Below, piece by piece: positions 1-64,000 of a DNA stretch of 64,000 bases (positions are counted from its first letter, which is position 1; every line of letters starts with the position of its first letter). A program made the position numbers and the translations under genes. Origin of the DNA: Balneola sp. Its GTDB lineage: Bacteria; Bacteroidota; Rhodothermia; Balneolales; Balneolaceae. The DNA lies in contig JAEPPZ010000008.1 of assembly GCA_017640785.1 (NCBI GenBank), forward strand, positions 62,001 through 126,000, in the 5' to 3' direction. The notes below the pieces were generated by a model. It saw only the letters and a program-made list of their open reading frames with translations. It did no database searches and was not told the origin of the DNA.

Positions 1-8
1 CAGAAACC

Positions 9-1640
9 ATGGCAACAGGATTTTTTAACGTCCCACCGGCAATCAACGAACCTATTTTGAGCTACGCTCCGGGTTCTCCTGAAAGAGAAGAACTTCAGGC
101 TGCACTTAAAGAAGCTCGATCAAAAGAAATTGATGTTCCAATGTATATCGGAAGCGAATTAGTTACTACTGATAACAAAAAGCCAATGTCTCCACCGCAT
201 GACCACAAGCATATTTTAGGTCATTTTTCTGAAGGTGATGCTTCTCATGTTAAGCAGGCTATTGATGCTGCTATGGAAGCGAAAGCAGATTGGGCAAATA
301 TGGGTTGGGAACACAGAGCCAGTATTTTCCTGAAGGCTGCTGAATTGATCGCAGGTCCATACCGTGCAAAACTGAATGCAACTACAATGTTGGGGCAGTC
401 AAAGAATGCATTTCAAGCTGAAATTGATTCTGCTTGTGAGATCATCGATTTCTTAAGATTTAATGTTGAGTACATGACTCAAATTTACTCTCAACAGCCG
501 GAATCATCAGAAGGCGTTTGGAACAGATTAGAACAACGCCCACTGGAAGGATTCGTATTTGCGCTAACTCCATTCAATTTTACGGCTATTGCAGGTAACT
601 TACCGACTTCTGCAGCGATGATGGGTAATACCATTGTCTGGAAGCCTGCTTATACACAGATCTATTCTGCCAACGTGTTGATGGAAGTTTTCCGCGAAGC
701 AGGTGTTCCTGATGGCGTGATCAATCTTATTTATGTAGACGGTCCTACAGCAGGAGACATCATTTTCTCTCATAAAGATTTTGCGGGAATTCACTTTACA
801 GGAAGTACTGCTGTATTCCAGCATATTTGGAAAACTATTGGTGAAAACATCTATAAGTACCGTTCTTATCCGCGAATTGTAGGAGAGACCGGTGGTAAAG
901 ACTTCATCATGGTTCACAAATCTTCTAAAGCTAAACAAGTAGCAACTGCTATTTCCCGTGGTGCTTTTGAATTTCAGGGACAAAAATGTTCAGCGGCTTC
1001 CAGAGCATATATTCCATCTAACCTTTGGGAAGATGTAAAGAATTATGTGATTGAAGATCTTAAGTCATTCAAAATGGGTGGAACTGAAGACTTTAGTAAT
1101 TTCATAAATGCCGTTATTGACGAGAAATCATTCGATAAAATTGCGAAGTACATCGACGATGCAAAAGCCAGTGATGATGTGGAAGTGATCGCAGGTGGTA
1201 ACTACGATAAGTCGAAAGGATATTTCATAGAGCCGACTGTTCTACTTTCTAAAGATCCAAAATACACAACTATGTGCGAAGAGATCTTTGGACCCGTTAT
1301 CACCATTTATGTGTACGACGAAGACAAATTCGAAGAAACACTCGAGTTGGTTGATAACACTTCTCCGTATGCATTGACAGGTTCTATTTTCAGTCAGGAC
1401 AGATATATGATCGAGCTTGCAACCAAACGATTGGAGCAATCTGCCGGAAACTTCTACATCAATGATAAGCCGACCGGCGCCGTTGTTGGTCAGCAGCCAT
1501 TTGGTGGAGCAAGAGGATCAGGAACCAATGACAAAGCAGGATCTATGATCAACTTGCTGCGTTGGGTTTCTCCAAGAACGATCAAGGAAACTTTTGTAAC
1601 TCCAACGGATTACAGATATCCGTTTTTGGGTGAAGAATAG
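9..1640 (+). CDS. pruA: L-glutamate gamma-semialdehyde (1-pyrroline-5-carboxylate) dehydrogenase
   Basis: Oxidises glutamate semialdehyde, formed from proline or ornithine, to glutamate with NAD in the cytoplasm. The 543-residue length and the aldehyde dehydrogenase fold match the stand-alone P5C dehydrogenase family. Visible are the cofactor-binding region around TPFNFTAIAGN, the general-base glutamate E293 in VGETGGKD, the catalytic C327 in GQKCSAAS, and EEIFGPV near the C-terminus. The ATG at 9 is the first in frame and opens the family's usual N-terminus, but only eight bases of upstream sequence are present, so promoter and leader are outside the window. A strong terminator follows. The proline dehydrogenase partner is not in the window. 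Confidence 0.95.
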   Translation: MATGFFNVPPAINEPILSYAPGSPEREELQAALKEARSKEIDVPMYIGSELVTTDNKKPMSPPHDHKHILGHFSEGDASHVKQAIDAAMEAKADWANMGWEHRASIFLKAAELIAGPYRAKLNATTMLGQSKNAFQAEIDSACEIIDFLRFNVEYMTQIYSQQPESSEGVWNRLEQRPLEGFVFALTPFNFTAIAGNLPTSAAMMGNTIVWKPAYTQIYSANVLMEVFREAGVPDGVINLIYVDGPTAGDIIFSHKDFAGIHFTGSTAVFQHIWKTIGENIYKYRSYPRIVGETGGKDFIMVHKSSKAKQVATAISRGAFEFQGQKCSAASRAYIPSNLWEDVKNYVIEDLKSFKMGGTEDFSNFINAVIDEKSFDKIAKYIDDAKASDDVEVIAGGNYDKSKGYFIEPTVLLSKDPKYTTMCEEIFGPVITIYVYDEDKFEETLELVDNTSPYALTGSIFSQDRYMIELATKRLEQSAGNFYINDKPTGAVVGQQPFGGARGSGTNDKAGSMINLLRWVSPRTIKETFVTPTDYRYPFLGEE

Positions 1641-1672
1641 TCGCTGACTTTGATCACTGATTAATTGATTTC

Positions 1673-1708
1673 AAAAGCCTCACATTTTTTAATGTGGGGC
1701 TTTTTTTG
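1673..1708 (+). terminator. Rho-independent terminator after pruA
   Basis: A 14-bp stem (1673-1686 with 1691-1704, one G-T pair) with a 4-base loop is followed by a run of seven T. It ends only 12 bases before the start of the next gene, which therefore needs its own promoter overlapping this terminator or depends on readthrough. Confidence 0.9.
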
Positions 1709-1719
1709 TTTTTTTAATT

Positions 1720-2475
1720 ATGAAGCAAAAAGAAAATTATTTAAAAACATACTCTGACTTTTTCGATCTCTTCGATGACAATTGGGAGAAAAAAATTCAT
1801 CAAATAGATATAGAAAAACAGTTAAAAAGAATTAATTATATACAGGTAAAAGACCCTCAAGAGTACCTTGAAACGAATTCGAATCGAGTAAAAATTGAAC
1901 ACTACATTACGAGTACAGCCAATCAATTAAATTTATATTCGCTCAATATTCTAAAGCTAGAAAATTGGAATATCATATTTGAAGATGAGTCAAATAAACA
2001 TATTCAAGAGTTTATTCTTCAAGATAGAATAATACCTTTATCTACTCTTCTGCTTATTGAACCAAATGTATTTAAAAATCGAATAGTTTTTATTTTCCTT
2101 ACTGTTTTAAAGGAAAAATTTGAACTCATTGATTTTACAGAGAAATATTACATTTCTAGCTTATGGGAAAATAAGTACATAAAAAAAGCATCTAGTTATG
2201 GTTATGACTTAAATAAAGCATTACATAAAATTGAACAAATAAATATTGGTGAAACTGAGTCTTTTAGAAACTCGTTTACTCATAAAATCTCACCTAATAT
2301 TGCTTCAGGATATTTTAATGAAGTTGTATCGGTTACAAATTCCAATCATAAAGCAATAGGATTCATGAGTCATCCTCCAGTTCCAATAAATAAAATTTTA
2401 GAACTTTCGGACTCTGAAATCAAAAATAGCATTATCGCTTTTGATGAAATGATGAATTTCTTAGAGTTAATTTAA
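1720..2475 (+). CDS. HEPN-motif protein of unknown function
   Basis: A 251-residue soluble protein that I cannot assign to a named family with certainty. Residues 183-188 read RNSFTH, an exact R-N-x3-H motif of the kind found in HEPN ribonucleases and HEPN RNA-binding domains, set in predicted helical sequence. The rest is helical with many Lys, Asn and Ile and no signal peptide. The gene is clearly more AT-rich than its neighbours and is followed by a 600-base repeat-rich gap, both consistent with recent acquisition. No partner antitoxin-type nucleotidyltransferase lies beside it. It could be a stand-alone Cthe_2314-type HEPN protein, a defence or toxin RNase, or unrelated. Confidence 0.6.
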   Translation: MKQKENYLKTYSDFFDLFDDNWEKKIHQIDIEKQLKRINYIQVKDPQEYLETNSNRVKIEHYITSTANQLNLYSLNILKLENWNIIFEDESNKHIQEFILQDRIIPLSTLLLIEPNVFKNRIVFIFLTVLKEKFELIDFTEKYYISSLWENKYIKKASSYGYDLNKALHKIEQINIGETESFRNSFTHKISPNIASGYFNEVVSVTNSNHKAIGFMSHPPVPINKILELSDSEIKNSIIAFDEMMNFLELI

Positions 2476-2576
2476 TATTGTTTCAAATCTCTAGTTCCGA
2501 ATGCTCAGCGGAAGCTCTGCTTGCGAATAGTTTTACTCAGCAGCGCTACGTAACCAGAACTTGTTAGCAAGAAAGA

Positions 2577-2725
2577 AAATCCTCCTTTGAAGGAGGTGGA
2601 TTTTGATCTAACAGATCGAAAGACGGAGGATGTGTAAAGTTTAAGAATTAGTAAACTTCACACATCCCTCGGATTATTCAAAGAACCGTTTGGATAATCA
2701 TCTCCCTTCGAAGGGAGATTTTTTT
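2577..2725. repeat. Cluster of four consecutive hairpins
   Basis: This non-coding stretch has successive inverted repeats: CCTCCTT/AAGGAGG at 2581-2596; GATCT/AGATC at 2605-2617; a 16-bp pair with one mismatch at 2628-2643 and 2652-2667; an 11-bp pair with one mismatch at 2672-2682 and 2689-2699; and a perfect 18-base palindrome at 2701-2718 followed by seven T. The whole block looks like a folded interspersed element rather than a single terminator, although the last hairpin could terminate plus-strand transcription. Confidence 0.7.
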
Positions 2726-2806
2726 CTTTTAAAGTCATTCAGGACTTGATCCGAAATCTGTAATGAGTAGAAATAGCACTATCGGTATTTGCGAACCCAT
2801 CTCTGT

Positions 2807-3075
2807 CTCTTCCCTTCGCCAAGGGAAGAGGACTTGTTAACAAAATTATAGCTGAGTAAAGAGTCTCTCTCCCTATTGATAGGGAGAGAAAAGAGTGGGT
2901 CAGAAAAACTTGTTTGGAATCCTGTAAGATCCTTCGTTCCGAAACTTCGGAATCAGGATGACGAGCTTTAATTGGAAATTTGCCCTACACAGATCCTGAA
3001 TCAATACTGAATCAAGTTCAGCACATGGTTCAGGATGACGAACTATTCAACATTGAATATTCCTTGTTGAATATT
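2807..3075. repeat. Repeat-rich intergenic sequence
   Basis: More short hairpins fill the rest of the gap: a 10-bp stem at 2807-2830, an 11-bp stem with a 2-base loop at 2866-2889, a 7-bp stem at 2937-2952, and a pair at 2993-3000 with 3029-3036. The word CAGGATGACGA occurs twice (near 2954 and 3031). ATTGAATATTCCTTG at 3052-3066 recurs in related form just downstream of another minus-strand gene near 18111. No coding sequence is supported in 2476-3077. Confidence 0.6.
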
Positions 3076-3077
3076 CT

Positions 3078-5252
3078 TTAGTTTTTTCTCTTCCCCGGTT
3101 TGTACGTCTCTTCCGCTCGGGCTTCTACATCTTCTCGGTAATAAGCTACATCTTTGAAATTGGCATTGATATAAGGTTCTGCCTGATCAAAGAAGTGAGG
3201 CGAATCAGGATCTCCACTTTGTCCACCTGCGAGGATGCTTTTTGCTTTTACACTATCGCCAAATTCTACAACGGCCACAAAACTGTTTCCTGAAGTTCCG
3301 TAGATCTTTTTGGTGTCGTAGGTTCGGGCTCCATAAGAAGCTAACGCTCCCCATCTACCGGAGGCAAAACCAACGGGTAAACTAGGCTGATCATCATCAA
3401 AGTTAGGAGAAATATTTCCATTTAGTCTTTGGAATCGGTTTACTTCTCCCCATGCTGTGTTCCAGTTTCCAAAATCTTCATCAAGCTGATCTAGAGTAAT
3501 TTTCAGAATTTCCAGTCGTTCTTTGTACGGAGCTTCGGTTCCGTAGTAAGAAAACCGTTCCATGAAATTCAATCCATCAGGAGCTTCACCGTTTCGCATA
3601 AAATTGATTCCATAGAAATGGGCAATGGTCATCGCAACTGATTCTGTGGTTGTTTCAAAGTTCCAATCTCTTAGTACATCGATCGCTTCTTTAGGAACTC
3701 CGTATTTATTGTTAGAACGATCATAAGCCCGAACAACTCCCGGAATCAATTCTTCAAAAGCCGGAACTCGAGGCGAATATGCCAGATCGATCAATCCGTC
3801 TAATGTTAAATTCTCTGCTTCTGCTAAAAGATCCTGAGCATGAACCCCGCGAAAGTTTTCAGGAATTCGAGACATATAATTCGGGTAATCTTCTTTCTTT
3901 GGACTGAATTCAGCTGCCGCTGTAAAAGGAGTCGAGTTCGCATTTTGGATCCATCCATTACCGGGATTCACCAAAGTAATTGCTTCGTCTACCGGATGAA
4001 GTCCCTGCCAATCGGTTGCCGGATTACTTCCATCCACAGGTTGGGTATAATCGAATTGAGTATCACGAATCGGTATAAAGTTCCCGTGATAGTAAGCGAT
4101 ATTTCCTTCTGAATCAGCAAAAACAGTATTGTTAGATGAATTAGTTTTGATCTCCATCATTTCATTGAATTCAGCATGATTTGCTTTCTTTGTTCTGGTA
4201 TAAGATTGCTCCAATGCTTTCACCGGTTCCCACATCATTGCTGTTGCTACCCATTGATCATCTATCATATGCGTGATCGGTCCGTGATGTGTTCGATACA
4301 TCGGAAAAATTTTCTCCAGCATCTTGCCCTCTTCCGAGTATTTCAAAGTGACTGAATCTGTCTCAACTTCTCTCCACTCTTCCCCATATTTATACATGAG
4401 ATTTCCGTCACGCTCTTCTATAGTTTCTTTGAATTCATCGATCACATCTGTGTAAGTAGAAGTGTGCATCCAACCGGTATTCTCATTAAACCCCTGATAG
4501 ATAAAAAACTGTCCCCAGGTTACTGCACCGTACGCATTTAAGCCTTCTTCACTCACCGCATGAACTTCTCCACGAAAATAAAAAGATGTATGAGGGTTGA
4601 TCAGCAACATCGCGTTTCCGGATTCTGTGAGGTCTCCGGAAACAGCAATTCCGTTAGATCCTTTTGGTTCTTCATAGGGATCAACAACGGTTAAACCGTT
4701 TCCGAACTCGTTCAACGAAAGAGAAGCTTTGTCTTCGTAAAAAGCTTGAATTCTTCTGGTTGAAACTCGTTCGATATCACCGCCAATTGAACCTTCACTA
4801 AAATACATCGGCATCCACGATTCAAATTTTTCTAACAGCATTGGTTCAACTTCAGGATGAGTAGCCAGATAATAATTCAATCCATCGGCCCAGGCGTCGC
4901 ACAATTCTTTAAGCCAATCCGGAGCGTTGTTATAATTTTGAATAGCTTCTTCTTTGGTCATGAATAACCGAGCACGAAGATCGCTGTATAAAGCATCTTC
5001 ACCTTCTACTTCTGCGAGTCGACCAATTGCCCACACATAGTTCCTTTCAATTCTTGGAAAGTCATCTTCAGCCTGAGCATACATCAATCCAAAAACAGCA
5101 TCTGCATCCGTTTTTCCATACACATGAGGAACTCCGAAATCGTCCCGTATTATGGTGATGTTATCAGCTTGTTGTTTCAAACGATTTAGTTCAGGATCAC
5201 ATGCCCCAAAAACAAACAAAAGTGCAAATACAGGAAGGAAAAGCTTTTTCAT
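3078..5252 (-). CDS. Penicillin-acylase-family N-terminal-nucleophile hydrolase, lipoprotein
   Basis: A 724-residue precursor of the penicillin amidase / acyl-homoserine-lactone acylase family, which cleaves amide bonds after self-processing into two chains. The N-terminus is a lipoprotein signal with cysteine C18 in FVFGAC, so it is likely anchored on the periplasmic side of a membrane. The family's N-terminal opening (RDDFGVPHVYGKTDADA) lies at 36-52 and the expected autocleavage point is before S199 in PKGSNGIAVS, which would be the nucleophile of the beta chain. The substrate cannot be read from sequence; acyl-amino acids, beta-lactams and AHLs are all possible. It stands alone as a transcription unit. 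Confidence 0.88.
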   Translation of the reverse strand: MKKLFLPVFALLFVFGACDPELNRLKQQADNITIIRDDFGVPHVYGKTDADAVFGLMYAQAEDDFPRIERNYVWAIGRLAEVEGEDALYSDLRARLFMTKEEAIQNYNNAPDWLKELCDAWADGLNYYLATHPEVEPMLLEKFESWMPMYFSEGSIGGDIERVSTRRIQAFYEDKASLSLNEFGNGLTVVDPYEEPKGSNGIAVSGDLTESGNAMLLINPHTSFYFRGEVHAVSEEGLNAYGAVTWGQFFIYQGFNENTGWMHTSTYTDVIDEFKETIEERDGNLMYKYGEEWREVETDSVTLKYSEEGKMLEKIFPMYRTHHGPITHMIDDQWVATAMMWEPVKALEQSYTRTKKANHAEFNEMMEIKTNSSNNTVFADSEGNIAYYHGNFIPIRDTQFDYTQPVDGSNPATDWQGLHPVDEAITLVNPGNGWIQNANSTPFTAAAEFSPKKEDYPNYMSRIPENFRGVHAQDLLAEAENLTLDGLIDLAYSPRVPAFEELIPGVVRAYDRSNNKYGVPKEAIDVLRDWNFETTTESVAMTIAHFYGINFMRNGEAPDGLNFMERFSYYGTEAPYKERLEILKITLDQLDEDFGNWNTAWGEVNRFQRLNGNISPNFDDDQPSLPVGFASGRWGALASYGARTYDTKKIYGTSGNSFVAVVEFGDSVKAKSILAGGQSGDPDSPHFFDQAEPYINANFKDVAYYREDVEARAEETYKPGKRKN

Positions 5253-5386
5253 AGCAAAGTTTAGTTAGTTATTGCTATGAAAGTAGGCAGAGCCGGTAAG
5301 AAAAGAAAAAAGAACACCGGGATTTAAAAGGATTTACAGAAAGAAACTAGAATTTCACTTTTCACTTTTCACTTTTCACTTAAAAG

Positions 5387-6283
5387 CTACCACAACATCA
5401 TTTTCATACAGAATACACTACCGCCGCTTTTCAGATATTCAGCAGTACTGAATTCATGTACATTAAAATCATGATCTCTTAATTTCTGGTTTACATCTGT
5501 ACAGCCTTGCTGAATAAACACATTTTTGCCGTCAGGAGATGTTGCGTTACAGGCAAAAAGTTCCTCTGCTTCATATTTAGATGCTTCAATAACATTGTCG
5601 AATAAAGCATGGATCAGATCCAGTCCGTTCTTGGTAAATGCTTTCGGATAGATCAGCGCCGTTTTTTGATCCAGAATACATAAACAAGTATCTAAGTGAT
5701 AGAATTTTTCGTTCAAAAGCTCCAATCTTATTACCGGCACGTCATACATATCAGCTATCAAATCGTACACTTCTTGAGAAGAACGGAATCCGTACCCACC
5801 CCAGATCAGACCGGTTTTATAGTGCCAAAGCGCATCGCCCATTCCTTCAAAATCATCAAATTTGTCTTCATCTAAATGAAATACCTGATAACTACTTTCT
5901 TCATACATTTTTTGAATGTGCGGCACTTCCCCTTTGCGTTCGTCGGCATGCATCACGCTCATCAAAACTTTTTTATTCCCATTCTCATCTATATATGGAA
6001 GACTCTGATTTGCACAAAAAACCATATCAGGCAAACCTCTAACACCTTCAAGTACATGGATATCAAATCCTAATTCTTCGTAGCCGTTTTTCAAATGCTC
6101 CCACTCATCCATCGCAGCCATTTTATCAATTTGTCCCACATGACCTTGCATATGCGGATTAATTACATACTCAACGGCGAAATGGGTTGGTTTTACTAAC
6201 ATCACTTTTTTAGGAGCCGGCATCGGCTTCAGATCAGCTATTGTAAAATCCAGTTCATTTATGGTCGAAATTACTTTTTTCAT
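5387..6283 (-). CDS. DDAH-like amidinotransferase-family hydrolase
   Basis: Belongs to the guanidine-modifying amidinotransferase superfamily (dimethylarginine dimethylaminohydrolase, arginine deiminase and citrulline-hydrolase-like members). The catalytic layout is visible: the acidic stretch FEGMGDALW in the middle, the histidine in FYHLDTCLC, and the C-terminal nucleophile cysteine in SGGSVFCMK about seven residues from the end. I chose the ATG at 6283 (298 residues) because the family similarity begins there; the frame stays open to 6343, but those 20 residues look unrelated. It probably hydrolyses an arginine or citrulline derivative in the cytoplasm; the exact substrate is unknown. It is divergent from ddl. 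Confidence 0.85.
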   Translation of the reverse strand: MKKVISTINELDFTIADLKPMPAPKKVMLVKPTHFAVEYVINPHMQGHVGQIDKMAAMDEWEHLKNGYEELGFDIHVLEGVRGLPDMVFCANQSLPYIDENGNKKVLMSVMHADERKGEVPHIQKMYEESSYQVFHLDEDKFDDFEGMGDALWHYKTGLIWGGYGFRSSQEVYDLIADMYDVPVIRLELLNEKFYHLDTCLCILDQKTALIYPKAFTKNGLDLIHALFDNVIEASKYEAEELFACNATSPDGKNVFIQQGCTDVNQKLRDHDFNVHEFSTAEYLKSGGSVFCMKMMLW

Positions 6284-6422
6284 GTATGTATTTTGAAGAT
6301 TAGACAGGACATTGAAGATCATAAAAAACTTGTGTCGGAACAAATTTGAAAGAGTTTAATTGTTAATGAAAAGCACAAACAATTCCCTATTTTCCATCAA
6401 TAAAAAAAATTTCATTATCTCT

Positions 6423-7616
6423 ATGTCTACTAAGAATTTGATAATTGCCTTCGGCGGCGTTTCTCCTGAACATGAAGTTTCTGTGCTTTCGGCAATACAA
6501 GCTATTTCCAGTATGGAAAACTCTCAGTATAACCTCGTTCCGTTGTATATAAGTAAGTCCGGAAAATGGTTTACAGGCAATCAGCTTTTAGAATTAGAAA
6601 CTTACAAGGATCTGTCATTGCTGGAAGAAAATGCTCTTCAATGCGCTTTTGTTAAAGATGACATCGGAAGAACACATCTTAAACAACAAAACTCTTCCGG
6701 ATTATTTTCAAAGCCGAAATCCTATCCTGTTTATGCAGTAGTTTGCGCTTTTCATGGCAGTGGTGGAGAAAACGGTGCCTTTCAGGGGATTTGTGATTTC
6801 TTTAATGTGCCTTACACAGGAAGCGATGTTTTGGCTTCATCTTTAGGGATGGATAAGGTAAAGGCCAAACAAGTATGTGTTGCCAATGATATCCCCGTTA
6901 CAGACAGTCTGGATTTTTATGAATCAAATTGGGAAACAGATCAGGAAACAATAATCAAAGAAGCTGAAATTCTTGGATATCCATTGATCGTTAAGCCATG
7001 CAGTTTAGGAAGCAGTATTGGCGTGGCTAAAGCTACTTCAAAAGATGAGTTGATCAACGCCGTTGAAATGGCTTTCCGATACGACGCTCACTTGTTGATC
7101 GAAGAAGCTGTTCAGCCACTGATGGAAATAAATTGTTCGGTTTTAGGTACAGCTCAGGAATGCCGAGCCAGTGTTTGCGAAAAACCTTTGGGAACCACAG
7201 AAACACTTTCTTTTAAAGATAAATATCAAAGCGGAGAAGGTGCGGATAAAGGAATGGCTTCTGCAGATCGTGTGATTCCCGCTGACATCTCTTCTGAACT
7301 TACCGAAGAAATCAGAGAACTGGCGATTAGAACTTTTAAGACATTCGGTGCAAGTGGAGTTGCACGGTTAGACTTTTTGATAAATGCTGAAACAGAACAA
7401 GTTTATTTCAATGAGATCAATACTATTCCGGGTTCTTTCTCATTCTATTTATGGGAAAAGTCTGATATCTCATTCAAACAGCTCATTGATGAATTGATAG
7501 AAATTGCTCTCCAAAATCATCAACAAAAAAATGGGCGTGTTCAGAGTTATGAGACTAATCTATTGAATGAAAAAGCAGTAAAAGGCATTAAAGGATTAAA
7601 AGGTATAAAAAACTAG
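6423..7616 (+). CDS. ddl: D-alanine--D-alanine ligase
   Basis: ATP-grasp enzyme that joins two D-alanines for peptidoglycan precursors. Family marks include GGVSPEHEVS at the N-terminus, the ATP-grasp segment IVKPCSLGSSIGVAKA, and the metal- and product-binding FNEINTIPGSFS near the C-terminus. The start at 6423 places the family's usual opening (LIIAFGGVSPE) five residues in; longer in-frame starts at 6360 (TTG) and 6366 exist. About 30 residues extend beyond the normal end and finish in a short KGIKGLKGIK repeat, which comes from a DNA micro-repeat near 7580-7610. The next gene starts three bases after the stop, so they are probably co-transcribed. Confidence 0.93.
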   Translation: MSTKNLIIAFGGVSPEHEVSVLSAIQAISSMENSQYNLVPLYISKSGKWFTGNQLLELETYKDLSLLEENALQCAFVKDDIGRTHLKQQNSSGLFSKPKSYPVYAVVCAFHGSGGENGAFQGICDFFNVPYTGSDVLASSLGMDKVKAKQVCVANDIPVTDSLDFYESNWETDQETIIKEAEILGYPLIVKPCSLGSSIGVAKATSKDELINAVEMAFRYDAHLLIEEAVQPLMEINCSVLGTAQECRASVCEKPLGTTETLSFKDKYQSGEGADKGMASADRVIPADISSELTEEIRELAIRTFKTFGASGVARLDFLINAETEQVYFNEINTIPGSFSFYLWEKSDISFKQLIDELIEIALQNHQQKNGRVQSYETNLLNEKAVKGIKGLKGIKN

Positions 7617-7619
7617 TTT

Positions 7620-9044
7620 ATGAGATTTAAAGCGATAAGCATACTATGTTTACTTTTTCTGATTGTTTCTTGCGGAAAAAGCACTGAAGTAACCATTGTT
7701 GATGATTCAAGTGGGATGTTACCCTCTGATAAAGCCGGCGATGCTACAAAAAGAGCCGAGGTTCAAGATGATTTTACAAATCTGAAGATCGGAGAATTAA
7801 ACAGCATTCAAACTTTAGATCCTCTTTTTGCAACTACAAGTAGTGAGTTCAGAATCAATGCTCTGATCTATGATGGCTTGACTCAAATCGACTCTAATGG
7901 AGATGTGAAACCGGCTATTGCTAAAAAATGGACCATAACCAGGGACTCCCTCAGATACACATTTACTTTGCGTGACAATTTATTCTATCACGATGATTCC
8001 AGATTTACAAGTGGTATTGGAAGACTAGTTACTCCCGAAGACATTGTTCTTAATTTTGAACGTATGGCGTCTATACTGGTACCCGATAATGCTGCAGACA
8101 TGTTTAAGTCCGTTAAAGGATTTAATGCATACCATACAGAGCAAACTTTTATAAAAATCCCTGCTAACAGGACGATCAAATCCATTGAGGGAATTTATAG
8201 CTCTAACGACTCAACTCTGGTCATTCAGCTTGCAAAGAAAGATTCAGAATTACTCGAAAAACTAGCTCATCCATGGGCTTCCGTTTATCCTAAAGAAAGT
8301 ATTCCCAACAATAACAATCCCATCACAGACCCTATCGGTACCGGCAGTTATTATCTGGCTCAGAAAAAAAACAACCTTTTAATTCTGGCGTCCAATGACG
8401 AATACTTTCAGGATCAAAAAGTTCCTACCAGATTAGATATTACACATGGAAAAACAGAAACCGAGCTCTATCAGGATTTTACGAATGGCAATCTGGATGC
8501 TTTAGTTGAACTCGGTCCAAACACTATACAGGAAGTTACTGATACTACGGGATCCGGAGATTTGAAATTTGAGACCTCTTTTTCCCTTTACGATCCAACC
8601 GTTAATAATGAGATCAACTTTTATTACAACCAGGCATCCGGAAATACATCACTATTCTCTTATTTAGTATCTCAGAACAACGACTTCCTCAGCTTTGAAA
8701 AAACACTTGGCTCTGTCGAGATCAAAAATAAACGCCCTTTTTCTGATAGTTTGAGAAAGCAAACAGCTTATATTTCCTACACAGGCAATCCTGCTGAAGT
8801 GTTCCTGATTGATGCTATTGCAGAAAAATTATCAGGCACCGGCGCTACCATCGTACTAAATTCATCCTACGCAATCACCGATGATATTTCATTTTCCACT
8901 ATCAGGTTCCCGGGTGCACAAAAAACTGTAAGCTGGAAGATGCCTGTTCTGGTTTTAACTCAACCAAACGTTTCAGGAACAACCATCTCCAAATATCCTT
9001 GGAATATCTCTTTTGATGGGGTAACTATTAATGAATCAAATTAA
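7620..9044 (+). CDS. Family 5 solute-binding lipoprotein (peptide-type ABC transporter)
   Basis: Resembles the DppA/OppA type of extracellular binding protein. The lipobox is LFLIVSC (about residues 12-18). It is followed by the family signature region: a mature N-terminus reading IQTLDPLFATTSSEFRINALIYDGL, then VKPAIAKKWTI and FTLRDNLFYHDD. At 474 residues it is somewhat short for the family, and the C-terminal half is divergent. No permease or ATPase gene is adjacent. It lies between ddl and nadK with tight spacing, so it may be transcribed with these. The ligand is unknown. Confidence 0.82.
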   Translation: MRFKAISILCLLFLIVSCGKSTEVTIVDDSSGMLPSDKAGDATKRAEVQDDFTNLKIGELNSIQTLDPLFATTSSEFRINALIYDGLTQIDSNGDVKPAIAKKWTITRDSLRYTFTLRDNLFYHDDSRFTSGIGRLVTPEDIVLNFERMASILVPDNAADMFKSVKGFNAYHTEQTFIKIPANRTIKSIEGIYSSNDSTLVIQLAKKDSELLEKLAHPWASVYPKESIPNNNNPITDPIGTGSYYLAQKKNNLLILASNDEYFQDQKVPTRLDITHGKTETELYQDFTNGNLDALVELGPNTIQEVTDTTGSGDLKFETSFSLYDPTVNNEINFYYNQASGNTSLFSYLVSQNNDFLSFEKTLGSVEIKNKRPFSDSLRKQTAYISYTGNPAEVFLIDAIAEKLSGTGATIVLNSSYAITDDISFSTIRFPGAQKTVSWKMPVLVLTQPNVSGTTISKYPWNISFDGVTINESN

Positions 9045-9045
9045 T

Positions 9046-9915
9046 ATGAAATTTGCCGTAGTTGCCAATCCCAATAAGTTTGAAGTAAAGGAGGTTCTTA
9101 AGGAAACAATTGATTGGGCGGGAGAGAATTCTGTTTCACTTTTGATCTCTGAAGAAACTTGTAAGCTAACCGGTTTTCATAATGCTGATGTAATTCAAAA
9201 AACCAATTCTGACAAGGAAGCTATTGATGAATGCGATCTAGTTATAGTAATTGGCGGGGATGGCACGATTTTATATACGGCCAGAATTTCATCTCATTCT
9301 TCCAAACCAATTTTAGGAGTAAACGGTGGGCGTTTGGGTTTTATGACCGACACCAAATTTGAAGATCTTAAAGAAGCACTTCAAAAAGTAAAAAGCGGTA
9401 ACTATACCATTGATAAACGTCATTTTCTCAAAGCCGTTGATTCTAGCGGAAATGAATACTATGCTTTGAATGAATTTTTATTCGCCCGCAAAGATTCTAC
9501 AGCCATGATCAATATAACAGCTGAATATGACGGCAGTTTGATCAATACGTATTGGGCGGATGGATTAATTGTTGCTTCATCCACCGGCTCAACAGCATAT
9601 AATTTATCCTCCGGAGGACCGATCGTTGTTCCGGGTTCGGGAGTGATGCTGGTTACACCTATCAATCCGCACACGTTAACTACACGACCATTGGTAGTTC
9701 GTTCTGACAAACCGCTGAAGATCAGAGTAGAAGAACAGGAAAGCGATGTTTCATTTTCATATGATGGCGTGCATTGTAAAGTGGATACGCTGCCACTTGA
9801 AGTTGAGATCATAGCTTCTGATCTGGCCTTTAACTTAATAAGATTACCCGGTCAGGATTACTTTGAAACACTCCGGAATAAATTGATGTGGGGAAAAGAC
9901 TCGAGAAGAAATTAA
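9046..9915 (+). CDS. nadK: NAD kinase
   Basis: Phosphorylates NAD to NADP. The diacylglycerol-kinase-like glycine motif GGDGTILYTAR, the NGGRLGFMTD segment and the conserved SSTGSTAYNLSSGGP loop are all present in the expected order. The ATG at 9046 matches the family N-terminus (MKFAVVANPNKF, 289 residues). An in-frame ATG at 9031 would overlap the previous gene by 14 bases and is preceded by GGGG at a plausible distance, so it cannot be excluded. The position directly after the binding-protein gene suggests translational coupling. Confidence 0.93.
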   Translation: MKFAVVANPNKFEVKEVLKETIDWAGENSVSLLISEETCKLTGFHNADVIQKTNSDKEAIDECDLVIVIGGDGTILYTARISSHSSKPILGVNGGRLGFMTDTKFEDLKEALQKVKSGNYTIDKRHFLKAVDSSGNEYYALNEFLFARKDSTAMINITAEYDGSLINTYWADGLIVASSTGSTAYNLSSGGPIVVPGSGVMLVTPINPHTLTTRPLVVRSDKPLKIRVEEQESDVSFSYDGVHCKVDTLPLEVEIIASDLAFNLIRLPGQDYFETLRNKLMWGKDSRRN

Positions 9916-9916
9916 G

Positions 9917-9979
9917 AATTATAAATGGTGAATTATGATTTTTGAGATCGAATTAATTCAACATTCATCATTTATAATT
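9917..9979. repeat. 17-bp imperfect inverted repeat between nadK and mdh
   Basis: Arms 9917-9933 and 9963-9979 are complementary with one mismatch and separated by 29 AT-rich bases. There is no T-run directly after it, so it resembles the AT-rich hairpin repeats seen elsewhere in this window more than a classic terminator. Confidence 0.65.
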
Positions 9980-10037
9980 CATAATTTTAGAGTCTGAAAG
10001 GGATTTTCATAAAACTTAATCACAAACAAACAATCTA

Positions 10038-10994
10038 ATGAAAGTAACAGTTGTAGGAGCAGGTGGAAATGTTGGTTCAACCGTAGCATTAAGCGTTGCT
10101 CAAAGAGACTTCGCCAAAGAAGTGATCGCCGTTGATCTGGAACGCAAAGAAGACGATAAAACATTTTACCCATCAAAGGGAAGAGCTTTAGATCAGTGGG
10201 AAGCATCACCGATTCACTTGTTCGATACAAGAGTTAAAGGAACTACTGATTATGCAGATACTGCAAATTCAGATGTTTGTGTGATTACAGCCGGAGTTCC
10301 TAGAAGACCGGGAATGAGTCGTGACGATCTTTTAGAAATCAATGCTAATATTGTTAGAAGCGTAACTGAGCAATTGGTAAAGCACTCTCCAGATACGATC
10401 ATTATCGTTGTCTCTAATCCTTTAGATGTAATGGTTCAGGTTGCAAAAGATGCTTCAGGACTTCCATACGAGAAAGTAATGGGAATGGCAGGAATCTTAG
10501 ACACTGCTCGTTACCGTGCATTCATCGCTGAAGAACTGGATGTATCTCCAAAAGATATTCAGGCTTTGCTAATGGGTGGACATGGCGATACTATGGTTCC
10601 TCTTCCAAGATTTACTACGCTAGCCGGAATGCCAATTACACACTTCATTTCTGATGAAAGACTGGAAGAAATTGTAAACCGTGCTAAAAAAGGCGGTGGA
10701 GAGATCGTTGGTTTGATGGGAACATCAGCTTGGTATGCTCCAGGTGCTGCTGCTGCTCAAATGGTGGAAGCAATACTTCTTGACCAAAACAGAATTTTCC
10801 CGGTTTGCGCTCATATTGATGGCCAGTACGGTGTTGATGATCTTTACATCGGCGTTCCCGTGAAATTAGGCAAAGGCGGAATCAAAGAAGTAATTGAGGT
10901 TGAATTAACCAAAGAAGAAACCGATCTTATGCATCAGTCGGCTGATGCTGTGCGTGGCACACTCAACGACTTTAAAAAACTAATGAATAAGTAA
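10038..10994 (+). CDS. mdh: Malate dehydrogenase
   Basis: NAD-dependent TCA-cycle enzyme of the lactate-dehydrogenase-like MDH group (318 residues). The Rossmann glycine motif GAGGNVGS lies at about 7-14, the substrate-loop arginines are in RRPGMSRDD, SNPLDVM is present, and the catalytic histidine is H182 in GGHGDTMVPLPR. A 31-base sequence that is repeated exactly 710 bases downstream follows the stop codon and leads into a terminator. Confidence 0.96.
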   Translation: MKVTVVGAGGNVGSTVALSVAQRDFAKEVIAVDLERKEDDKTFYPSKGRALDQWEASPIHLFDTRVKGTTDYADTANSDVCVITAGVPRRPGMSRDDLLEINANIVRSVTEQLVKHSPDTIIIVVSNPLDVMVQVAKDASGLPYEKVMGMAGILDTARYRAFIAEELDVSPKDIQALLMGGHGDTMVPLPRFTTLAGMPITHFISDERLEEIVNRAKKGGGEIVGLMGTSAWYAPGAAAAQMVEAILLDQNRIFPVCAHIDGQYGVDDLYIGVPVKLGKGGIKEVIEVELTKEETDLMHQSADAVRGTLNDFKKLMNK

Positions 10995-11002
10995 ACTAAC
11001 GA

Positions 11003-11033
11003 GGACTAAGGTCTTCACTACTTGCATTTATAA
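11003..11033 (+). repeat. 31-bp direct repeat, copy 1 (3' of mdh)
   Basis: The segment beginning GGACTAAGGTCTTCACTACT and continuing to 11033 is identical to 11713-11743. Both copies sit 8-21 bases after a stop codon and run straight into a terminator stem. The flanking bases are also similar (ACTAACGA before copy 1, ACAAACGT before copy 2). Confidence 0.9.
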
Positions 11034-11067
11034 TCCCTCTCAAGAATTTCTTGTGAGGGATTTTTTT
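11032..11067 (+). terminator. Rho-independent terminator after mdh
   Basis: Stem 11032-11044 with 11050-11062 (13 positions, one mismatch) and a five-base loop, followed by seven T. Confidence 0.88.
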
Positions 11068-11121
11068 ATATGCTTACTTTAGGTTGACATGAATTAGTGT
11101 CCGGTCAAGAACAACAATATT

Positions 11122-11691
11122 ATGAAACTACTTTTGCCCTACTTTGCCTTTATAGTATCTCTTACCCTTAGCATAAATTTGCATGCTCAGGAAATAATTA
11201 AACTCCCTCTCGATACACAGCCCCATGGAATAAATATAATCTCAGATTCTCAATACCAACAGATTAAGTACAATGGTTATACTATGGCTCAGCTAAACTC
11301 TATTGCAAACGACGAAGAGTTGTTATATGATATTTTTGGAAGCCCCACTTCAAAAAATGTTTCCAGTTTTGGAAGTATTAATTATAAATTCACTGGTCTT
11401 GATTTAGGCTATTATGCCCAGGTAGAGGATCCATATATCTCTGGTATTACAGCTACTTCTCGTTCTGCGCTAACCGTAAAAGTTTTAGGTGAATCAATTA
11501 GAGTGGAGGATTCTTTTGATTTGATGAAACAGAAATTTGGAAGTGATCTCAAAATAAAGCCTTCTACGCTTCGAGCGCCTGATTACATTTTGATATTTGA
11601 TATGGAGGTAAATGAATGGGATGGACTGCTCATTTATTTTGATGCATCTACCAACCAGGTAAAAGAAATTACCTATTATATAAATCCTTAA
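11122..11691 (+). CDS. Secreted protein of unknown function
   Basis: A 189-residue protein with a clear cleavable signal peptide (hydrophobic core at about 3-17, cleavage likely after NLHAQ). The mature part is a small alpha/beta-looking domain with no motif I recognise; the text NDEELLYDIFGSPTSKN and a C-terminal NQVKEITYYIN suggest a repeated small fold of the BamE/SmpA-like kind, but this is a guess. The gene is exactly bracketed by two copies of a 31-bp direct repeat and their terminators, as if the whole unit had been inserted or duplicated after mdh. Confidence 0.75.
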   Translation: MKLLLPYFAFIVSLTLSINLHAQEIIKLPLDTQPHGINIISDSQYQQIKYNGYTMAQLNSIANDEELLYDIFGSPTSKNVSSFGSINYKFTGLDLGYYAQVEDPYISGITATSRSALTVKVLGESIRVEDSFDLMKQKFGSDLKIKPSTLRAPDYILIFDMEVNEWDGLLIYFDASTNQVKEITYYINP

Positions 11692-11712
11692 GAGTACTAA
11701 TCAAACAAACGT

Positions 11713-11743
11713 GGACTAAGGTCTTCACTACTTGCATTTATAA
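11713..11743 (+). repeat. 31-bp direct repeat, copy 2
   Basis: Identical over 31 bases to 11003-11033. It lies between the stop codon of the small secreted-protein gene and its terminator. Confidence 0.9.
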
Positions 11744-11772
11744 AGCCCTTCGAATTTCGGAGGGCTTTTTTT
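11742..11772 (+). terminator. Rho-independent terminator after the secreted-protein gene
   Basis: An 11-bp stem (11742-11752 with 11758-11768, one G-T pair) with a five-base loop, followed by T residues. Its stem sequence differs from the mdh terminator even though the preceding 31 bases are identical. Confidence 0.88.
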
Positions 11773-11783
11773 ATTGGTAATAA

Positions 11784-11815
11784 AAAAGCCCGTTTCTTTC
11801 CAGAAACGAGCTTTA
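11784..11815 (-). terminator. Rho-independent terminator after msrA
   Basis: Read on the minus strand, a 13-position stem with one mismatch and a four-base loop is followed by six T. It faces the plus-strand terminator just upstream, so the two convergent units are separated. Confidence 0.8.
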
Positions 11816-11835
11816 AAATCAAATACTACTTTTCA

Positions 11836-12459
11836 TTATGAAGAAGTCTTCTTCAGTAAATGCTTAAACTCTTTTTTGAATTTCTTGATCTTCGGGGCAA
11901 TTACATAAGAACAGTATCCTGCATTAGGATTATTCTCGAAGTAATTCTGGTGGTAATTTTCAGCCACATAATAGTTTTTGAGAGGCTCAATGGTTGTCAC
12001 AATCGGATCATCCCATAAACCGGATTTATCCGTTTTCTTTAATGAAGCCTCAGCTATTCTTTTCTGTTCTTCATTATGAAAAAAGATCACTGAACGGTAG
12101 TGCTCGCCAACATCATTTCCTTGCCTGTTTAAAGTAGTTGGATCATGCGAGTGCCAGTGAATTTCCAATAATTGTTCGTAAGAAATTACCGTAGGATCGT
12201 AGTGAACTCTGGCCACTTCCACATGGCCGGTATTTCCTCTTACTACTTGCTTGTATGAAGGGTCTTCAACATGTCCGCCGGAATAACCGGATTCTACATA
12301 TTCCACGCCTTCTACAAGCTCATATACAGCTTCCACACACCAGAAACATCCGGCGCCAAAAGTCGCTTGCTCGAGTTTCTTTTCCATTTTCTTGTCTTGC
12401 GCAAAAGCTAAAGATGTAAGGCTCAAAAACAGCCCTGTAAATAATAATTTTTTAAACAT
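11836..12459 (-). CDS. msrA: Peptide methionine sulfoxide reductase A, exported form
   Basis: Reduces methionine-S-sulfoxide in proteins. From the ATG at 12459 a signal peptide ends near A20, then the family motif GCFWC occupies 37-41 with catalytic C38. HWHSHDPTTLNRQGNDVGEHYRS-type substrate-pocket residues and the C-terminal resolving cysteine in NAGYCSYVI follow. The signal peptide indicates periplasmic repair of oxidised proteins. An in-frame ATG at 12477 adds six residues. No msrB lies nearby. Confidence 0.93.
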   Translation of the reverse strand: MFKKLLFTGLFLSLTSLAFAQDKKMEKKLEQATFGAGCFWCVEAVYELVEGVEYVESGYSGGHVEDPSYKQVVRGNTGHVEVARVHYDPTVISYEQLLEIHWHSHDPTTLNRQGNDVGEHYRSVIFFHNEEQKRIAEASLKKTDKSGLWDDPIVTTIEPLKNYYVAENYHQNYFENNPNAGYCSYVIAPKIKKFKKEFKHLLKKTSS

Positions 12460-12619
12460 AGTGTTTCTCATGTTCATTCTTGTTTTCTATAAGTAACAGA
12501 TTTAGCCGTAGAGTTATATCACAAATGGTTAACATATATAATCGCTAATTCCATTTCATTTTCTAAGTAATAACTTCATTTAGTACCTTCCATTTTATCA
12601 CTCACATATATAATACGAA

Positions 12620-14668
12620 ATGTCTACCCTTTTCAGATTTGTGCCGATCTTTTTATTAATTGGTTTTACATCCTGCCTGAACACCAAAATTGACAGAATG
12701 GCAAAGAAAGCTACTTCTCCCATTCAATTACTGGATTCTCCATCAGGCCAACTTCAACTAATATTTGAGCTAAAGAGCGGTGTTCCTACTTACCGTTTAA
12801 ATAAAGGTCCCGAGTTTGTAATTCTTTCTTCTGATCTGGGTGTGGTATTGGAGGGTGAAGATCTTAGTAAAAACTTCGAAATAATCGGTTATGGAAAAAG
12901 AGATTCTTCCAGCACATGGACACAACCCTGGGGCGAAGTAAAGGAAATAGTAGACAATCATCAGGAACTGGCTGTTTATCTGAAACACGATTCCGGTAAA
13001 AGAATGAATGTTATTTTCAGATTGTATGATACCGGACTTGGATTTCGCTATGAATGGCCGGTGCAGGAAACCATGGATGAGTTTGTGATAATGGAAGAAA
13101 AGACAGAATTCGTATTAGCTGATGATCATGATTCCTGGTGGCTGCAAGCATACATCCCGAACAGATACGAGCATTTAAACATTGCTTCAAAAGCATCAGA
13201 AATTGACACCGCAGCAACTCCGCTAACTATGAAAACAGATAACGGACTATATCTGAGTTTTCATGAAGCGGCTTTAACAGATTATTCTTCAATGTCGCTG
13301 ATCAACCGTGGAGAAAATAAACTACAGGCTACGCTTTTTCCTTGGATGGATGGAACCGGACATAAAGTTCGGGCAAACACTCCTTTTGTATCTCCATGGA
13401 GAACTATCAAAGTGAATGAAGATCTGGATGGGTTAGTGAACAATTACATTGAGCTAAACCTGAATGAGCCTTCTAAAATTGAAGATACCTCGTGGATCAA
13501 GCCCGGGAAATATGTCGGCATTTGGTGGGATATGCATCTGAACCGAAAGACCTGGCACTCAGGCGACAAGCACGGAGCTACTACTGAATACACTAAAGAA
13601 TGGATCGACTTCGCTGCAAAACATGGGTTCAACGGAGTTTTGGTTGAGGGCTGGAATGAAACATGGGACGGCGACTGGACAAAAAATGCTGATCAATTCA
13701 GTTTTACTGAATCTTATCCGGACTATGACCTTGAAGAAGTGGTTGATTATGCTCAATCCAAAGGCACCAATATTATCATGCATAATGAAACTTCAACCGG
13801 AATCGAAAACTACGAATCTCAGATTGATGATGCTTTTGATTATTACCAGCAATTGGGAATCAACATCATAAAATCCGGTTATGTGGGTGATATGATCGCA
13901 AACGGACAATGGCATCATGGACAGTATATGGTTCGTCATTACCGTAAAGTAGTAGAAAAAGCTGCTGAGCACGGAATTATGCTGGATGTTCACGAGCCGA
14001 TCAAAGACACAGGAATTCGCAGAACATGGCCAAACATGATGACCAGAGAAGGAGCCCGTGGACAAGAATACAATGCATGGAGTGGAGACGGAGGAAATCC
14101 ACCCAACTATGTACCAACCATTTTATTTACCCGAATGCTTTCCGGACCATTTGATTATACTCCCGGAGTACTCGATCTTTTATTGAAAGATAATGAAGAA
14201 GACCGACCAAAGAACAGAGTTCACTCTACTCTGGCTGGTGAACTTGCCGTTTATGTAGTCATTTACAGTCCACTTCATATGGCTGCTGACCTGATCCATA
14301 ATTATGAAAATTATCCTATCCCATTTCAGTTTATAAAAGATGTCCCTACCGATTGGGAATACACAAAAGTACTTGCAGGTGAAATTGGGAAACATGTTAC
14401 TGTTGTAAGAAAAGACAGAAATTCTGATGATTGGTATCTGGGCGCTGTAACAGATGAAAATGCACGGGAATATGTAGTGGATTTGAGCTTTCTGGAAGAT
14501 GGAAAGGAATACGAAGCCATTATATATTCTGATGGTCCGGCCGCGGACTATGAAGTAAGGCCTCATTTAATGATCAAATATGGACAGATCGTAAACTCGG
14601 TTTCTACCCTAAAAATAAATATGGCTCGTGGCGGAGGCATGGCCGTTCGATTTAAAGTAAGGAATTAA
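12620..14668 (+). CDS. Glycoside hydrolase family 97 (alpha-glucosidase/alpha-galactosidase type), lipoprotein
   Basis: A 682-residue SusB-type enzyme with a lipobox at IGFTSC (about residues 14-19). The N-terminal beta-sandwich (about 40-290) is followed by the (beta/alpha)8 barrel, beginning near KYVGIWWDMHLNRKTWHSG at about 295 and continuing through NGVLVEGWNETWDG, MLDVHEPIKDTG and TREGARGQEYNAWSG, then a C-terminal beta domain. The segment IIKSGYVGDM has glycine where the retaining alpha-galactosidase branch is expected to carry an aspartate nucleophile, which favours the inverting alpha-glucosidase branch; I am only moderately sure of that alignment. It probably acts on alpha-glucans together with the GH13 enzyme at 55608. 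Confidence 0.9.
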   Translation: MSTLFRFVPIFLLIGFTSCLNTKIDRMAKKATSPIQLLDSPSGQLQLIFELKSGVPTYRLNKGPEFVILSSDLGVVLEGEDLSKNFEIIGYGKRDSSSTWTQPWGEVKEIVDNHQELAVYLKHDSGKRMNVIFRLYDTGLGFRYEWPVQETMDEFVIMEEKTEFVLADDHDSWWLQAYIPNRYEHLNIASKASEIDTAATPLTMKTDNGLYLSFHEAALTDYSSMSLINRGENKLQATLFPWMDGTGHKVRANTPFVSPWRTIKVNEDLDGLVNNYIELNLNEPSKIEDTSWIKPGKYVGIWWDMHLNRKTWHSGDKHGATTEYTKEWIDFAAKHGFNGVLVEGWNETWDGDWTKNADQFSFTESYPDYDLEEVVDYAQSKGTNIIMHNETSTGIENYESQIDDAFDYYQQLGINIIKSGYVGDMIANGQWHHGQYMVRHYRKVVEKAAEHGIMLDVHEPIKDTGIRRTWPNMMTREGARGQEYNAWSGDGGNPPNYVPTILFTRMLSGPFDYTPGVLDLLLKDNEEDRPKNRVHSTLAGELAVYVVIYSPLHMAADLIHNYENYPIPFQFIKDVPTDWEYTKVLAGEIGKHVTVVRKDRNSDDWYLGAVTDENAREYVVDLSFLEDGKEYEAIIYSDGPAADYEVRPHLMIKYGQIVNSVSTLKINMARGGGMAVRFKVRN

Positions 14669-14741
14669 TTACGAACTATGTCCCCGTTTTCAATTCTGAT
14701 TTGTTATCAGAATGAACATCAACTTTAAAAAATTGAATACC

Positions 14742-15077
14742 ATGAATAAATACATGCTATTATTATTTGACAGGGAAGAAGCTTTTAATGAAATGTCGCC
14801 CGAAGACATGCAGAAAGAAATTGGACTGCATATGAGTTGGATAGAGAGCCTTGGAGATCATTATGATTCCGGTGAGCCATTGCTTCCCGATGCTAAAACT
14901 ATAACAGGGAAAAATAAAGTAGTAACTGATGGACCATTTATAGAATCGAAAGAGCTGCTAGGCGGTTTCTATATCATTAATGCAAATAGCTTGGAAGAAG
15001 CTACTGAACTAGCAAAAGGATGTCCGACTTTGGGATTGGGCGGTAGTGTTGAAGTTCGGGAAGTCATGAAAATGTAG
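14742..15077 (+). CDS. YCII-related (DGPF) domain protein
   Basis: A small (111-residue) ferredoxin-like-fold protein of the YCII family. The diagnostic DGPF motif is present in VVTDGPFIESKELLGGFY. The function of this family is unknown; its members are very often encoded beside ECF42-type sigma factors. Here the stop codon is immediately followed, with no spacer, by the GTG of such a sigma factor, so the two are almost certainly co-translated. An upstream in-frame ATG at 14712 would add ten residues that do not look like the family. Confidence 0.88.
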   Translation: MNKYMLLLFDREEAFNEMSPEDMQKEIGLHMSWIESLGDHYDSGEPLLPDAKTITGKNKVVTDGPFIESKELLGGFYIINANSLEEATELAKGCPTLGLGGSVEVREVMKM

Positions 15078-16358
15078 GTGGATACCAAACTCACATATTC
15101 TGATTCAAAAAACATTGAACATCTTTTTCGGCAGCAGTCGGGAAAGATGTTTTCTATTCTGATTCGCTTGTTTGGCTTTGATAATTCCAGCTTAATCGAA
15201 GACATTATTCAGGAAACTTTTCTGGCTGCAATGAAAACCTGGAGCATAAAAGGCGTTCCCGAACAACCTGAAGCCTGGCTGATGCAGGTTTCAAAGAATA
15301 AACTCATCAACGAGCTTAAAAAAAGAAATAACCGAACCCGTCTGAATGAACAATTTGCAGGCGAGAAACTGGAAGAAAAAGTTGATGAACTTTTTTTGGA
15401 TAAAGAGATCAAAGACAGTCAACTGCGAGCCCTTTTTGCATGCTGTAATCCTTTTTTGAATAAGAAAGAACAGATCATGCTGACCCTTAAGATCTTATCA
15501 GGTTTTAATGATTCCGAAATTGCAAACGCACTGCTAAGTAGCTCAGAAGCTGTCAAGAAAGCAATATACCGAGCTAAAAAATCCCTTCAAGAACAGGAAA
15601 TTGACCTGAACGCTCCTTTTATTCACGAAATAAAAGATCGAATTGAGACTATTCATACCATCATTTACCTGATCTTCAATGAAGGTTATAAACAGACTTC
15701 CGGTAATTCGGTGATCAATGAAGATCTGTGTTTCGAAGCTTCTCGTCTTGCAGTTTTAGTTTCAAGTATCGATGGTGATCACCAACCTCAGAGTTATGCA
15801 TTGTTGGCACTTATTTACTTTTCCATGGCGCGATTCCCAGCCAGAATAAATACAAATGGAGAAATGATAGAGCTGGAAACTCAGGATCGTTCTTTGTGGG
15901 ATAGAGAAATGATCCATGCCGGCATCTCATTCCTTGTCAAATCACGAAATACAAAAAATATCTCAGCTTACCATCTTGAAGCTACTATTTCTTCCATCCA
16001 CTGTATGGCAAAAAATTTTGACGCTACAGATTGGGAAAGCATAACTATGTGTTATCAAAAATTGACAACCATCGATGATAATCCGGTTGCCCAAATAAAT
16101 TATTCAATTGCTTTAAGTAAATGGAAAGGTTCAGAAAGTGGGCTGAACAAGCTGGAAGAGATAGAAGAAAAAACCTCAAAGCCGATCAAACATTTATTTT
16201 ATACTGCAAAAGCAGCTATGCTTTTTGATAATAAACAATATGGAAAAGCTAAATCCTACTACCAGGTCGCTTATGACCTCTCAAAAAATGAGATGGATAA
16301 GAAATTTTTGTCAAAGAAAATCCAATTGTGTGATAGAGAAGGATTGAATATGAATTAA
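15078..16358 (+). CDS. ECF42-like RNA polymerase sigma factor with C-terminal TPR-like extension
   Basis: Sigma-70 region 2 lies at about 15-85 (IEDIIQETFLAAMKTW, QPEAWLMQVSKNKLINELKK) and region 4 at about 115-175 (ILSGFNDSEIANALLSSSEAVKKAIYRAKK). A long C-terminal extension then carries the hallmark YLIFNEGY, followed by helical TPR-like repeats. The 426-residue length, the extension and the adjacent DGPF gene match the ECF42 group, which lacks a classic anti-sigma factor. The signal it responds to is unknown. The start is a GTG directly abutting the previous stop codon. Confidence 0.9.
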   Translation: MDTKLTYSDSKNIEHLFRQQSGKMFSILIRLFGFDNSSLIEDIIQETFLAAMKTWSIKGVPEQPEAWLMQVSKNKLINELKKRNNRTRLNEQFAGEKLEEKVDELFLDKEIKDSQLRALFACCNPFLNKKEQIMLTLKILSGFNDSEIANALLSSSEAVKKAIYRAKKSLQEQEIDLNAPFIHEIKDRIETIHTIIYLIFNEGYKQTSGNSVINEDLCFEASRLAVLVSSIDGDHQPQSYALLALIYFSMARFPARINTNGEMIELETQDRSLWDREMIHAGISFLVKSRNTKNISAYHLEATISSIHCMAKNFDATDWESITMCYQKLTTIDDNPVAQINYSIALSKWKGSESGLNKLEEIEEKTSKPIKHLFYTAKAAMLFDNKQYGKAKSYYQVAYDLSKNEMDKKFLSKKIQLCDREGLNMN

Positions 16359-16417
16359 CTATTTTCATTTCCGCTTTTCATTTGATTATTATTCTGCATA
16401 ATCATCTCAATTATGTT

Positions 16418-17689
16418 ATGCGATTTTCAATCTTTTTATCCGTTCTGATTTTGTTCTCTCATTTGTTACAGGCACAGTCAACCGCTGGAGAATATTATCA
16501 ATCAGCAAACAAGGCATATGAAGAAAATAATTTCTCTGCATTTCTTTCACATCTGGAAAAAGCCAATGAACTAAGACCTAATCACAGAACTATTCTATAC
16601 AATCTTGCTTTAGCCTATACTTTAAATGATCAACATGACAAGGCAATTGAAATTCTGAAATATCGCTCTTCTTTTTATGCATTAAATGATTTTGACCAAG
16701 ATGAAAAATTAGCTCCACTAAAGTCATTACCACAATATCAGCAACTTCTTTCTCAGATTGATGAACAGAATAAGCCGATTCTGAACAGCTCTCTTCATTT
16801 TGAATTTGAGCAAAAAGGTTTTCATCCTGAAGGCATAGCTATTCATCCTGAATCTGGTAATTTTCTGATTTCTGATGTCCGGTGTGGACTTATTTCTTCA
16901 TTCAATAAAGACGGGTCGGATCACAAACCCATCATGGATTTAAAGGAGTTTGGATTTTGGGGCGCAATGGGAATGGCCTTTGATAAACAGGATCCCAACA
17001 TGATTTGGGTTAGTTCTTCAGCTCTTCCTAACTACTGTGAATATTCCGATTCTTTGGATGGGAAATCTGCAGTACTTAAAATTGATTTAAAGAAAAAACA
17101 GCTAATACGATCTTATACTGTGGAAGGTCATCATGTATTTGGAGACTTGGTAACAACTGAAACCGGCGCGGTTTATATTTCTGATTCCTCTGAGCCGATC
17201 GTTTACAAAATTACAAAACAGGCTGATAATCTCGAAAAATTCTTAAAGCCTGAGGGATTGTTTAATCTTCAGGGATTGGCCTTGGGAGAAGAAAACATAC
17301 TTTACATTTCTGATTATATAACCGGAGTGTATTCTGTGGGTCTCTCCTCAAAAAAGATTACTCCTGTGACCTCAGAAGCTCAATTAACTCGAGGAACTGA
17401 TGGACTTTACTTTTCTAACGGTCAGCTGTATTTGATGCAGAATGGCACCAGACCTTTTCAGGTTGCCAAGGTAGATATCAGTAGTTCATCCATAGAAATT
17501 TTAGACAGATCTATTCCGGAATTAAACGAACCGACACTTGGAATCATCAAAAGCGGAATCCTTTATTTCATCGCAAACAGTCCGTGGGCATTTTATGATG
17601 AAGAGAATAACCCAAAATCAGAAGAGTGGCCGAAACTTCAGATTAGAAAGGTGAATATTCAAAACAAAAAAAGCCCGCTTCAAAATTGA
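16418..17689 (+). CDS. Exported TPR / beta-propeller (SMP-30/NHL-like) protein
   Basis: From the ATG at 16418 (423 residues) a signal peptide runs to LLQAQ. The next segment, at about residues 25-90, has two TPR-like helix pairs (YYQSANKAYEENNFSAFLSHL, NLALAYTLNDQHDKAIEIL). The remaining 300 residues form repeating beta-strand units such as HPEGIAIHPESGNFLISDV and LGEENILYISDYITGVY, typical of six-bladed gluconolactonase/NHL propellers. It is probably a periplasmic binding or lactonase-like protein; no catalytic metal ligands can be assigned with confidence. An in-frame TTG at 16382 is an unlikely start because it would bury the signal peptide. Confidence 0.78.
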   Translation: MRFSIFLSVLILFSHLLQAQSTAGEYYQSANKAYEENNFSAFLSHLEKANELRPNHRTILYNLALAYTLNDQHDKAIEILKYRSSFYALNDFDQDEKLAPLKSLPQYQQLLSQIDEQNKPILNSSLHFEFEQKGFHPEGIAIHPESGNFLISDVRCGLISSFNKDGSDHKPIMDLKEFGFWGAMGMAFDKQDPNMIWVSSSALPNYCEYSDSLDGKSAVLKIDLKKKQLIRSYTVEGHHVFGDLVTTETGAVYISDSSEPIVYKITKQADNLEKFLKPEGLFNLQGLALGEENILYISDYITGVYSVGLSSKKITPVTSEAQLTRGTDGLYFSNGQLYLMQNGTRPFQVAKVDISSSSIEILDRSIPELNEPTLGIIKSGILYFIANSPWAFYDEENNPKSEEWPKLQIRKVNIQNKKSPLQN

Positions 17690-17702
17690 AACAGGCCTTT
17701 TT
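17668..17702 (+). terminator. Imperfect terminator overlapping the end of the propeller gene
   Basis: AAAAAG at 17668 pairs with CTTTTT at 17697-17702, with GG/CC and TTCAA/TTGAA pairing inside and small bulges. It overlaps the last codons of the upstream gene. Confidence 0.55.
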
Positions 17703-17706
17703 AAAG

Positions 17707-17790
17707 TGCTCACGAATGGAGTCGAACCATCACGACCGTTAAGTCACACGCCCCTCAAGCGTGCGCGTCTACCAATTCCGCCACGTGAGC
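17707..17790 (-). tRNA. tRNA-Leu (anticodon GAG)
   Basis: The reverse complement folds as a class II tRNA: acceptor stem GCTCACG/CGTGAGC, D-arm TGGCGGAATTGGTAGACGC, anticodon stem CACGC/GCGTG with loop TTGAGGG (anticodon GAG, reading CUC/CUU), a long variable arm, and T-arm loop TTCGACT with stem ATGG/CCAT. The discriminator base is A and the CCA end is not encoded. Its D-arm is useful for comparison with the tRNA-like RNA at 46894-47044. Confidence 0.95.
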
Positions 17791-17845
17791 TAAGTAGGGC
17801 GTCAAAGATACTATTACATTCATAAAAAAGCATTAGATAATTAAC

Positions 17846-17911
17846 GTGATGGTGTTATAGTGTTAGGGTGAAAATTTCTAAAGAAATACCCTAACACTAT
17901 AACACCATCAC
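17846..17911. repeat. Perfect 24-bp inverted repeat
   Basis: Arms 17846-17869 (beginning GTGATGGTGTTATAG) and 17888-17911 are perfectly complementary, with an 18-base AT-rich loop that itself contains ATTTCT/AGAAAT. It has no T-run and lies between a tRNA and a minus-strand terminator, so it is probably an interspersed hairpin element. Nothing coding is seen in 17791-18126. Confidence 0.85.
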
Positions 17912-17951
17912 ACCGCCCGTATACTTCAACATCTTTATACTTTTTAACTAC

Positions 17952-17987
17952 AAAAAAGCCCGCCTTGAAAAAATCAAAGCAGGCTTT
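17952..17987 (-). terminator. Terminator for the dnaA-to-TPR operon
   Basis: On the minus strand a GC-rich stem (AAAGCCTGCTTTGA with TCAAGGCGGGCTTT, two mismatches) is followed by TTTTTT. It lies about 140 bases downstream of the last gene of the operon. Confidence 0.75.
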
Positions 17988-18089
17988 AACGCTCAATGCT
18001 ATTTTGTGAACAGCACTTCAGGCGTAGGCGAATCTCTTAATGTGATCTTAAGACGATTCAGTTACTCCTGAAGTTTAAAATCTAGATTC

Positions 18090-18116
18090 AATATTGAATA
18101 TTTATTATTCAATATT
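18090..18116. repeat. AT-rich 11-bp inverted repeat
   Basis: AATATTGAATA at 18090-18100 pairs with TATTCAATATT at 18106-18116, just 3' of the minus-strand TPR gene. A related AATATTCCTTG sequence ends the gap before the acylase gene near 3056. Confidence 0.6.
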
Positions 18117-18126
18117 CCTTGATTTC

Positions 18127-18672
18127 TTACTCTTCTTCGAGCTGTCTGCGTGCGTAATCATTCTCAGGGTCGATCTTAAGCGCCTGCTCGTAGTAAGTAG
18201 CTGCTTTATCGGCTTGACCTCCGCGCTTGATCATATCTCCCATTAGGATCCAATTCTCGGGGTCTTGCGGAGATTTTTTAATGCGGTCAATGGTATAGGG
18301 AATAGCTTCCGCTCCACGTTCTGTCATCAACATCAACATTACTTTGCTTCGGTGAGCACCTGCAAAGTCATCAAGTTCAATTGCTTTATCAAAATCTTCT
18401 TCGGCTTCCTTCAACTCTTCTTTGTTCATGCGAATATTTCCCCGCAAATTAAAATAAGCAGCCTGCTCATTATCCAATTCGATCGCTTTGTCAATGTTCT
18501 TTAAACTCATATCAAATTGTTCCAGCTGTTGAAATATCAGCGCCTCCAGATAATAAGCTTCGTGAGAGTCTTCATTTTCTTTTTGAAGCTCCCGAGCTAT
18601 ATCTAAAGCATGATCAATATCTTTATCCTTGAGTAGTTCGAAACCGTGATTTAATTTCTCTTCGAAATTCAT
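18127..18672 (-). CDS. Tetratricopeptide repeat protein
   Basis: 181 residues made up almost entirely of TPR helix pairs: EAYYLEALIFQQLEQFDMSLKNIDKAIELDN, AAYFNLRGNIRMNKEELKEAEEDFDKAIELDD, and ENWILMGDMIKRGGQADKAATYYEQALKIDP, at roughly 35-175. It has no signal peptide, so it is probably a cytoplasmic scaffold. It is the last gene of a tight minus-strand run that starts with dnaA; the gap to the preceding gene is four bases. Confidence 0.88.
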   Translation of the reverse strand: MNFEEKLNHGFELLKDKDIDHALDIARELQKENEDSHEAYYLEALIFQQLEQFDMSLKNIDKAIELDNEQAAYFNLRGNIRMNKEELKEAEEDFDKAIELDDFAGAHRSKVMLMLMTERGAEAIPYTIDRIKKSPQDPENWILMGDMIKRGGQADKAATYYEQALKIDPENDYARRQLEEE

Positions 18673-18676
18673 GGGT

Positions 18677-18886
18677 CTAGTTTTCTTTATTGGTTATATC
18701 TTCGTAGTCAGCGTCTTCAATCTGGTCGATATTTTTTCTCTTGTTATTGCTCCCGGTCGACCGCGTGTTTCCAAATCCCTGAAACGGATTGAATTGACTA
18801 TTTTTCTTCTTGGAAGGTAAGAACATTCTGTTCACGTATCTTAAAAAAAGTATAAAACCTATAATTAGTAAAAGCTTCCAAAGCAT
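18677..18886 (-). CDS. Small single-span membrane protein (DUF4834-like)
   Basis: 69 residues with one N-terminal transmembrane helix (about 2-18), then a basic and polar tail ending in the acidic IEDADYEDI. This architecture matches the DUF4834 family of Bacteroidota-type bacteria, whose function is unknown. It lies two bases after the deoxynucleoside kinase gene and four before the TPR gene, in the dnaA operon. Confidence 0.72.
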   Translation of the reverse strand: MLWKLLLIIGFILFLRYVNRMFLPSKKKNSQFNPFQGFGNTRSTGSNNKRKNIDQIEDADYEDITNKEN

Positions 18887-18888
18887 AG

Positions 18889-19530
18889 TTACGGTGCTAT
18901 ATGAATATGAGTTTTTGAATGTAAAGGCATTTCGAATATTTGCTGTTCTATATAATTCAAATGCTCTTCATTATTAACAAAATCAATTTCCGACGCGTTT
19001 ATTGTGATCAAAGGAGATCTGTTGTAGTGATAGAAAAAATGGTTGTAGGCGTCGTTCAGTTCCTTTAAATAATCTCTGGTAATATGTTGTTCGTAATCCC
19101 TTCCCCGCCTGTCAATATTATCCATCAACCGATCTACCGACGATTGTATAAAAATAATCAAATCAGGCTGAGGTGCAATTCCCTGCATGATGTTAAAAAT
19201 ATTGTCGTACAATGCCATTTCATCCTGATCCAGATTCAACCGAGCAAAAATTCTATCCTTATCAAAAATATAATCTGAGATCGTTACCTGACTAAACAGA
19301 TCCTGACTCATCATGTTCTGTTGCTGCTTAAATCTGCTCGCTAAGAAAGCCAACTGTGTTTGAAATGCATACCGCTCTCTGTCTTCATAAAATTTTGGCA
19401 GAAACGGATTGTCTTCAAATTCCTCCAGTACAATTCTGGCGTTTTTCCGTTCAGCCAGCAAATGTGCCAGCGATGTTTTCCCGGCTCCGATAACACCTTC
19501 AATAGCAATAAAATCAAAATGGTTCGACAT
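18889..19530 (-). CDS. Deoxynucleoside kinase
   Basis: Phosphorylates deoxyadenosine, deoxyguanosine or deoxycytidine for nucleotide salvage. The P-loop GVIGAGKTS lies at 13-21, followed by the substrate-binding FEDNPFLPKFYEDRERYAFQTQ and the DRRGRDYEQ-type lid region. The 213-residue length is normal for the bacterial dNK family. It lies directly after folK with no gap, a pairing that is common in this phylum. Base specificity cannot be read from sequence. Confidence 0.92.
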   Translation of the reverse strand: MSNHFDFIAIEGVIGAGKTSLAHLLAERKNARIVLEEFEDNPFLPKFYEDRERYAFQTQLAFLASRFKQQQNMMSQDLFSQVTISDYIFDKDRIFARLNLDQDEMALYDNIFNIMQGIAPQPDLIIFIQSSVDRLMDNIDRRGRDYEQHITRDYLKELNDAYNHFFYHYNRSPLITINASEIDFVNNEEHLNYIEQQIFEMPLHSKTHIHIAP

Positions 19531-20019
19531 CTACCAGGCTAACTTTGTTTTTTCTATTCTGATTTCAGGAGCTTTTTTTATTATCTCCTCTATGGCTTGA
19601 GCATTTTCTACATCCTTCCAATCCGGAAAAATTTCCTTTAAAGGCAACAGAACGAACATTCTGTATTTATACTCTGCATGGGGAATAATAAGGGTATCTG
19701 TTTCAAGCACCAAGTTATCATATGCAATTATATCAAGATCTATGGTTCTTGATGTCCATTTTGGATAACGGGATGGTCTGCCCTGTTTTTTCTCTTGTTT
19801 TTTGAGCTCATTGAACAACTGAGATGGGCTTAGATCGGTATCAATCTTAATGACTGCATTCAGAAAATCATCCTCACTTGGACCAACCGGTTCAGACTTA
19901 TAGATAGATGAATAAAGAATTTCTGAACTGCTGATCTGTTTTAAAAACTCTTTTGCATCTATCAGTTGTTGATGAGGATCATTCAGATTTGAACCTAGAG
20001 CTATTACTACCTGGGCCAT
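19531..20019 (-). CDS. folK: 2-amino-4-hydroxy-6-hydroxymethyldihydropteridine diphosphokinase
   Basis: Transfers pyrophosphate from ATP to the pterin in folate synthesis. The family opening ALGSNLNDP, the central SEPVGPSEDDFLNAV stretch, the GRPSRYPKWTSRTIDLDIIAYD block with its DLD magnesium-binding residues, and the IPHAEYKYRMFVLLPL segment are all present. Its start overlaps the end of folB by 13 bases, so the two are translationally coupled. Confidence 0.95.
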   Translation of the reverse strand: MAQVVIALGSNLNDPHQQLIDAKEFLKQISSSEILYSSIYKSEPVGPSEDDFLNAVIKIDTDLSPSQLFNELKKQEKKQGRPSRYPKWTSRTIDLDIIAYDNLVLETDTLIIPHAEYKYRMFVLLPLKEIFPDWKDVENAQAIEEIIKKAPEIRIEKTKLAW

Positions 20020-20363
20020 TGCATTGTGACTTCAGAGTATTCAGTTTCTCCCTCCATGGGCGGATTGAGTTTCCTTACTTTCACTTCCAGATCAATCAGA
20101 TCGAACTCTTTAAAAAGCTTTGTCCCAATTTTCAGTGTCAATGTCTCAATCAAATTGAGCGAGTGACTCTCCATGATCTCTTCCACCATCAATCGAACTT
20201 TTGCATAATCGATAGTATGATCCAGGTTATCTGTTTCACCGGCTTTTTGAAGTGAAAGACCAAAGGCTAAGTCGACTTCAAAAATATTTCCTATGATCTT
20301 TTCTTGCTCAAAAACACCGTGAAGCCCATGAAATTTCAGCCCTTTTATAACGAGCTTATCCAT
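20007..20363 (-). CDS. folB: Dihydroneopterin aldolase
   Basis: 118 residues of the FolB/FolX tunnel fold. The N-terminal KGLKFHGLHGVFEQEKIIGN matches the family, and the pterin-anchoring glutamate is in the LNLIETLTLKIG segment. It precedes folK, the next enzyme of the pathway, and begins three bases after the dnaA stop codon. Confidence 0.93.
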   Translation of the reverse strand: MDKLVIKGLKFHGLHGVFEQEKIIGNIFEVDLAFGLSLQKAGETDNLDHTIDYAKVRLMVEEIMESHSLNLIETLTLKIGTKLFKEFDLIDLEVKVRKLNPPMEGETEYSEVTMQWPR

Positions 20364-20366
20364 AGC

Positions 20367-21809
20367 TTAAAGACTTGCTACTTCAATGCGTTGCTGCAAT
20401 TCATCAAGCATCTTTTTATGCTTATGGCTGGTTGTAACCCTTTCTTCTACCGTTGAAATGGCATGAATTACTGTTGAGTGATCTCTTCCTCCAAAATGAA
20501 GTCCAATTGTTTTCAAGCTTGACTTAGTGTATTTCTTAGAAAAATACATTGCAATCTGGCGAGCTTCAACGATCTCTTGCTTTCTGGTTTTTTCACGAAC
20601 TTTGTTAGTATCAATGCCGAAATAATCACACACATAATTCTGTATAGATTCAATGGAGATCTGAGTGTTTGACTCTTTCACCATGTCTTTCAAAACTCTT
20701 TTCGCCATGGCAAGGTCGATATCATCAATATTCTGAAGAGAAGCGTGTGCGAGTAATTTTATGATTGCTCCTTCCAGATCTCTAACATTCGACTTGAAGT
20801 TATGAGCAATAAATTCGATGATCTCGGAATCAATCTCTATTCCGTTATCCTGCGCTTTACGTTCCAAAATCGCGTATCTGGTCTCATATTCGGGCATTTG
20901 TAAGTCAGCACTTAGTCCCCATCCGAATCTAGAGATCAATCTTTCCTCAATATCCGGGACATCTTTTGGAGCTCTGTCACTGCTTAAAATAATTTGCTTC
21001 CCATCCTGATGAAGAGCATTAAAGATATGAAAGAACTCTTCCTGAGTTTTTTCTTTACCGCTAAAAAACTGAATGTCATCAACTATAAGTACATCAATAT
21101 TTCTGTAGAACATTGAAAATTCACTTGCTCTGTTATTTCGGATCGCGTGAACAAATTCATTAGTAAATGATTCTGAAGAGATATAGAGCACAGACTTTTC
21201 ATCACCGAACTTCTGCTTGATCTTGTTCCCGATGCTTTGGGCCAAATGAGTTTTACCCAATCCTGTAGGCCCATAGATAAAGAGAGGGTTGAATGAATTG
21301 CTACCCGGGTTATCAGCTATTGCCATTGCCGCAGAACGCGCCAAACGGTTACAATCACCTTCAATAAATCGGTCAAAAACGTAAGAGCTGTTTAAGTTCG
21401 AGTCTACTTTGGTTTTTTTGATCCCCGGAATCACAAACGGATTCTCTATTCTTTCCGGATAATAATCTTTATACCCGCCATTCATTTCCTGAGGTTCAAC
21501 CGGTCCCATTGGTCGTTGCGGAAGGCGTATAGATCTGTTGTGTTCAAAGTGCTCGGATTTCTCCATTACAATAGAATATTCCAACTTGCCTTCAGGCCCT
21601 AAAACTTTTGCGAGCGTGGATCGGAGCATTGAGTAGTAATGTTCTTCAAGCCATTCATACCAAAACTGACTTGGAACCTGAATTGTCAATGTGTTATCTG
21701 CGAGTGAAATTGGTTTGATTGGCTCAAACCAAGACTTAAATTTCTGATAGCTTATGTTGTCCTTAATAATGTCTAAGCACTCGTTCCATGCTTCCTCAGC
21801 AGATATCAT
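20367..21809 (-). CDS. dnaA: Chromosomal replication initiator protein DnaA
   Basis: Domain I (about 1-80) carries the WFEPIKPISL segment. Domain III has Walker A GPTGLGKTH, Walker B VLIVDDIQFF and the sensor RLISRFGWGLS. Domain IV ends with the DnaA-box-binding signature GGRDHSTVIHAI. The ATG at 21809 (480 residues) fits the family, but an in-frame TTG two codons upstream (21815) lies eight bases after AGGAG, so it may be the real start. It heads a minus-strand operon with folB, folK and a deoxynucleoside kinase, and the candidate origin lies directly upstream. Confidence 0.97.
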   Translation of the reverse strand: MISAEEAWNECLDIIKDNISYQKFKSWFEPIKPISLADNTLTIQVPSQFWYEWLEEHYYSMLRSTLAKVLGPEGKLEYSIVMEKSEHFEHNRSIRLPQRPMGPVEPQEMNGGYKDYYPERIENPFVIPGIKKTKVDSNLNSSYVFDRFIEGDCNRLARSAAMAIADNPGSNSFNPLFIYGPTGLGKTHLAQSIGNKIKQKFGDEKSVLYISSESFTNEFVHAIRNNRASEFSMFYRNIDVLIVDDIQFFSGKEKTQEEFFHIFNALHQDGKQIILSSDRAPKDVPDIEERLISRFGWGLSADLQMPEYETRYAILERKAQDNGIEIDSEIIEFIAHNFKSNVRDLEGAIIKLLAHASLQNIDDIDLAMAKRVLKDMVKESNTQISIESIQNYVCDYFGIDTNKVREKTRKQEIVEARQIAMYFSKKYTKSSLKTIGLHFGGRDHSTVIHAISTVEERVTTSHKHKKMLDELQQRIEVASL

Positions 21810-21860
21810 CCTCAATTCTAAAACTCCTAAAAAATTTTTGCCTTTCAACCCTAAATGCAA

Positions 21861-22140
21861 GGCTAGTTATCCACAGCTAAATTTTGCTGATTTGTTTAAA
21901 TCTTGAATTGAAAATGAAGAATTATTTACCTCAAGTCAAACGCAATAGATGCTATTTTTTAAAAGTTATCCACAATCACAAAAAGACATTAAACTGCTGC
22001 GCTCCAATAACTTAAAAAAAATATCCTAGATCCTTAACTTTTAACTTGACATGGCATAACATTACCGTAACAAAGAACTACCCCTTCTTTTACCGAAAGG
22101 AATTTAAATAAAATTATTTTTCCACAAGTTTTCCACATTT
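21861..22140. other. Candidate chromosomal origin (oriC) with DnaA boxes
   Basis: The 368-base gap between dnaA and prmC contains two perfect TTATCCACA boxes (21867-21875 and 21966-21974) and two TTTTCCACA variants (22118-22126 and 22129-22137), all on the plus strand, in very AT-rich sequence. The region also has poly-A/T tracts at about 21951-21964 and 22013-22023 that could serve as an unwinding element. There is no coding potential. The boxes may instead serve dnaA autoregulation. Confidence 0.65.
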
Positions 22141-22177
22141 TAAATGCAACTCAGAAAAAAGCGCTTTCATTAATTTT

Positions 22178-23041
22178 TCAGGGTCTCCGGGCAACAACAA
22201 AACGATCCTTTTTATCCAGATCCTGAACTGTTCTTGCATTCCAGTTTTGAGCGATGAAAATATCTAATACTTCTTCCGAATAGTCTTCGTGAACTTCAAG
22301 ATAAATAACCCCATTTTTTTTAAGGTTTTTTGCGCAAAAATTCTCGATCGAGCTAAACATTTCTAGTGTGCTTTTACAGAATAAAGCGAGGTGGGGCTCG
22401 AAGTTTTTCACTTCCTTATCCAAGCCATTTTTTTCTTCTTGAAGAATGTATGGCGGGTTTGAAATAATTATATCGAATTTACTTTCTGCTAAGGGTAGAT
22501 TCGTATCAAACAGATCATGTTTTACAAAACGCACATCAACTTCATTTCTTGAAGCATTCTCTTTAGCCAAAGAGAGTGCTCCTTCTGAAATATCTATTCC
22601 AAAAACATCCCAGGATTTAAATTCTTTTTTTAATGAAATGGGTATACAGCCTGATCCTGTTCCAATATCCAAAACTGAAATATTTTCTGCGCTCTTATTT
22701 TCTTCACAAATAAGTTGTACGAGTTGTTCAGTTTCTTGTCTGGGTATAAGTACTTCCGAATTTACTTTTAGAATGGAATTATAGAACTCTGCCTCTCCTG
22801 TGATATACTGTAGCGGCTCGTGACCGGCCCTTCTTTTCACAAGAGGTCGTAATTCGGCCAATTCATCTGACGTAAGGGGACGATCATATTTTAAGTAAAG
22901 ATCTAGCCGCTTTATGTCTAAAACATAAGCAAGTAACCATTCAATGCTTAAACGAGACGATTTTACACCCTTCTCATCAAAATAAGAAGTAGCCCACTCA
23001 AGCATGGAAAGTACAGTCCACTCATTACGAGTGTTAGGCAT
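22178..23041 (-). CDS. prmC: Release factor N5-glutamine methyltransferase
   Basis: Methylates the GGQ glutamine of RF1 and RF2. The SAM motif I LDIGTGSGCIPISL and the catalytic NPPY motif in IIISNPPYIL are present, preceded by the family's N-terminal helical domain with PLQYITGEAEFY. Its ATG overlaps the stop codon of the preceding gene by one base (TAATG), so translation is coupled. 287 residues is the usual length. Confidence 0.95.
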   Translation of the reverse strand: MPNTRNEWTVLSMLEWATSYFDEKGVKSSRLSIEWLLAYVLDIKRLDLYLKYDRPLTSDELAELRPLVKRRAGHEPLQYITGEAEFYNSILKVNSEVLIPRQETEQLVQLICEENKSAENISVLDIGTGSGCIPISLKKEFKSWDVFGIDISEGALSLAKENASRNEVDVRFVKHDLFDTNLPLAESKFDIIISNPPYILQEEKNGLDKEVKNFEPHLALFCKSTLEMFSSIENFCAKNLKKNGVIYLEVHEDYSEEVLDIFIAQNWNARTVQDLDKKDRFVVARRP

Positions 23042-23439
23042 TAGTCTTCTTCTCTATCGTCCGAGGGAACATCAGAGATTTGCTCTTCCTGAACCGTTAG
23101 GCCGAAACGTTTTCCAAAATCCAGAATAAAGTCGATTACATTAGACTCTACATTTCTTTCTTCAGAAAGAGAACTTCCTCTAAAACCCATTCTTCCACCG
23201 GTTTTTTTGAGAACGATCTTGTTATGATCCGGAGTATTTTCAAAAATACAAGTTAAAGTTACACTGGAATTTATCTGCTTTTCATACTCCTCATACACAG
23301 CAACATAAAGTTTGTCTTTATCTCCTTCTTTGCTGTGCTCATAAATAAATTTTGGTGCATATTCTTTAAACATCTTATCAGACATTCTGCGCAAGGTAGC
23401 AGCCGGACCAAAAACCAGAAACGTGGTATGTGAATTCAT
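23041..23439 (-). CDS. Conserved hypothetical protein upstream of prmC
   Basis: 132 residues, soluble, no signal peptide; I do not recognise the family. The middle has the compact stretch KKTGGRMGFRGSSLSEERNVE and the C-terminus is acidic. Coupling to prmC by a one-base overlap indicates a real gene. No function is proposed. Confidence 0.7.
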   Translation of the reverse strand: MNSHTTFLVFGPAATLRRMSDKMFKEYAPKFIYEHSKEGDKDKLYVAVYEEYEKQINSSVTLTCIFENTPDHNKIVLKKTGGRMGFRGSSLSEERNVESNVIDFILDFGKRFGLTVQEEQISDVPSDDREED

Positions 23440-23565
23440 ACTCAGTATTTATTTCGTATTAAATTTTGGCTGAAAATAACATGTTATTAACTTAAGGCAA
23501 TAAGAAAATCAGTTATTTTTCGTTGAATTTATGTTACCTTTCTTTTCAAGCAACAATTTACTGAT

Positions 23566-24375
23566 ATGAAAAAACTATTTTTATTGAGCTTAGCAGCGAT
23601 TACGTTAATTTGCACAACAAATTTGTTCGCGCAGTTTGGAGAGCCGGAAGTACGAAAAAAAGAAGTACCAAAGAATTTATATGATGAAGGATACAAATCG
23701 GGCTTCGGATTTATATTTGGCGCTAATGACTTTGGTTTTGGTGTTGGGGGTCAATATCGAAAAGTGATCACCAGATATACTGAAGCTCATGTAACTTTTA
23801 GAATTAACGGTATTAAAGATCCCAGAGAGCAGACTTTTATCGATTATTTCTTTGGAACGAAAACTGTTCCTGACAAATATCAACGTGTAATTTCTTTTCC
23901 TTTATCCATAGGCCTCAAAAAAAGATTTTTTGCTCAAGAGGTTTCAGATAATTTTAGATTTTTTGGCAGTGTGAGCGGAGGACCGGTGATGGCTTTTTCA
24001 TATCCGTATTTCAATGATCAGAATAATAATGGGTTCAGAGAAAACGACCCGCAACTGTACCAAAGCTTTGAACGCACAAATGATATCTTTACAGGATGGA
24101 AAGACGGTGACTGGCATTTGGGAGCTACAGGAAGTGCTGAAATCGGTATAGACTTCAATAGTAACTTCTCCCGATTACAAAGCATGACGTTCGGCTATAA
24201 CTTCTACTACTTTGCGAATGGATTGCAGATTTTAGAACCATCAAAACCATTGACGGATCAGAATAATTTTCCGCGTTACCAAGGTGGCCAACTCCAAACA
24301 ACCACAAGCTATGAGCCGAAGAGTTATTATGGCTCAGCTCAAATAAGCTTTGTTTTTGGTTGGATGTGGGATTAA
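23566..24375 (+). CDS. Exported beta-barrel-like outer membrane protein
   Basis: 269 residues with a signal peptide ending near TNLFAQ. The mature protein has alternating hydrophobic and polar strands rich in Gly, Phe and Tyr (SGFGFIFGANDFGFGVGGQYRK, FGYNFYYFANGLQI) and ends in SAQISFVFGWMWD, with the aromatic C-terminal strand typical of outer membrane barrels. No specific transporter or receptor family can be named. Its last four bases overlap the convergent HAD gene. Confidence 0.7.
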   Translation: MKKLFLLSLAAITLICTTNLFAQFGEPEVRKKEVPKNLYDEGYKSGFGFIFGANDFGFGVGGQYRKVITRYTEAHVTFRINGIKDPREQTFIDYFFGTKTVPDKYQRVISFPLSIGLKKRFFAQEVSDNFRFFGSVSGGPVMAFSYPYFNDQNNNGFRENDPQLYQSFERTNDIFTGWKDGDWHLGATGSAEIGIDFNSNFSRLQSMTFGYNFYYFANGLQILEPSKPLTDQNNFPRYQGGQLQTTTSYEPKSYYGSAQISFVFGWMWD

Positions 24376-25067
24376 GCCTGCGTTAGCTTCTTAAACCATT
24401 CTTCCGGATTTGATAAATCTGATATTATCACATTTGGATTGAATGGTTCCAACTCCTCTTTACTGAATCTGCCTGTTGTAACCGCTACGCATTTCATATT
24501 CGCATAATTCGCACATTCTACGTCGCGGGGAGTATCTCCGATTATTACAAACCTTGATGGGTCTGGATTTATATTAAGATTCTTTTCAACTTCCTTAAGC
24601 GCTATTAACGGTAGCTGATTTCTATCTTTATCAAACTCACCAAAGGCCCCAAATTTAAAGTCATATTCAATTCCGGCAACTTTCAACTTTGCTTGTGCAG
24701 CACTTGGGTAATTTCCTGTTAACAACCCAACATATGCTCCCATTTTGTCAAAGTAAGAAATTGCTTCATCGATATGAGAGTGACGGATCACATGTCCCGA
24801 ATTCATTTCTGAATCTGTTCTCAATAAATATTCTGATTTTAGCTTTTGATATAACTCTTCATCGAAATCATGATTTAATAAGAAAGAGGTCAAAATATCA
24901 TGATCTGTTCTTCCGGAGAAACCCTCCTTTTCCATATCCGGATAATCAATTCCCAAATCGTCTAAAATACTTCGGATCAAGGGTCGGTTAAATTTCCGGT
25001 CTACCGTTAATAATGTGCCGTCAATATCAAAAAGTATTACCCAGGGGTGTTGTTTTTCTTCGGTCAA
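24372..25067 (-). CDS. HAD-superfamily hydrolase, phosphoglycolate-phosphatase-like
   Basis: Motif I is LFDIDGTLL (about residues 12-20, nucleophile and acid Asp), motif II is in GLLTGNYPSAAQ, and motif IV is VIIGDTPRDVECA. A helical cap lies between motifs I and II, as in Gph/beta-phosphoglucomutase-type subfamily I enzymes. The substrate is probably a small phosphate ester, but it is unknown. The gene converges with the upstream barrel gene and overlaps it by four bases. Confidence 0.85.
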   Translation of the reverse strand: MTEEKQHPWVILFDIDGTLLTVDRKFNRPLIRSILDDLGIDYPDMEKEGFSGRTDHDILTSFLLNHDFDEELYQKLKSEYLLRTDSEMNSGHVIRHSHIDEAISYFDKMGAYVGLLTGNYPSAAQAKLKVAGIEYDFKFGAFGEFDKDRNQLPLIALKEVEKNLNINPDPSRFVIIGDTPRDVECANYANMKCVAVTTGRFSKEELEPFNPNVIISDLSNPEEWFKKLTQA

Positions 25068-25185
25068 AATATATCTGTTGTTATAAAAAAGTTAAGTTAT
25101 TAAAACCTTAGCAAAAGCGTTTTAAGAACATGTTAAATCGTAGTACCTTTAGGGACTAAAAAATTAATACAATTGGAGATCATAA

Positions 25186-26472
<1,287 letters not shown>

Positions 26473-26517
26473 TTTCAGTATCTAGAATCACTTAATTTTT
26501 TCAGATTTAATATACCT

Positions 26518-28425
26518 ATGCGTTATTTACTCTCTTTCTTTTTGTTGCTTTTTACAAGCTCCGTTTTCGCTCAAAACGACAGTATCTTTCCATCTGAAAC
26601 CGGTGAGACACTTATAAACAGCTTACAAGCTAATTATTCTGTAACTAACTCTCTAAGTTACAATGCTGCACGGGATGCGATGTATGGAAGTATTGATAAT
26701 AAGAATGGCCAATTGACTGGTGTATATACCGGATTTACAATTACTGCAAGTACAAGAAGTGATGCTTTCAGTAAAGGAATTAATGCGGAACATACCTGGC
26801 CACAGGGTAAATTTGATAGCGACCTTCCGATGAGAAGCGATATTCATCACCTTTTCCCAACCAGAATTGAAGCCAATAGCGCACGTGGCAGTTTACCATT
26901 TGGAGAAAGCCCTGATAATCAAACCACTAAATGGTTTCGAAATTCATCAGAGTTAACTTCTACTCCTACTTCCAATATTGACGAATTCAGCGAATTATTA
27001 AGTGGTTCCCTTTTTGAGGTAAGAGAAGATCACAAAGGAAATACCGCACGGGCAATCTTCTATTTCTGGACTATTTACCAGGATAGAAATAATGTAGCTG
27101 ATGATGCATCTTTTTTTAACGGAATGAAAGATGTTCTTCTTGCATGGCACGATCTTGACCCTGTGGATCAGGCAGAAGTTGACAGAAGTCTTGGAGCCGA
27201 ATCCGCTCAAGGTAACCGCAATCCATTTGTTCATGATACCACATTGGTAAGAAGAGCTTATTTTGGCGGAAACGGTAATCCTAACCCAACGATAGCAAAT
27301 CCTTTAAGCGGCGAGATTGTAAACATACAGAGTGAAGTCTTTACGGTTAACTACGACGATAACGGTCAACAAAAAACTGCTAACTTCAACTTTGATTCAG
27401 GACTGGTTACCGAAGATCCTGATGGCGAAACTTTTGTATTCACAGATTATGAAAGCATAGCTGAAGCCACTATTGATTGGACGGAAGATCAATCTTCCCA
27501 AACAGGAAGAAGAGCGACCAAAGTTACAGCGTTGGATTTTGGAGATTCACCTGTTGACACCGTAATTGGTTCCGGATCATCTTCCAGCCTGATACTCACC
27601 GGTGTTTTTGATGGAACTTTAACCGGAGGGACTCCAAAAGGTGTTGAACTATTTGCAATCGAAAATATTGAAGATCTTGGCTTTTATGGAATTGGCTCTG
27701 CAAATAACGGCGGGGGAAGTGATGGGGTTGAGATCACTCTTTCAGGCTCTGTTTCAAAAGGAGAGTTTGTATATGTAGCCACAGAAGAAACCAACTTTAA
27801 TACTTGGTTTGGCTTTAATCCTGACTTGACCGACGATATGGCTGTTGCAATAAATGGTGATGATGCCATTGAATTATTCTTTGACTCAACTAAAGCCTTT
27901 ACCGGAAACGAATTTGTAGTAGATATTTTTGGAGAAATTGACGGTGATGCGACATCCTGGTCTTACTCAAATGGATGGGCTTATCGAAATAGTTTTACAG
28001 GTCCGGATGGTAACACTTTTGTTGAAGGCAACTGGACTTTTTCAGGAGACAACGCATACAATGGTGCTTCATCTAATGCTAATGCAGACAACCCTATGCC
28101 GGTTGGCAGTTTTGAACCTGAAAATATGACCTCTAATGAAGACCACATTTCGGATGTTCCAAACACTATTATTTTAGACCAGAACTACCCGAATCCCTTT
28201 AACCCAAGCACAACTATCAGCTACCAGCTGGATAGCCCGCAAGCAGTTACTCTAACGGTTTATGATCAACTTGGAAGAAAAGTATCAGTACTTTCAAACG
28301 GGCGTATGTCAAGCGGTAAACACTGGGTAACTTTTGATGCTTCAGACCTGAGTTCCGGACTTTATTTTTATCGTCTCAGAACTGAGTCTTCTGTACTGAC
28401 TAGAAAAATGCTTTTGATCAAATAG
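26518..28425 (+). CDS. Secreted endonuclease I-family nuclease with lamin-tail-like region and type IX sorting domain
   Basis: A 635-residue multidomain secreted protein. A signal peptide ends at SVFAQ. At about 20-250 it has an EndA/BsnA-type His-Me finger nuclease with the motif NAEHTWPQ and RSDIHHLFPTRIEANSARGSLPFGE. The middle (about 350-530) has a lamin-tail-like beta fold (GVELFAIENIEDLGFYGIGSA). The last 85 residues are a type IX secretion sorting domain with NYPNPFNPSTTISYQL, LGRKV and a final RKMLLIK. It probably degrades extracellular DNA or RNA for nutrient phosphate or nitrogen. Confidence 0.9.
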   Translation: MRYLLSFFLLLFTSSVFAQNDSIFPSETGETLINSLQANYSVTNSLSYNAARDAMYGSIDNKNGQLTGVYTGFTITASTRSDAFSKGINAEHTWPQGKFDSDLPMRSDIHHLFPTRIEANSARGSLPFGESPDNQTTKWFRNSSELTSTPTSNIDEFSELLSGSLFEVREDHKGNTARAIFYFWTIYQDRNNVADDASFFNGMKDVLLAWHDLDPVDQAEVDRSLGAESAQGNRNPFVHDTTLVRRAYFGGNGNPNPTIANPLSGEIVNIQSEVFTVNYDDNGQQKTANFNFDSGLVTEDPDGETFVFTDYESIAEATIDWTEDQSSQTGRRATKVTALDFGDSPVDTVIGSGSSSSLILTGVFDGTLTGGTPKGVELFAIENIEDLGFYGIGSANNGGGSDGVEITLSGSVSKGEFVYVATEETNFNTWFGFNPDLTDDMAVAINGDDAIELFFDSTKAFTGNEFVVDIFGEIDGDATSWSYSNGWAYRNSFTGPDGNTFVEGNWTFSGDNAYNGASSNANADNPMPVGSFEPENMTSNEDHISDVPNTIILDQNYPNPFNPSTTISYQLDSPQAVTLTVYDQLGRKVSVLSNGRMSSGKHWVTFDASDLSSGLYFYRLRTESSVLTRKMLLIK

Positions 28426-28477
28426 GATATAAGACTACAACTTCATTTTTTGGTGTGATTATTTGTACTATTGAAGT

Positions 28478-29608
28478 ATGAGAATTACTTCGCTAGAATT
28501 ACTTCATTTCAGAAATCACGTTAAAACTTCAGTAGGTTGGGCGCCACATCTAAATGTGATTACCGGACCAAATGGCGCCGGCAAAACAAGCCTTATTGAT
28601 GCCATTCATTTCCTGTGCATGTCGCGTAGTTTTGTTTCTACTACTGATCAATATGTGATTAATAATGAAGAGAAATACTTCATGATAAAAGGACATTTTG
28701 AAGGACAGATCCGTTCTGAGTTTGATGTAAGTTGCTCCTATTCCCGCGGCGATGGAAAAAAGATCTTTGTAAATGATTCGCCACTGGATCGCCTGTCTGA
28801 CCTGATAGGAATGGTTCCCGTAGTTGTTCTTGCTCCCGATGACAAAAAACTTACGCTTGAAGGTCCTGTGGAGAGACGCTCATTTCTTGATTCTTTTATC
28901 AGCCAAATTTCGATCTCATACCTTAGAGATCTGATCGATTATCGAAAAGTCCGCAGGCAGCGAAATACTCTTTTAAAAGATTTTCAAGGCCCTGTTTCCT
29001 TACTGAAAACCTACTTAGAACCTTGGAATCTTCAGCTTGTAGAAACCGGTTCAAGAATAATAGCTGCTCGATTTAAGGTGCTGGAAAACTTCAAAGCATA
29101 TCTTGAGAGAGATTACGCTATGATCTCAGGAATGGATCTGACTACCGGACTTGAATACCAGACTTTCTGTGAACCCTCTGTAAATACGCAAGAAATTCAA
29201 ACTCAATATGAGCAAGTTCTTGAAGAAACCATCGACAAAGAAATTGAACGGGAACAAACATTAACCGGTCCTCATCGAGATGAGGTTGTATTCTATCTGG
29301 ATGATTTTGAACTTCGCAGATTTGGCTCTCAGGGTCAACACAGGTTATTCGCTTTGTCATTAAAACTCGCCCAGCTTCACTATTATTCTGACGAACTGGA
29401 TGACTTGCCTATTTTGATGTTAGATGACGTTTTTGGGGATTTGGATCCTAAAAAAACAGAAATTCTTTTAGAGGCACTCCAAAATCACGAGGGGCAAACT
29501 TTTATAACCTCAGCAAATCCGGTACCTTTCGAAGAATATGTCGATTTTGATGGGAATAGAAATAAATTCTTTTCTGTTAATAATGGTGAGATCAAAGAAG
29601 AAGTATGA
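28478..29608 (+). CDS. recF: DNA replication and repair protein RecF
   Basis: SMC-like ATPase that loads RecA with RecO and RecR at single-strand gaps. Walker A GPNGAGKTS lies at about 30-38, the family text LAPDDKKLTLEGPVERRSFLD in the middle, the signature SQGQHRLFALSLKLAQ near 290 and Walker B LMLDDVFGDLDP near 310. It overlaps the DUF721 gene by four bases (ATGA). Note that dnaA and the candidate origin are 6.6 kb away rather than adjacent. Confidence 0.95.
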   Translation: MRITSLELLHFRNHVKTSVGWAPHLNVITGPNGAGKTSLIDAIHFLCMSRSFVSTTDQYVINNEEKYFMIKGHFEGQIRSEFDVSCSYSRGDGKKIFVNDSPLDRLSDLIGMVPVVVLAPDDKKLTLEGPVERRSFLDSFISQISISYLRDLIDYRKVRRQRNTLLKDFQGPVSLLKTYLEPWNLQLVETGSRIIAARFKVLENFKAYLERDYAMISGMDLTTGLEYQTFCEPSVNTQEIQTQYEQVLEETIDKEIEREQTLTGPHRDEVVFYLDDFELRRFGSQGQHRLFALSLKLAQLHYYSDELDDLPILMLDDVFGDLDPKKTEILLEALQNHEGQTFITSANPVPFEEYVDFDGNRNKFFSVNNGEIKEEV

Positions 29609-29898
29609 GATTCGATACTCCAAAACCAATAAGCGATTCGCTCCAGAAGTATCTAGATAAGTTTCCTCACAAAAAGAAGCTCAGACAAGGTATGGTGCTT
29701 TCTGTTTGGGAAGAAGTGGTTGGCAAACGTATTGCGTCTCAGGTAACTGATATTCATTTTGAGTCAGGAAAATTGGTTATTAAAGTATCTAATCAGGTCT
29801 GGAGACACGAGATCCACGCCAATAGATTTAGTATTGCCAAGAGATTAAATGCCAAAGTTAAATCTCAGGTTGTTGGCGATATCATTGTTCGCAGCTAG
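29605..29898 (+). CDS. DUF721/DciA-like protein
   Basis: 97 residues matching the DUF721 family: KKLRQGMVLSVWEEVVGKRIASQVTDIHFESGKLVIKVSNQVWRHE. In other bacteria the DciA members help load the replicative helicase DnaB. The four-base overlap with recF implies coupled expression and supports a replication role, although the short Bacteroidota-type members have not, to my knowledge, been shown to load helicase. Confidence 0.85.
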   Translation: MRFDTPKPISDSLQKYLDKFPHKKKLRQGMVLSVWEEVVGKRIASQVTDIHFESGKLVIKVSNQVWRHEIHANRFSIAKRLNAKVKSQVVGDIIVRS

Positions 29899-29932
29899 TT
29901 GAATAAGGCGCCATTCAAATCTATATTCAGTT

Positions 29933-30946
29933 ATGTCTGACAACCCTATTCAAAATATCAAAGATCGTATTCTCTCCTATGTTAAAAAGGGAACAAAACC
30001 GGGTGAGGATGATGACGACGGTAAACTGGTAACTAAGGAAAGTGCCTTAGTTTTTGTATTCGCATATGTAATTGCGATAAGTTTGTGGTTTGCAGTGAAT
30101 CTGAATGGGATTTTCAACATAACGATAAACATGCCTTTGGAAGTTGGAGACATCCCAAATGATTTAGCACTTACTGATAACCTACCGGAGTTTGTGGAAG
30201 TGAGCTTAACCGGAACAGCTCTTCCTCTCATAAATTTATACAACAACCCGCCTTCAATTCCTGTAGATGTTGATGAATCTGAAGTAAATTTATTTAATCA
30301 GGTTCGCCAGCAAATGAACTCCTATCAGGAAGTTGAAGTGTCAAAAGTTGAACCCATTCTTGTTACAGTAAATCTGGAGAATAAGATCACTAAAAAAGTA
30401 CCTATCAGGCTTAACTGGGACTTTGAGTTTGAATCCCGCTTTGGGCTGATAAGTAATCCTGTTATTTCTCCGGACAGTATTTCTGTTACCGGAGCCGTTT
30501 CACAGATGAATGAAGTTACAGAATGGGTAATTGATGATACTTTACAGATCTCCGGAATCAAAGATGATATAGCTGAAGTGGTTTCCATCTCAAATGACAA
30601 CCCTTTGTTGAGTATTTCATTAAACGAATTGTCTTTAACGGCTAATGTTTCTGAATTCACAGAAGACGAAGTAAGCGTATATATTAGAACCCGGGATCTT
30701 CCCCGAGGACAAAACATCACCTACAATCCTTCTTCCATAGTCATCAAATATGATGTCCCTCTGGAACAATTCTCTGAAATACAGAATGAAACTCCGTATG
30801 TGGTGTATGTCCCTTATAGAAAAATTCTGGAAGACGAAACCGGTTTTGTAACTCCGGATATAGAATTAATTGCTACTAAGTATGCATTAAAACTGAGGAG
30901 CTTCCAACCCAAGGCGGTGGCTTATTTTAGTGTGGTGGATCAGTAA
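29933..30946 (+). CDS. YbbR-like domain membrane protein
   Basis: 337 residues. A single transmembrane helix lies near 38-58 (ALVFVFAYVIAISLWFAVN), followed by repeated extracytoplasmic YbbR-type beta modules (NITINMPLEVGDIPNDLALTDNLPEFVEVSLTG and similar). In Firmicutes, YbbR (CdaR) regulates the di-adenylate cyclase CdaA, but no cyclase gene is here, so the role is unknown. It follows recF and the DUF721 gene by 34 bases and is likely in the same unit. Confidence 0.82.
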   Translation: MSDNPIQNIKDRILSYVKKGTKPGEDDDDGKLVTKESALVFVFAYVIAISLWFAVNLNGIFNITINMPLEVGDIPNDLALTDNLPEFVEVSLTGTALPLINLYNNPPSIPVDVDESEVNLFNQVRQQMNSYQEVEVSKVEPILVTVNLENKITKKVPIRLNWDFEFESRFGLISNPVISPDSISVTGAVSQMNEVTEWVIDDTLQISGIKDDIAEVVSISNDNPLLSISLNELSLTANVSEFTEDEVSVYIRTRDLPRGQNITYNPSSIVIKYDVPLEQFSEIQNETPYVVYVPYRKILEDETGFVTPDIELIATKYALKLRSFQPKAVAYFSVVDQ

Positions 30947-30953
30947 AAAGCTA

Positions 30954-32204
30954 CTAGCTTTCAGCTGACAGCTTTTTATCAAAAGGCTCTATTACTTCGT
31001 CAACTTCTTTTACACCATCAAAAAAATCCAGTACTCTGAGCATTACTTCGTCAACCAGAACATCAGGGCAGGAAGCGCCCGAGGTCAGTGCGACTTTCAG
31101 AGGTGATTTGTCTTTCGAAAGCCAGTTCTTAGTTTCAAGTATTTCCTTTTTCCACTGATCGAAATGAGCTATTTCTTTTTCTGATTTGATTTCTCCGGCA
31201 TCACGAACATGAAAAGTTGGAAAGGAATGCTCCAGAATCTCAACCAAGTGCATGGTGTTCGAAGAATTATATCCACCCACAACTAAAGCAATATCTGCAT
31301 TCGTTTCTGCTAATGCTAAAGTTGCCGATTGGTTTTCATTGGTTGCATAGCATAGAGTATCAGAAGTATCTGCAAAGTGATTCAGAATATCAGACTCACC
31401 ATAAAGCTTGATAGCGGCTTCTTTCAGAATATCCATTACTTCCTGAGTTTCTGTAGCAAGCATAGTGGTTTGATTGATCACCCCAAAACGTTTCAGATCT
31501 GTATATGGATCAAAGTTTGGAGTAGATTTATGTCCAAAATACTTTTCAAAATCTGACAACGGTCGGTCTTTTGTCATGATCTCAGCTAAGATCTCAGCTT
31601 CATCAGGACTCAAAACCACAACTACTTCAGAATGTTCAGCGCTGTGCGAAAATGTAGCCCTAGTTTCTTCGTGTTCGTGCTTACCGTGAACCACTAAGCT
31701 GTAATCCTTTTTCCCTAATTGTTTTCCTCGCTTCCAGACTTTCTCAACAAACGGACAAGTAGTATTGAATTCGTATGGATCGATCCCAACCTGTTGAAGT
31801 TCTTTCTGAATTTCAACCGTGGTACCAAAAGCCGGTACTATTACAATGTCTTCCGACTTAAGAGAACCGATGGGAATTCTTTCCGTTCCGTCCGTATCAA
31901 ATAAAAACTTTACCCCTTTTTTCAGCAAATCTTCATTCACTGTTGGGTTATGGATCATTTCGCTTAACAAATAAATATTTTTATCGGGATTTTCTTCTAC
32001 AGCCCGATATGCTATATCTATTGCGTTTTCCACTCCGTAGCAAAATCCAAAAAACCTTGGGATCAAAAACTGAACCGGACCAAAATCCAACACGGTCGGC
32101 TGCAGGTCTTTCTTCATTGGATCGGTTATTTTTGTCGCCTCTTTAACCTTTCGGATAACCGGCGATTTGTACATTTCTGGAATTTGGAATTTTTTTCTGG
32201 CCAT
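30954..32204 (-). CDS. ispH: 4-hydroxy-3-methylbut-2-enyl diphosphate reductase, long type
   Basis: Last enzyme of the MEP isoprenoid pathway, a [4Fe-4S] protein. The three cluster cysteines are in GFCYGVENA, TTCPFVEKVWKRG and DTLCYATNENQSA. At 416 residues it is about 100 longer than the E. coli form, and segments such as GVINQTTMLATETQEV and GESDILNHFADTSDT match the plant/cyanobacterial-type IspH. It is a single gene that converges with the ybbR-like gene (seven bases apart). Confidence 0.93.
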   Translation of the reverse strand: MARKKFQIPEMYKSPVIRKVKEATKITDPMKKDLQPTVLDFGPVQFLIPRFFGFCYGVENAIDIAYRAVEENPDKNIYLLSEMIHNPTVNEDLLKKGVKFLFDTDGTERIPIGSLKSEDIVIVPAFGTTVEIQKELQQVGIDPYEFNTTCPFVEKVWKRGKQLGKKDYSLVVHGKHEHEETRATFSHSAEHSEVVVVLSPDEAEILAEIMTKDRPLSDFEKYFGHKSTPNFDPYTDLKRFGVINQTTMLATETQEVMDILKEAAIKLYGESDILNHFADTSDTLCYATNENQSATLALAETNADIALVVGGYNSSNTMHLVEILEHSFPTFHVRDAGEIKSEKEIAHFDQWKKEILETKNWLSKDKSPLKVALTSGASCPDVLVDEVMLRVLDFFDGVKEVDEVIEPFDKKLSAES

Positions 32205-32271
32205 GTATCAAATATAAGAAGGTATCAGTCAAACATCAGTGATTAACAGATCATTTCTGAAAACTCATTAA

Positions 32272-32308
32272 AATAAAAAAAGCCCCGACATTCTGAATGT
32301 TCGGGGCT
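32272..32308 (-). terminator. Terminator after the DsbA-like gene
   Basis: On the minus strand a stem AGCCCCGA-CATT with one bulged base and a three-base loop is followed by seven T. Confidence 0.88.
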
Positions 32309-32328
32309 ATAAAAACAAAAAACTAAAC

Positions 32329-32892
32329 TTACTTCATTTTCGATTCAAGTAACGCTTTAAAACCTTCGTAGGTTTGAGGCATACGCGTTACTTTCTCTCC
32401 GTTAATAAAGAAAGTTGGAGTTGAGTTTACTCCCAAAGAATTTCCCTCTCTCTTATCTGCGAGGACAATTCTATTTATTCGGGCTGAGTTCAGATCTGCT
32501 TTAAATTCATCCATATCTAAACCAAGCTCTTTAGCATATCCGGTAAAGATTGCCTCTGCTTGCCCTCTGCTCCATTGTTCCTGACCAACAAAAAGCAATT
32601 CATGCATTTCAATGAACTTACCTTGTTTTTTTGCGGCTTCAGCAGCTCTTGCAGCTAGATTTGCGTGTTGGTGCATTCTCAATGGATAATTTTTGTAAGT
32701 AACCTCAATTCGGTCTCCGAATTCTTCTTTGGCTTTATCAAGAATTTGACCGTAGTACTTACAAGCCGGACATTGATAATCACTGAATTTTGTGATCTTA
32801 AGTGGTTCTTTTTCTGATTCAGATTCCTGAGCCTGAACAAAACTAAATGTGAAAAGACCGATTAATAATGTTAGTAATATTCCCTTTTTCAT
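32329..32892 (-). CDS. DsbA-family thiol:disulfide oxidoreductase, exported
   Basis: 187 residues with a signal peptide ending near VQAQ. The thioredoxin fold has the active site CPAC at 41-44 in FSDYQCPACKYYG, the DsbA helical insertion (HANLAARAAEAAKKQGKFIEMHELLF) and the cis-proline region GVNSTPTFFINGEKV. It probably oxidises or isomerises disulfides of exported proteins in the periplasm. It is transcribed in the same direction as the upstream cysteine desulfurase, 46 bases away. Confidence 0.9.
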   Translation of the reverse strand: MKKGILLTLLIGLFTFSFVQAQESESEKEPLKITKFSDYQCPACKYYGQILDKAKEEFGDRIEVTYKNYPLRMHQHANLAARAAEAAKKQGKFIEMHELLFVGQEQWSRGQAEAIFTGYAKELGLDMDEFKADLNSARINRIVLADKREGNSLGVNSTPTFFINGEKVTRMPQTYEGFKALLESKMK

Positions 32893-32938
32893 GTATATCT
32901 ATTTTTTCTGATTTCTGCATTACAACGCAGTGTGTTCA

Positions 32939-34078
32939 CTAAAATTTCACTTTAGCAAAATGACGTTTTAAGATAGTGTCTATTTTTTCAATTATCACAT
33001 CAATTTGATCTTCTGTATTTTGCTTTCCAAATGAGAATCTTACAAACTCTCTGGCATCTTCATCCGACCTTCCCATGGCTTTCATTGTTCTGTTGGGCTT
33101 ATCAGATCCAACCTGGCAAGCGCTCCCTGTTGAGATAGCTAAACCTGCCTGCGAACATTCCAGCATTAAAAACTGACCCTCCATCCCTTTAAACCTTATC
33201 CCAAGAATATTAGGTAGCTTGTTTTTCGGGGAGCCTTCATCAATAAATTCTATCCCTGAATCTTCCAGCTTTTCTACGAATTTAGATCTCAGCATCGTCA
33301 ATCTGATATGCTCATCTGTTCTTTCTGTATAATTCAGTTTGGCAGCGGTAGCAAAAGCAGCAACTCCCGCAATATTTTGAGTGCCAGCTTTCAAGCCCTT
33401 TTCCTGAGATGTTCCGGGTATTTCAGGTTTTGAGTCGATGGTTTTGTTTAAATAAAAAGCTCCCACACCTTTCGGACCATATACTTTATGAGAAGAAACA
33501 GAGAGAGCGTCTAACCACGACGCTTCTATCCCCAATTTGCAGAAAGTTTGAACACAATCAGAATGAAAAAACACACCGTGTTGCTTAGCAAGTTTTCCAA
33601 TAGCTTCCAAATCTTGGATCACACCTGTTTCAGAGTTCGCATGTTGAATAGATATCAATGCGGTCTCATCGGTTATCAGCTTGCTCAACTCATCAATCGA
33701 AATCATACCGGAAGAATCCACTTCTACTTTTGAGACTTTATAACCTGATCGTTCTAATTCATCAAATAGATTTCTGACCGAGGAGTGCTCAACTTCAGAA
33801 GTTATAATATGATTTCGCGAAGTATCTGAAGCACTAAGTAACGCCTTGATCGCAAGTTGGTTCGACTCTGATCCCCCGCTGGTAAATATGATCTCTTCAG
33901 CTTCTGCCTGAATAATTTTAGCGATCGTTCGCCTGCCGGCATCCAGTAATTGTTTGGCCTCCGCACCAATGTCGTGAAGGCTACTTGGGTTACCATAGTA
34001 GTGTTTAGAAACATTCACTAATACCTCAAGAGCAGTATCGTGAATCGGAGTTGTTGCTGCGTGATCCAGGTAAATCAT
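32939..34078 (-). CDS. Cysteine desulfurase (NifS/IscS family)
   Basis: PLP enzyme that releases sulfur from cysteine for Fe-S clusters or thiolation. MIYLDHAATTP opens the protein, K198 in SSHKVYGPKG binds PLP, and the active-site loop cysteine is in STGSACQVGS. 379 residues is typical of the NifS group. It is divergent from nadC-nadA, 75 bases apart, an arrangement seen in other bacteria where a NifS-like enzyme builds the [4Fe-4S] cluster of NadA. Confidence 0.92.
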   Translation of the reverse strand: MIYLDHAATTPIHDTALEVLVNVSKHYYGNPSSLHDIGAEAKQLLDAGRRTIAKIIQAEAEEIIFTSGGSESNQLAIKALLSASDTSRNHIITSEVEHSSVRNLFDELERSGYKVSKVEVDSSGMISIDELSKLITDETALISIQHANSETGVIQDLEAIGKLAKQHGVFFHSDCVQTFCKLGIEASWLDALSVSSHKVYGPKGVGAFYLNKTIDSKPEIPGTSQEKGLKAGTQNIAGVAAFATAAKLNYTERTDEHIRLTMLRSKFVEKLEDSGIEFIDEGSPKNKLPNILGIRFKGMEGQFLMLECSQAGLAISTGSACQVGSDKPNRTMKAMGRSDEDAREFVRFSFGKQNTEDQIDVIIEKIDTILKRHFAKVKF

Positions 34079-34153
34079 AAATCGTTCTTTTTCAAGAAAT
34101 GCTGTATCTTTATTGTCTTAATATAATACCCAAAAATTTAGGGCTTTACAGCC

Positions 34154-34987
34154 ATGATCTCTATTCATCTTAAAGAAATTATTGAAAGCGCTCTTCGCGA
34201 AGATATTGGCATGGGAGATCTTACTTCCAAATCCATTTTTGATGCTGATCATTACTCTAAAGGTACATTTGTTTCAAAAGCTGAAGGCGTTTTATCAGGG
34301 CTTGATGTTTTACAAATAGCTTATAATTTTTTGGGAAGCAATGTAAACGTAAATCTTCTGAAAGAAGATGGAGTTTCTGTTGGTATCAAAGAGAGAATTG
34401 CTGAAGTAGAAGGACCTACACAGGTTTTGCTTTCTGCTGAGAGAGTCATTCTTAATTTACTCCAACACATGTCCGGAATTGCTACGTCTACCGCTGAAGT
34501 AATACGATTATTGGATGATCCTACTATCGAAATTGTTGATACCAGAAAAACTTTACCCGGACTTCGAGCGCTTCAAAAATATGCAGTAACCTGTGGGGAC
34601 GGTAAAAATCACCGCTTCAGATTGGATGACGGAGTTATGATCAAAGACAATCACATAAAAGCAGCGGGGAGTATTACGAAAGCTATTGAGTTAGTTCGTT
34701 CTAAAATTGGTCATATGGTAAAGATCGAAGTAGAAACGGAATCTAAAGAGCAAGTGTTAGAAGCAGTCGAAGCTAAGGCAGATGTAATCATGCTTGATAA
34801 CCGGACTCCGGAAGAGATCAAAGAATTGGTAAAACTGATCCCTGATGAAATTTTAGTTGAAGTTTCAGGTGGAATTACGCCCAATTCGATTAGCAGTTTT
34901 AAAGGCTGCGGAGCTGATGTAATTTCATTAGGTTGGCTGACGCATTCTGTAAAAGCATTGGATATAAGTTTTAATTTGAATAATTGA
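34154..34987 (+). CDS. nadC: Nicotinate-nucleotide pyrophosphorylase (carboxylating)
   Basis: Quinolinate phosphoribosyltransferase of de novo NAD synthesis. It has LREDIGMGDLTSKS, the substrate-binding DTRKTLPGLRALQKYAVTCGDGKNHRFRLDDGVMIKDNH, then DVIMLDN and EVSGGI. 277 residues is standard. It precedes nadA, which supplies its substrate. The third de novo gene, nadB, is not visible here. Confidence 0.95.
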   Translation: MISIHLKEIIESALREDIGMGDLTSKSIFDADHYSKGTFVSKAEGVLSGLDVLQIAYNFLGSNVNVNLLKEDGVSVGIKERIAEVEGPTQVLLSAERVILNLLQHMSGIATSTAEVIRLLDDPTIEIVDTRKTLPGLRALQKYAVTCGDGKNHRFRLDDGVMIKDNHIKAAGSITKAIELVRSKIGHMVKIEVETESKEQVLEAVEAKADVIMLDNRTPEEIKELVKLIPDEILVEVSGGITPNSISSFKGCGADVISLGWLTHSVKALDISFNLNN

Positions 34988-34992
34988 TTTAA

Positions 34993-35051
34993 CCACAGAA
35001 ACACTAATACACGGAAAGAGACAATTGTTTTGTGCTTTAGTGATTTAGTGG
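34993..35051. repeat. Imperfect inverted repeat between nadC and nadA
   Basis: CCACAGAAACACTAATACAC at 34993-35012 pairs with 35032-35051 at 15 of 20 positions. The CCACAGAAACACTAA wording resembles a class of dispersed intergenic hairpin common in Bacteroidota and cyanobacteria. Confidence 0.55.
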
Positions 35052-35064
35052 CAATATTTACAAT

Positions 35065-36174
35065 ATGGATGTACTAGACATTTTAGAAGTTGAATCGGAA
35101 GTATCTCTTCCAAAACGTTACTCAGAACTTTCTGTTGAGGAAATGGAGAGCCGTGTTAAAGAGATAAAAAATAAGTTCGGCGAGCGATTATTTATCCCGG
35201 GACATCATTACCAAAAAGATGAAGTAATTCAATTTGCGGATGCTCGAGGAGACTCTCTGAAATTAGCTCAGATCTGTGCCTCAATGGACAAAGCCGAATA
35301 CATTGCATTTTGCGGCGTTCATTTTATGGCAGAAACTGCTGATATGCTTACACGTCCTGATCAGAAAGTAATTCTTCCAGATCTTAGAGCAGGTTGTTCT
35401 ATGGCTGATATGGCCGACATAGATCAGACTGAGCGAGGATGGAAAAAGATGCAGGATATCTGGGGAGATACTATTCTTCCATTGACTTATGTGAATTCCA
35501 CTGCAGCTATAAAAGGCTTTGTAGGAAAGAACGGTGGAGCTTGCGTTACCTCCGGAAATGCTGATAAAATGCTGGAATGGGCTTTCACCCAAAAAGAGCG
35601 AATTTTGTTTTTGCCTGACCAACATTTGGGTAGAAATACAGCCGTTAAACTTGGAGTAAAACTGGAAGAAATGGCCGTTTATGCTCCCCTGACAAATTCT
35701 TTCGAATACGAAGGTGATTTCGAAAATGTAAAAATCATCTTATGGAAAGGGCATTGTTCCGTACACGAAAAATTTAATATCCAACATGTTGAAAATCTTC
35801 GAAAGCAAGAGCCGGAAATGAAGATCCTGGTTCATCCCGAGTGTACATACGATGTTGTACAGGCATCCGATCTTGCTGGTTCAACCAATTTTATCATCGA
35901 AACTTTGAACGACGCCAATCCCGGATCAAAATGGGCTATTGGAACCGAAATGAATTTGGTTAATCGACTTAAAGACGAGCATCCGGATAAAACCGTAGTT
36001 TCCTTAAATCCCTTTATGTGTCCTTGTTTAACTATGAACAGAATTGACCTTCCTCACTTACTCTGGAGTCTGGAGAAACTGGAACAAGGCGAAGTTGTTA
36101 ATCAAATTAGTGTTTCACAGGAAGTAACTAAAAATGCACTTCTTTCTTTAGAACGGATGTTGGAAAGAAGTTGA
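35065..36174 (+). CDS. nadA: Quinolinate synthase
   Basis: Condenses iminoaspartate with dihydroxyacetone phosphate, using a [4Fe-4S] cluster. It has [23 protein letters not shown], the first cluster cysteine in [21 protein letters not shown], the [10 protein letters not shown] loop, HPEC and the last cysteines in [11 protein letters not shown]. 369 residues corresponds to the long NadA type. It stops at a TGA and lies downstream of nadC. Confidence 0.95.
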
Positions 36175-36184
36175 CAGAACAATT

Positions 36185-36487
36185 CTAACCAATTCCATAG
36201 TTAGAAAAATAAAATACTGTTGAAACCAACATTAAAATCTCGATAATCCAAATCGGTTTTTTATACTTCATAAGGTTATATACTAATAATTGCTCAAAAA
36301 AAAGAACTATAAGGTGTATAACTAAAGCAATAAGGTTCAAAATCCCCGCAAGCGCCATTCCTTCTTCAGGAGAAATAATTAAATAATAGAAAGCTCCTAA
36401 GCTAAATCCTGGAACTGTTAATACTCCTACAAATAAAAAGGGCGTCTTAGAAATAATTCTATTTTGGTCTTCCATAAGCTTACTCAA
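36185..36487 (-). CDS. Small membrane protein of unknown function
   Basis: 100 residues with three predicted transmembrane helices (about 16-36, 43-66 and 78-98) and little else. No motif is recognised. It converges with nadA (ten bases apart) and stands alone on its strand. Start at 36487 or an internal ATG four codons later. Confidence 0.62.
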   Translation of the reverse strand: MSKLMEDQNRIISKTPFLFVGVLTVPGFSLGAFYYLIISPEEGMALAGILNLIALVIHLIVLFFEQLLVYNLMKYKKPIWIIEILMLVSTVFYFSNYGIG

Positions 36488-36618
36488 CCGTTATCACCAA
36501 TCTGCTAAAAACAGAATAATGCTTTTCAAAAAAAACTCAAAATCTGTTGAACGAAACTCCTATCTCTCTAGTTACATCAATACAGAACTATTTAATATTA
36601 AACTAATATATTTAAGAA

Positions 36619-36981
36619 ATGAGCTATTTAGAGAAGATAAACGACATTTACACTCAACTTGGGCAAGGAAAAGCGATGGAAGCTTTTGATCAATATTACC
36701 ATTCAGATTGCGATATGGTACTTGAAGATGGTAAGGTTGTTTCCGGAAAAGAAAAAAACAGAGAACGTGAAATCGAATTCTTTTCAAGCGTGGAAGATTT
36801 CCATGGTCTCGAGATCAAGTCCATAACCTCGAACGAAGAAAATGCAACTACCGCTGTGGAATGCACTATGGACGTCACCTTTAAAGGCGGCGACAGAATG
36901 CAGATCGAACAGGTAGCAACTCAGAAGTGGGAAGGCGACCATATCGTAAAAGAAAGATTTTATGGAACCCAACAAGGATAA
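36619..36981 (+). CDS. SnoaL/NTF2-like fold protein
   Basis: 120 residues. The alpha+beta cone-like pattern is visible: an N-terminal helix pair (YLEKINDIYTQLGQGKAMEAFDQYY), then HSDCDMVLEDGKVVSGKEKN and a set of beta strands (GLEIKSITSNEENATTAVECTMDVTFKGG, QIEQVATQKWEGDHIVKERFYG). This fits SnoaL-like proteins, which may be enzymes or ligand binders; no catalytic residues can be assigned. It has its own terminator. Confidence 0.75.
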   Translation: MSYLEKINDIYTQLGQGKAMEAFDQYYHSDCDMVLEDGKVVSGKEKNREREIEFFSSVEDFHGLEIKSITSNEENATTAVECTMDVTFKGGDRMQIEQVATQKWEGDHIVKERFYGTQQG

Positions 36982-36997
36982 CATTATTCTTTCTACT

Positions 36998-37030
36998 AAA
37001 GCCCCATATAAAAAGTATGGGGCTTTTTTT
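36998..37030 (+). terminator. Rho-independent terminator after the SnoaL-like gene
   Basis: A perfect 11-bp stem (36998-37008 with 37016-37026), a seven-base loop and a T-run. Confidence 0.92.
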
Positions 37031-37057
37031 ATTCCCTTGATTTCCATTCCTTTCAGA

Positions 37058-38005
37058 ATGAAAAACCTGATTCCTCTTTTCGTTTTATTTCTGCTTTCAT
37101 GTGGTAACAACTCTTCAAACGATAAACCTGTTACTGATCAATCTTCCGGAATTGAATTAGTGGTACTGGGGATTGCCCAAGACGCCGGCTTTCCTCAATC
37201 TGGTTGCCAAAAAGAGAACTGTCGCCTTTACTGGGATGGAAAAGAAGAAAGACGCCATGCCACTTCGCTCGGACTAATTGACCATACCTCAGGCAAATAC
37301 TGGCTGTTTGAAGCCACTCCGGATTTGAAAGATCAGTTACACGCTGTTCAGGAATCTGCCGGAACAAATGAGCATCCTTCCGGAATATTTATCACGCACG
37401 CTCATATCGGTCATTATACCGGACTAATGCATCTGGGACATGAAGTTATGGGAGCTTCAGGAATTCCTGTCTATACAATGCCCCGAATGAAAAGCTATTT
37501 GCAAACGAACGGACCATGGAAGCAATTGGTGGATTTCGAGAATATTGCACTTCAGCAAATGACTGCTGATTCTGTTGTTCAGCTTTCTGAAAACATAAAT
37601 GTAATTCCATTTCTTGTCCCACATCGGGATGAATACTCCGAAACAGTTGGTTACAGGATTGAAACAGAAAACAAATCCGTACTTTTTATTCCTGATATCA
37701 ATAAGTGGGAAATTTGGGACAGATCCATTGTTGAAGAAATCGCCAAAGTGGATCATGCTTTTCTGGATGCTACTTTCTATGATTCTGATGAGTTGCCCGG
37801 AAGAGATATGAATGAAATTCCGCATCCTTTTGTGGAAGAAAGTATTCAGTTATTTAAAAATCTTCCCGATTCGGAGAAAGCAAAGGTTCATTTCATACAT
37901 TTCAATCACACCAACCCTTTGATATTGGAGTCTCCTGAAAGAAAACGAGTTGAAGAACTTGGTTTCAAGGTGGCTTTTGAAGGAATGACACTAAAACTGA
38001 AATAG
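37058..38005 (+). CDS. PqqB-like metallo-beta-lactamase-fold lipoprotein
   Basis: 315 residues from the ATG at 37058, which opens a lipoprotein signal with lipobox FLLSC. The mature part begins VVLGIAQDAGFPQSGCQ, like PqqB, and has the metal-binding region THAHIGHYTGL in place of the classic HxHxDH (the Asp is replaced by Tyr), then VPHRDEYSETVGY and a C-terminal HFNHTNPL. It probably binds metal outside the cytoplasm; no other pqq genes are present, so cofactor synthesis is not implied. Longer frames starting at 36962 run through the preceding terminator and are rejected. Confidence 0.82.
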   Translation: MKNLIPLFVLFLLSCGNNSSNDKPVTDQSSGIELVVLGIAQDAGFPQSGCQKENCRLYWDGKEERRHATSLGLIDHTSGKYWLFEATPDLKDQLHAVQESAGTNEHPSGIFITHAHIGHYTGLMHLGHEVMGASGIPVYTMPRMKSYLQTNGPWKQLVDFENIALQQMTADSVVQLSENINVIPFLVPHRDEYSETVGYRIETENKSVLFIPDINKWEIWDRSIVEEIAKVDHAFLDATFYDSDELPGRDMNEIPHPFVEESIQLFKNLPDSEKAKVHFIHFNHTNPLILESPERKRVEELGFKVAFEGMTLKLK

Positions 38006-38093
38006 TTCAACAACTTGTAAAACTCCATATTTTGATTGGGCAGTTAGCACAGCTTCAATTATTTTCAATCAATAACTAACTTAATTTATTGAT

Positions 38094-39303
38094 ATGAATA
38101 AACAATCTCTTCTTTTCCTGGTTGTTCTGTTTTTAACCAGTTCCGTTTCTGCTCAAACTTATTTCCCCGGTAAATGGGATGATTGGGGAAAAAAAGAACC
38201 CTTCTCAACTTGGATTAGATCCTGCTCAAATTGACTCCGCTGTTCAATATGCACAACGAATGGAGACCACTAATCCAAGAAACATGGAAGAAAATCATTA
38301 TGGAACGTTTGGTAGAGAACCATTTGGATATGGAATCGGTCCTTTTAAGGATAGAGGACCACAAACCGGGATCATTATTAAAGATGGATATATAGTTGCT
38401 GAATGAGGAGAATCCTTCAGAGTAGATATGACTCACAGCGTTACCAAAAGCTTTTTATCATATACAGTTGGTCTGGCTTATGATAAAGGATTGATTCGGG
38501 ATGTGAACGATAAAGTAGATCCATACATGGCACCGATCCTGGAAATGCAGTGGGATGATAACAGAAATAAAGCTGATCATTACGGTTCACCAAAAATAAT
38601 GGAGCCTTTTAAAGGAGACCATAATTCAAAGATAACCTGGAATCATCTGTTACGACAAACAAGCGATTGGGAAGGAACTTTGTGGGGAAAACCTGACTGG
38701 GCAGACCGGCCAAGCAGAGAGCAATCTGAATGGGGAAACAGAGAAAGAAAAGAACCGGGAAGTGCATATGAATATAATGATGTCCGTGTAAATGTATTGG
38801 CGTTAGCTGCTATGAATGTTTTAAGAGAGCCATTACCCAAAGTTCTCAGAGAAAATATTATGGATAAAATTGGTGCTTCACCAACATGGCGCTGGCAGGG
38901 TTACGAAAACTCGTGGGTTGTGATCGACGGGCAGCAAATGCAAGCAGTGAGTGGTGGCGGACATTGGGGTGGCGGGATGTTTATTTCTGCCCGGGATCAA
39001 GCCAGATTTGGCCTGTTAACTTTACACAATGGAAACTGGAACGGAGAGCAACTGGTATCAGAGGAGTGGAATAAAATGGCTCAAACTCCAACAGAAGCTC
39101 AAACTGATTACGGATTTATGAACTGGTTTTTAAATACCGACAAGAAACGACTACCCAGCGCTCCCGAAACTGCTTTTTTCCATTTAGGCTCGGGAGTAAA
39201 TATGGTCTATGTAGATCAGGAAAATAATTTGGTAATTGTAGCTCGCTGGATCAAAGGCTCAGCAATGGACGGAATAGTAAGCAGGGTAATTGATGCACTT
39301 TAA
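38094..39303 (+). pseudogene. Broken serine hydrolase (beta-lactamase family), two lesions
   Basis: A signal peptide (MNKQSLLFLVVLF to SAQ) starts at 38094, but the frame shifts at the A7 run near 38188-38194: with one A fewer it continues WGKKNPSQLGLDPAQ. In the second frame a TGA at 38404-38406 interrupts AE-stop-GESFRVDM, where the family has tryptophan (TGG to TGA). The rest is intact to 39303, with the SVTK nucleophile motif in MTHSVTKSFLS, a YNDVRVN Y-x-N motif and HLGSGVN. The relative at 52588 is intact. Either decayed or affected by sequence errors. Confidence 0.85.
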
Positions 39304-39308
39304 TAATC

Positions 39309-40379
39309 TTATTCAAAGGTATTAAGCATACTGAACCTGTTTTGCTTTAATAAACTTGCGGAAGCAGCTTCTGCGTAAGACTGTGCGTTACAATCGTACT
39401 GGATATTAAGATTTCCACTAAGATCAATGTCTAAAAAAGCGCTCGAGTTTTCAGTTGTTCCAACTAGTACACTTCCTTTCAAATCCGGAGTTCCGCGACC
39501 TGTAAAATCAAAAGCGTTTTCAAAAATTATCAAACCGTTAAATTCAAAGTTTCCGGCTACACTTAATGCCCCTTCATATTCTAATTCTCCACCTGAACGA
39601 ATTACCATGATACCATACCCGGTACTAATGCCACCGGATAATTTCGCATAGTTATCTACAAAAAACACTCCCGGATTTTCCTTAGAACCCATACTTCCTT
39701 TATAATTACCTGAAATTTTTTGAACTCCTGCTTTATTTTCTAAACGTGCAATAAGCTCATCTACAGGAGAGTAAGTTAGCTCTGAATCTATTTCTACTTT
39801 TCCTTTTGGACTTAACAAACTTCCCGGACTTAAAAATAAGCCTAGCTCTATTTTGGCTTTTGAAATAGGATCTAATACCGTTACAGCAGGTTTATCTGAG
39901 CACGTCCCGCTTGGATCTGACCCTGACACAGTTGAGCTTCCCCCAATACTAAATCCAAATTGATTTGTTGCTATAGACAATGCTGCTTTAAATTCAGGAA
40001 TAAAACTTAGAGGTTCTTTCGTGAATGTACTTACAATAGTTGATTCCTGATCCAAATAAGTAGCATTGGAATATACTCTGATGGTATCCGGTTCATTTGC
40101 AGTAGCCCCCGTTCCAAGAACTTCATAGTAAAATGATACATCGGCACCTTGTATAGTTTCGGTCCACGGAGAACCTTGCGAAGGGGTCCAGTCTTCATCC
40201 TGATTGATCTTTTCCATTGCTAACTGAATAGTAGCATATGCTACATTCTTACTATGATCATTACTTGCATATTCAGCAGTTTTTTGTACCAACAGTATGC
40301 CTTGTTCATTTAGGCTTAGTTTTACCATCCCAAATATCATTGTGGCTCCTGTTGCAAGGAGAAGCATTGAACGTCCCAT
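39309..40379 (-). CDS. PilX-like pilin-related surface protein, paralogue 2
   Basis: 356 residues: a very short N-terminus (MGRS), a hydrophobic helix at about 4-24, a helical spine (TAEYASNDHSKNVAYATIQLAMEKIN), then beta-rich sequence. About residues 215-310 (KISGNYKGSMGSKENPG onward) are almost identical to the paralogue at 40764, with a beta-helix-like GNFEFNGLIIFENAF segment. No Glu at position 5 and no GFTLIE prepilin site, so class III-like pseudopilin is only an inference. A middle region (about 150-205) is divergent between the paralogues. It lies three bases after the small exported-protein gene. Confidence 0.68.
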   Translation of the reverse strand: MGRSMLLLATGATMIFGMVKLSLNEQGILLVQKTAEYASNDHSKNVAYATIQLAMEKINQDEDWTPSQGSPWTETIQGADVSFYYEVLGTGATANEPDTIRVYSNATYLDQESTIVSTFTKEPLSFIPEFKAALSIATNQFGFSIGGSSTVSGSDPSGTCSDKPAVTVLDPISKAKIELGLFLSPGSLLSPKGKVEIDSELTYSPVDELIARLENKAGVQKISGNYKGSMGSKENPGVFFVDNYAKLSGGISTGYGIMVIRSGGELEYEGALSVAGNFEFNGLIIFENAFDFTGRGTPDLKGSVLVGTTENSSAFLDIDLSGNLNIQYDCNAQSYAEAASASLLKQNRFSMLNTFE

Positions 40380-40382
40380 ATC

Positions 40383-40640
40383 TTAGAAATTAGAAGCTAA
40401 TGATTGTAATTTATCGTCTGTTTCTGAACTTGAAGCAGAGGCATTTGTTTGTTTCCCTATTTCAGAAATAAGAGGGTATGGGCTGGTTTTTTCTACAGGT
40501 TTATTTGCCTGCTCTAATTTAATTTTAATTCTATCCAATCTACTAAGCTCTTCACTATCATTGGAAGCAAACCCCTGAACTAATAGTGCTGTTACTGCAA
40601 CGATGCTTAAAAATTTAAAATTGATTCTTAGAGTTTTCAT
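40383..40640 (-). CDS. Small exported protein in the pilin-like cluster
   Basis: 85 residues: a signal-peptide-like hydrophobic segment at about 8-26 (FLSIVAVTALLVQGFAS), a helical charged stretch (EELSRLDRIKIKLEQANK) and a low-complexity Ser/Asp tail. No family is recognised. It is separated from the first paralogue by a strong minus-strand terminator, so it probably starts a second transcription unit with the gene at 39309. Confidence 0.65.
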   Translation of the reverse strand: MKTLRINFKFLSIVAVTALLVQGFASNDSEELSRLDRIKIKLEQANKPVEKTSPYPLISEIGKQTNASASSSETDDKLQSLASNF

Positions 40641-40710
40641 AGTAGACCTTTTTACATTAAGATTTTCTAATGTTATCGGTCGCTACTTATAACTTCTTAA
40701 GTGATGAGCA

Positions 40711-40743
40711 AAAAAAAAGCGAAAAAAAATTATTTTCGCTTTT
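40711..40743 (-). terminator. Terminator inside the pilin-like cluster
   Basis: On the minus strand an 11-bp stem (AAAAGCGAAAA with TTTTCGCTTTT), a seven-base loop and a run of nine T. It follows the gene at 40764 and separates it from the small exported-protein gene. Confidence 0.85.
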
Positions 40744-40763
40744 CTGATCCTTAGAAGCTCTAT

Positions 40764-41834
40764 TTATTCAAAGGTATTTAACCTGGTATAACGATTTTGT
40801 TTTAGAAGAGCAGCTGAAGCTTGTTGAGCATATCCTTCGGCTGTACAATCGTATTGAAGTTTCAGGTTTCCTCCCAGGTCAATATCAATAACATCATTGT
40901 TACCAGGGGTATTCCCTACTAATACACTTCCATTCAAGTCAGGGGTCCCGCGTCCTGTAAAATCAAATGCGTTTTCAAATATAATAAGACCGTTAAACTC
41001 GAAATTACCTGCTACACTTAACGCTCCTTCGTATTCTAATTCACCACCGGAACGAATTACCATAATTCCATATCCTGCACTGATACCACCGGTTAATTTT
41101 GCGTAATTTTCTACAAAAAATACTCCCGGATTTTCTTCAGAACCCATACTTCCTTTATAATTACCTGAAATTGTTTGGGTACCCGGCAAGCTGGATAGTC
41201 TTGCTACCAACTCATCCACCGGAGAATACTTAATACTTGCATCTATTGAAATTTTGCTATCTGAACTGCTTATATTTGTAATTTTACTCCCTGCTCCAAA
41301 TAAAACTTCATTATATGAGCTAAAGTCAGGAACAGTAACTCCCGGTTTATCCGCGCAAGCACCGGAGGATTCATTACCATTTATACCGGAACTACCACCC
41401 ATATTGAAAGTAAAATTACTGGTTGCAATAGAAAGCGCTGCTTCAAATTCCGGCACAAAGTGTAGTCTTTCTTTAGTAAAGGTACTTATTATAGTCGATT
41501 CCTGATCCAAGTAACTTGCCGTTGAATATACTCTTATAGTATCAGGATCATTAGCAGTAGCGCCAGTTGAAATAGTCTCATAATACAATGAAGTATTAGC
41601 ACCCTCAGTTGTACTGGTCCAAGGGTTTCCTTCTGTAGGCTCCCATGAGCCGTCTTCATTTAAACGTTCCATTGCCAACTGAATAGTAGTATATGCTACA
41701 TTTTTGGCATGATATTCACTAGCATACTCACTCGTATTTAGAGAAAGTTGCTTTTTTTGCCCCAACAAACCCAGCTGTACCATCCCAAATATAATGGTTG
41801 CGCCGGCTGCTAAAATTAACATTGCTCTTCCCAT
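40764..41834 (-). CDS. PilX-like pilin-related surface protein, paralogue 1
   Basis: 356 residues, the same architecture as the gene at 39309: MGRAMLILAAGATIIFG anchor, helical spine NTSEYASEYHAKNVAYTTIQLAMERLN, a divergent middle (about 150-210, with cysteine in GACADKPGV) and a highly conserved C-terminal block with GVFFVENYAKLTGG, GYGIMVIRSGG and DFTGRGTPDLNGSVLVG. Both proteins end in LNTFE. This domain order (hydrophobic N-helix, beta-helix C-terminus) resembles PilX-type minor pilins of other phyla. A strong terminator follows. Confidence 0.68.
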   Translation of the reverse strand: MGRAMLILAAGATIIFGMVQLGLLGQKKQLSLNTSEYASEYHAKNVAYTTIQLAMERLNEDGSWEPTEGNPWTSTTEGANTSLYYETISTGATANDPDTIRVYSTASYLDQESTIISTFTKERLHFVPEFEAALSIATSNFTFNMGGSSGINGNESSGACADKPGVTVPDFSSYNEVLFGAGSKITNISSSDSKISIDASIKYSPVDELVARLSSLPGTQTISGNYKGSMGSEENPGVFFVENYAKLTGGISAGYGIMVIRSGGELEYEGALSVAGNFEFNGLIIFENAFDFTGRGTPDLNGSVLVGNTPGNNDVIDIDLGGNLKLQYDCTAEGYAQQASAALLKQNRYTRLNTFE

Positions 41835-41844
41835 AACTGTGTAC

Positions 41845-42450
41845 CTATAAGTTGCTTGTTAGGTTTCTTGGCGTGAATCTCTTTGTCCAAAGAGTAGTTA
41901 TATAATTGCTATTCCCGCCATATGTAGCCGAGATTAATTCTGAACTCTGAATTTCTACAGCTACCTCTATTTGTTTTATATTATCTATATCTGATGACGA
42001 TAAAGGTGTACTTAATGGAGTTGTGCTCCCATATGAATCATAATACTTTAAACTAAAGGCCGTAACTCCTAACATAATATCTGTAACATCAGAGTCTACC
42101 GTTCTTCTCAGAATTTTATCATTAGGGTTGGTGGTAGAAGTAACATCTTCAGTGGTCAGTTCCCAGGTTACTCTTTCAATGGATCCATCTACACTATTAT
42201 CAAGATTGCTTTTAAAAGTAATTTTAGTCGAATCTGCTTCTACTATTAAAGAATCAATTACTGAATTAAAAGCGAACCCTATTTTTGGAAAATCATTTGA
42301 TATCACTGATTGGATATCAATTTTTTGAGATTGCTTTGATTGGGAAACCACAAGCTCAGTGGAATTATTACTAACTCCAAGATTCATATAAGCAAGCATT
42401 AGCAACAATACGCCGGCAATAATAAATGATGTAAGAATATTAATATTCAT
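41845..42450 (-). CDS. Pilin-like membrane-anchored protein
   Basis: 201 residues beginning with a hydrophobic helix after a four-residue leader (ILTSFIIAGVLLLMLAYMNLGV), a spine and then a beta-rich domain with DNSVDGSIERVTWELTTEDV and IKQIEVAVEIQSSE, reminiscent of PulJ/PilW-type minor pseudopilins. No consensus prepilin cleavage site is visible. It lies 10 bases upstream of the first paralogue and 11 downstream of the next gene, so all three form one operon. Confidence 0.65.
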   Translation of the reverse strand: MNINILTSFIIAGVLLLMLAYMNLGVSNNSTELVVSQSKQSQKIDIQSVISNDFPKIGFAFNSVIDSLIVEADSTKITFKSNLDNSVDGSIERVTWELTTEDVTSTTNPNDKILRRTVDSDVTDIMLGVTAFSLKYYDSYGSTTPLSTPLSSSDIDNIKQIEVAVEIQSSELISATYGGNSNYITTLWTKRFTPRNLTSNL

Positions 42451-42461
42451 AATTTATGATC

Positions 42462-42974
42462 TTATTCTGCGTAATAACTTCTAATTGTTGTGAATGTATA
42501 TCTTTTCAAAGTAGTACCGTCATTTTCAGTTAAGTATTGATTTGAAATGGTAATACTCATCTCTTTCAGTGTAGTTTTAGAATTTGTTGAATTATACGAA
42601 TCGTCTAAGTAGTACACAGAAATCTCAACATCAAAACTACCTAAATCTGTTGTAACTGTACCTGTATACCCATCATAATCATCGAAATCGTCAAATGTAT
42701 TCTTATTATTTCCATTTTCTGAACCATCAAGACCTATATTCGAAAAGTCTGAAGGTATATTTACCGGCACAAAACCGGTTACTGTTTCCTCATCAAATGC
42801 GAGAACTCTTGACTCTTCCATAATGTCCTGAGCAATTGCGGTAACACCTACCTCATACTCGTTGGATATCAGAAGTTGGGTATTTGCCAAATTAGAGCGG
42901 TTTGCAGATTGTACAAGCAATGAAACCAAAAGCATTGCCCCAATAACTTGTAAAACATCAGAATAATCGTTCAT
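42462..42974 (-). CDS. Pilin-like membrane-anchored protein, first gene of the cluster
   Basis: 170 residues with a single N-terminal hydrophobic helix (VLQVIGAMLLVSLLVQSAN), a helical spine (LANTQLLISNEYEVGVTAIAQDIMEESRVLAF) and a beta-rich Asp/Gly-rich C-terminal part (DDFDDYDGYTGTVTTDLGSFDVEISVYY). The pattern is that of a minor pilin or secretion pseudopilin. It heads the operon; 243 bases of AT-rich sequence upstream, shared with the divergent gene at 43218, would hold its promoter. Confidence 0.65.
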   Translation of the reverse strand: MNDYSDVLQVIGAMLLVSLLVQSANRSNLANTQLLISNEYEVGVTAIAQDIMEESRVLAFDEETVTGFVPVNIPSDFSNIGLDGSENGNNKNTFDDFDDYDGYTGTVTTDLGSFDVEISVYYLDDSYNSTNSKTTLKEMSITISNQYLTENDGTTLKRYTFTTIRSYYAE

Positions 42975-43217
42975 ATCTACTTATTGATTGTGGATAACAG
43001 TATACGAAGCATGTAAACCATTAGATGTTTTTTATACAATATCTAACTTTGATAAAAAAAACCTAATGAAAAATGTCTCTTTTTGTTAATTATCGGTGCT
43101 TTTTCATCTTATTAAAGATTAATCTATCATCTTGACGCATTGCATCCAATTAAAAGAGCGTCTTGTTATTAATTTGTTACTAAATGTAATTATAATGTCA
43201 GTACAAAAAGTAAAATA

Positions 43218-43865
43218 ATGGGTAAAAAAGCTATTTTAATTGGTGCTACAGGACTGGTTGGGTTACATATCCTTCAACTTTTATTATTGGATGAGAGATA
43301 TGAATCGATAAAAGTATTACACCGTCGTAGTACAGGGATTTCTCACCAAAAACTAACTGAACATATCATTGATTTTGATGATCAAGAATCATGGAAGGCT
43401 TTTGTTTCCGGAGATCATCTGTTTTCAGCATTAGGAACAACCCTTAAAAAAGCCGGGAGTAAAGACGCTCAGTATAAGATTGATTACACCTATCAGTATG
43501 AGTTCGCTAAAACCGCTTCTGAAAATGGGGTTTCCAACTATGCTTTGGTTTCATCTTTAGGAGCCAACCCCGATTCCGGTTCCTTTTATCCTCGCATTAA
43601 AGGAGAATTGGATGAAGCTGTCCAAGATCTGCCTTTTGATAACACATTAATTCTAAGGCCTTCTTTTCTGGATGGAAGCCGGGATGAATTTCGATTGGGA
43701 GAACGCATCGGAATAGCAATAGCTAAAGTAGTTTGCAAAATACCTGGACTTAAAAAATATCACCCTATAAAAGCCGAAACCGTTGCAAAAGCGATGATAG
43801 AAGGGTTGAATTCTAAACAGGGTAAACACATTTTTGAAGCTCAGGAAATCCACTCTTTAGTATAG
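43218..43865 (+). CDS. NAD(P)-binding Rossmann-fold protein (HTATIP2-like)
   Basis: 215 residues of the atypical short-chain dehydrogenase type. The dinucleotide-binding motif is GATGLVGLHIL at about 8-18, with LFSALGTTLKKAGSKDAQYKIDYTY, NYALVSSLGANPDSGSFYPRIKGELD and LRPSFLDGSRDEFR following, as in the human CC3/TIP30-like family. It could be an oxidoreductase or an NADPH-sensing protein. It stands alone, convergent with the WYL gene. Confidence 0.83.
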   Translation: MGKKAILIGATGLVGLHILQLLLLDERYESIKVLHRRSTGISHQKLTEHIIDFDDQESWKAFVSGDHLFSALGTTLKKAGSKDAQYKIDYTYQYEFAKTASENGVSNYALVSSLGANPDSGSFYPRIKGELDEAVQDLPFDNTLILRPSFLDGSRDEFRLGERIGIAIAKVVCKIPGLKKYHPIKAETVAKAMIEGLNSKQGKHIFEAQEIHSLV

Positions 43866-43924
43866 CTCTTTTCTCGGTTTCTGGTTTCAATTTCAAGTAT
43901 TAATAAAGTTCAGGATTTGTTTTA

Positions 43925-44956
43925 TCACCTCTTTTCTGGAAAGTCCGGATTATCATAATGCGCAACAGCCACTCTCAGCTTCTTATCTATTCTGGTTACC
44001 AAAGCCTGTGGTGCTAATACTTTAACAGAGTCTCCGAATCCCAGAATTTTACTTTCCAATTCGAAGTTAAGCTGAACTTCCAGTGTAATAATTATCCCGC
44101 CTTTTACTTTGTCTACCAACTGTTGAGAGGGATGTATTGGTTTAGTTAAAACGTAAGGAGCATGATTGTATCCAACGAAAAGTCTTACTGTTCTCGGTTT
44201 CATATTTGGGCTGACCGTGACCCCAACTACATTTTTGTAATACTCTTTTGCATTCAGGTCTGTTTGAATATATTCTGATTTTTCTGCCTTTTTAATTTCT
44301 ATAATCCGATCTAAAGCAAGATTAATTGGATGAGATCCTTCTTTCTTGATGCCGATAACAAACCAACGGTTATTGTATTCTTTCAAAAACTGCGGATGAA
44401 ACTCAAATTCACCGGGCTGTCTGGCTCTGAAAGATTGGTAAGTAATTAAAAGCACCTGCTCTTTATGTACTGCCTGATACAAGTCATCCAAAAAGTGTAA
44501 ACCTTTTAAACCTTCGTTCTTTTCAAAGTCTATGATTGAACGGGAGTTTGTTTTGGTTGTATAGACCTTATCTTCAAGACGTTTGATCATATCGTCCATG
44601 TCATCAAAATGTGAAAAACCCTTGAATTGCTTCAAGACTTCGACAACCTCGTTCAAAGTTCCCATATCCTGATCAGTTAGTGGGATATTGGTGATAGAAT
44701 AGTCTGCATCTGTATAGGTGTAGTATTTTCTATCCTTCACTTCTATAGGAGCGTTGTAGCCAAGTTTATCCGACCTCATGATCTGAATATCACTTTGTAT
44801 AGTTCGCCTACTTACTCCTTTATCAATGCCTTCGTATTCATAAAGCGCTTCTGAACATTCATGAATAAGATCGTCAAGTGTCCAGAGTCGTTGCCTGTTT
44901 CTCAAACATTTGTCAATGGTTTTATAGCGAATTAAAGCATTTCTATTTGCAGGCAT
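43925..44956 (-). CDS. WYL-domain transcriptional regulator
   Basis: 343 residues. An N-terminal DNA-binding winged-helix-like part (about 1-90, RYKTIDKCLRNRQRLWTLDDLIHECSEALYEYEG, SRRTIQSDIQIMR) is followed by a WYL domain (about 170-245, LLITYQSFRARQPGEFEFHPQFLKEYNNRWFVIGI) and a WCX-like C-terminal region. WYL proteins sense nucleic-acid-type or nucleotide ligands and usually control DNA-damage or defence genes. It is divergent from the rsr gene, with a 104-base intergenic region holding a 22-bp element that recurs before rtcB. In the known rtcBA operons this place is taken by the sigma-54 activator RtcR. Confidence 0.88.
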   Translation of the reverse strand: MPANRNALIRYKTIDKCLRNRQRLWTLDDLIHECSEALYEYEGIDKGVSRRTIQSDIQIMRSDKLGYNAPIEVKDRKYYTYTDADYSITNIPLTDQDMGTLNEVVEVLKQFKGFSHFDDMDDMIKRLEDKVYTTKTNSRSIIDFEKNEGLKGLHFLDDLYQAVHKEQVLLITYQSFRARQPGEFEFHPQFLKEYNNRWFVIGIKKEGSHPINLALDRIIEIKKAEKSEYIQTDLNAKEYYKNVVGVTVSPNMKPRTVRLFVGYNHAPYVLTKPIHPSQQLVDKVKGGIIITLEVQLNFELESKILGFGDSVKVLAPQALVTRIDKKLRVAVAHYDNPDFPEKR

Positions 44957-44990
44957 TCCAATTTTTTTAAAGAAAGTAGAAAATATTTTT

Positions 44991-45012
44991 AACTACGCAA
45001 AAAGGTTGCGCA
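44991..45012 (+). promoter_or_regulatory. 22-bp element upstream of rsr, copy 1
   Basis: AACTACGCAAAAAGG continues to TTGCGCA at 45012. It is 21/22 identical to 47240-47261, lies 48 bases before the rsr ATG and 34 bases from the WYL gene start, and has internal CGCAA/TTGCG dyad symmetry. Likely an operator or promoter element of this locus. Confidence 0.65.
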
Positions 45013-45060
45013 CTTCGCCATTATCATTCTTTCGAACAAGGAAACAAACTCCTCAGAATT

Positions 45061-46590
45061 ATGAAATTCAACATACTAACAAGAAAGAAAAAACAAGTTA
45101 TTAATTTCGAAGGTGCAAAAGCGATCAAGCTTTCACCAGAGATGGAATTATACAGCGCAGTTGTAACTTCAGGACTTGGAAACAAATTTTACACTTCTGA
45201 GGAAGAGAGAATCTCAAGAATCAGAGCTTTGATTTGCCAAACGGATCCTGAGTTTGTTGCTAAACTTGCCGTATACGCAAGAACCAAAATGAATCTTCGA
45301 TCTATTCCACTTGTGTTGATTACCGAATTGGCAAAGATCCACCAAGGAGACAGCTTGGTTAGCAATACTGTTACATCCGTAATCCAAAGAGCAGACGAAA
45401 TCACGGAATTGCTGGCTTGTTATACTTTAGCTAATGAAAGAACCGGCTATAAAAAACTAAACAAGCTTTCTAAACAAATTCAGAAAGGGTTAGGAAATTC
45501 TTTTAATCGTTTTGATGAATATCAATTCGCAAAATATGATCGCCAAACTGAGATCTCTTTAAAAGATGCATTGTTTTTGGTTCGCCCAAAAGCTAAAAGT
45601 GATTCCCAACAAGCAATTTTTGACAAAATTGCGGAAGAACAATTAGAAACCCCATACACATGGGAAGTCGAGTTATCTCAAACTGGGCAGGTAGACTATT
45701 CTACTCCTCAAGAGAAAGCTGACGCATTCCGCAATAAGTGGGAAGAGCTAATTGCGAGCAACAGGCTTGGATATATGGCACTACTTCGAAATATCAGAAA
45801 CATTCTGGAAGCCGGAGTGCGTGCTGAATACATTGAAATCGCCGGAAACAGAATACGAAGCGAAAGTGAAGTTGCGCGATCCAGACAATTGCCTTTTCGT
45901 TTTCTATCTGCATACAGAGAAATTCAAAAAGTGGAAAACGAATTCACTTCCTATTTTTTGGACTGCCTTGAAGAAGCCGTTAGTTATTCAATTTCTAATC
46001 TGAAAGGATTTGGATTGTATACCAAAATACTTATTGCGTGCGATGTATCAAGTTCTATGTATTGTCAGTTATCACCAAAGAGTAAAATCCGTTGTTATGA
46101 TATCGGATTACTACTTGGAATGTTAATGAACAGTAAAAGTAAGAATGTCATTACCGGAATATTTGGTAGCAAATGGAAACCATACTCATTGCCATCAAAA
46201 CAAATTCTGGCCAATACACAATTGCTTAATAGCATTGAAGGAAGTGTAGGTTACTCCACAAACGGATTTAAAGTGATCTCATCACTTATCAAAAAAGGTA
46301 AAGTAGTTGATAAGGTAATGATGTTTACTGACTGTCAAATGTGGGATAGCTCAGGAGGCCAAAACTCGATCCAAAAATTATGGAAAGAGTATAAAGCCAC
46401 GATTGCACCTAGCGCGAAGCTTTATTTATTTGACCTTGCCGGATATGGAAATACCCCTCTGAGAGTTGAGCAGAATGATGTTTTTCTTATCGCCGGCTGG
46501 TCGGACAAAATATTTGACGTATTGACCGCTCTTGAAAATGGCGAAAGCACGCTTTCCCAAATAAAGAGCATAAAATTAAACTCCGATTAA
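45061..46590 (+). CDS. rsr: Ro60-like RNA-binding protein (TROVE and vWA domains)
   Basis: 509 residues. The N-terminal TROVE HEAT-like ring (about 1-300) contains LAVYARTKMNLRSIPLVLITELAK, ADEITELLACYTLANERTG and RFLSAYREIQ. The C-terminal vWA domain starts near 325 and has the MIDAS motif D328-V-S330-S-S332 in ACDVSSSMYC. Ro60/Rsr proteins bind Y RNAs and misfolded or damaged RNAs; this one sits directly before five Y-RNA-like genes and an RtcB RNA ligase gene and is divergent from a WYL regulator. A terminator-like hairpin overlaps its stop codon. Confidence 0.93.
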   Translation: MKFNILTRKKKQVINFEGAKAIKLSPEMELYSAVVTSGLGNKFYTSEEERISRIRALICQTDPEFVAKLAVYARTKMNLRSIPLVLITELAKIHQGDSLVSNTVTSVIQRADEITELLACYTLANERTGYKKLNKLSKQIQKGLGNSFNRFDEYQFAKYDRQTEISLKDALFLVRPKAKSDSQQAIFDKIAEEQLETPYTWEVELSQTGQVDYSTPQEKADAFRNKWEELIASNRLGYMALLRNIRNILEAGVRAEYIEIAGNRIRSESEVARSRQLPFRFLSAYREIQKVENEFTSYFLDCLEEAVSYSISNLKGFGLYTKILIACDVSSSMYCQLSPKSKIRCYDIGLLLGMLMNSKSKNVITGIFGSKWKPYSLPSKQILANTQLLNSIEGSVGYSTNGFKVISSLIKKGKVVDKVMMFTDCQMWDSSGGQNSIQKLWKEYKATIAPSAKLYLFDLAGYGNTPLRVEQNDVFLIAGWSDKIFDVLTALENGESTLSQIKSIKLNSD

Positions 46591-46605
46591 ATTCGGAGTT
46601 CTTTT
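46579..46605 (+). terminator. Terminator-like hairpin overlapping the rsr stop codon
   Basis: AACTCCGA (46579-46586) pairs with TCGGAGTT (46593-46600) around a six-base loop, followed by CTTTTT. It overlaps the last codons of rsr and the first base of the closing stem of the first Y RNA, so it may be a terminator, a processing site, or an alternative structure competing with that RNA. Confidence 0.6.
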
Positions 46606-46728
46606 TGGATGTTGTAGAGTTAAGATACTTCGCGCCAATCAATGGGGAGGATATAACCAAAGAGTTATACCGGGTTCAACTCCCGGCAAGCAATGCCCTG
46701 CTCTTAACCCGAATGTCGCTCCAAAAAG
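46601..46728 (+). ncRNA. Y RNA-like ncRNA 1 (T-arm-bearing)
   Basis: Closing stem 46601-46609 with 46720-46728 (9 bp, CTTTTTGGA/TCCAAAAAG); conserved internal loop TGTTGTAG / GAATGTCGC; upper stem GTTAAGA/TCTTAAC at 46619-46625 and 46702-46708; then the shared TACTTCG at 46626-46632. The insert has a hairpin TATAAC/GTTATA at 46652-46669 and a perfect T-arm with CCGGG/CCCGG stem and 7-base TTCAACT loop at 46670-46686. Only part of the tRNA fold is recognisable. A GTTTTTATT tail follows. Confidence 0.78.
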
Positions 46729-46742
46729 GTTTTTATTGATTT

Positions 46743-46876
46743 GATTGAGTGTTGTAGATGAGTCTTACTTCGCCTATTCCGCGCATGGTCGCTGGTTCGA
46801 ACCCAGCCTCTGAAGAAATTCAGAGTAGCTCAGTTGGTAGAGCATGTTATGTGGCTCATCGCCTGTTACCTCAATC
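46743..46876 (+). ncRNA. yrlA: Y RNA-like ncRNA 2 (circularly permuted tRNA mimic, YrlA type)
   Basis: Closing stem GATTGAG/CTCAATC (46743-46749 with 46870-46876), core TGTTGTAG / GCCTGTTAC, upper stem GATGAGTC/GGCTCATC with the loop bases slightly reordered, then TACTTCG at 46766-46772. The insert runs T-arm (GCTGG-TTCGAAC-CCAGC, 46791-46807), a 7-bp acceptor-like hairpin closed by GAAA (46808-46825), TA, and an intact D-arm GCTC-AGTTGGTA-GAGC (46828-46843). That is a tRNA with its ends joined and opened in the anticodon arm, the architecture known for YrlA Y RNAs. Confidence 0.87.
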
Positions 46877-46893
46877 TTTATTTATTGAATAAA

Positions 46894-47044
46894 AATAAGG
46901 TGCTGTAGACTGGAAATACTTCGGCAGACGCAATCGGTTTATAAACCGATTCTCTCTTAATTGAGAGGTGCAGGTTCAAGTCCTGCTTCAGTTATTTTTA
47001 ACTGAATGGCGGAAAATACATTCCTATCGCTTGTAGCCCTTATT
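46894..47044 (+). ncRNA. Y RNA-like ncRNA 3 (circularly permuted tRNA-Leu mimic)
   Basis: Closing stem AATAAGG/CCTTATT (46894-46900 with 47038-47044), core TGCTGTAG / GCTTGTAGC, upper stem with two mismatches, and TACTTCG at 46917-46923. The insert reads D-arm 3' half GGCAGACGC (46923-46931), anticodon-like palindrome (46932-46951), variable arm CTCTC-TTAATT-GAGAG (46952-46967), T-arm GCAGG-TTCAAGT-CCTGC (46970-46986), an 8-bp hairpin closed by TTTT replacing the acceptor ends (46987-47006), then D-arm 5' half TGGCGGAA (47007-47014). GCG at 47009-47011 pairs with CGC at 46929-46931, as in the tRNA-Leu at 17707. Confidence 0.87.
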
Positions 47045-47052
47045 GATTTTTT

Positions 47053-47162
47053 AAAAGAAAAGGTGCCGTAGAGTCAGCGTACTTCGATGGCTTGAAATCC
47101 CGGAAACGGGTAAGTCCGGTTCGAATCCGGTTAGGCTGATTTGATTGTCGCCCTTTTCTTTT
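47053..47162 (+). ncRNA. Y RNA-like ncRNA 4 (T-arm-bearing)
   Basis: Closing stem of 11 bp (47053-47063 with 47152-47162), core TGCCGTAG / GATTGTCGC, upper stem AGTCAGC/GCTGATT at 47072-47078 and 47135-47141, TACTTCG at 47080-47086. The insert carries a CCCG-GAAA-CGGG hairpin (47099-47110) and a 4-bp T-arm CCGG-TTCGAAT-CCGG at 47116-47130, with no clear D-arm. Confidence 0.82.
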
Positions 47163-47170
47163 CAATATAT

Positions 47171-47228
47171 CCAAAGTGTTGTTGAATAAAGATACTTCTG
47201 AAAAGCTTTATTCGGATGTCGCCTTTGG
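47171..47228 (+). ncRNA. Y RNA-like ncRNA 5 (minimal stem-loop)
   Basis: 58 nt: closing stem CCAAAG/CTTTGG (47171-47176 with 47223-47228), core TGTTGTTG / GGATGTCGC, upper stem GAATAAAG/CTTTATTC (47184-47191 with 47206-47213), and a 14-base loop holding TACTTCT. It has the Ro-binding-stem-like core but no tRNA-like insert. A short reading frame starting at 47176 overlaps this RNA and is not supported as a gene. Confidence 0.82.
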
Positions 47229-47239
47229 TTTTAATTTCC

Positions 47240-47261
47240 AACTACGCAAAAAGATTGCGCA
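47240..47261 (+). promoter_or_regulatory. 22-bp element upstream of rtcB, copy 2
   Basis: 21 of 22 bases match 44991-45012 (the difference is an A for G inside AAAAAGATTGCG). It lies directly after the fifth Y RNA and 98 bases before the rtcB start codon. Confidence 0.65.
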
Positions 47262-47266
47262 GTCAT

Positions 47267-47342
47267 GTTTTAATATGGAATTAGTGATTGGATATCCATC
47301 ATTAAAACAGCAACAAAAGGGAGAGCAATACGGCTCTCCCTT
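47267..47342 (+). promoter_or_regulatory. Structured 5' leader of rtcB
   Basis: Two stable hairpins lie between the 22-bp element and rtcB: GTTTTAATATGGA (47267-47279) with 47295-47308, 13 bp with one bulge; and a perfect 10-bp AAGGGAGAGC/GCTCTCCCTT (47317-47326 with 47333-47342, loop AATACG). The second lacks a T-run. They may stabilise or control the rtcB mRNA, or be part of another small RNA. Confidence 0.55.
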
Positions 47343-47353
47343 CATTACATTAA

Positions 47354-48739
<1,386 letters not shown>

Positions 48740-48745
48740 AATTAG

Positions 48746-48778
48746 CCCCGACAGTTGGTATGACTGTTGGGGTTTTTT
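48746..48778 (+). terminator. Rho-independent terminator after rtcB
   Basis: A 10-bp stem (48746-48755 with 48763-48772, one G-T pair), a seven-base loop and six T. Confidence 0.9.
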
Positions 48779-48788
48779 ATTATTCGTC

Positions 48789-49667
48789 ATGATTTACACT
48801 ATCGAATCTTCATCTCTTAAAGTTTCCATCCAGAAAACAGGAGCAGAACTTTGTTCTATTATTTCAAAAGAAACGGGCAAAGAGTATATCTGGCAAGCAG
48901 ATCCTAAAGTTTGGGGAAGTCACGCTCCGGTATTGTTTCCGATTATTGGTGGGTTAAAAGATGGTTTTTATACTTTTGAAGGAAAATCATACAAAATATC
49001 GAAGCACGGAATCGTGCGTGGAAACTCAAATATGATTGCTGAGGAACAGCTCAACAATTCCATCACTTTTGTTCTTCACAGCGATGACTCCACAAAAGAA
49101 ATGTACCCTTTCGATTTTCAATTCAGGATCCGGTTTTCCGTTTCTGAAAACAGAATAACGGTTACACACCAGGTTATTAATGTGGGCGATTCTGAATTAT
49201 TATTCTCTCTGGGCGCACATCCGGCTTTCCGTTGTCCGGCTCATGAAGGAGCTGATTATGATGATTATCATTTAGAATTTGAGCAACCCGAATATGCAGA
49301 AACTCATTTGTTGGATATGCAAAAAGGACTGGTTAGTGATGAAACCGAACTGATTCTAAACAGCGCCAAACGACTTCCTCTCCATAAGCATTTGTTTGAT
49401 CGGGATGCTCTTATTTTCAAGAATCTTAAATCTGATTCTGTTTCTTTGGTTCACAAAGAAAACGAAAAAGTTCTAACCATGGATTTTTCTGACTTTCCGT
49501 ATTTAGGAATCTGGGCAAAACCCGGTGCCGATTTTGTATGTATTGAACCTTGGTTAGGCATAGCTGATAGCATTGACCATAATCAACAGCTTGTTGATAA
49601 AGAAGGAATTTTAGCTCTAGAAGCTGGCAGAGTTTTTAGTGCTCATTACGTGATAAAAATTCACTAA
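48789..49667 (+). CDS. Aldose 1-epimerase-family protein
   Basis: 292 residues from the ATG at 48789, just after the rtcB terminator. Matches the LacX/galactose-mutarotase-like fold: AELCSIISKETGKEYIWQADPKVWGSHAPVLFPIIGGL, then KISKHGIVRG (the substrate His), SLGAHPAFRCP and CIEPWLGIADS with its acid Glu/Asp. It probably interconverts sugar anomers or acts on a sugar phosphate. An open frame from 48627 overlaps rtcB and is not used. Confidence 0.88.
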   Translation: MIYTIESSSLKVSIQKTGAELCSIISKETGKEYIWQADPKVWGSHAPVLFPIIGGLKDGFYTFEGKSYKISKHGIVRGNSNMIAEEQLNNSITFVLHSDDSTKEMYPFDFQFRIRFSVSENRITVTHQVINVGDSELLFSLGAHPAFRCPAHEGADYDDYHLEFEQPEYAETHLLDMQKGLVSDETELILNSAKRLPLHKHLFDRDALIFKNLKSDSVSLVHKENEKVLTMDFSDFPYLGIWAKPGADFVCIEPWLGIADSIDHNQQLVDKEGILALEAGRVFSAHYVIKIH

Positions 49668-49735
49668 TAAGAATACATTGATTGCCATCCTCTTTTCATC
49701 TACATTTTTCATCTAATATAATCTCTCTGAAAACC

Positions 49736-51019
49736 ATGAAAAAACTTCTTTCACTTCTTGCTCTTTCTCTGATCACCTTATCTCTTACCGCACAATCATC
49801 TGATCTGAAAGAGATGATAGATCAACGTGCCAATGAACTCGAAGAACAAGTGATCGAATGGCGCAGATATTTTCATGAAAATCCGGAATTATCCAACCGG
49901 GAATTCAATACCGCTGAGAAAATTGCGGAGCATTTGGAAAGCCTCGGGCTTGAAGTTCAAACTGAAATTGCCCATACAGGAGTGGTCGGCATATTAAAAG
50001 GAGGAAAACCGGGTCCTGTTGTTGCCCTCCGAGCTGATATTGATGCACTTCCTGTGATCGAACGTACAGATGTTCCTTTTAAATCAACGGTAATGGGAGA
50101 ATATCAGGGAAATGAAGTTGGAGTAATGCACGCTTGTGGACACGACACCCACATTGCCATCCTTATGGGAGTCGCTCAGATCTTAACCGAAATGAAAGAC
50201 GACCTGAAAGGAACAGTGAAATTTATTTTCCAGCCGGCTGAAGAAGGCGCTCCAAAAGGAGAAGAAGGTGGTGCTGAATTAATGGTTAAAGAAGGCGTTC
50301 TAAAGAATCCTGATGTAGACGCTATTTTCGGACTGCACATTTCTGATGACACACCGGTTGGTGAAATTGAATACCGACCAAAAGGAATTATGGCAAGTGT
50401 TAACAGTTTCGATATAAAAGTAACCGGAAAGCAAGCTCACGGCTCTGCTCCTTGGGCTGGAATTGATCCCATCGTTACTTCAGCACAGATCATCAACAAT
50501 ATTCAAACTATTGTGAGCAGAAGCATGCCGTTAACCCGACAAGCAGCTGTAGTTACGGTTGGTGTAATTAATGGAGGAGTAAGAAATAACATTATCCCTG
50601 AAGAAGTGACTATGCAGGGGACCATCAGAGCTTTAGATGAAGAAATGAGGCAACTGATCTTTAAAAGATTGGAGACAGTCGTTCAAAATACCGCCGAAAG
50701 TAATGGCGCAGTTGCTGAGTTGACTATCAACAAAGGCTACCCGATCACTTATAACGATCCCGAACTCACTGCACGAATGCTGCCAAGTTTGGAAGAAACT
50801 GCCGGAAAGGAAAATGTAAAACTGATCAATGCCATTACCGGTGCTGAAGACTTCTCTTTCTTCCAAAATGAAATTCCGGGTTTATATTTCTTTGTTGGAG
50901 GAAAAGCTCCTGATCGCGAAGCCTCAGGTCATCACACACCTGATTTTTACATTGATGAAAGCGGGCTAAAACTTGGAGTAAGAGCAATGGCTAATTTGGT
51001 GATCGATTATATGAATTAA
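49736..51019 (+). CDS. Exported M20-family amidohydrolase
   Basis: 427 residues with a signal peptide ending near LTAQ. The M20D metal-binding pattern is visible: VVALRADIDALPV, MHACGHDTHIAILMG, FQPAEEGAPKGEEGGAE and the dimerisation domain with GKQAHGSAPW. It resembles IAA-amino-acid hydrolases and N-acyl-amino-acid carboxypeptidases, releasing amino acids from N-acyl or peptide substrates, here in the periplasm. The earlier in-frame TTG at 49682 is not used, because it would hide the signal peptide. Confidence 0.9.
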   Translation: MKKLLSLLALSLITLSLTAQSSDLKEMIDQRANELEEQVIEWRRYFHENPELSNREFNTAEKIAEHLESLGLEVQTEIAHTGVVGILKGGKPGPVVALRADIDALPVIERTDVPFKSTVMGEYQGNEVGVMHACGHDTHIAILMGVAQILTEMKDDLKGTVKFIFQPAEEGAPKGEEGGAELMVKEGVLKNPDVDAIFGLHISDDTPVGEIEYRPKGIMASVNSFDIKVTGKQAHGSAPWAGIDPIVTSAQIINNIQTIVSRSMPLTRQAAVVTVGVINGGVRNNIIPEEVTMQGTIRALDEEMRQLIFKRLETVVQNTAESNGAVAELTINKGYPITYNDPELTARMLPSLEETAGKENVKLINAITGAEDFSFFQNEIPGLYFFVGGKAPDREASGHHTPDFYIDESGLKLGVRAMANLVIDYMN

Positions 51020-51028
51020 TCATAAAGT

Positions 51029-51505
51029 TCACATTCCCATGATCTCCATGAAATTAAACCCAACCTTAAACTCTACATATTCTGTCTCAAAAAGATCATC
51101 TACTCCGTAACTTACAGCTAGATTAATAGGGGTGAAATAAACACCTGCAGTCAGCCCGTAATTTAAACTACTTTCCCACTCTGATTCGTCAAAACCGGAA
51201 TTATCAAAATTTGTTCTTTCTAAAAAATATGCTCCTACATGGGGACCAACGTAAAAAGCTGTACTGAAATCGTTGTACAGGTGGAACATGTATCCAAATC
51301 TTCCTCCCACTATAAAATTGGAATCGTCACCCAGATCAGGTGAACCAAGAAAAAGTGTTACATCAGCATGATCAAACAATCCGCCAACAGTTACACTACT
51401 GAAAACATCGCTCTCCTGATATCCTATATTTACAGCTGTTATCTGAGCTTTGCTAAACGTTGATAAACCAAATGTTAATAAGCCAATAATTATTAATTTT
51501 TTCAT
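51029..51505 (-). CDS. Small outer membrane beta-barrel-like protein
   Basis: 158 residues with a signal peptide ending near FSKAQ and amphipathic beta strands (NFIVGGRFGYMFHLYNDFSTAFYVGPHVGAYFLE, SLNYGLTAGVYFTPINLAVSYGV, VEFKVGFNF) as in OmpW/OmpX-like eight-stranded barrels. No family is assigned. It stands alone between convergent neighbours. Confidence 0.7.
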   Translation of the reverse strand: MKKLIIIGLLTFGLSTFSKAQITAVNIGYQESDVFSSVTVGGLFDHADVTLFLGSPDLGDDSNFIVGGRFGYMFHLYNDFSTAFYVGPHVGAYFLERTNFDNSGFDESEWESSLNYGLTAGVYFTPINLAVSYGVDDLFETEYVEFKVGFNFMEIMGM

Positions 51506-51625
51506 GGGATTTATTTTAGACGTATATGGATTATTCTATGATTGAGCATAATGTAATTTTGACTTTTACACAAATCACTACCGAAAGCGGTGGTTTTTAT
51601 TTAAGTATTTTATTTAGATTGGTCT

Positions 51626-52099
51626 ATGGAAAACGATACCTCAGATATTAACCAAACTTCTAAAAAAGAAGGCTGCGGAAGTGGTTGTTTAGGTGCCTTC
51701 GTAATTCTGATTGGAGCAGTTATTTTTGGATATTGCTCACTTGACGAGAGCGATTATTACTTGATGCCCGGTGAAGCAAATATGTCTACTGATGCTATCG
51801 AGCAAACATTCAGAGAGATAGACAGGATCCTACCGGACTCTTTAGTTGTTGATGATCCGCTTAACCCATACAATCATTATTCTGAAGCGGAGTCTTTTGG
51901 CAATCTGTTTTATGGATTAAACCCTGTAATCATGACTGCGTTAAAATCAGACACTTCTAAAAAATACAGATTCCAATATATCGCTCGTGTTGACCATGTA
52001 GATGCTAATGAATTTGTGATTCGAGACTTTTTAGTGGATAGTATCTGGAGATATGAGCCAATAGATCTCAATTCTGAAGATTCTTTTTGGGACAATTAG
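51626..52099 (+). CDS. Single-span membrane protein of unknown function
   Basis: 157 residues. A Gly- and Cys-rich segment KKEGCGSGCLGAF leads into one transmembrane helix (about 18-38), after which the protein is soluble and acidic. No motif is recognised. It stands alone. Confidence 0.6.
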   Translation: MENDTSDINQTSKKEGCGSGCLGAFVILIGAVIFGYCSLDESDYYLMPGEANMSTDAIEQTFREIDRILPDSLVVDDPLNPYNHYSEAESFGNLFYGLNPVIMTALKSDTSKKYRFQYIARVDHVDANEFVIRDFLVDSIWRYEPIDLNSEDSFWDN

Positions 52100-52127
52100 T
52101 TCTTAAAGTCCATCATTCAGGGTTCAT

Positions 52128-52541
52128 TTATTCTACAGTTACTGTAAAATAAAACTTTGAGCCCTCTTGGTTATCTAGCCAATAAGCTCTTTCAGTACTA
52201 TCCTGTCCAACTGCTCCTGCTCCAAGTCGATTCACGAAATGCACTTTGGTCGTTCCTGAGCTCTTTGCGACAATAAATGCTTTGTGTCCTTTTCTTGTCT
52301 CATCATATTCAATTGACACAATATTGGTGTCTTCAGAGAAGAGCCCGGGAGCATAACCACCCCATACCATTCCTCTTTTATAATTTAGGATCTCTTTCTT
52401 CTCACCTAGTTCGATCTCAATAACTTGTGAAGACATATCTGTAGATTTACAGTCTTCAATTAAACACTTAGTTCCTCCGCAACCAGCTAGCAAAGTAATA
52501 GACGAAATAAACAAACAAGCCAAAAGACTTCGAATAATCAT
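52128..52541 (-). CDS. Lipoprotein of unknown function
   Basis: 137 residues with a lipobox at LLAGC (about residues 17-21) and three further cysteines (GGTKCLIEDCKS). The rest is beta-rich (VIEIELGEKKEILNYKRGMVWGGY, SSGTTKVHFVNRL, KFYFTVTVE), like a small immunoglobulin or BIG-type domain, but no family can be named. Convergent with the preceding membrane-protein gene. Confidence 0.65.
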   Translation of the reverse strand: MIIRSLLACLFISSITLLAGCGGTKCLIEDCKSTDMSSQVIEIELGEKKEILNYKRGMVWGGYAPGLFSEDTNIVSIEYDETRKGHKAFIVAKSSGTTKVHFVNRLGAGAVGQDSTERAYWLDNQEGSKFYFTVTVE

Positions 52542-52587
52542 AAGGAAAATATTACATTACGGGTATAACTAAATGTAAGGTATCAAT

Positions 52588-53661
52588 ATGAAAAAGTATC
52601 TTCTGCTGATCGGTTTTTTGTTCATAAGTGCTTCTGCTTTTACTCAGGATCATTCTGCACATATTCAAAAAGCTGATTCGCTTGTATCTGAATTCTTTTC
52701 TGAGCACAAATTACCCGGAATGAGCATCTCAGTGTATAAAGATGATTCAATGATATGGTCGAAAGGATATGGATTTGCCGACATTGAAAATAATATTCCG
52801 GTAGATCCATCCAGAACTTTATTCAGAATCGGAAGCGTATCTAAAACTCTTACTGCTGCCGGATTGGGTTTATTAATTCAGGATGATGTACTCAAACCTG
52901 ATGACGAAATTCAAAAATGGGTACCGGAATTTCCGCGAAAACAATACCCAATTACGATCAAGCAGGTTTCAGGGCATATTGCAGGAATAAGGCATTACCG
53001 CGGGGATGAATTTATGAGCACCAAAAAGTACGAGACGGTTATGGAAGGTCTAGTCTTTTTTAAAGACGACCCATTACTTTTTAAACCGGGAACCAAGTAT
53101 CAATATTCAAGCTACGGATGGAATTTAATTAGTGCTGTTGTTGAAAATGCAGCTCAAAAACCTTTTCTGGAATACATGAAATCGGAAGTCTTTTTGCCAT
53201 TAGACATGAATAATACGGTGCCCGACTGGGCTGATGAAGATATTGAGCATCGCACTAAATTTTATATCTGGAGAAACGGAACAAATGTTGAAGCTCCTTA
53301 TGTAGATAATAGTTATAAATGGGCAGGTGGTGGATTTATAGGGACAACAGAAGACCTGATCAAATTTGGAGAAGCACATTTTGATTATGAATTTCTGAAT
53401 GAAAAGACTCAAAAACTCTTAATCACTCCTCAAATGACATCAGATGGTAAGTCTACTAATTATGGAATAGGATATAGCACCTTGCAACATGCAGGAAATT
53501 ATTGGGTTGGGCATTCAGGAGGTTCCGTTGGAGGAAGCACTATGTTTTTAATGAATAAAGAACATCGGATGATCATTGCTTATACCATTAATCGTTCAGG
53601 CGCTAGCTTCGACAATCTTCATTTCCGAATTGCGGATATTTTCCTGAATTCAAGTGAATGA
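52588..53661 (+). CDS. Class C beta-lactamase-family serine hydrolase, exported
   Basis: 357 residues with a signal peptide ending near SAFTQ. The SxxK motif is S83-V-S-K86 in FRIGSVSKTL, followed by YSSYGWN as the YxN motif and WVGHSGGSVGG as the third. Members include esterases, D-aminopeptidases and penicillin-binding-protein-like enzymes, so true beta-lactamase activity is not implied. It overlaps the next gene by four bases. It is the intact relative of the pseudogene at 38094. Confidence 0.88.
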   Translation: MKKYLLLIGFLFISASAFTQDHSAHIQKADSLVSEFFSEHKLPGMSISVYKDDSMIWSKGYGFADIENNIPVDPSRTLFRIGSVSKTLTAAGLGLLIQDDVLKPDDEIQKWVPEFPRKQYPITIKQVSGHIAGIRHYRGDEFMSTKKYETVMEGLVFFKDDPLLFKPGTKYQYSSYGWNLISAVVENAAQKPFLEYMKSEVFLPLDMNNTVPDWADEDIEHRTKFYIWRNGTNVEAPYVDNSYKWAGGGFIGTTEDLIKFGEAHFDYEFLNEKTQKLLITPQMTSDGKSTNYGIGYSTLQHAGNYWVGHSGGSVGGSTMFLMNKEHRMIIAYTINRSGASFDNLHFRIADIFLNSSE

Positions 53662-54110
53662 AACTAGATGAAGCCAGACAAAGATATCCACAGATCGCAG
53701 CGTTATATTCGATTATAGAAGACAAAAAGATCAAACTGACTGCTTTGCCAACGAATCCTAAATTGGATAGTATCTATTTCCGGGAAATTGAGTTTAGTAG
53801 TCAGGATTTTTCTGCCATTATTCCGTTAGATGATGAATATGAAGATGTTGAAAAAGGAAATCAGGCGCTTATGCTTCAGCTGATCATTTATGCTGTTGAA
53901 GAATATGAGGATTGCGAAGATTTTTTGGTTTGGTCAACGGCTTTTGGGTTAAACTCAAAGGACCCTTTTATTCTGGATATGTACAGAGGCCTCGGAAAAA
54001 CTTTTCCAAAGATCAGAGATATTATCGGAACACAAATAAATGATATCTCAGACTATGACTGGGAATTAAATGCTGGAGCTGCACAAGCTCTTAGGGAGTT
54101 AGATCAATGA
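53658..54110 (+). CDS. Hypothetical protein translated with the serine hydrolase
   Basis: 150 residues, acidic and soluble, with no signal peptide and no family I can name. It begins in the stop codon of the serine hydrolase gene (ATGA overlap) and ends overlapping the start of the methyltransferase gene by four bases, so all three are expressed together. The central YAVEEYEDCEDFLVWSTAFGL and the C-terminal SDYDWELNAGAAQAL are the only distinctive stretches. Confidence 0.68.
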   Translation: MKLDEARQRYPQIAALYSIIEDKKIKLTALPTNPKLDSIYFREIEFSSQDFSAIIPLDDEYEDVEKGNQALMLQLIIYAVEEYEDCEDFLVWSTAFGLNSKDPFILDMYRGLGKTFPKIRDIIGTQINDISDYDWELNAGAAQALRELDQ

Positions 54111-54961
54111 TGTATCCTAAAAAATGGAAAGATTACGAGCTGATCGATCATGGAAACACCAGAAAACTGGAACGATTCGGCACTGTAATTCTTGATCGCC
54201 CTCAACCATCTGCGATTTGGAAGAAGTCTCTGCCCGATTCAGAGTGGAATAAAGCAGATGCTGTGTTTTCCGAGAATAAAAATCAGAAAGGGAGCTGGGA
54301 TAAACCATTAACGGATTGGCAGCTTTCTTACCCATTTGGGGATTCTGAGATCAAATTCAAACTCAGCCAAGGCTCATTCAAGCATCCCGGAATCTTTCCG
54401 GAGCAAGCAGAAAACTGGGAATTCATAAATCAAAAATGTAGCGAATTGATTGCAGATAAAATTACCCCAAAATTTCTGAATCTCTTTGCCTATACAGGGG
54501 GAGCCAGCTTAGCTGCGGACTTTTCGGGGGCGGAAGTAACCCACATTGATTCCGTTAAAAGCGTTGTAAACTGGGCAAGAGAAAATGCAGAATTGAACAA
54601 TATAGACTCTATTCGATGGATCGTTGAAGATGCCCCAACGTTTGTAGAAAAAGAGATCCGTCGTGGAAACAAGTATCACGGAATCATTATGGATCCACCG
54701 ATTTTTGGACTTGGACCCAAAGGAGGCCGATGGAAGTTGAATCGAGATCTTCCCGGATTACTTGAAAACGTAATTAAACTGCTCGATGAAAAAAACAGGT
54801 TCTTCATAATGAATACCTATTCACCTCAACTACCGCTTCCTGAACTTAAAAGATTACTTTCAACAATTACCGGCTTCCCTGATAATTTTGAAAGCAATAC
54901 ACTTGGGCTTAAGAGTACTTCCGGAAAAGAATTACCACTTGGAAACTTAGTGAGGTTTTAA
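54107..54961 (+). CDS. RlmI-like class I SAM-dependent methyltransferase
   Basis: 284 residues. SAM motif I is in LNLFAYTGGASLAA, then VTHIDSVKSVVNWARENA, the motif IV-like MDPPIFGLGPKGGRW and a C-terminal NTYSPQLPLPELKRLL. The layout fits the RlmI/RlmK rRNA cytosine-5-methyltransferase group, but the N-terminal part is shorter and lacks a PUA domain. The target RNA is unknown. It is the last gene of the three-gene coupled unit from 52588. Confidence 0.85.
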   Translation: MMYPKKWKDYELIDHGNTRKLERFGTVILDRPQPSAIWKKSLPDSEWNKADAVFSENKNQKGSWDKPLTDWQLSYPFGDSEIKFKLSQGSFKHPGIFPEQAENWEFINQKCSELIADKITPKFLNLFAYTGGASLAADFSGAEVTHIDSVKSVVNWARENAELNNIDSIRWIVEDAPTFVEKEIRRGNKYHGIIMDPPIFGLGPKGGRWKLNRDLPGLLENVIKLLDEKNRFFIMNTYSPQLPLPELKRLLSTITGFPDNFESNTLGLKSTSGKELPLGNLVRF

Positions 54962-54972
54962 AATCTAATAAT

Positions 54973-55014
54973 ATGACCTGTAAAAATTGTGGAGAAGAAA
55001 TTAGTGGAGTTTGA
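54973..55014 (+). pseudogene. Remnant of a zinc-ribbon protein start
   Basis: A 13-codon frame reads MTCKNCGEEISGV then stops. The CxxC opening is typical of zinc-ribbon domain proteins, whose second CxxC is missing here. Only a fragment, and possibly coincidental. Confidence 0.3.
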
Positions 55015-55117
55015 CGCCATTTATAGGTTATAATAAAAATGTAAGTACTTTCATAAGAATCTCTCTTTTGGGTTTATTATTATAAACCACATTCAAAATA
55101 TTTTAGACGAACACCAC

Positions 55118-55606
55118 ATGATCAAAAAAACTTACCTCGCCTCTTTTCTTGTTCTTTTTTCCTCCGGACTTATTTTTGGACAAGCAAATGAATCGCTTAC
55201 CGTAAAAACCAGTTTCTTTTCCGGTATTAAGTTCGAGCATAATGGAAACAATTTGAACTTCGACGAAACTTTAAGTCTTGTTGATCAAAACGAGCAAGCT
55301 GCTACTTATCTTCGTATGAGCAAAAACCAGGCAACCACATCAACCATAGTTGGTGCTATTGGAGGCTTTTTTATCGGGTGGCCGGTGGGGACGGCTATTG
55401 GTGGCGGAGAACCTAATTGGAATTTATTTTATGTAGGAGCAGGTATAGCAGTAATTTCGATCCCTATCTATAATTCAGCCGTGAAAAACGCGAGAAAAGG
55501 CGTTAATAAATACAACAAAGGTTTAGCAACTCTGAATAGCACGATCCAGAATCAACTTACATTTACAATAACTTCGTCCGGCGCAGGTTTAAAATTCTCT
55601 TTTTAG
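55118..55606 (+). CDS. Exported glycine-zipper-like protein of unknown function
   Basis: 162 residues with a signal peptide ending near LIFGQ. The middle holds a Gly-rich hydrophobic hairpin (TIVGAIGGFFIGWPVGTAIGGG and FYVGAGIAVISIPI), i.e. two short membrane-like segments, and a polar C-terminal tail. It lies one base before the GH13 gene, so they are probably co-transcribed. No function is proposed. Confidence 0.65.
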   Translation: MIKKTYLASFLVLFSSGLIFGQANESLTVKTSFFSGIKFEHNGNNLNFDETLSLVDQNEQAATYLRMSKNQATTSTIVGAIGGFFIGWPVGTAIGGGEPNWNLFYVGAGIAVISIPIYNSAVKNARKGVNKYNKGLATLNSTIQNQLTFTITSSGAGLKFSF

Positions 55607-55607
55607 C

Positions 55608-57461
55608 ATGAACAAACTATACACCTTTTTCCTAATTCTTCTATTCCTTATTCCTAATTTAAAAGCTCAGGAAGTAAAAGTGATCGATCCTCCTTTCTGG
55701 TGGGCAAATATGCCGGTTACTGAGCTGCAAATTCAGTTGTATGGTGAAAATCTCGGCTCATACAGAGCAACCGTTAACTATGCCGGAGTTGAGATCAAAC
55801 GTCAGATAGCTGTTGACTCTCCAAACTATCTGTTCATCTATTTAGATATTTCCGAAAAAGCTGAAGCCGGAAAATTAGAAATTATTCTTAAAAATGGAGA
55901 TGGATCCATTACAGTTCCTTATGAACTTTTGGAAAGAGAACCTGCAGAAGGACGATATCAGGGATTTGATTCAAGAGATGTGATCTATTTAATGATGCCC
56001 GATCGTTTTGCAAATGGAAATCCTGACAATGATACCATTGAGGGAATGCTGGAATCTGCGGATCGCTCCAATCCTCAACGCCGGCAAGGAGGAGATATAC
56101 AGGGCGTGGTTGATAATCTTGATTATATCAAAGATCTGGGAGTTTCAGCAGTTTGGTTTACTCCGCTTTTCGAAAATGACATGACAACCAAGTATGGTGC
56201 TTATCACGGATATGCCGCTACTGATCTGTATAAAGTGGACCGGAGATTTGGAAGCAATGAAGAATATAAAGCCATGATAGAAACTGTTCATGAGAACGGG
56301 ATGAAAGTCATCATGGATATGATTCACAATCATATTGGAGATCAGCACTGGTGGATGAAAGACCTGCCAACCAAAGATTGGGTTCATGATTTTGAAAAGC
56401 TAGGCCAAACAAATTTCAGAGGTTCCGTCGCTTCCGATCCATACGCATCTGAATTTGATTCACGGAAATTAGTTGATGGCTGGTTTGTTCCTGAAATGCC
56501 TGATCTGAATCAGGATAATGAACTGTTAACAGATTACTTGATCCAAAATACACTTTGGTGGATCGAGTATACCGGCGTTGATGGCATCAGAATGGACACC
56601 TATGTTTATCCGGATAAACATTATATGGCTCGATGGTCAAAGGAAGTTCTGGAAGCTTATCCCACATTTAATATCGTAGGAGAGGCTTGGGTAAATACAG
56701 TTGCAGGTGAAGCTTATTGGCAGGAAGATAAAGACGGAGTTGATGATGGATACGATTCTGAATTACCAAGTTTAACTGATTTCCAATTCGCCTTTGCTGT
56801 ACGTAAAGCATTCAATGAAGACTTTGGCTGGACAGAAGGTCTTAGCCAATTGTATTATGTGCTCTCTCAAGATTTTTTGTATTCAGATCCGATGATGAAT
56901 GTGACCTTTCTTGATAATCATGATATGAGTCGATTTTTTGAGCACATCGGAAAAAGAGAAGCCGAATTTAAAATGGCACTTGCCTGGCTTATGACTACAC
57001 GCGGAACTCCGCAGATCTATTACGGGACCGAACTCATGATGGGGCATGAAAACCGAGGTGGAGATGATGAAGTTTGGAGACAAACTATGCCGGGTGGTTT
57101 TCCAAACGACTCTCGTTCTGTATTTACAAAAGAAGGCAGAACACAAAAAGAAAATGAAATTCATGAGTACACTAAGAAATTAATTCACTGGAGAAACTCT
57201 TCTCCTGCTATCCACGAAGGTAAACTTGTACACTTTATACCTCAGGATAATGTGTATGTCTATTTCAGAGTTCATAAAGATCAAACTGTTATGGTTGTTA
57301 TGAATAACAGTGAGGAAAACAGAACGCTGGAGCGGGTGAGATTCGCTGAAATTCTGGACAAATTTAAATCCGGACAAAATGTGATGAGTAACAGAACTAT
57401 TGACCTTTCAGATGACTTTTCGGTTGATGCTAAATCAACTGTTATTCTGGAATTAAAGTAG
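55608..57461 (+). CDS. Exported glycoside hydrolase family 13 enzyme (neopullulanase/cyclomaltodextrinase-like)
   Basis: 617 residues. A signal peptide ends near NLKAQ, an N-terminal immunoglobulin-like domain spans about 22-120, and the TIM barrel follows with DRFANGNPDND and MDMIHNHIG. The catalytic triad is D330 (DGIRMDTYVY), E359 (IVGEAW) and D439 (FLDNHDMSRF). A C-terminal beta domain closes the protein. The SusA-like order suggests periplasmic cleavage of malto-oligosaccharides, and the GH97 enzyme at 12620 is a plausible partner although it is 41 kb away. No SusC/SusD pair lies in the window. Confidence 0.92.
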   Translation: MNKLYTFFLILLFLIPNLKAQEVKVIDPPFWWANMPVTELQIQLYGENLGSYRATVNYAGVEIKRQIAVDSPNYLFIYLDISEKAEAGKLEIILKNGDGSITVPYELLEREPAEGRYQGFDSRDVIYLMMPDRFANGNPDNDTIEGMLESADRSNPQRRQGGDIQGVVDNLDYIKDLGVSAVWFTPLFENDMTTKYGAYHGYAATDLYKVDRRFGSNEEYKAMIETVHENGMKVIMDMIHNHIGDQHWWMKDLPTKDWVHDFEKLGQTNFRGSVASDPYASEFDSRKLVDGWFVPEMPDLNQDNELLTDYLIQNTLWWIEYTGVDGIRMDTYVYPDKHYMARWSKEVLEAYPTFNIVGEAWVNTVAGEAYWQEDKDGVDDGYDSELPSLTDFQFAFAVRKAFNEDFGWTEGLSQLYYVLSQDFLYSDPMMNVTFLDNHDMSRFFEHIGKREAEFKMALAWLMTTRGTPQIYYGTELMMGHENRGGDDEVWRQTMPGGFPNDSRSVFTKEGRTQKENEIHEYTKKLIHWRNSSPAIHEGKLVHFIPQDNVYVYFRVHKDQTVMVVMNNSEENRTLERVRFAEILDKFKSGQNVMSNRTIDLSDDFSVDAKSTVILELK

Positions 57462-57522
57462 TTTCTCTGTTCATTTTCGGAACTTTTGAGCTGTTTTCAG
57501 TTACAAACATCAAAAGTTTACT

Positions 57523-58926
57523 ATGGAAAAAGAGAATTATATCTGTCCCGGATGCGGTAGAATCAGACAAGCACCCTCTACTCAGAATATTGCACGTTGC
57601 AGCCTTTGCGGAACTACCGTAGAAAAAATTAACGGCGTTTGGGAAGAAACCCAAATTGAACCCAAAAAATCTACTTTTGATACAGTTCAATTTCTAACCG
57701 GTATCGTTTTTATTCTCCTCGGTTTCTTTCTGATCGTACCTGTTGCAAATACCTCATGGGGAAACCCCATATTAAACCAATCATTTTTGTTCTGGGGAAT
57801 TGTATCTGTATTTGTTATCAGTACCATCACGCTGATAGTAGGGTTTATGATCAAGCGAAAACATGCATACCTGATTTTACGCTATTCCTTACTTTTCGTA
57901 TTTGCTGCGCTTATAAGATTGAGCTTTGTAGAAAACTCTCTTCCGTTTATGCAGTCTCAGGTTTACAATCCCCCAACTGATAAAACAGAAGTCTCGCCGG
58001 ATTCTTTATTGAAAGATCAGCCATTATATACCAGCCGGGAACTTGAGGATCTAACCAGCTTATTTTTTGATTTGATGACAGATAAAGATCTTGCTGATGA
58101 TATTGATATCAGCTCCAACCTCCGTGTTGAGAAAACATTGGATACCTCCGAAAAAAATTATGAGTACGAGATCATCCCTTCTGAAACAAACCATCGTTTT
58201 CCGAATGGGTTCAGAATTTCCATCCGTGATATAGTCGAGAGAGACCTTCAAAGTCAATATTATAAGGAAAGATCAGGTGGTTTAGGATTGAAAATAGCAG
58301 ACAAAAATGATGCTATTTCCATAAAAGATGAAATTGTACAACGGTTCGAAAACGATTATGAATTATTTGAATCTGCTCCTCAAGCTGATAACAGCCATTG
58401 GATTGCTATAAAAGGGAAAAACTACTACTGGATTCGGTTTCTGACTTTAGATCAGGATTTTATGATCCTTGAGATCATCCGGTATATGGATGACGCAAAT
58501 GCCCGACAGCATAAAAATGTAATGGAACAAGTTAACAACGCCATGGCTGAAAAAAGTGCATCCCCAAAACCTCTCTCTCCTCAGGAGGCGCTTGCTTGCA
58601 AACAAAGTGCTGCAAATCTCGATGCAAAAAAGAAACAACTAGATGAACTGGAACTCAGGCTTACTTATTTGGATTTTGGAGATCCAAAATCTGAAGAGCA
58701 TCTCGAAAAAGAACGGTCTTTCGCAAAGCTTTCAAAAGACTATAAATTGAGTTTGAAAATGTTTCAGTCCGGCTGTAGGCAGAATGTTTCACTAAACTTT
58801 TCAACCTTTGAACAGGTTTGCAAGCCAGATGATCTGACAAAGCAAACTGAATCAAAGCCTTATACCAATTCAGGAAACAGTTTTTGTAAGGGATTTAAGG
58901 AGTATGCCCTCAAAACCCAAAGCTAA
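57523..58926 (+). CDS. Zinc-ribbon membrane protein of unknown function
   Basis: 467 residues. An N-terminal zinc ribbon (YICPGCGRIRQ with RCSLCGTT, four cysteines at about 8-31) is followed by three transmembrane helices (about 60-80, 90-115 and 120-140), then a long soluble part with DIVERDLQSQYYKERSGGLGLKI and a helical C-terminal coiled-coil-like stretch with cysteines in LACKQSA, GCRQNVS and EQVCKPD. No family is recognised. It follows the GH13 gene by 61 bases. Confidence 0.65.
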   Translation: MEKENYICPGCGRIRQAPSTQNIARCSLCGTTVEKINGVWEETQIEPKKSTFDTVQFLTGIVFILLGFFLIVPVANTSWGNPILNQSFLFWGIVSVFVISTITLIVGFMIKRKHAYLILRYSLLFVFAALIRLSFVENSLPFMQSQVYNPPTDKTEVSPDSLLKDQPLYTSRELEDLTSLFFDLMTDKDLADDIDISSNLRVEKTLDTSEKNYEYEIIPSETNHRFPNGFRISIRDIVERDLQSQYYKERSGGLGLKIADKNDAISIKDEIVQRFENDYELFESAPQADNSHWIAIKGKNYYWIRFLTLDQDFMILEIIRYMDDANARQHKNVMEQVNNAMAEKSASPKPLSPQEALACKQSAANLDAKKKQLDELELRLTYLDFGDPKSEEHLEKERSFAKLSKDYKLSLKMFQSGCRQNVSLNFSTFEQVCKPDDLTKQTESKPYTNSGNSFCKGFKEYALKTQS

Positions 58927-58992
58927 GTATTTGATTTAACTTTTTCGTACCCTTGTAATAGTAATTACTCCTTTAATAAAATCACTTTTGTC

Positions 58993-59898
58993 ATGAAAAA
59001 ACTTCTATCACTAACTATGATGCTGACTTTGGTTGCCGGCTTGGCAAGCGCACAGGTTACACTTAATTACAACCTCAGTTCGGGCACTACCTACTCAACA
59101 AAAGTGGTTCTTGAACAGGATATCTCTCAAGCCTATATGGGGCAATCACAAGATGTTGAAAGTGATCAAGGGTACGGAATTGAACTTACTTTTACTGACT
59201 TTGAAGACGGTAAATACAGTGTTAAAATGGTGTATAAAAGCATTATGATAAATCAACCGATGACAGGATTGAGTTATGACTCTGAAACTGCTACTACCGA
59301 ACCAACCGGCGCCGCTAAAGCAGTCGCTTCAGTTTTGGATAGAGAACTTCAATTCACCTTGAGTAAAACAGGAGAGGTTTCAAACATTACAGGGTTTGAA
59401 GCAATGCTAGATTCCATGGCTGCAAACATGGGTATTACCGAGGAAGCTCAGTTATCCCTTTTTAAATCTCAAATGTCTTCTCAATATAACATACAGAGCA
59501 TGAAGGATCAGCTTAAAAGAACGCTGATCATTTTTCCGGATAAAGAGTTAAATAAAGGTGATCTGTGGACAGAGGATCAATCTGTTTCTGCCCCTTTTAC
59601 AATGAACATCCAAACTACATACGAAGTTGCGGCTTATGATGATGAAACAGTGACTTTGAATGTTTCTTCAGATATTTTTACTGAAGGAGGAGAGCTTGTT
59701 ACAAACGGTGCTACTATGACCCCCGACTTATCAGGCGTACAATCCGGAACGATAAAAATTGACAGAAAAACCGGACTTATTTTAGAAGGAGGCATGGAAC
59801 AACTTATTTCAGGAGTATTAAACATGACCTCTCCACAAGAGATGGAAATAGTTACTGAAATTTCAGGAAAAACTGAAGTGACAGGAACCGTACAATAA
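58993..59898 (+). CDS. Exported DUF6263-like protein
   Basis: 301 residues with a signal peptide ending near LASAQ. The mature N-terminus (LNYNLSSGTTYSTKVVLEQDI, then a long beta-rich domain with LSKTGEVSNITGFEAMLD and IKIDRKTGLILEGGMEQ) matches the DUF6263 family as I know it. The function is unknown; probably a periplasmic beta-sandwich protein. A strong terminator follows. Confidence 0.72.
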   Translation: MKKLLSLTMMLTLVAGLASAQVTLNYNLSSGTTYSTKVVLEQDISQAYMGQSQDVESDQGYGIELTFTDFEDGKYSVKMVYKSIMINQPMTGLSYDSETATTEPTGAAKAVASVLDRELQFTLSKTGEVSNITGFEAMLDSMAANMGITEEAQLSLFKSQMSSQYNIQSMKDQLKRTLIIFPDKELNKGDLWTEDQSVSAPFTMNIQTTYEVAAYDDETVTLNVSSDIFTEGGELVTNGATMTPDLSGVQSGTIKIDRKTGLILEGGMEQLISGVLNMTSPQEMEIVTEISGKTEVTGTVQ

Positions 59899-59920
59899 GT
59901 TACTTTTTGAACTGGATTTT

Positions 59921-59953
59921 AAGTGCTCAGGATTAAATCTGAGCACTTTTTTT
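59921..59953 (+). terminator. Rho-independent terminator after the DUF6263-like gene
   Basis: A perfect 10-bp stem AAGTGCTCAG/CTGAGCACTT (59921-59930 with 59939-59948), an eight-base loop and seven T. Confidence 0.93.
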
Positions 59954-59982
59954 GTGCTGTCAATTCGGGAACAGTCTCTGTT

Positions 59983-60810
59983 CTAGTTGGTATAGACTTG
60001 AAAATCATCAAGCTCTTCCTGCTTTATAAGATGAGAATCCAATTTCAGCTGTTCTTTCATAAGTCTGTTTCTCTCCGGACCTAAAGCATAAAAAATACTC
60101 AGTTGCTCAAGCTCATTAGTGAAATATTTTTTAGTGAATTTATCTTTAAAAGTTCTCTTTGAAATTAATTCTTCAAAATCATCGATCAATACTTTCGATT
60201 TCCCCAGAAAAAAATCGTGTACTAACTTTTTTGAAGCTTTATCTATTTCACAATTAAACCGCATTGGAGCTAACCTGCCCAGTAATTGAGAAGGCAGATA
60301 GTGTGCACTGTCAATCATTTGTTGCTGTAAGTACAACAACCTTAAAAGAGCTCCCAATCCTTTTCTTACTCTGGCATGGCCTTTAAAACAGCCATACACT
60401 TTTGTGTACTCATCTAAAACTCTCATCGAGAGTCTGAATTCTCTTTTATTCCCACGCCGTTTTGTTGATATATAATAATACGTTTCAGGCTTTTTGTTGG
60501 CACGATTAAAAGGGGGGCGTAGTGAACGAATAAGTAAATTCTCTAAAAGAATTGCATCCATTTCAGTTTTACAGATTTCAAACCCAATTCGATCAATCTG
60601 GGCGATCATACTTTGTACTTTCTTAGATCTCGAATATCGATAAGACGTAATTCTCTTGAACAGATCCTTTGCCTTACCCACATAAAGCACTTCATCCTTT
60701 TTTCCATACATGGTATATACTCCCGGCTCATGAGGGGGTAATTCCACCATTGCAGAATTCACTCTTTCCTTTTGAGTGATTGATATGGGTTCAAAAAGAT
60801 CTAAAGTCAC
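59983..60810 (-). CDS. GIY-YIG nuclease, UvrC N-terminal-like
   Basis: 275 residues. The GIY-YIG domain has the GVY (30-32) and YVG (43-45) tripeptides in EPGVYTMYGKKDEVLYVGKA, followed by KDLFKRITSY and ILLENLLIRSLRPPFNRANK, as in the UvrC N-terminal nuclease that makes the 3' cut. It lacks the UvrC C-terminal endonuclease and HhH parts, so it resembles Cho-type stand-alone enzymes. It might act in repair or in RNA/DNA defence; context gives no clue. Confidence 0.83.
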   Translation of the reverse strand: MTLDLFEPISITQKERVNSAMVELPPHEPGVYTMYGKKDEVLYVGKAKDLFKRITSYRYSRSKKVQSMIAQIDRIGFEICKTEMDAILLENLLIRSLRPPFNRANKKPETYYYISTKRRGNKREFRLSMRVLDEYTKVYGCFKGHARVRKGLGALLRLLYLQQQMIDSAHYLPSQLLGRLAPMRFNCEIDKASKKLVHDFFLGKSKVLIDDFEELISKRTFKDKFTKKYFTNELEQLSIFYALGPERNRLMKEQLKLDSHLIKQEELDDFQVYTN

Positions 60811-60840
60811 TTAATAATATTATGTGAATCGGAATATTTC

Positions 60841-62010
60841 CTAATTGATGATATCAAATTTTACTGAGTACACTGTATTTCCCCACACTAATTTTAACAC
60901 GCCACCACTTCCTTCTTCTTCCACAAGGATAGTAAAGCCTTCGGTGCTGTCTTCTTTTTTGGAAACGGTCATTGGAACCCTGCCTAGATCTCGTTCCTGA
61001 TCGTAGGTTTGCCCATTTTGTCCTGTTTGTTTGTTAATGATAAGAACTCCGCCTTCTTTTTCAGGAATGGTAAACAGAGTGTATTCGCCCGCAGGAATGT
61101 CTAGCGATCCGATTTTCAGATCAGATGATGTTTTAAAATGGGTTGCTCTGTTGGCTCCGGTTCTCCATCTTTCACCGAAGGGAACAATACCTCCAAACAG
61201 ATCTCTTCCTCTTCTTTGTGGAGACCCATAAGAAACATTAACAACGGTGTTTCCAATTGTGAATTCTTCTTCAATAGCGCCGGATAATGACCCGAAAGGA
61301 TTGCCCTGTTTATCAGATGCTGCAAACCTCTTTGCAATACTGTTTATTTCGATATCATTTTTTCGTTTTACGGTGAGCTTTCTGGTCGTTTGAGAAGCAT
61401 CCAGTTCTATAATGTTACCATTCTTATCTACATTTACACCCATTACTCCGCGTGAAGGGTGTCGAATAGTCATCGAGTCAGAATCTATTTTTGCAACTAT
61501 AAAAGTAGAAGCCCTGCTTCCTGTAAGCAATCTTTGATCAATACTGTCAGCAGTTGTTTCCATTGCATTATTGAAAGCTATCTCAAAAGGCCAATGAACC
61601 ATATCTATAAAAGGAAGTATTCCTTCTTCATAACCTGATTTTATGATCCTGTAGGAACCGTTGTTAGTTAGAACAGACACTTCAAGCGAATCTCCGTTTC
61701 TTTTGTATGACCTTTCCAACACACCTTCAGAATCAAAACCACTTTCCAGATCAAAACCTGTAATGGTCATTTCTTCAATTCCGCCATTATCTGTTAGACT
61801 TAGTTCGTACGACTTAAGAGATGTTCTTGGGCTTCGGAGTACAACTTTTGCTGAAACTGAATTATCTGTTTTTTCGAATTTTTCAACAGCTAATGTATCG
61901 TTACCAAGTAAAGTTACATATCCTGCATTATTTGAGGTTTCTGTATTGTTATTACATGACAGAAAAACACACACTGAAGCTATAATTAACCCGGCTTTAT
62001 ACTTTTTCAT
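60841..62010 (-). CDS. DUF2911 lipoprotein
   Basis: 389 residues with a lipobox VFLSC near 15-19. The C-terminal half holds DUF2911: VNVSYGSPQRRGRDLFGG, PFGERWRTGANRATHF, IPAGEYTLFTIP and LVWGNTVYSVKFDI. The N-terminal half (about 25-230) is a separate beta-rich region with VDKNGNIIELDASQTTRK. DUF2911 has no known function. It lies 30 bases before the convergent GIY-YIG gene start on the same strand, and downstream of the receiver gene. Confidence 0.85.
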   Translation of the reverse strand: MKKYKAGLIIASVCVFLSCNNNTETSNNAGYVTLLGNDTLAVEKFEKTDNSVSAKVVLRSPRTSLKSYELSLTDNGGIEEMTITGFDLESGFDSEGVLERSYKRNGDSLEVSVLTNNGSYRIIKSGYEEGILPFIDMVHWPFEIAFNNAMETTADSIDQRLLTGSRASTFIVAKIDSDSMTIRHPSRGVMGVNVDKNGNIIELDASQTTRKLTVKRKNDIEINSIAKRFAASDKQGNPFGSLSGAIEEEFTIGNTVVNVSYGSPQRRGRDLFGGIVPFGERWRTGANRATHFKTSSDLKIGSLDIPAGEYTLFTIPEKEGGVLIINKQTGQNGQTYDQERDLGRVPMTVSKKEDSTEGFTILVEEEGSGGVLKLVWGNTVYSVKFDIIN

Positions 62011-62033
62011 TATTCTAGTTTTCCAATTTTTAG

Positions 62034-62432
62034 TTAGGATAAAATCTTTTTTAAAGCAGCTACTTGAACAGGCTTCTTAATAAAGTCTGAAACTTTTTCA
62101 TCCCATTCAATTTTATAGAGATCTTCAGTATTGGTGTCCACTCTGGAGCTGATTACAAAGATCTCGACTTCTTTTTCAGCCTTCGATCTGATCGTATCAA
62201 ATTCTTTTAAAAAATCCCACCCGTTCATTTCGGGCATGTCAATATCCAGCAAAATAAGATCGGGAAGACCTGCACCGGATTCCATCATCTCTTTTATACC
62301 ATCAAGTGCTTTTCTTCCATTTTCAAAAGTTATTACGTCATTTTCAGGCAAGTGACTTTTAATGATCTTTTTAACCCCGAACGTATATACTTTGTCGTCA
62401 TCAATTATACAAACGCTTTTTGTCTTACTCAT
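62034..62432 (-). CDS. Stand-alone response regulator receiver domain
   Basis: 132 residues, receiver domain only. The acidic pocket is in CIIDDDKV, the phospho-accepting aspartate is D63 in ILLDIDMPEMNGW and the conserved lysine lies near the C-terminus in FIKKPVQ. No output domain, so it acts by protein contact, as in the CheY/Spo0F type. Its start overlaps the upstream histidine kinase by four bases (ATGA), which identifies its partner. Confidence 0.93.
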   Translation of the reverse strand: MSKTKSVCIIDDDKVYTFGVKKIIKSHLPENDVITFENGRKALDGIKEMMESGAGLPDLILLDIDMPEMNGWDFLKEFDTIRSKAEKEVEIFVISSRVDTNTEDLYKIEWDEKVSDFIKKPVQVAALKKILS

Positions 62433-64000
62433 GTTAATCTAATTTTAAATGTTGTTCCCTTTCCGGGTGTGCTTTCCACTTCGATTGAGCCTCCCAATGA
62501 CTCAATCTGATTCTTTGTTATAAATAACCCAATTCCTTTCGAGTTTTCATTTCCATGAAATGTTTTATACATCCCAAATAATTTGTCCCCGTGTTTTTCC
62601 AGATCAATACCCAATCCATTATCTGAAACTTCCAGGAATGGATGTCCATTTTTTTCGTAAAGGTCTATACTCACTTTAGCCTTTTTATCAGGATCTCTGT
62701 ACTTAATTGCATTTGAAATCAGATTCAAAGTAATGCTTTCAAGATACGCAGGATTATACTCTATGGTTAAATCATCATCGATGTTTTCTTCAAACTGTAT
62801 GTTATAAGACAGAATATCCGATATCAGAATCTCTTTTACCTTTTTGATCATTTCAGCAGGTTTCAATTCTTTCAGATCTTTTTCTGTTTTATACTGTTGA
62901 TCAATAATTTCATTTAGATCTTCTATAGACACGTTCAGTCTTTCTGAAGCAGTCTTCAGGTAACCCATCAATTCTTCTTTTTCTTCTTCCGATTCCTCAA
63001 TATCAAACAGGGACAAAAGCATAGAAATATTTCCTGCATGATTTCTAAGATTATGAGAAACGATATGAGCAAAATTCAATAACCTTTTGTTCTGCTCGCC
63101 TACAATATCCAGCGTTTCATTAAGCTGCATCTCTTTCTGTTTTCGCTGAGAAATATCCGTTACAACTGCTAATACAGCCGGTTCATCTGATCCCTCTTGC
63201 TGAAAAGGAACCTTTATAGTTTGATGATACACTTCGTTTCCGGAAGCATCCGTAGATTTTATTTCGGGAATAAAAAGTGTTTCTCCGGTTTTAACGACCT
63301 TTACATCTGCAGCGTGATACCCTTTAGCTAACTGCTCCGGAACCCCAAGGTCTTTATCTTTTTTACCAATAATCTCTTCCTCTTTCAGCCCAAAAAATTC
63401 TCGTGTAGCTTTATTAGCCATCAGGTATTTTCCATCAAGATCCTTAACAAAAATCAGATTCGGGACGTTATCCAAAACAGACTCAAACTGTTTTCTCAAT
63501 CTGTCATTCAGTTCAGATATGGATTTCTCTATAGTAATATCAGATAAGAATCCAGATGATAAAACAGAACCATCTGGCTGTAATTCAGGATTTGCACGAC
63601 CCCTTACCCATCGCAGCCCTTTTCTTGGTAATACAACCCTGAACTCACAACTCCATTCCTGTTGGGTTTTCACAGACCAGGTTATGGATTTCATTACTCT
63701 GGCAATATCTTCTTTTTGAACTAATCTCAGCAATGGCTTTATGCTTGATCTCAGGTCTTCCGGCTCAAGCTCGAGTACTTCTCGAATTCCTTCACTTACA
63801 AATGGGAAACTAACTTTCTCTTTTGCATCAACTCTATGTAAGTACAAAAATCCGGGAGCCTGTTCAGATAGTTTTGTAAATAACTTATCTCTGTCTTTTA
63901 ACTTTTCTTCGGCCTCTTTCTCCTTTGTGATATCTTTGATATATCCATAACCGAGAATACTGTTGTCCTTTTCAATCTCCAGAGTTGCATTTCCCCTCAG
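62429..64000 (-). CDS. PAS-domain sensor histidine kinase, truncated at the window edge
   Basis: The frame is open to base 64000, so the N-terminus lies outside. Visible are at least part of one PAS/PAC (GYGYIKDITKEKEAEEKL), a second PAS (about 63600-63850, FLYLHRVDAKEKVSFPFVSEGI with WSCEFRVVLPRKGLRWVRGRA), a third PAS (ESVLDNVPNLIFVKDLDGKYL), an H-box HIVSHNLRNHAGN and the HATPase with NLISNAIKYRD, DNGLGID and GIGLFITKNQIESLGG. No transmembrane segment is seen in the visible part. It phosphorylates the overlapping receiver. Confidence 0.93.
   Translation of the reverse strand: MRGNATLEIEKDNSILGYGYIKDITKEKEAEEKLKDRDKLFTKLSEQAPGFLYLHRVDAKEKVSFPFVSEGIREVLELEPEDLRSSIKPLLRLVQKEDIARVMKSITWSVKTQQEWSCEFRVVLPRKGLRWVRGRANPELQPDGSVLSSGFLSDITIEKSISELNDRLRKQFESVLDNVPNLIFVKDLDGKYLMANKATREFFGLKEEEIIGKKDKDLGVPEQLAKGYHAADVKVVKTGETLFIPEIKSTDASGNEVYHQTIKVPFQQEGSDEPAVLAVVTDISQRKQKEMQLNETLDIVGEQNKRLLNFAHIVSHNLRNHAGNISMLLSLFDIEESEEEKEELMGYLKTASERLNVSIEDLNEIIDQQYKTEKDLKELKPAEMIKKVKEILISDILSYNIQFEENIDDDLTIEYNPAYLESITLNLISNAIKYRDPDKKAKVSIDLYEKNGHPFLEVSDNGLGIDLEKHGDKLFGMYKTFHGNENSKGIGLFITKNQIESLGGSIEVESTPGKGTTFKIRLT

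What the first reader, a model, noticed from the sequence alone, without database searches (positions are those of the whole stretch)
46894..47044. Circularly permuted tRNA-Leu mimic opened in the D-loop
The order is D-arm 3' half, anticodon-like arm, long variable arm, T-arm, a hairpin that joins the acceptor 3' and 5' strands, and D-arm 5' half. Rejoining the ends gives TGGCGGAA...GGCAGACGC, close to TGGCGGAATTGGTAGACGC of the genuine tRNA-Leu at 17707-17790. The Y stem replaces the D-loop, unlike unit 2, which opens in the anticodon arm. The anticodon arm is a 20-base palindrome with a 6- or 8-base loop, so it should not decode. A permutation at this site in a Y RNA is, as far as I know, not described.
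Basis: partly seen in the sequence, partly recalled or inferred. Interest (0 to 1): 0.87.

Follow-up and report, generated by a model that had tools for sequence, protein, structure and literature searches.

The report
D-loop-opened tRNA mimic in Y RNA
A bacterial Ro60/RtcB RNA-repair locus carries a small Y RNA whose head is a transfer-RNA look-alike cut open at an unusual place, the D-loop, and joined there to the Ro60-binding stem; the same arrangement, with paired bases changing together, occurs in twelve Bacteroidota genomes, so it looks like a real new variant of a known tRNA mimic.

Summary
Confirmed. The stretch 46894-47044 is the third of five tandem Y-RNA units between a Ro60 gene (TROVE + vWA) and rtcB in a Balneola genome. 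Its head reads: D-arm 3' half, anticodon-like hairpin, long variable arm, T arm, sealed 7-8-bp acceptor hairpin, D-arm 5' half. It is a tRNA-Leu-like fold circularly permuted in the D-loop, with the Ro60-binding stem in place of the loop. A covariance model trained only on genuine Balneola tRNAs permuted in silico at the D-loop fits it end to end (36.2 bits; anticodon-loop permutation 24.4, T-loop 9.0). Rejoined, ARAGORN calls it a tRNA (0 of 500 shuffles). It is conserved in six Balneolaceae genomes, and six further Bacteroidota loci hold D-loop-opened mimics on class-I tRNA backbones. Across ten distinct units the D, T and acceptor stems covary (score 0.71; shuffles 0.26 ± 0.04). Neighbouring unit 2 is an ordinary YrlA, opened at the anticodon arm. 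Circular permutation of tRNA in Y RNA is known from YrlA; the D-loop opening is a new variant as far as I could check. A non-canonical anticodon loop and sealed acceptor mean it should not decode or be charged. Expression, Ro60 binding and function are untested.

The parts
43925..44956 (-). Divergent WYL-domain (plus WCX) regulator gene, presumed regulator of the locus
   Evidence: Pfam WYL 5.5e-11, WCX 5.8e-09; found in 39 of 80 related loci
45061..46590 (+). Ro60 (Rsr-like) gene: TROVE domain plus Ro60 vWA domain, 509 aa
   Evidence: Pfam TROVE 2.1e-26, vWA_Ro60 3.2e-09; 80 related loci kept
46602..46730 (+). Y-RNA unit 1, Deinococcus-type Y RNA
   Evidence: RF01053 full-length match, 39.6 bits, E 1.9e-05, below gathering score; Y motif at 46610
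46743..46876 (+). Y-RNA unit 2, YrlA type: tRNA mimic opened in the anticodon arm
   Evidence: RF02553 37.9 bits, E 1.2e-06; R2 59.0 bits against R1 45.9; Y motif at 46750
46894..47044 (+). Y-RNA unit 3, the finding: tRNA-Leu-like mimic circularly permuted in the D-loop
   Evidence: R1 36.2 bits end to end, R2 24.4, R3 9.0; conserved in 6 Balneolaceae genomes
46894..46922 (+). 5' strand of the Ro60-binding Y stem of unit 3 (outer stem 46894-46900; motif TGCTGTAGACTGGAAATACTTC 46901-46922)
   Evidence: motif occurs in all five units and 0 times in shuffles; fold
46923..46931 (+). D-arm 3' half GGCAGACGC: G18G19 at 46923-46924, D-stem strand CGC 46929-46931
   Evidence: R1 alignment; same kind as in genuine tRNA-Leu
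46932..46951 (+). Anticodon-like arm, 20-base palindrome AATCGGTTTATAAACCGATT, no canonical 7-nt loop
   Evidence: folds; sequence differs but stays a hairpin in L012-L014
46952..46967 (+). Long variable arm CTCTC-TTAATT-GAGAG, class-II tRNA feature
   Evidence: CCTTG/CAAGG and ATCT/AGAT in relatives
46970..46986 (+). T arm GCAGG-TTCAAGT-CCTGC
   Evidence: R1 alignment; covariation
46987..47006 (+). Acceptor stem sealed as a hairpin, TTCAGTTATTTTTAACTGAA (7-8 bp)
   Evidence: fold; all four outer pairs change on both sides across units
47007..47016 (+). Positions 8-9 and D-arm 5' half TGGCGGAAAA; GCG 47009-47011 pairs with CGC 46929-46931
   Evidence: R1 alignment; D-stem pairs covary; enforced D stem costs 2.6 kcal/mol here
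47017..47044 (+). 3' strand of the Y stem of unit 3 (inner UUCC 47021-47024, outer CCUUAUU 47038-47044)
   Evidence: fold
47056..47159 (+). Y-RNA unit 4: Y stem, D-loop-like GG-CTTGAA, hairpin and T arm; no acceptor hairpin or D-arm 5' half
   Evidence: similar units in 9 of 76 loci; Y motif at 47064
47171..47229 (+). Y-RNA unit 5: bare Y stem without tRNA-like head
   Evidence: fold; Y motif at 47177
47360..48739 (+). rtcB, divergent RNA ligase, the only RtcB match in this genome
   Evidence: Pfam RtcB 1.6e-34; single genome match

Best explanation
Unit 3 is a Ro60-bound Y RNA whose head is a tRNA mimic circularly permuted in the D-loop. The Y stem holds Ro60 (inferred from the motif and the neighbouring gene). 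It enters the tRNA fold between residues 17 and 18, so it leaves from the elbow rather than from the anticodon end as in YrlA. The acceptor stem is sealed and the anticodon loop is not maintained, so the RNA should be neither charged nor decoded. G18G19 and the T loop are kept, so the D-loop/T-loop elbow should still form. Most likely it works as YrlA is thought to work: a tether and gate that brings a tRNA-recognising effector to Ro60 (PNPase in Deinococcus; here perhaps RtcB), but presenting the tRNA face in a different orientation. Shown here: the topology, its conservation, covariation and context. Inferred: Ro60 binding, the effector, and the meaning of the orientation. The confidence given is for the structural identity; for the tether/gate function I would put about 0.5.
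For: Five tandem units share the Y motif TGNYGTNGAN7TACTTC: 5 in the window, 0 in shuffles, 6 in the whole genome, 5 of them here. Units 1 and 2 match Rfam Deinococcus Y RNA and YrlA. The array sits between Ro60 and RtcB. Of three in-silico permutations of genuine tRNAs, the D-loop model fits best and end to end: 36.2, 24.4 and 9.0 bits; plain tRNA RF00005 gives 26.2 bits. ARAGORN accepts the rejoined sequence with all arms. The D-loop-opened unit keeps its place in the array in six Balneolaceae genomes with 70-97% Ro60 identity. Six further Bacteroidota loci have TACTTC-GGTAGAGC...T arm-acceptor hairpin-TAGCTCAG units. Covariation over ten units: 96.9% of cells paired against 74.9 +/- 2.4 in shuffles, score 0.706 against 0.260 +/- 0.041; D-stem pairs AU/CG and GC/AU; all sliding controls 55% or lower. 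The D stem is in the MFE of 5 of 10 units and within 2.7 kcal/mol in the rest.
Against: No expression, binding or probing data. In this unit the MFE lacks the D stem (2.6 kcal/mol cost). R1 scores alone do not prove permutation, because genuine unpermuted tRNAs also reach 27-52 bits with it through shared arms. The Balneola sequence also permits a contiguous tRNA-like pairing, GACTGGA with TTCAGTT (ARAGORN 46908-46994), but its D arm is poor and it is not conserved. The stems in the covariation test were read off by eye. Whether PNPase or RtcB is the effector is not tested.
Confidence: 0.8

Rival explanations
1. Decoy: the mimic soaks up an enzyme that attacks or modifies tRNAs (an anticodon nuclease or tRNA-modifying enzyme), protecting real tRNAs during stress, with Ro60 only stabilising the RNA. 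This is a rival for the function, not for the structure.
For: Hughes et al. 2020 (PMC7790460) propose YrlA as a possible competitive inhibitor of an anticodon nuclease. Unlike YrlA, this form keeps an anticodon-position hairpin. The locus contains RtcB.
Against: The anticodon loops of the D-opened units differ in size and sequence and rarely resemble a 7-nt anticodon loop, which a nuclease decoy would be expected to keep.
Confidence: 0.22
2. A permuted pre-tRNA, like type I permuted tRNA genes of Cyanidioschyzon merolae: the Y stem is excised, RtcB joins the ends in the D-loop and a mature tRNA-Leu results.
For: Same topology as the C. merolae junction in the D-loop (position 20/21; PMC3978253). 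An RtcB ligase is encoded next door.
Against: No usable anticodon (20-base palindrome, tetraloop-like in relatives); acceptor strands joined by a 4-6-nt loop with no CCA or leader; no BHB-type splicing endonuclease known in bacteria (own knowledge); genuine tRNA-Leu genes exist; the same stem is used by units with no tRNA to release (units 4, 5).
Confidence: 0.03
3. A decayed or ordinary contiguous tRNA gene (the ARAGORN call tRNA-??? at 46908-46994), with the Y-stem strand serving as acceptor 5' strand.
For: ARAGORN call in native order; GACTGGA/TTCAGTT pairs 7 of 7.
Against: Not conserved: L012-L014 and all class-I units pair only 4-5 of 7, at scattered positions, and get no ARAGORN call; the D arm is nearly absent; the arms covary in the permuted form.
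Confidence: 0.04

Closest known systems
YrlA bacterial Y RNA (RF02553; PDB 6CU1)
   Same: Ro60-type Y stem, tRNA-like head with T arm, D-loop GG and sealed acceptor hairpin, circularly permuted relative to tRNA, next to Ro60 and RtcB
   Different: YrlA is opened in the anticodon arm and keeps an intact D arm; unit 3 is opened in the D-loop and keeps an anticodon-position hairpin and a long variable arm
Deinococcus radiodurans Y RNA (RF01053)
   Same: Y stem and Ro60 partner; T-arm-like hairpin; a member of this type is unit 1 of the same array
   Different: No permuted full tRNA layout with D-arm halves at both ends of the head
Circularly permuted tRNA genes, type I (Cyanidioschyzon merolae, junction 20/21 in the D-loop; PMC3978253)
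   Same: 3' half precedes 5' half with the junction in the D-loop and a helix at the junction
   Different: Those are precursors processed to working tRNAs; unit 3 has no usable anticodon, no acceptor ends and a conserved Ro60-type stem
Salmonella rsr-yrlBA-rtcBA RNA repair operon (PMC7790460)
   Same: Ro60 orthologue, Y RNAs and RtcB together
   Different: Here a WYL regulator instead of RtcR is adjacent, the array has five Y RNAs of five kinds, and RtcB is divergent

Membership tests
Bacterial Y RNA | Encoded next to a Ro60/Rsr gene | tested here: met
   Ro60 TROVE + vWA gene 45061-46590 directly upstream; same in relatives
Bacterial Y RNA | Long 5'/3' terminal stem with conserved Ro60-binding sequence | tested here: met
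   Shared motif in all five units, 0 in shuffles; units 1 and 2 match Rfam Y RNA models; stem in folds
Bacterial Y RNA | Bound by Ro60 in the cell | not testable with these tools
   No binding data
YrlA subclass | Order T arm, acceptor hairpin, intact D arm (opened in the anticodon arm) | tested here: not met
   Unit 3 begins with the D-arm 3' half and ends with the D-arm 5' half; R1 36.2 bits, R2 24.4 bits; not listed by Rfam RF02553 even at E 5
YrlA subclass | tRNA-like tertiary elbow and TruB/Dus modification | tested here: inconclusive
   TTCAA T loop and G18G19 present; U20 absent here (GGCA), present in L012-L014
Functional tRNA | 7-nt anticodon loop, open acceptor, contiguous arms | tested here: not met
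   20-base palindrome arm, sealed acceptor; RF00005 26.2 bits, below gathering score 29
Permuted tRNA gene (type I) | Yields a mature tRNA with anticodon after processing | tested here: not met
   No usable anticodon in this unit or its Balneolaceae relatives; processing itself not testable

The most novel reading that the evidence does not exclude
Ro60 Y-RNA arrays of Bacteroidota use a set of tRNA mimics opened at different loops (anticodon arm, D-loop, and a reduced D-loop/T-arm form) as orientation adaptors, so that one Ro60 protein can offer different faces of the tRNA fold to different effectors, with D-loop opening having arisen on at least two tRNA backbones (Leu-like and class I).
Probability: 0.35. 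Interest if true: 0.8.

Novelty: new variant of a known kind. Interest (0 to 1): 0.64.

Why it matters
YrlA showed that a Y RNA can imitate tRNA by circular permutation. A second, different opening point, used side by side with YrlA in one array, shows that the tRNA fold can be entered at more than one loop. It gives a natural experiment on what Ro60 partners recognise: the elbow and acceptor-T arm are kept, the anticodon end is not. It also predicts a Ro60 particle of different geometry that can be tested directly by structure work. Standard annotation misses it: Rfam does not list it as a Y RNA, and ARAGORN reports an odd 'tRNA-???'.

Tried and rejected
Contiguous tRNA reading (ARAGORN tRNA-???): rejected because its acceptor pairing is not conserved. 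Permuted pre-tRNA processed by RtcB: kept only as a low rival. R1 bit score as sole proof: rejected after genuine tRNAs in the same genome scored 27-52 bits; only the ranking of topologies and the end-to-end alignment are used. An automatic D-open rule found only five units, with a shuffled control reaching as many in its maximum (mean 1.5), because most D halves share the tRNA consensus; replaced by curated units plus pair counts. Candidate R1 hits L034 8312, L024 7000 and L019 8613 proved to be genuine tRNAs. Phage records: only 33-base T-arm matches to phage tRNA-Lys genes. Viral contigs: one pattern match, an ordinary tRNA. The pattern in 394 Bacteroidota genomes hit only the six Balneolaceae, none with the reversed control. 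The key Y RNA papers and the Annual Review were not held.

Full report
What is there. The window lies in a genome of the genus Balneola: its Ro60 protein is 97% identical to that of Balneola sp. EhC07 and of a Balneola MAG. Reading along the plus strand there is a divergent WYL/WCX regulator (43925-44956), a Ro60 gene with TROVE and vWA domains (45061-46590), an array of small RNA units (46602-47229), and rtcB (47360-48739). The array has five units, each opening with TGNYGTNGAN7TACTTC. All five matches in the window fall here, shuffles give none, and the whole genome has one further match. Unit 1 is a full-length, sub-threshold match to Deinococcus Y RNA (39.6 bits, E 1.9e-05). Unit 2 matches YrlA (37.9 bits, E 1.2e-06).

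The finding. Unit 3 spans exactly 46894-47044. Its outer stem pairs AAUAAGG with CCUUAUU. Between the two Y strands the order is GGCAGACGC (D-arm 3' half with G18G19), a 20-base palindrome in the anticodon position, a long variable arm, the T arm, a sealed acceptor hairpin, and UGGCGGAA (positions 8-9 and D-arm 5' half). The two D halves are those of tRNA-Leu: the genuine tRNA-Leu(GAG) of this window carries TGGCGGAATTGGTAGACGC.

Independent tests of topology. [quoted passage not shown] On unit 3 with filters off the scores are 36.2, 24.4 and 9.0 bits, and only the D-loop model places both D halves, aligning end to end from G18 to the D-loop 5' side with the variable arm as an insertion. The ordinary tRNA model gives 26.2 bits. 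Unit 2 behaves the other way: 59.0 bits for the anticodon-loop permutation and 45.9 for the D-loop one. A warning: genuine unpermuted tRNAs also score 27-52 bits with the D-loop model, so the ranking of topologies matters, not the score by itself. Rejoined at the D-loop and opened at the acceptor, unit 3 is called a tRNA with every arm by ARAGORN, as are six of the ten distinct units tested in all. None of 500 full shuffles of unit 3 is, and 22 of 500 are when only the D, anticodon and variable part is shuffled.

Relatives. The array with a D-loop-opened third unit is present in six Balneolaceae genomes of two genera (L010-L014 plus the window); L012 carries a YrlA-like unit in fifth place. 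In the other genus the anticodon-position, variable and acceptor arms have quite different sequences and still form hairpins. A scan of bacterial genomes with the Ro60 alignment gave 80 loci across Bacteroidota. Six more contain D-loop-opened mimics on class-I tRNA backbones, with TACTTC-GGTAGAGC (or a close variant) at the start and TAGCTCAG (or a close variant) after the acceptor hairpin: L019 Saprospiraceae, L027 Bacteroidetes, L037 Cytophagales, L042 Bacteroidetes, L057 Niastella, L081 Sphingobacteriales. In L037 the D stem is GAAC/GTTC instead of GAGC/GCTC, a compensatory change. Over ten distinct units and 13 pairs, 96.9% of cells pair (shuffles 74.9 ± 2.4), 28 cells differ on both sides (shuffles 9.3 ± 2.2), the covariation score is 0.706 (0.260 ± 0.041), and sliding the partners by one to three columns drops pairing to 55% or less. 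The stems were chosen by reading, so this leans towards the structure; the D halves were first selected by sequence next to the Y motif and T arm, not by complementarity. In predicted folds the D stem belongs to the minimum-energy structure of five of ten units and costs at most 2.7 kcal/mol in the others; in the window unit it costs 2.6.

What it is not. The contiguous tRNA reading that ARAGORN offers in native order depends on GACTGGA pairing with TTCAGTT, which exists only in the near-identical Balneola copies. It is not a working tRNA: the acceptor ends are sealed by a short loop and the anticodon loops of homologues range from about 3 to 9 nt. For the same reasons a permuted pre-tRNA, as in Cyanidioschyzon (junction in the D-loop for type I; PMC3978253), is unlikely even though RtcB is next door.

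How it most likely works. From published work (PMC8394870, PMC7790460), bacterial Y RNA tethers Ro60 to PNPase, and the tRNA-like part of YrlA is recognised by TruB and DusA. By analogy unit 3 should bind Ro60 with its stem and present the tRNA elbow and acceptor-T arm to a tRNA-binding partner. Because the stem enters at the elbow rather than at the anticodon end, Ro60 should sit on a different side of the mimic. This is inference; Ro60 binding, expression and the partner are not shown. A specific prediction: pseudouridine 55 is possible, but dihydrouridine 20 is not in this unit, which has C at that place.

What is known. YrlA is already recognised as a circular permutation of tRNA (PDB 6CU1; PMC11472068). 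The D-loop opening was not found in the literature I could search, but the primary Y RNA papers were not available to read. I therefore call it a new variant of a known kind.

Noticed in passing
44993-45013 and 47242-47262: The inverted repeat CTACGCAAAAAGRTTGCGCA(C/G) occurs twice in the window (none in shuffles): between the WYL regulator and Ro60, and between Y unit 5 and rtcB. Related copies lie upstream of Ro60 in L012, L013, L017, L041, L056, L062. It may be the operator of the WYL regulator.
   Followed up: partly
47056-47159; L012-L014, L019, L029, L038, L045, L046, L056: Unit 4 type: GG(C/T)(T)GAA (like a tRNA-Ser D-loop) right after the Y stem, one hairpin and a T arm, usually no acceptor hairpin or D-arm 5' half. 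It could be a minimal D-loop/T-loop elbow; 9 of 76 loci by a strict rule.
   Followed up: partly
L026, L027, L031, L032, L033, L035, L047, L057, L065, L068, L087: 11 of 80 Bacteroidota Ro60 loci carry 5 to 18 tRNA genes beside Ro60 and the Y RNAs, as if spare tRNAs were stored in the RNA-repair locus.
   Followed up: partly
46602-47229: Five Y RNAs of five different designs in one array (Deinococcus type, YrlA, D-loop-opened, reduced elbow, bare stem); the order of the first four is kept in the other genus.
   Followed up: yes
L012 (after the fourth unit): In L012 the fifth place holds a second YrlA-like unit, and the bases that follow do not read as the rtcB start seen in the other Balneolaceae loci.
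   Followed up: no
L037 7910-7984: Rfam calls a tRNA (31.4 bits) across the start of this D-loop-opened Y RNA, apparently using the Y-stem strand GTTACTTCGG as a false D arm: such units can be mis-annotated as tRNAs.
   Followed up: no
G000-G091 (Balneolaceae): Ro60 is present in only 6 of 92 genomes of the family, in 2 of 21 genera, and the window's protein is closer to Balneolaceae copies but still about 62% identical to Saprospiraceae ones, which hints at horizontal transfer.
   Followed up: no
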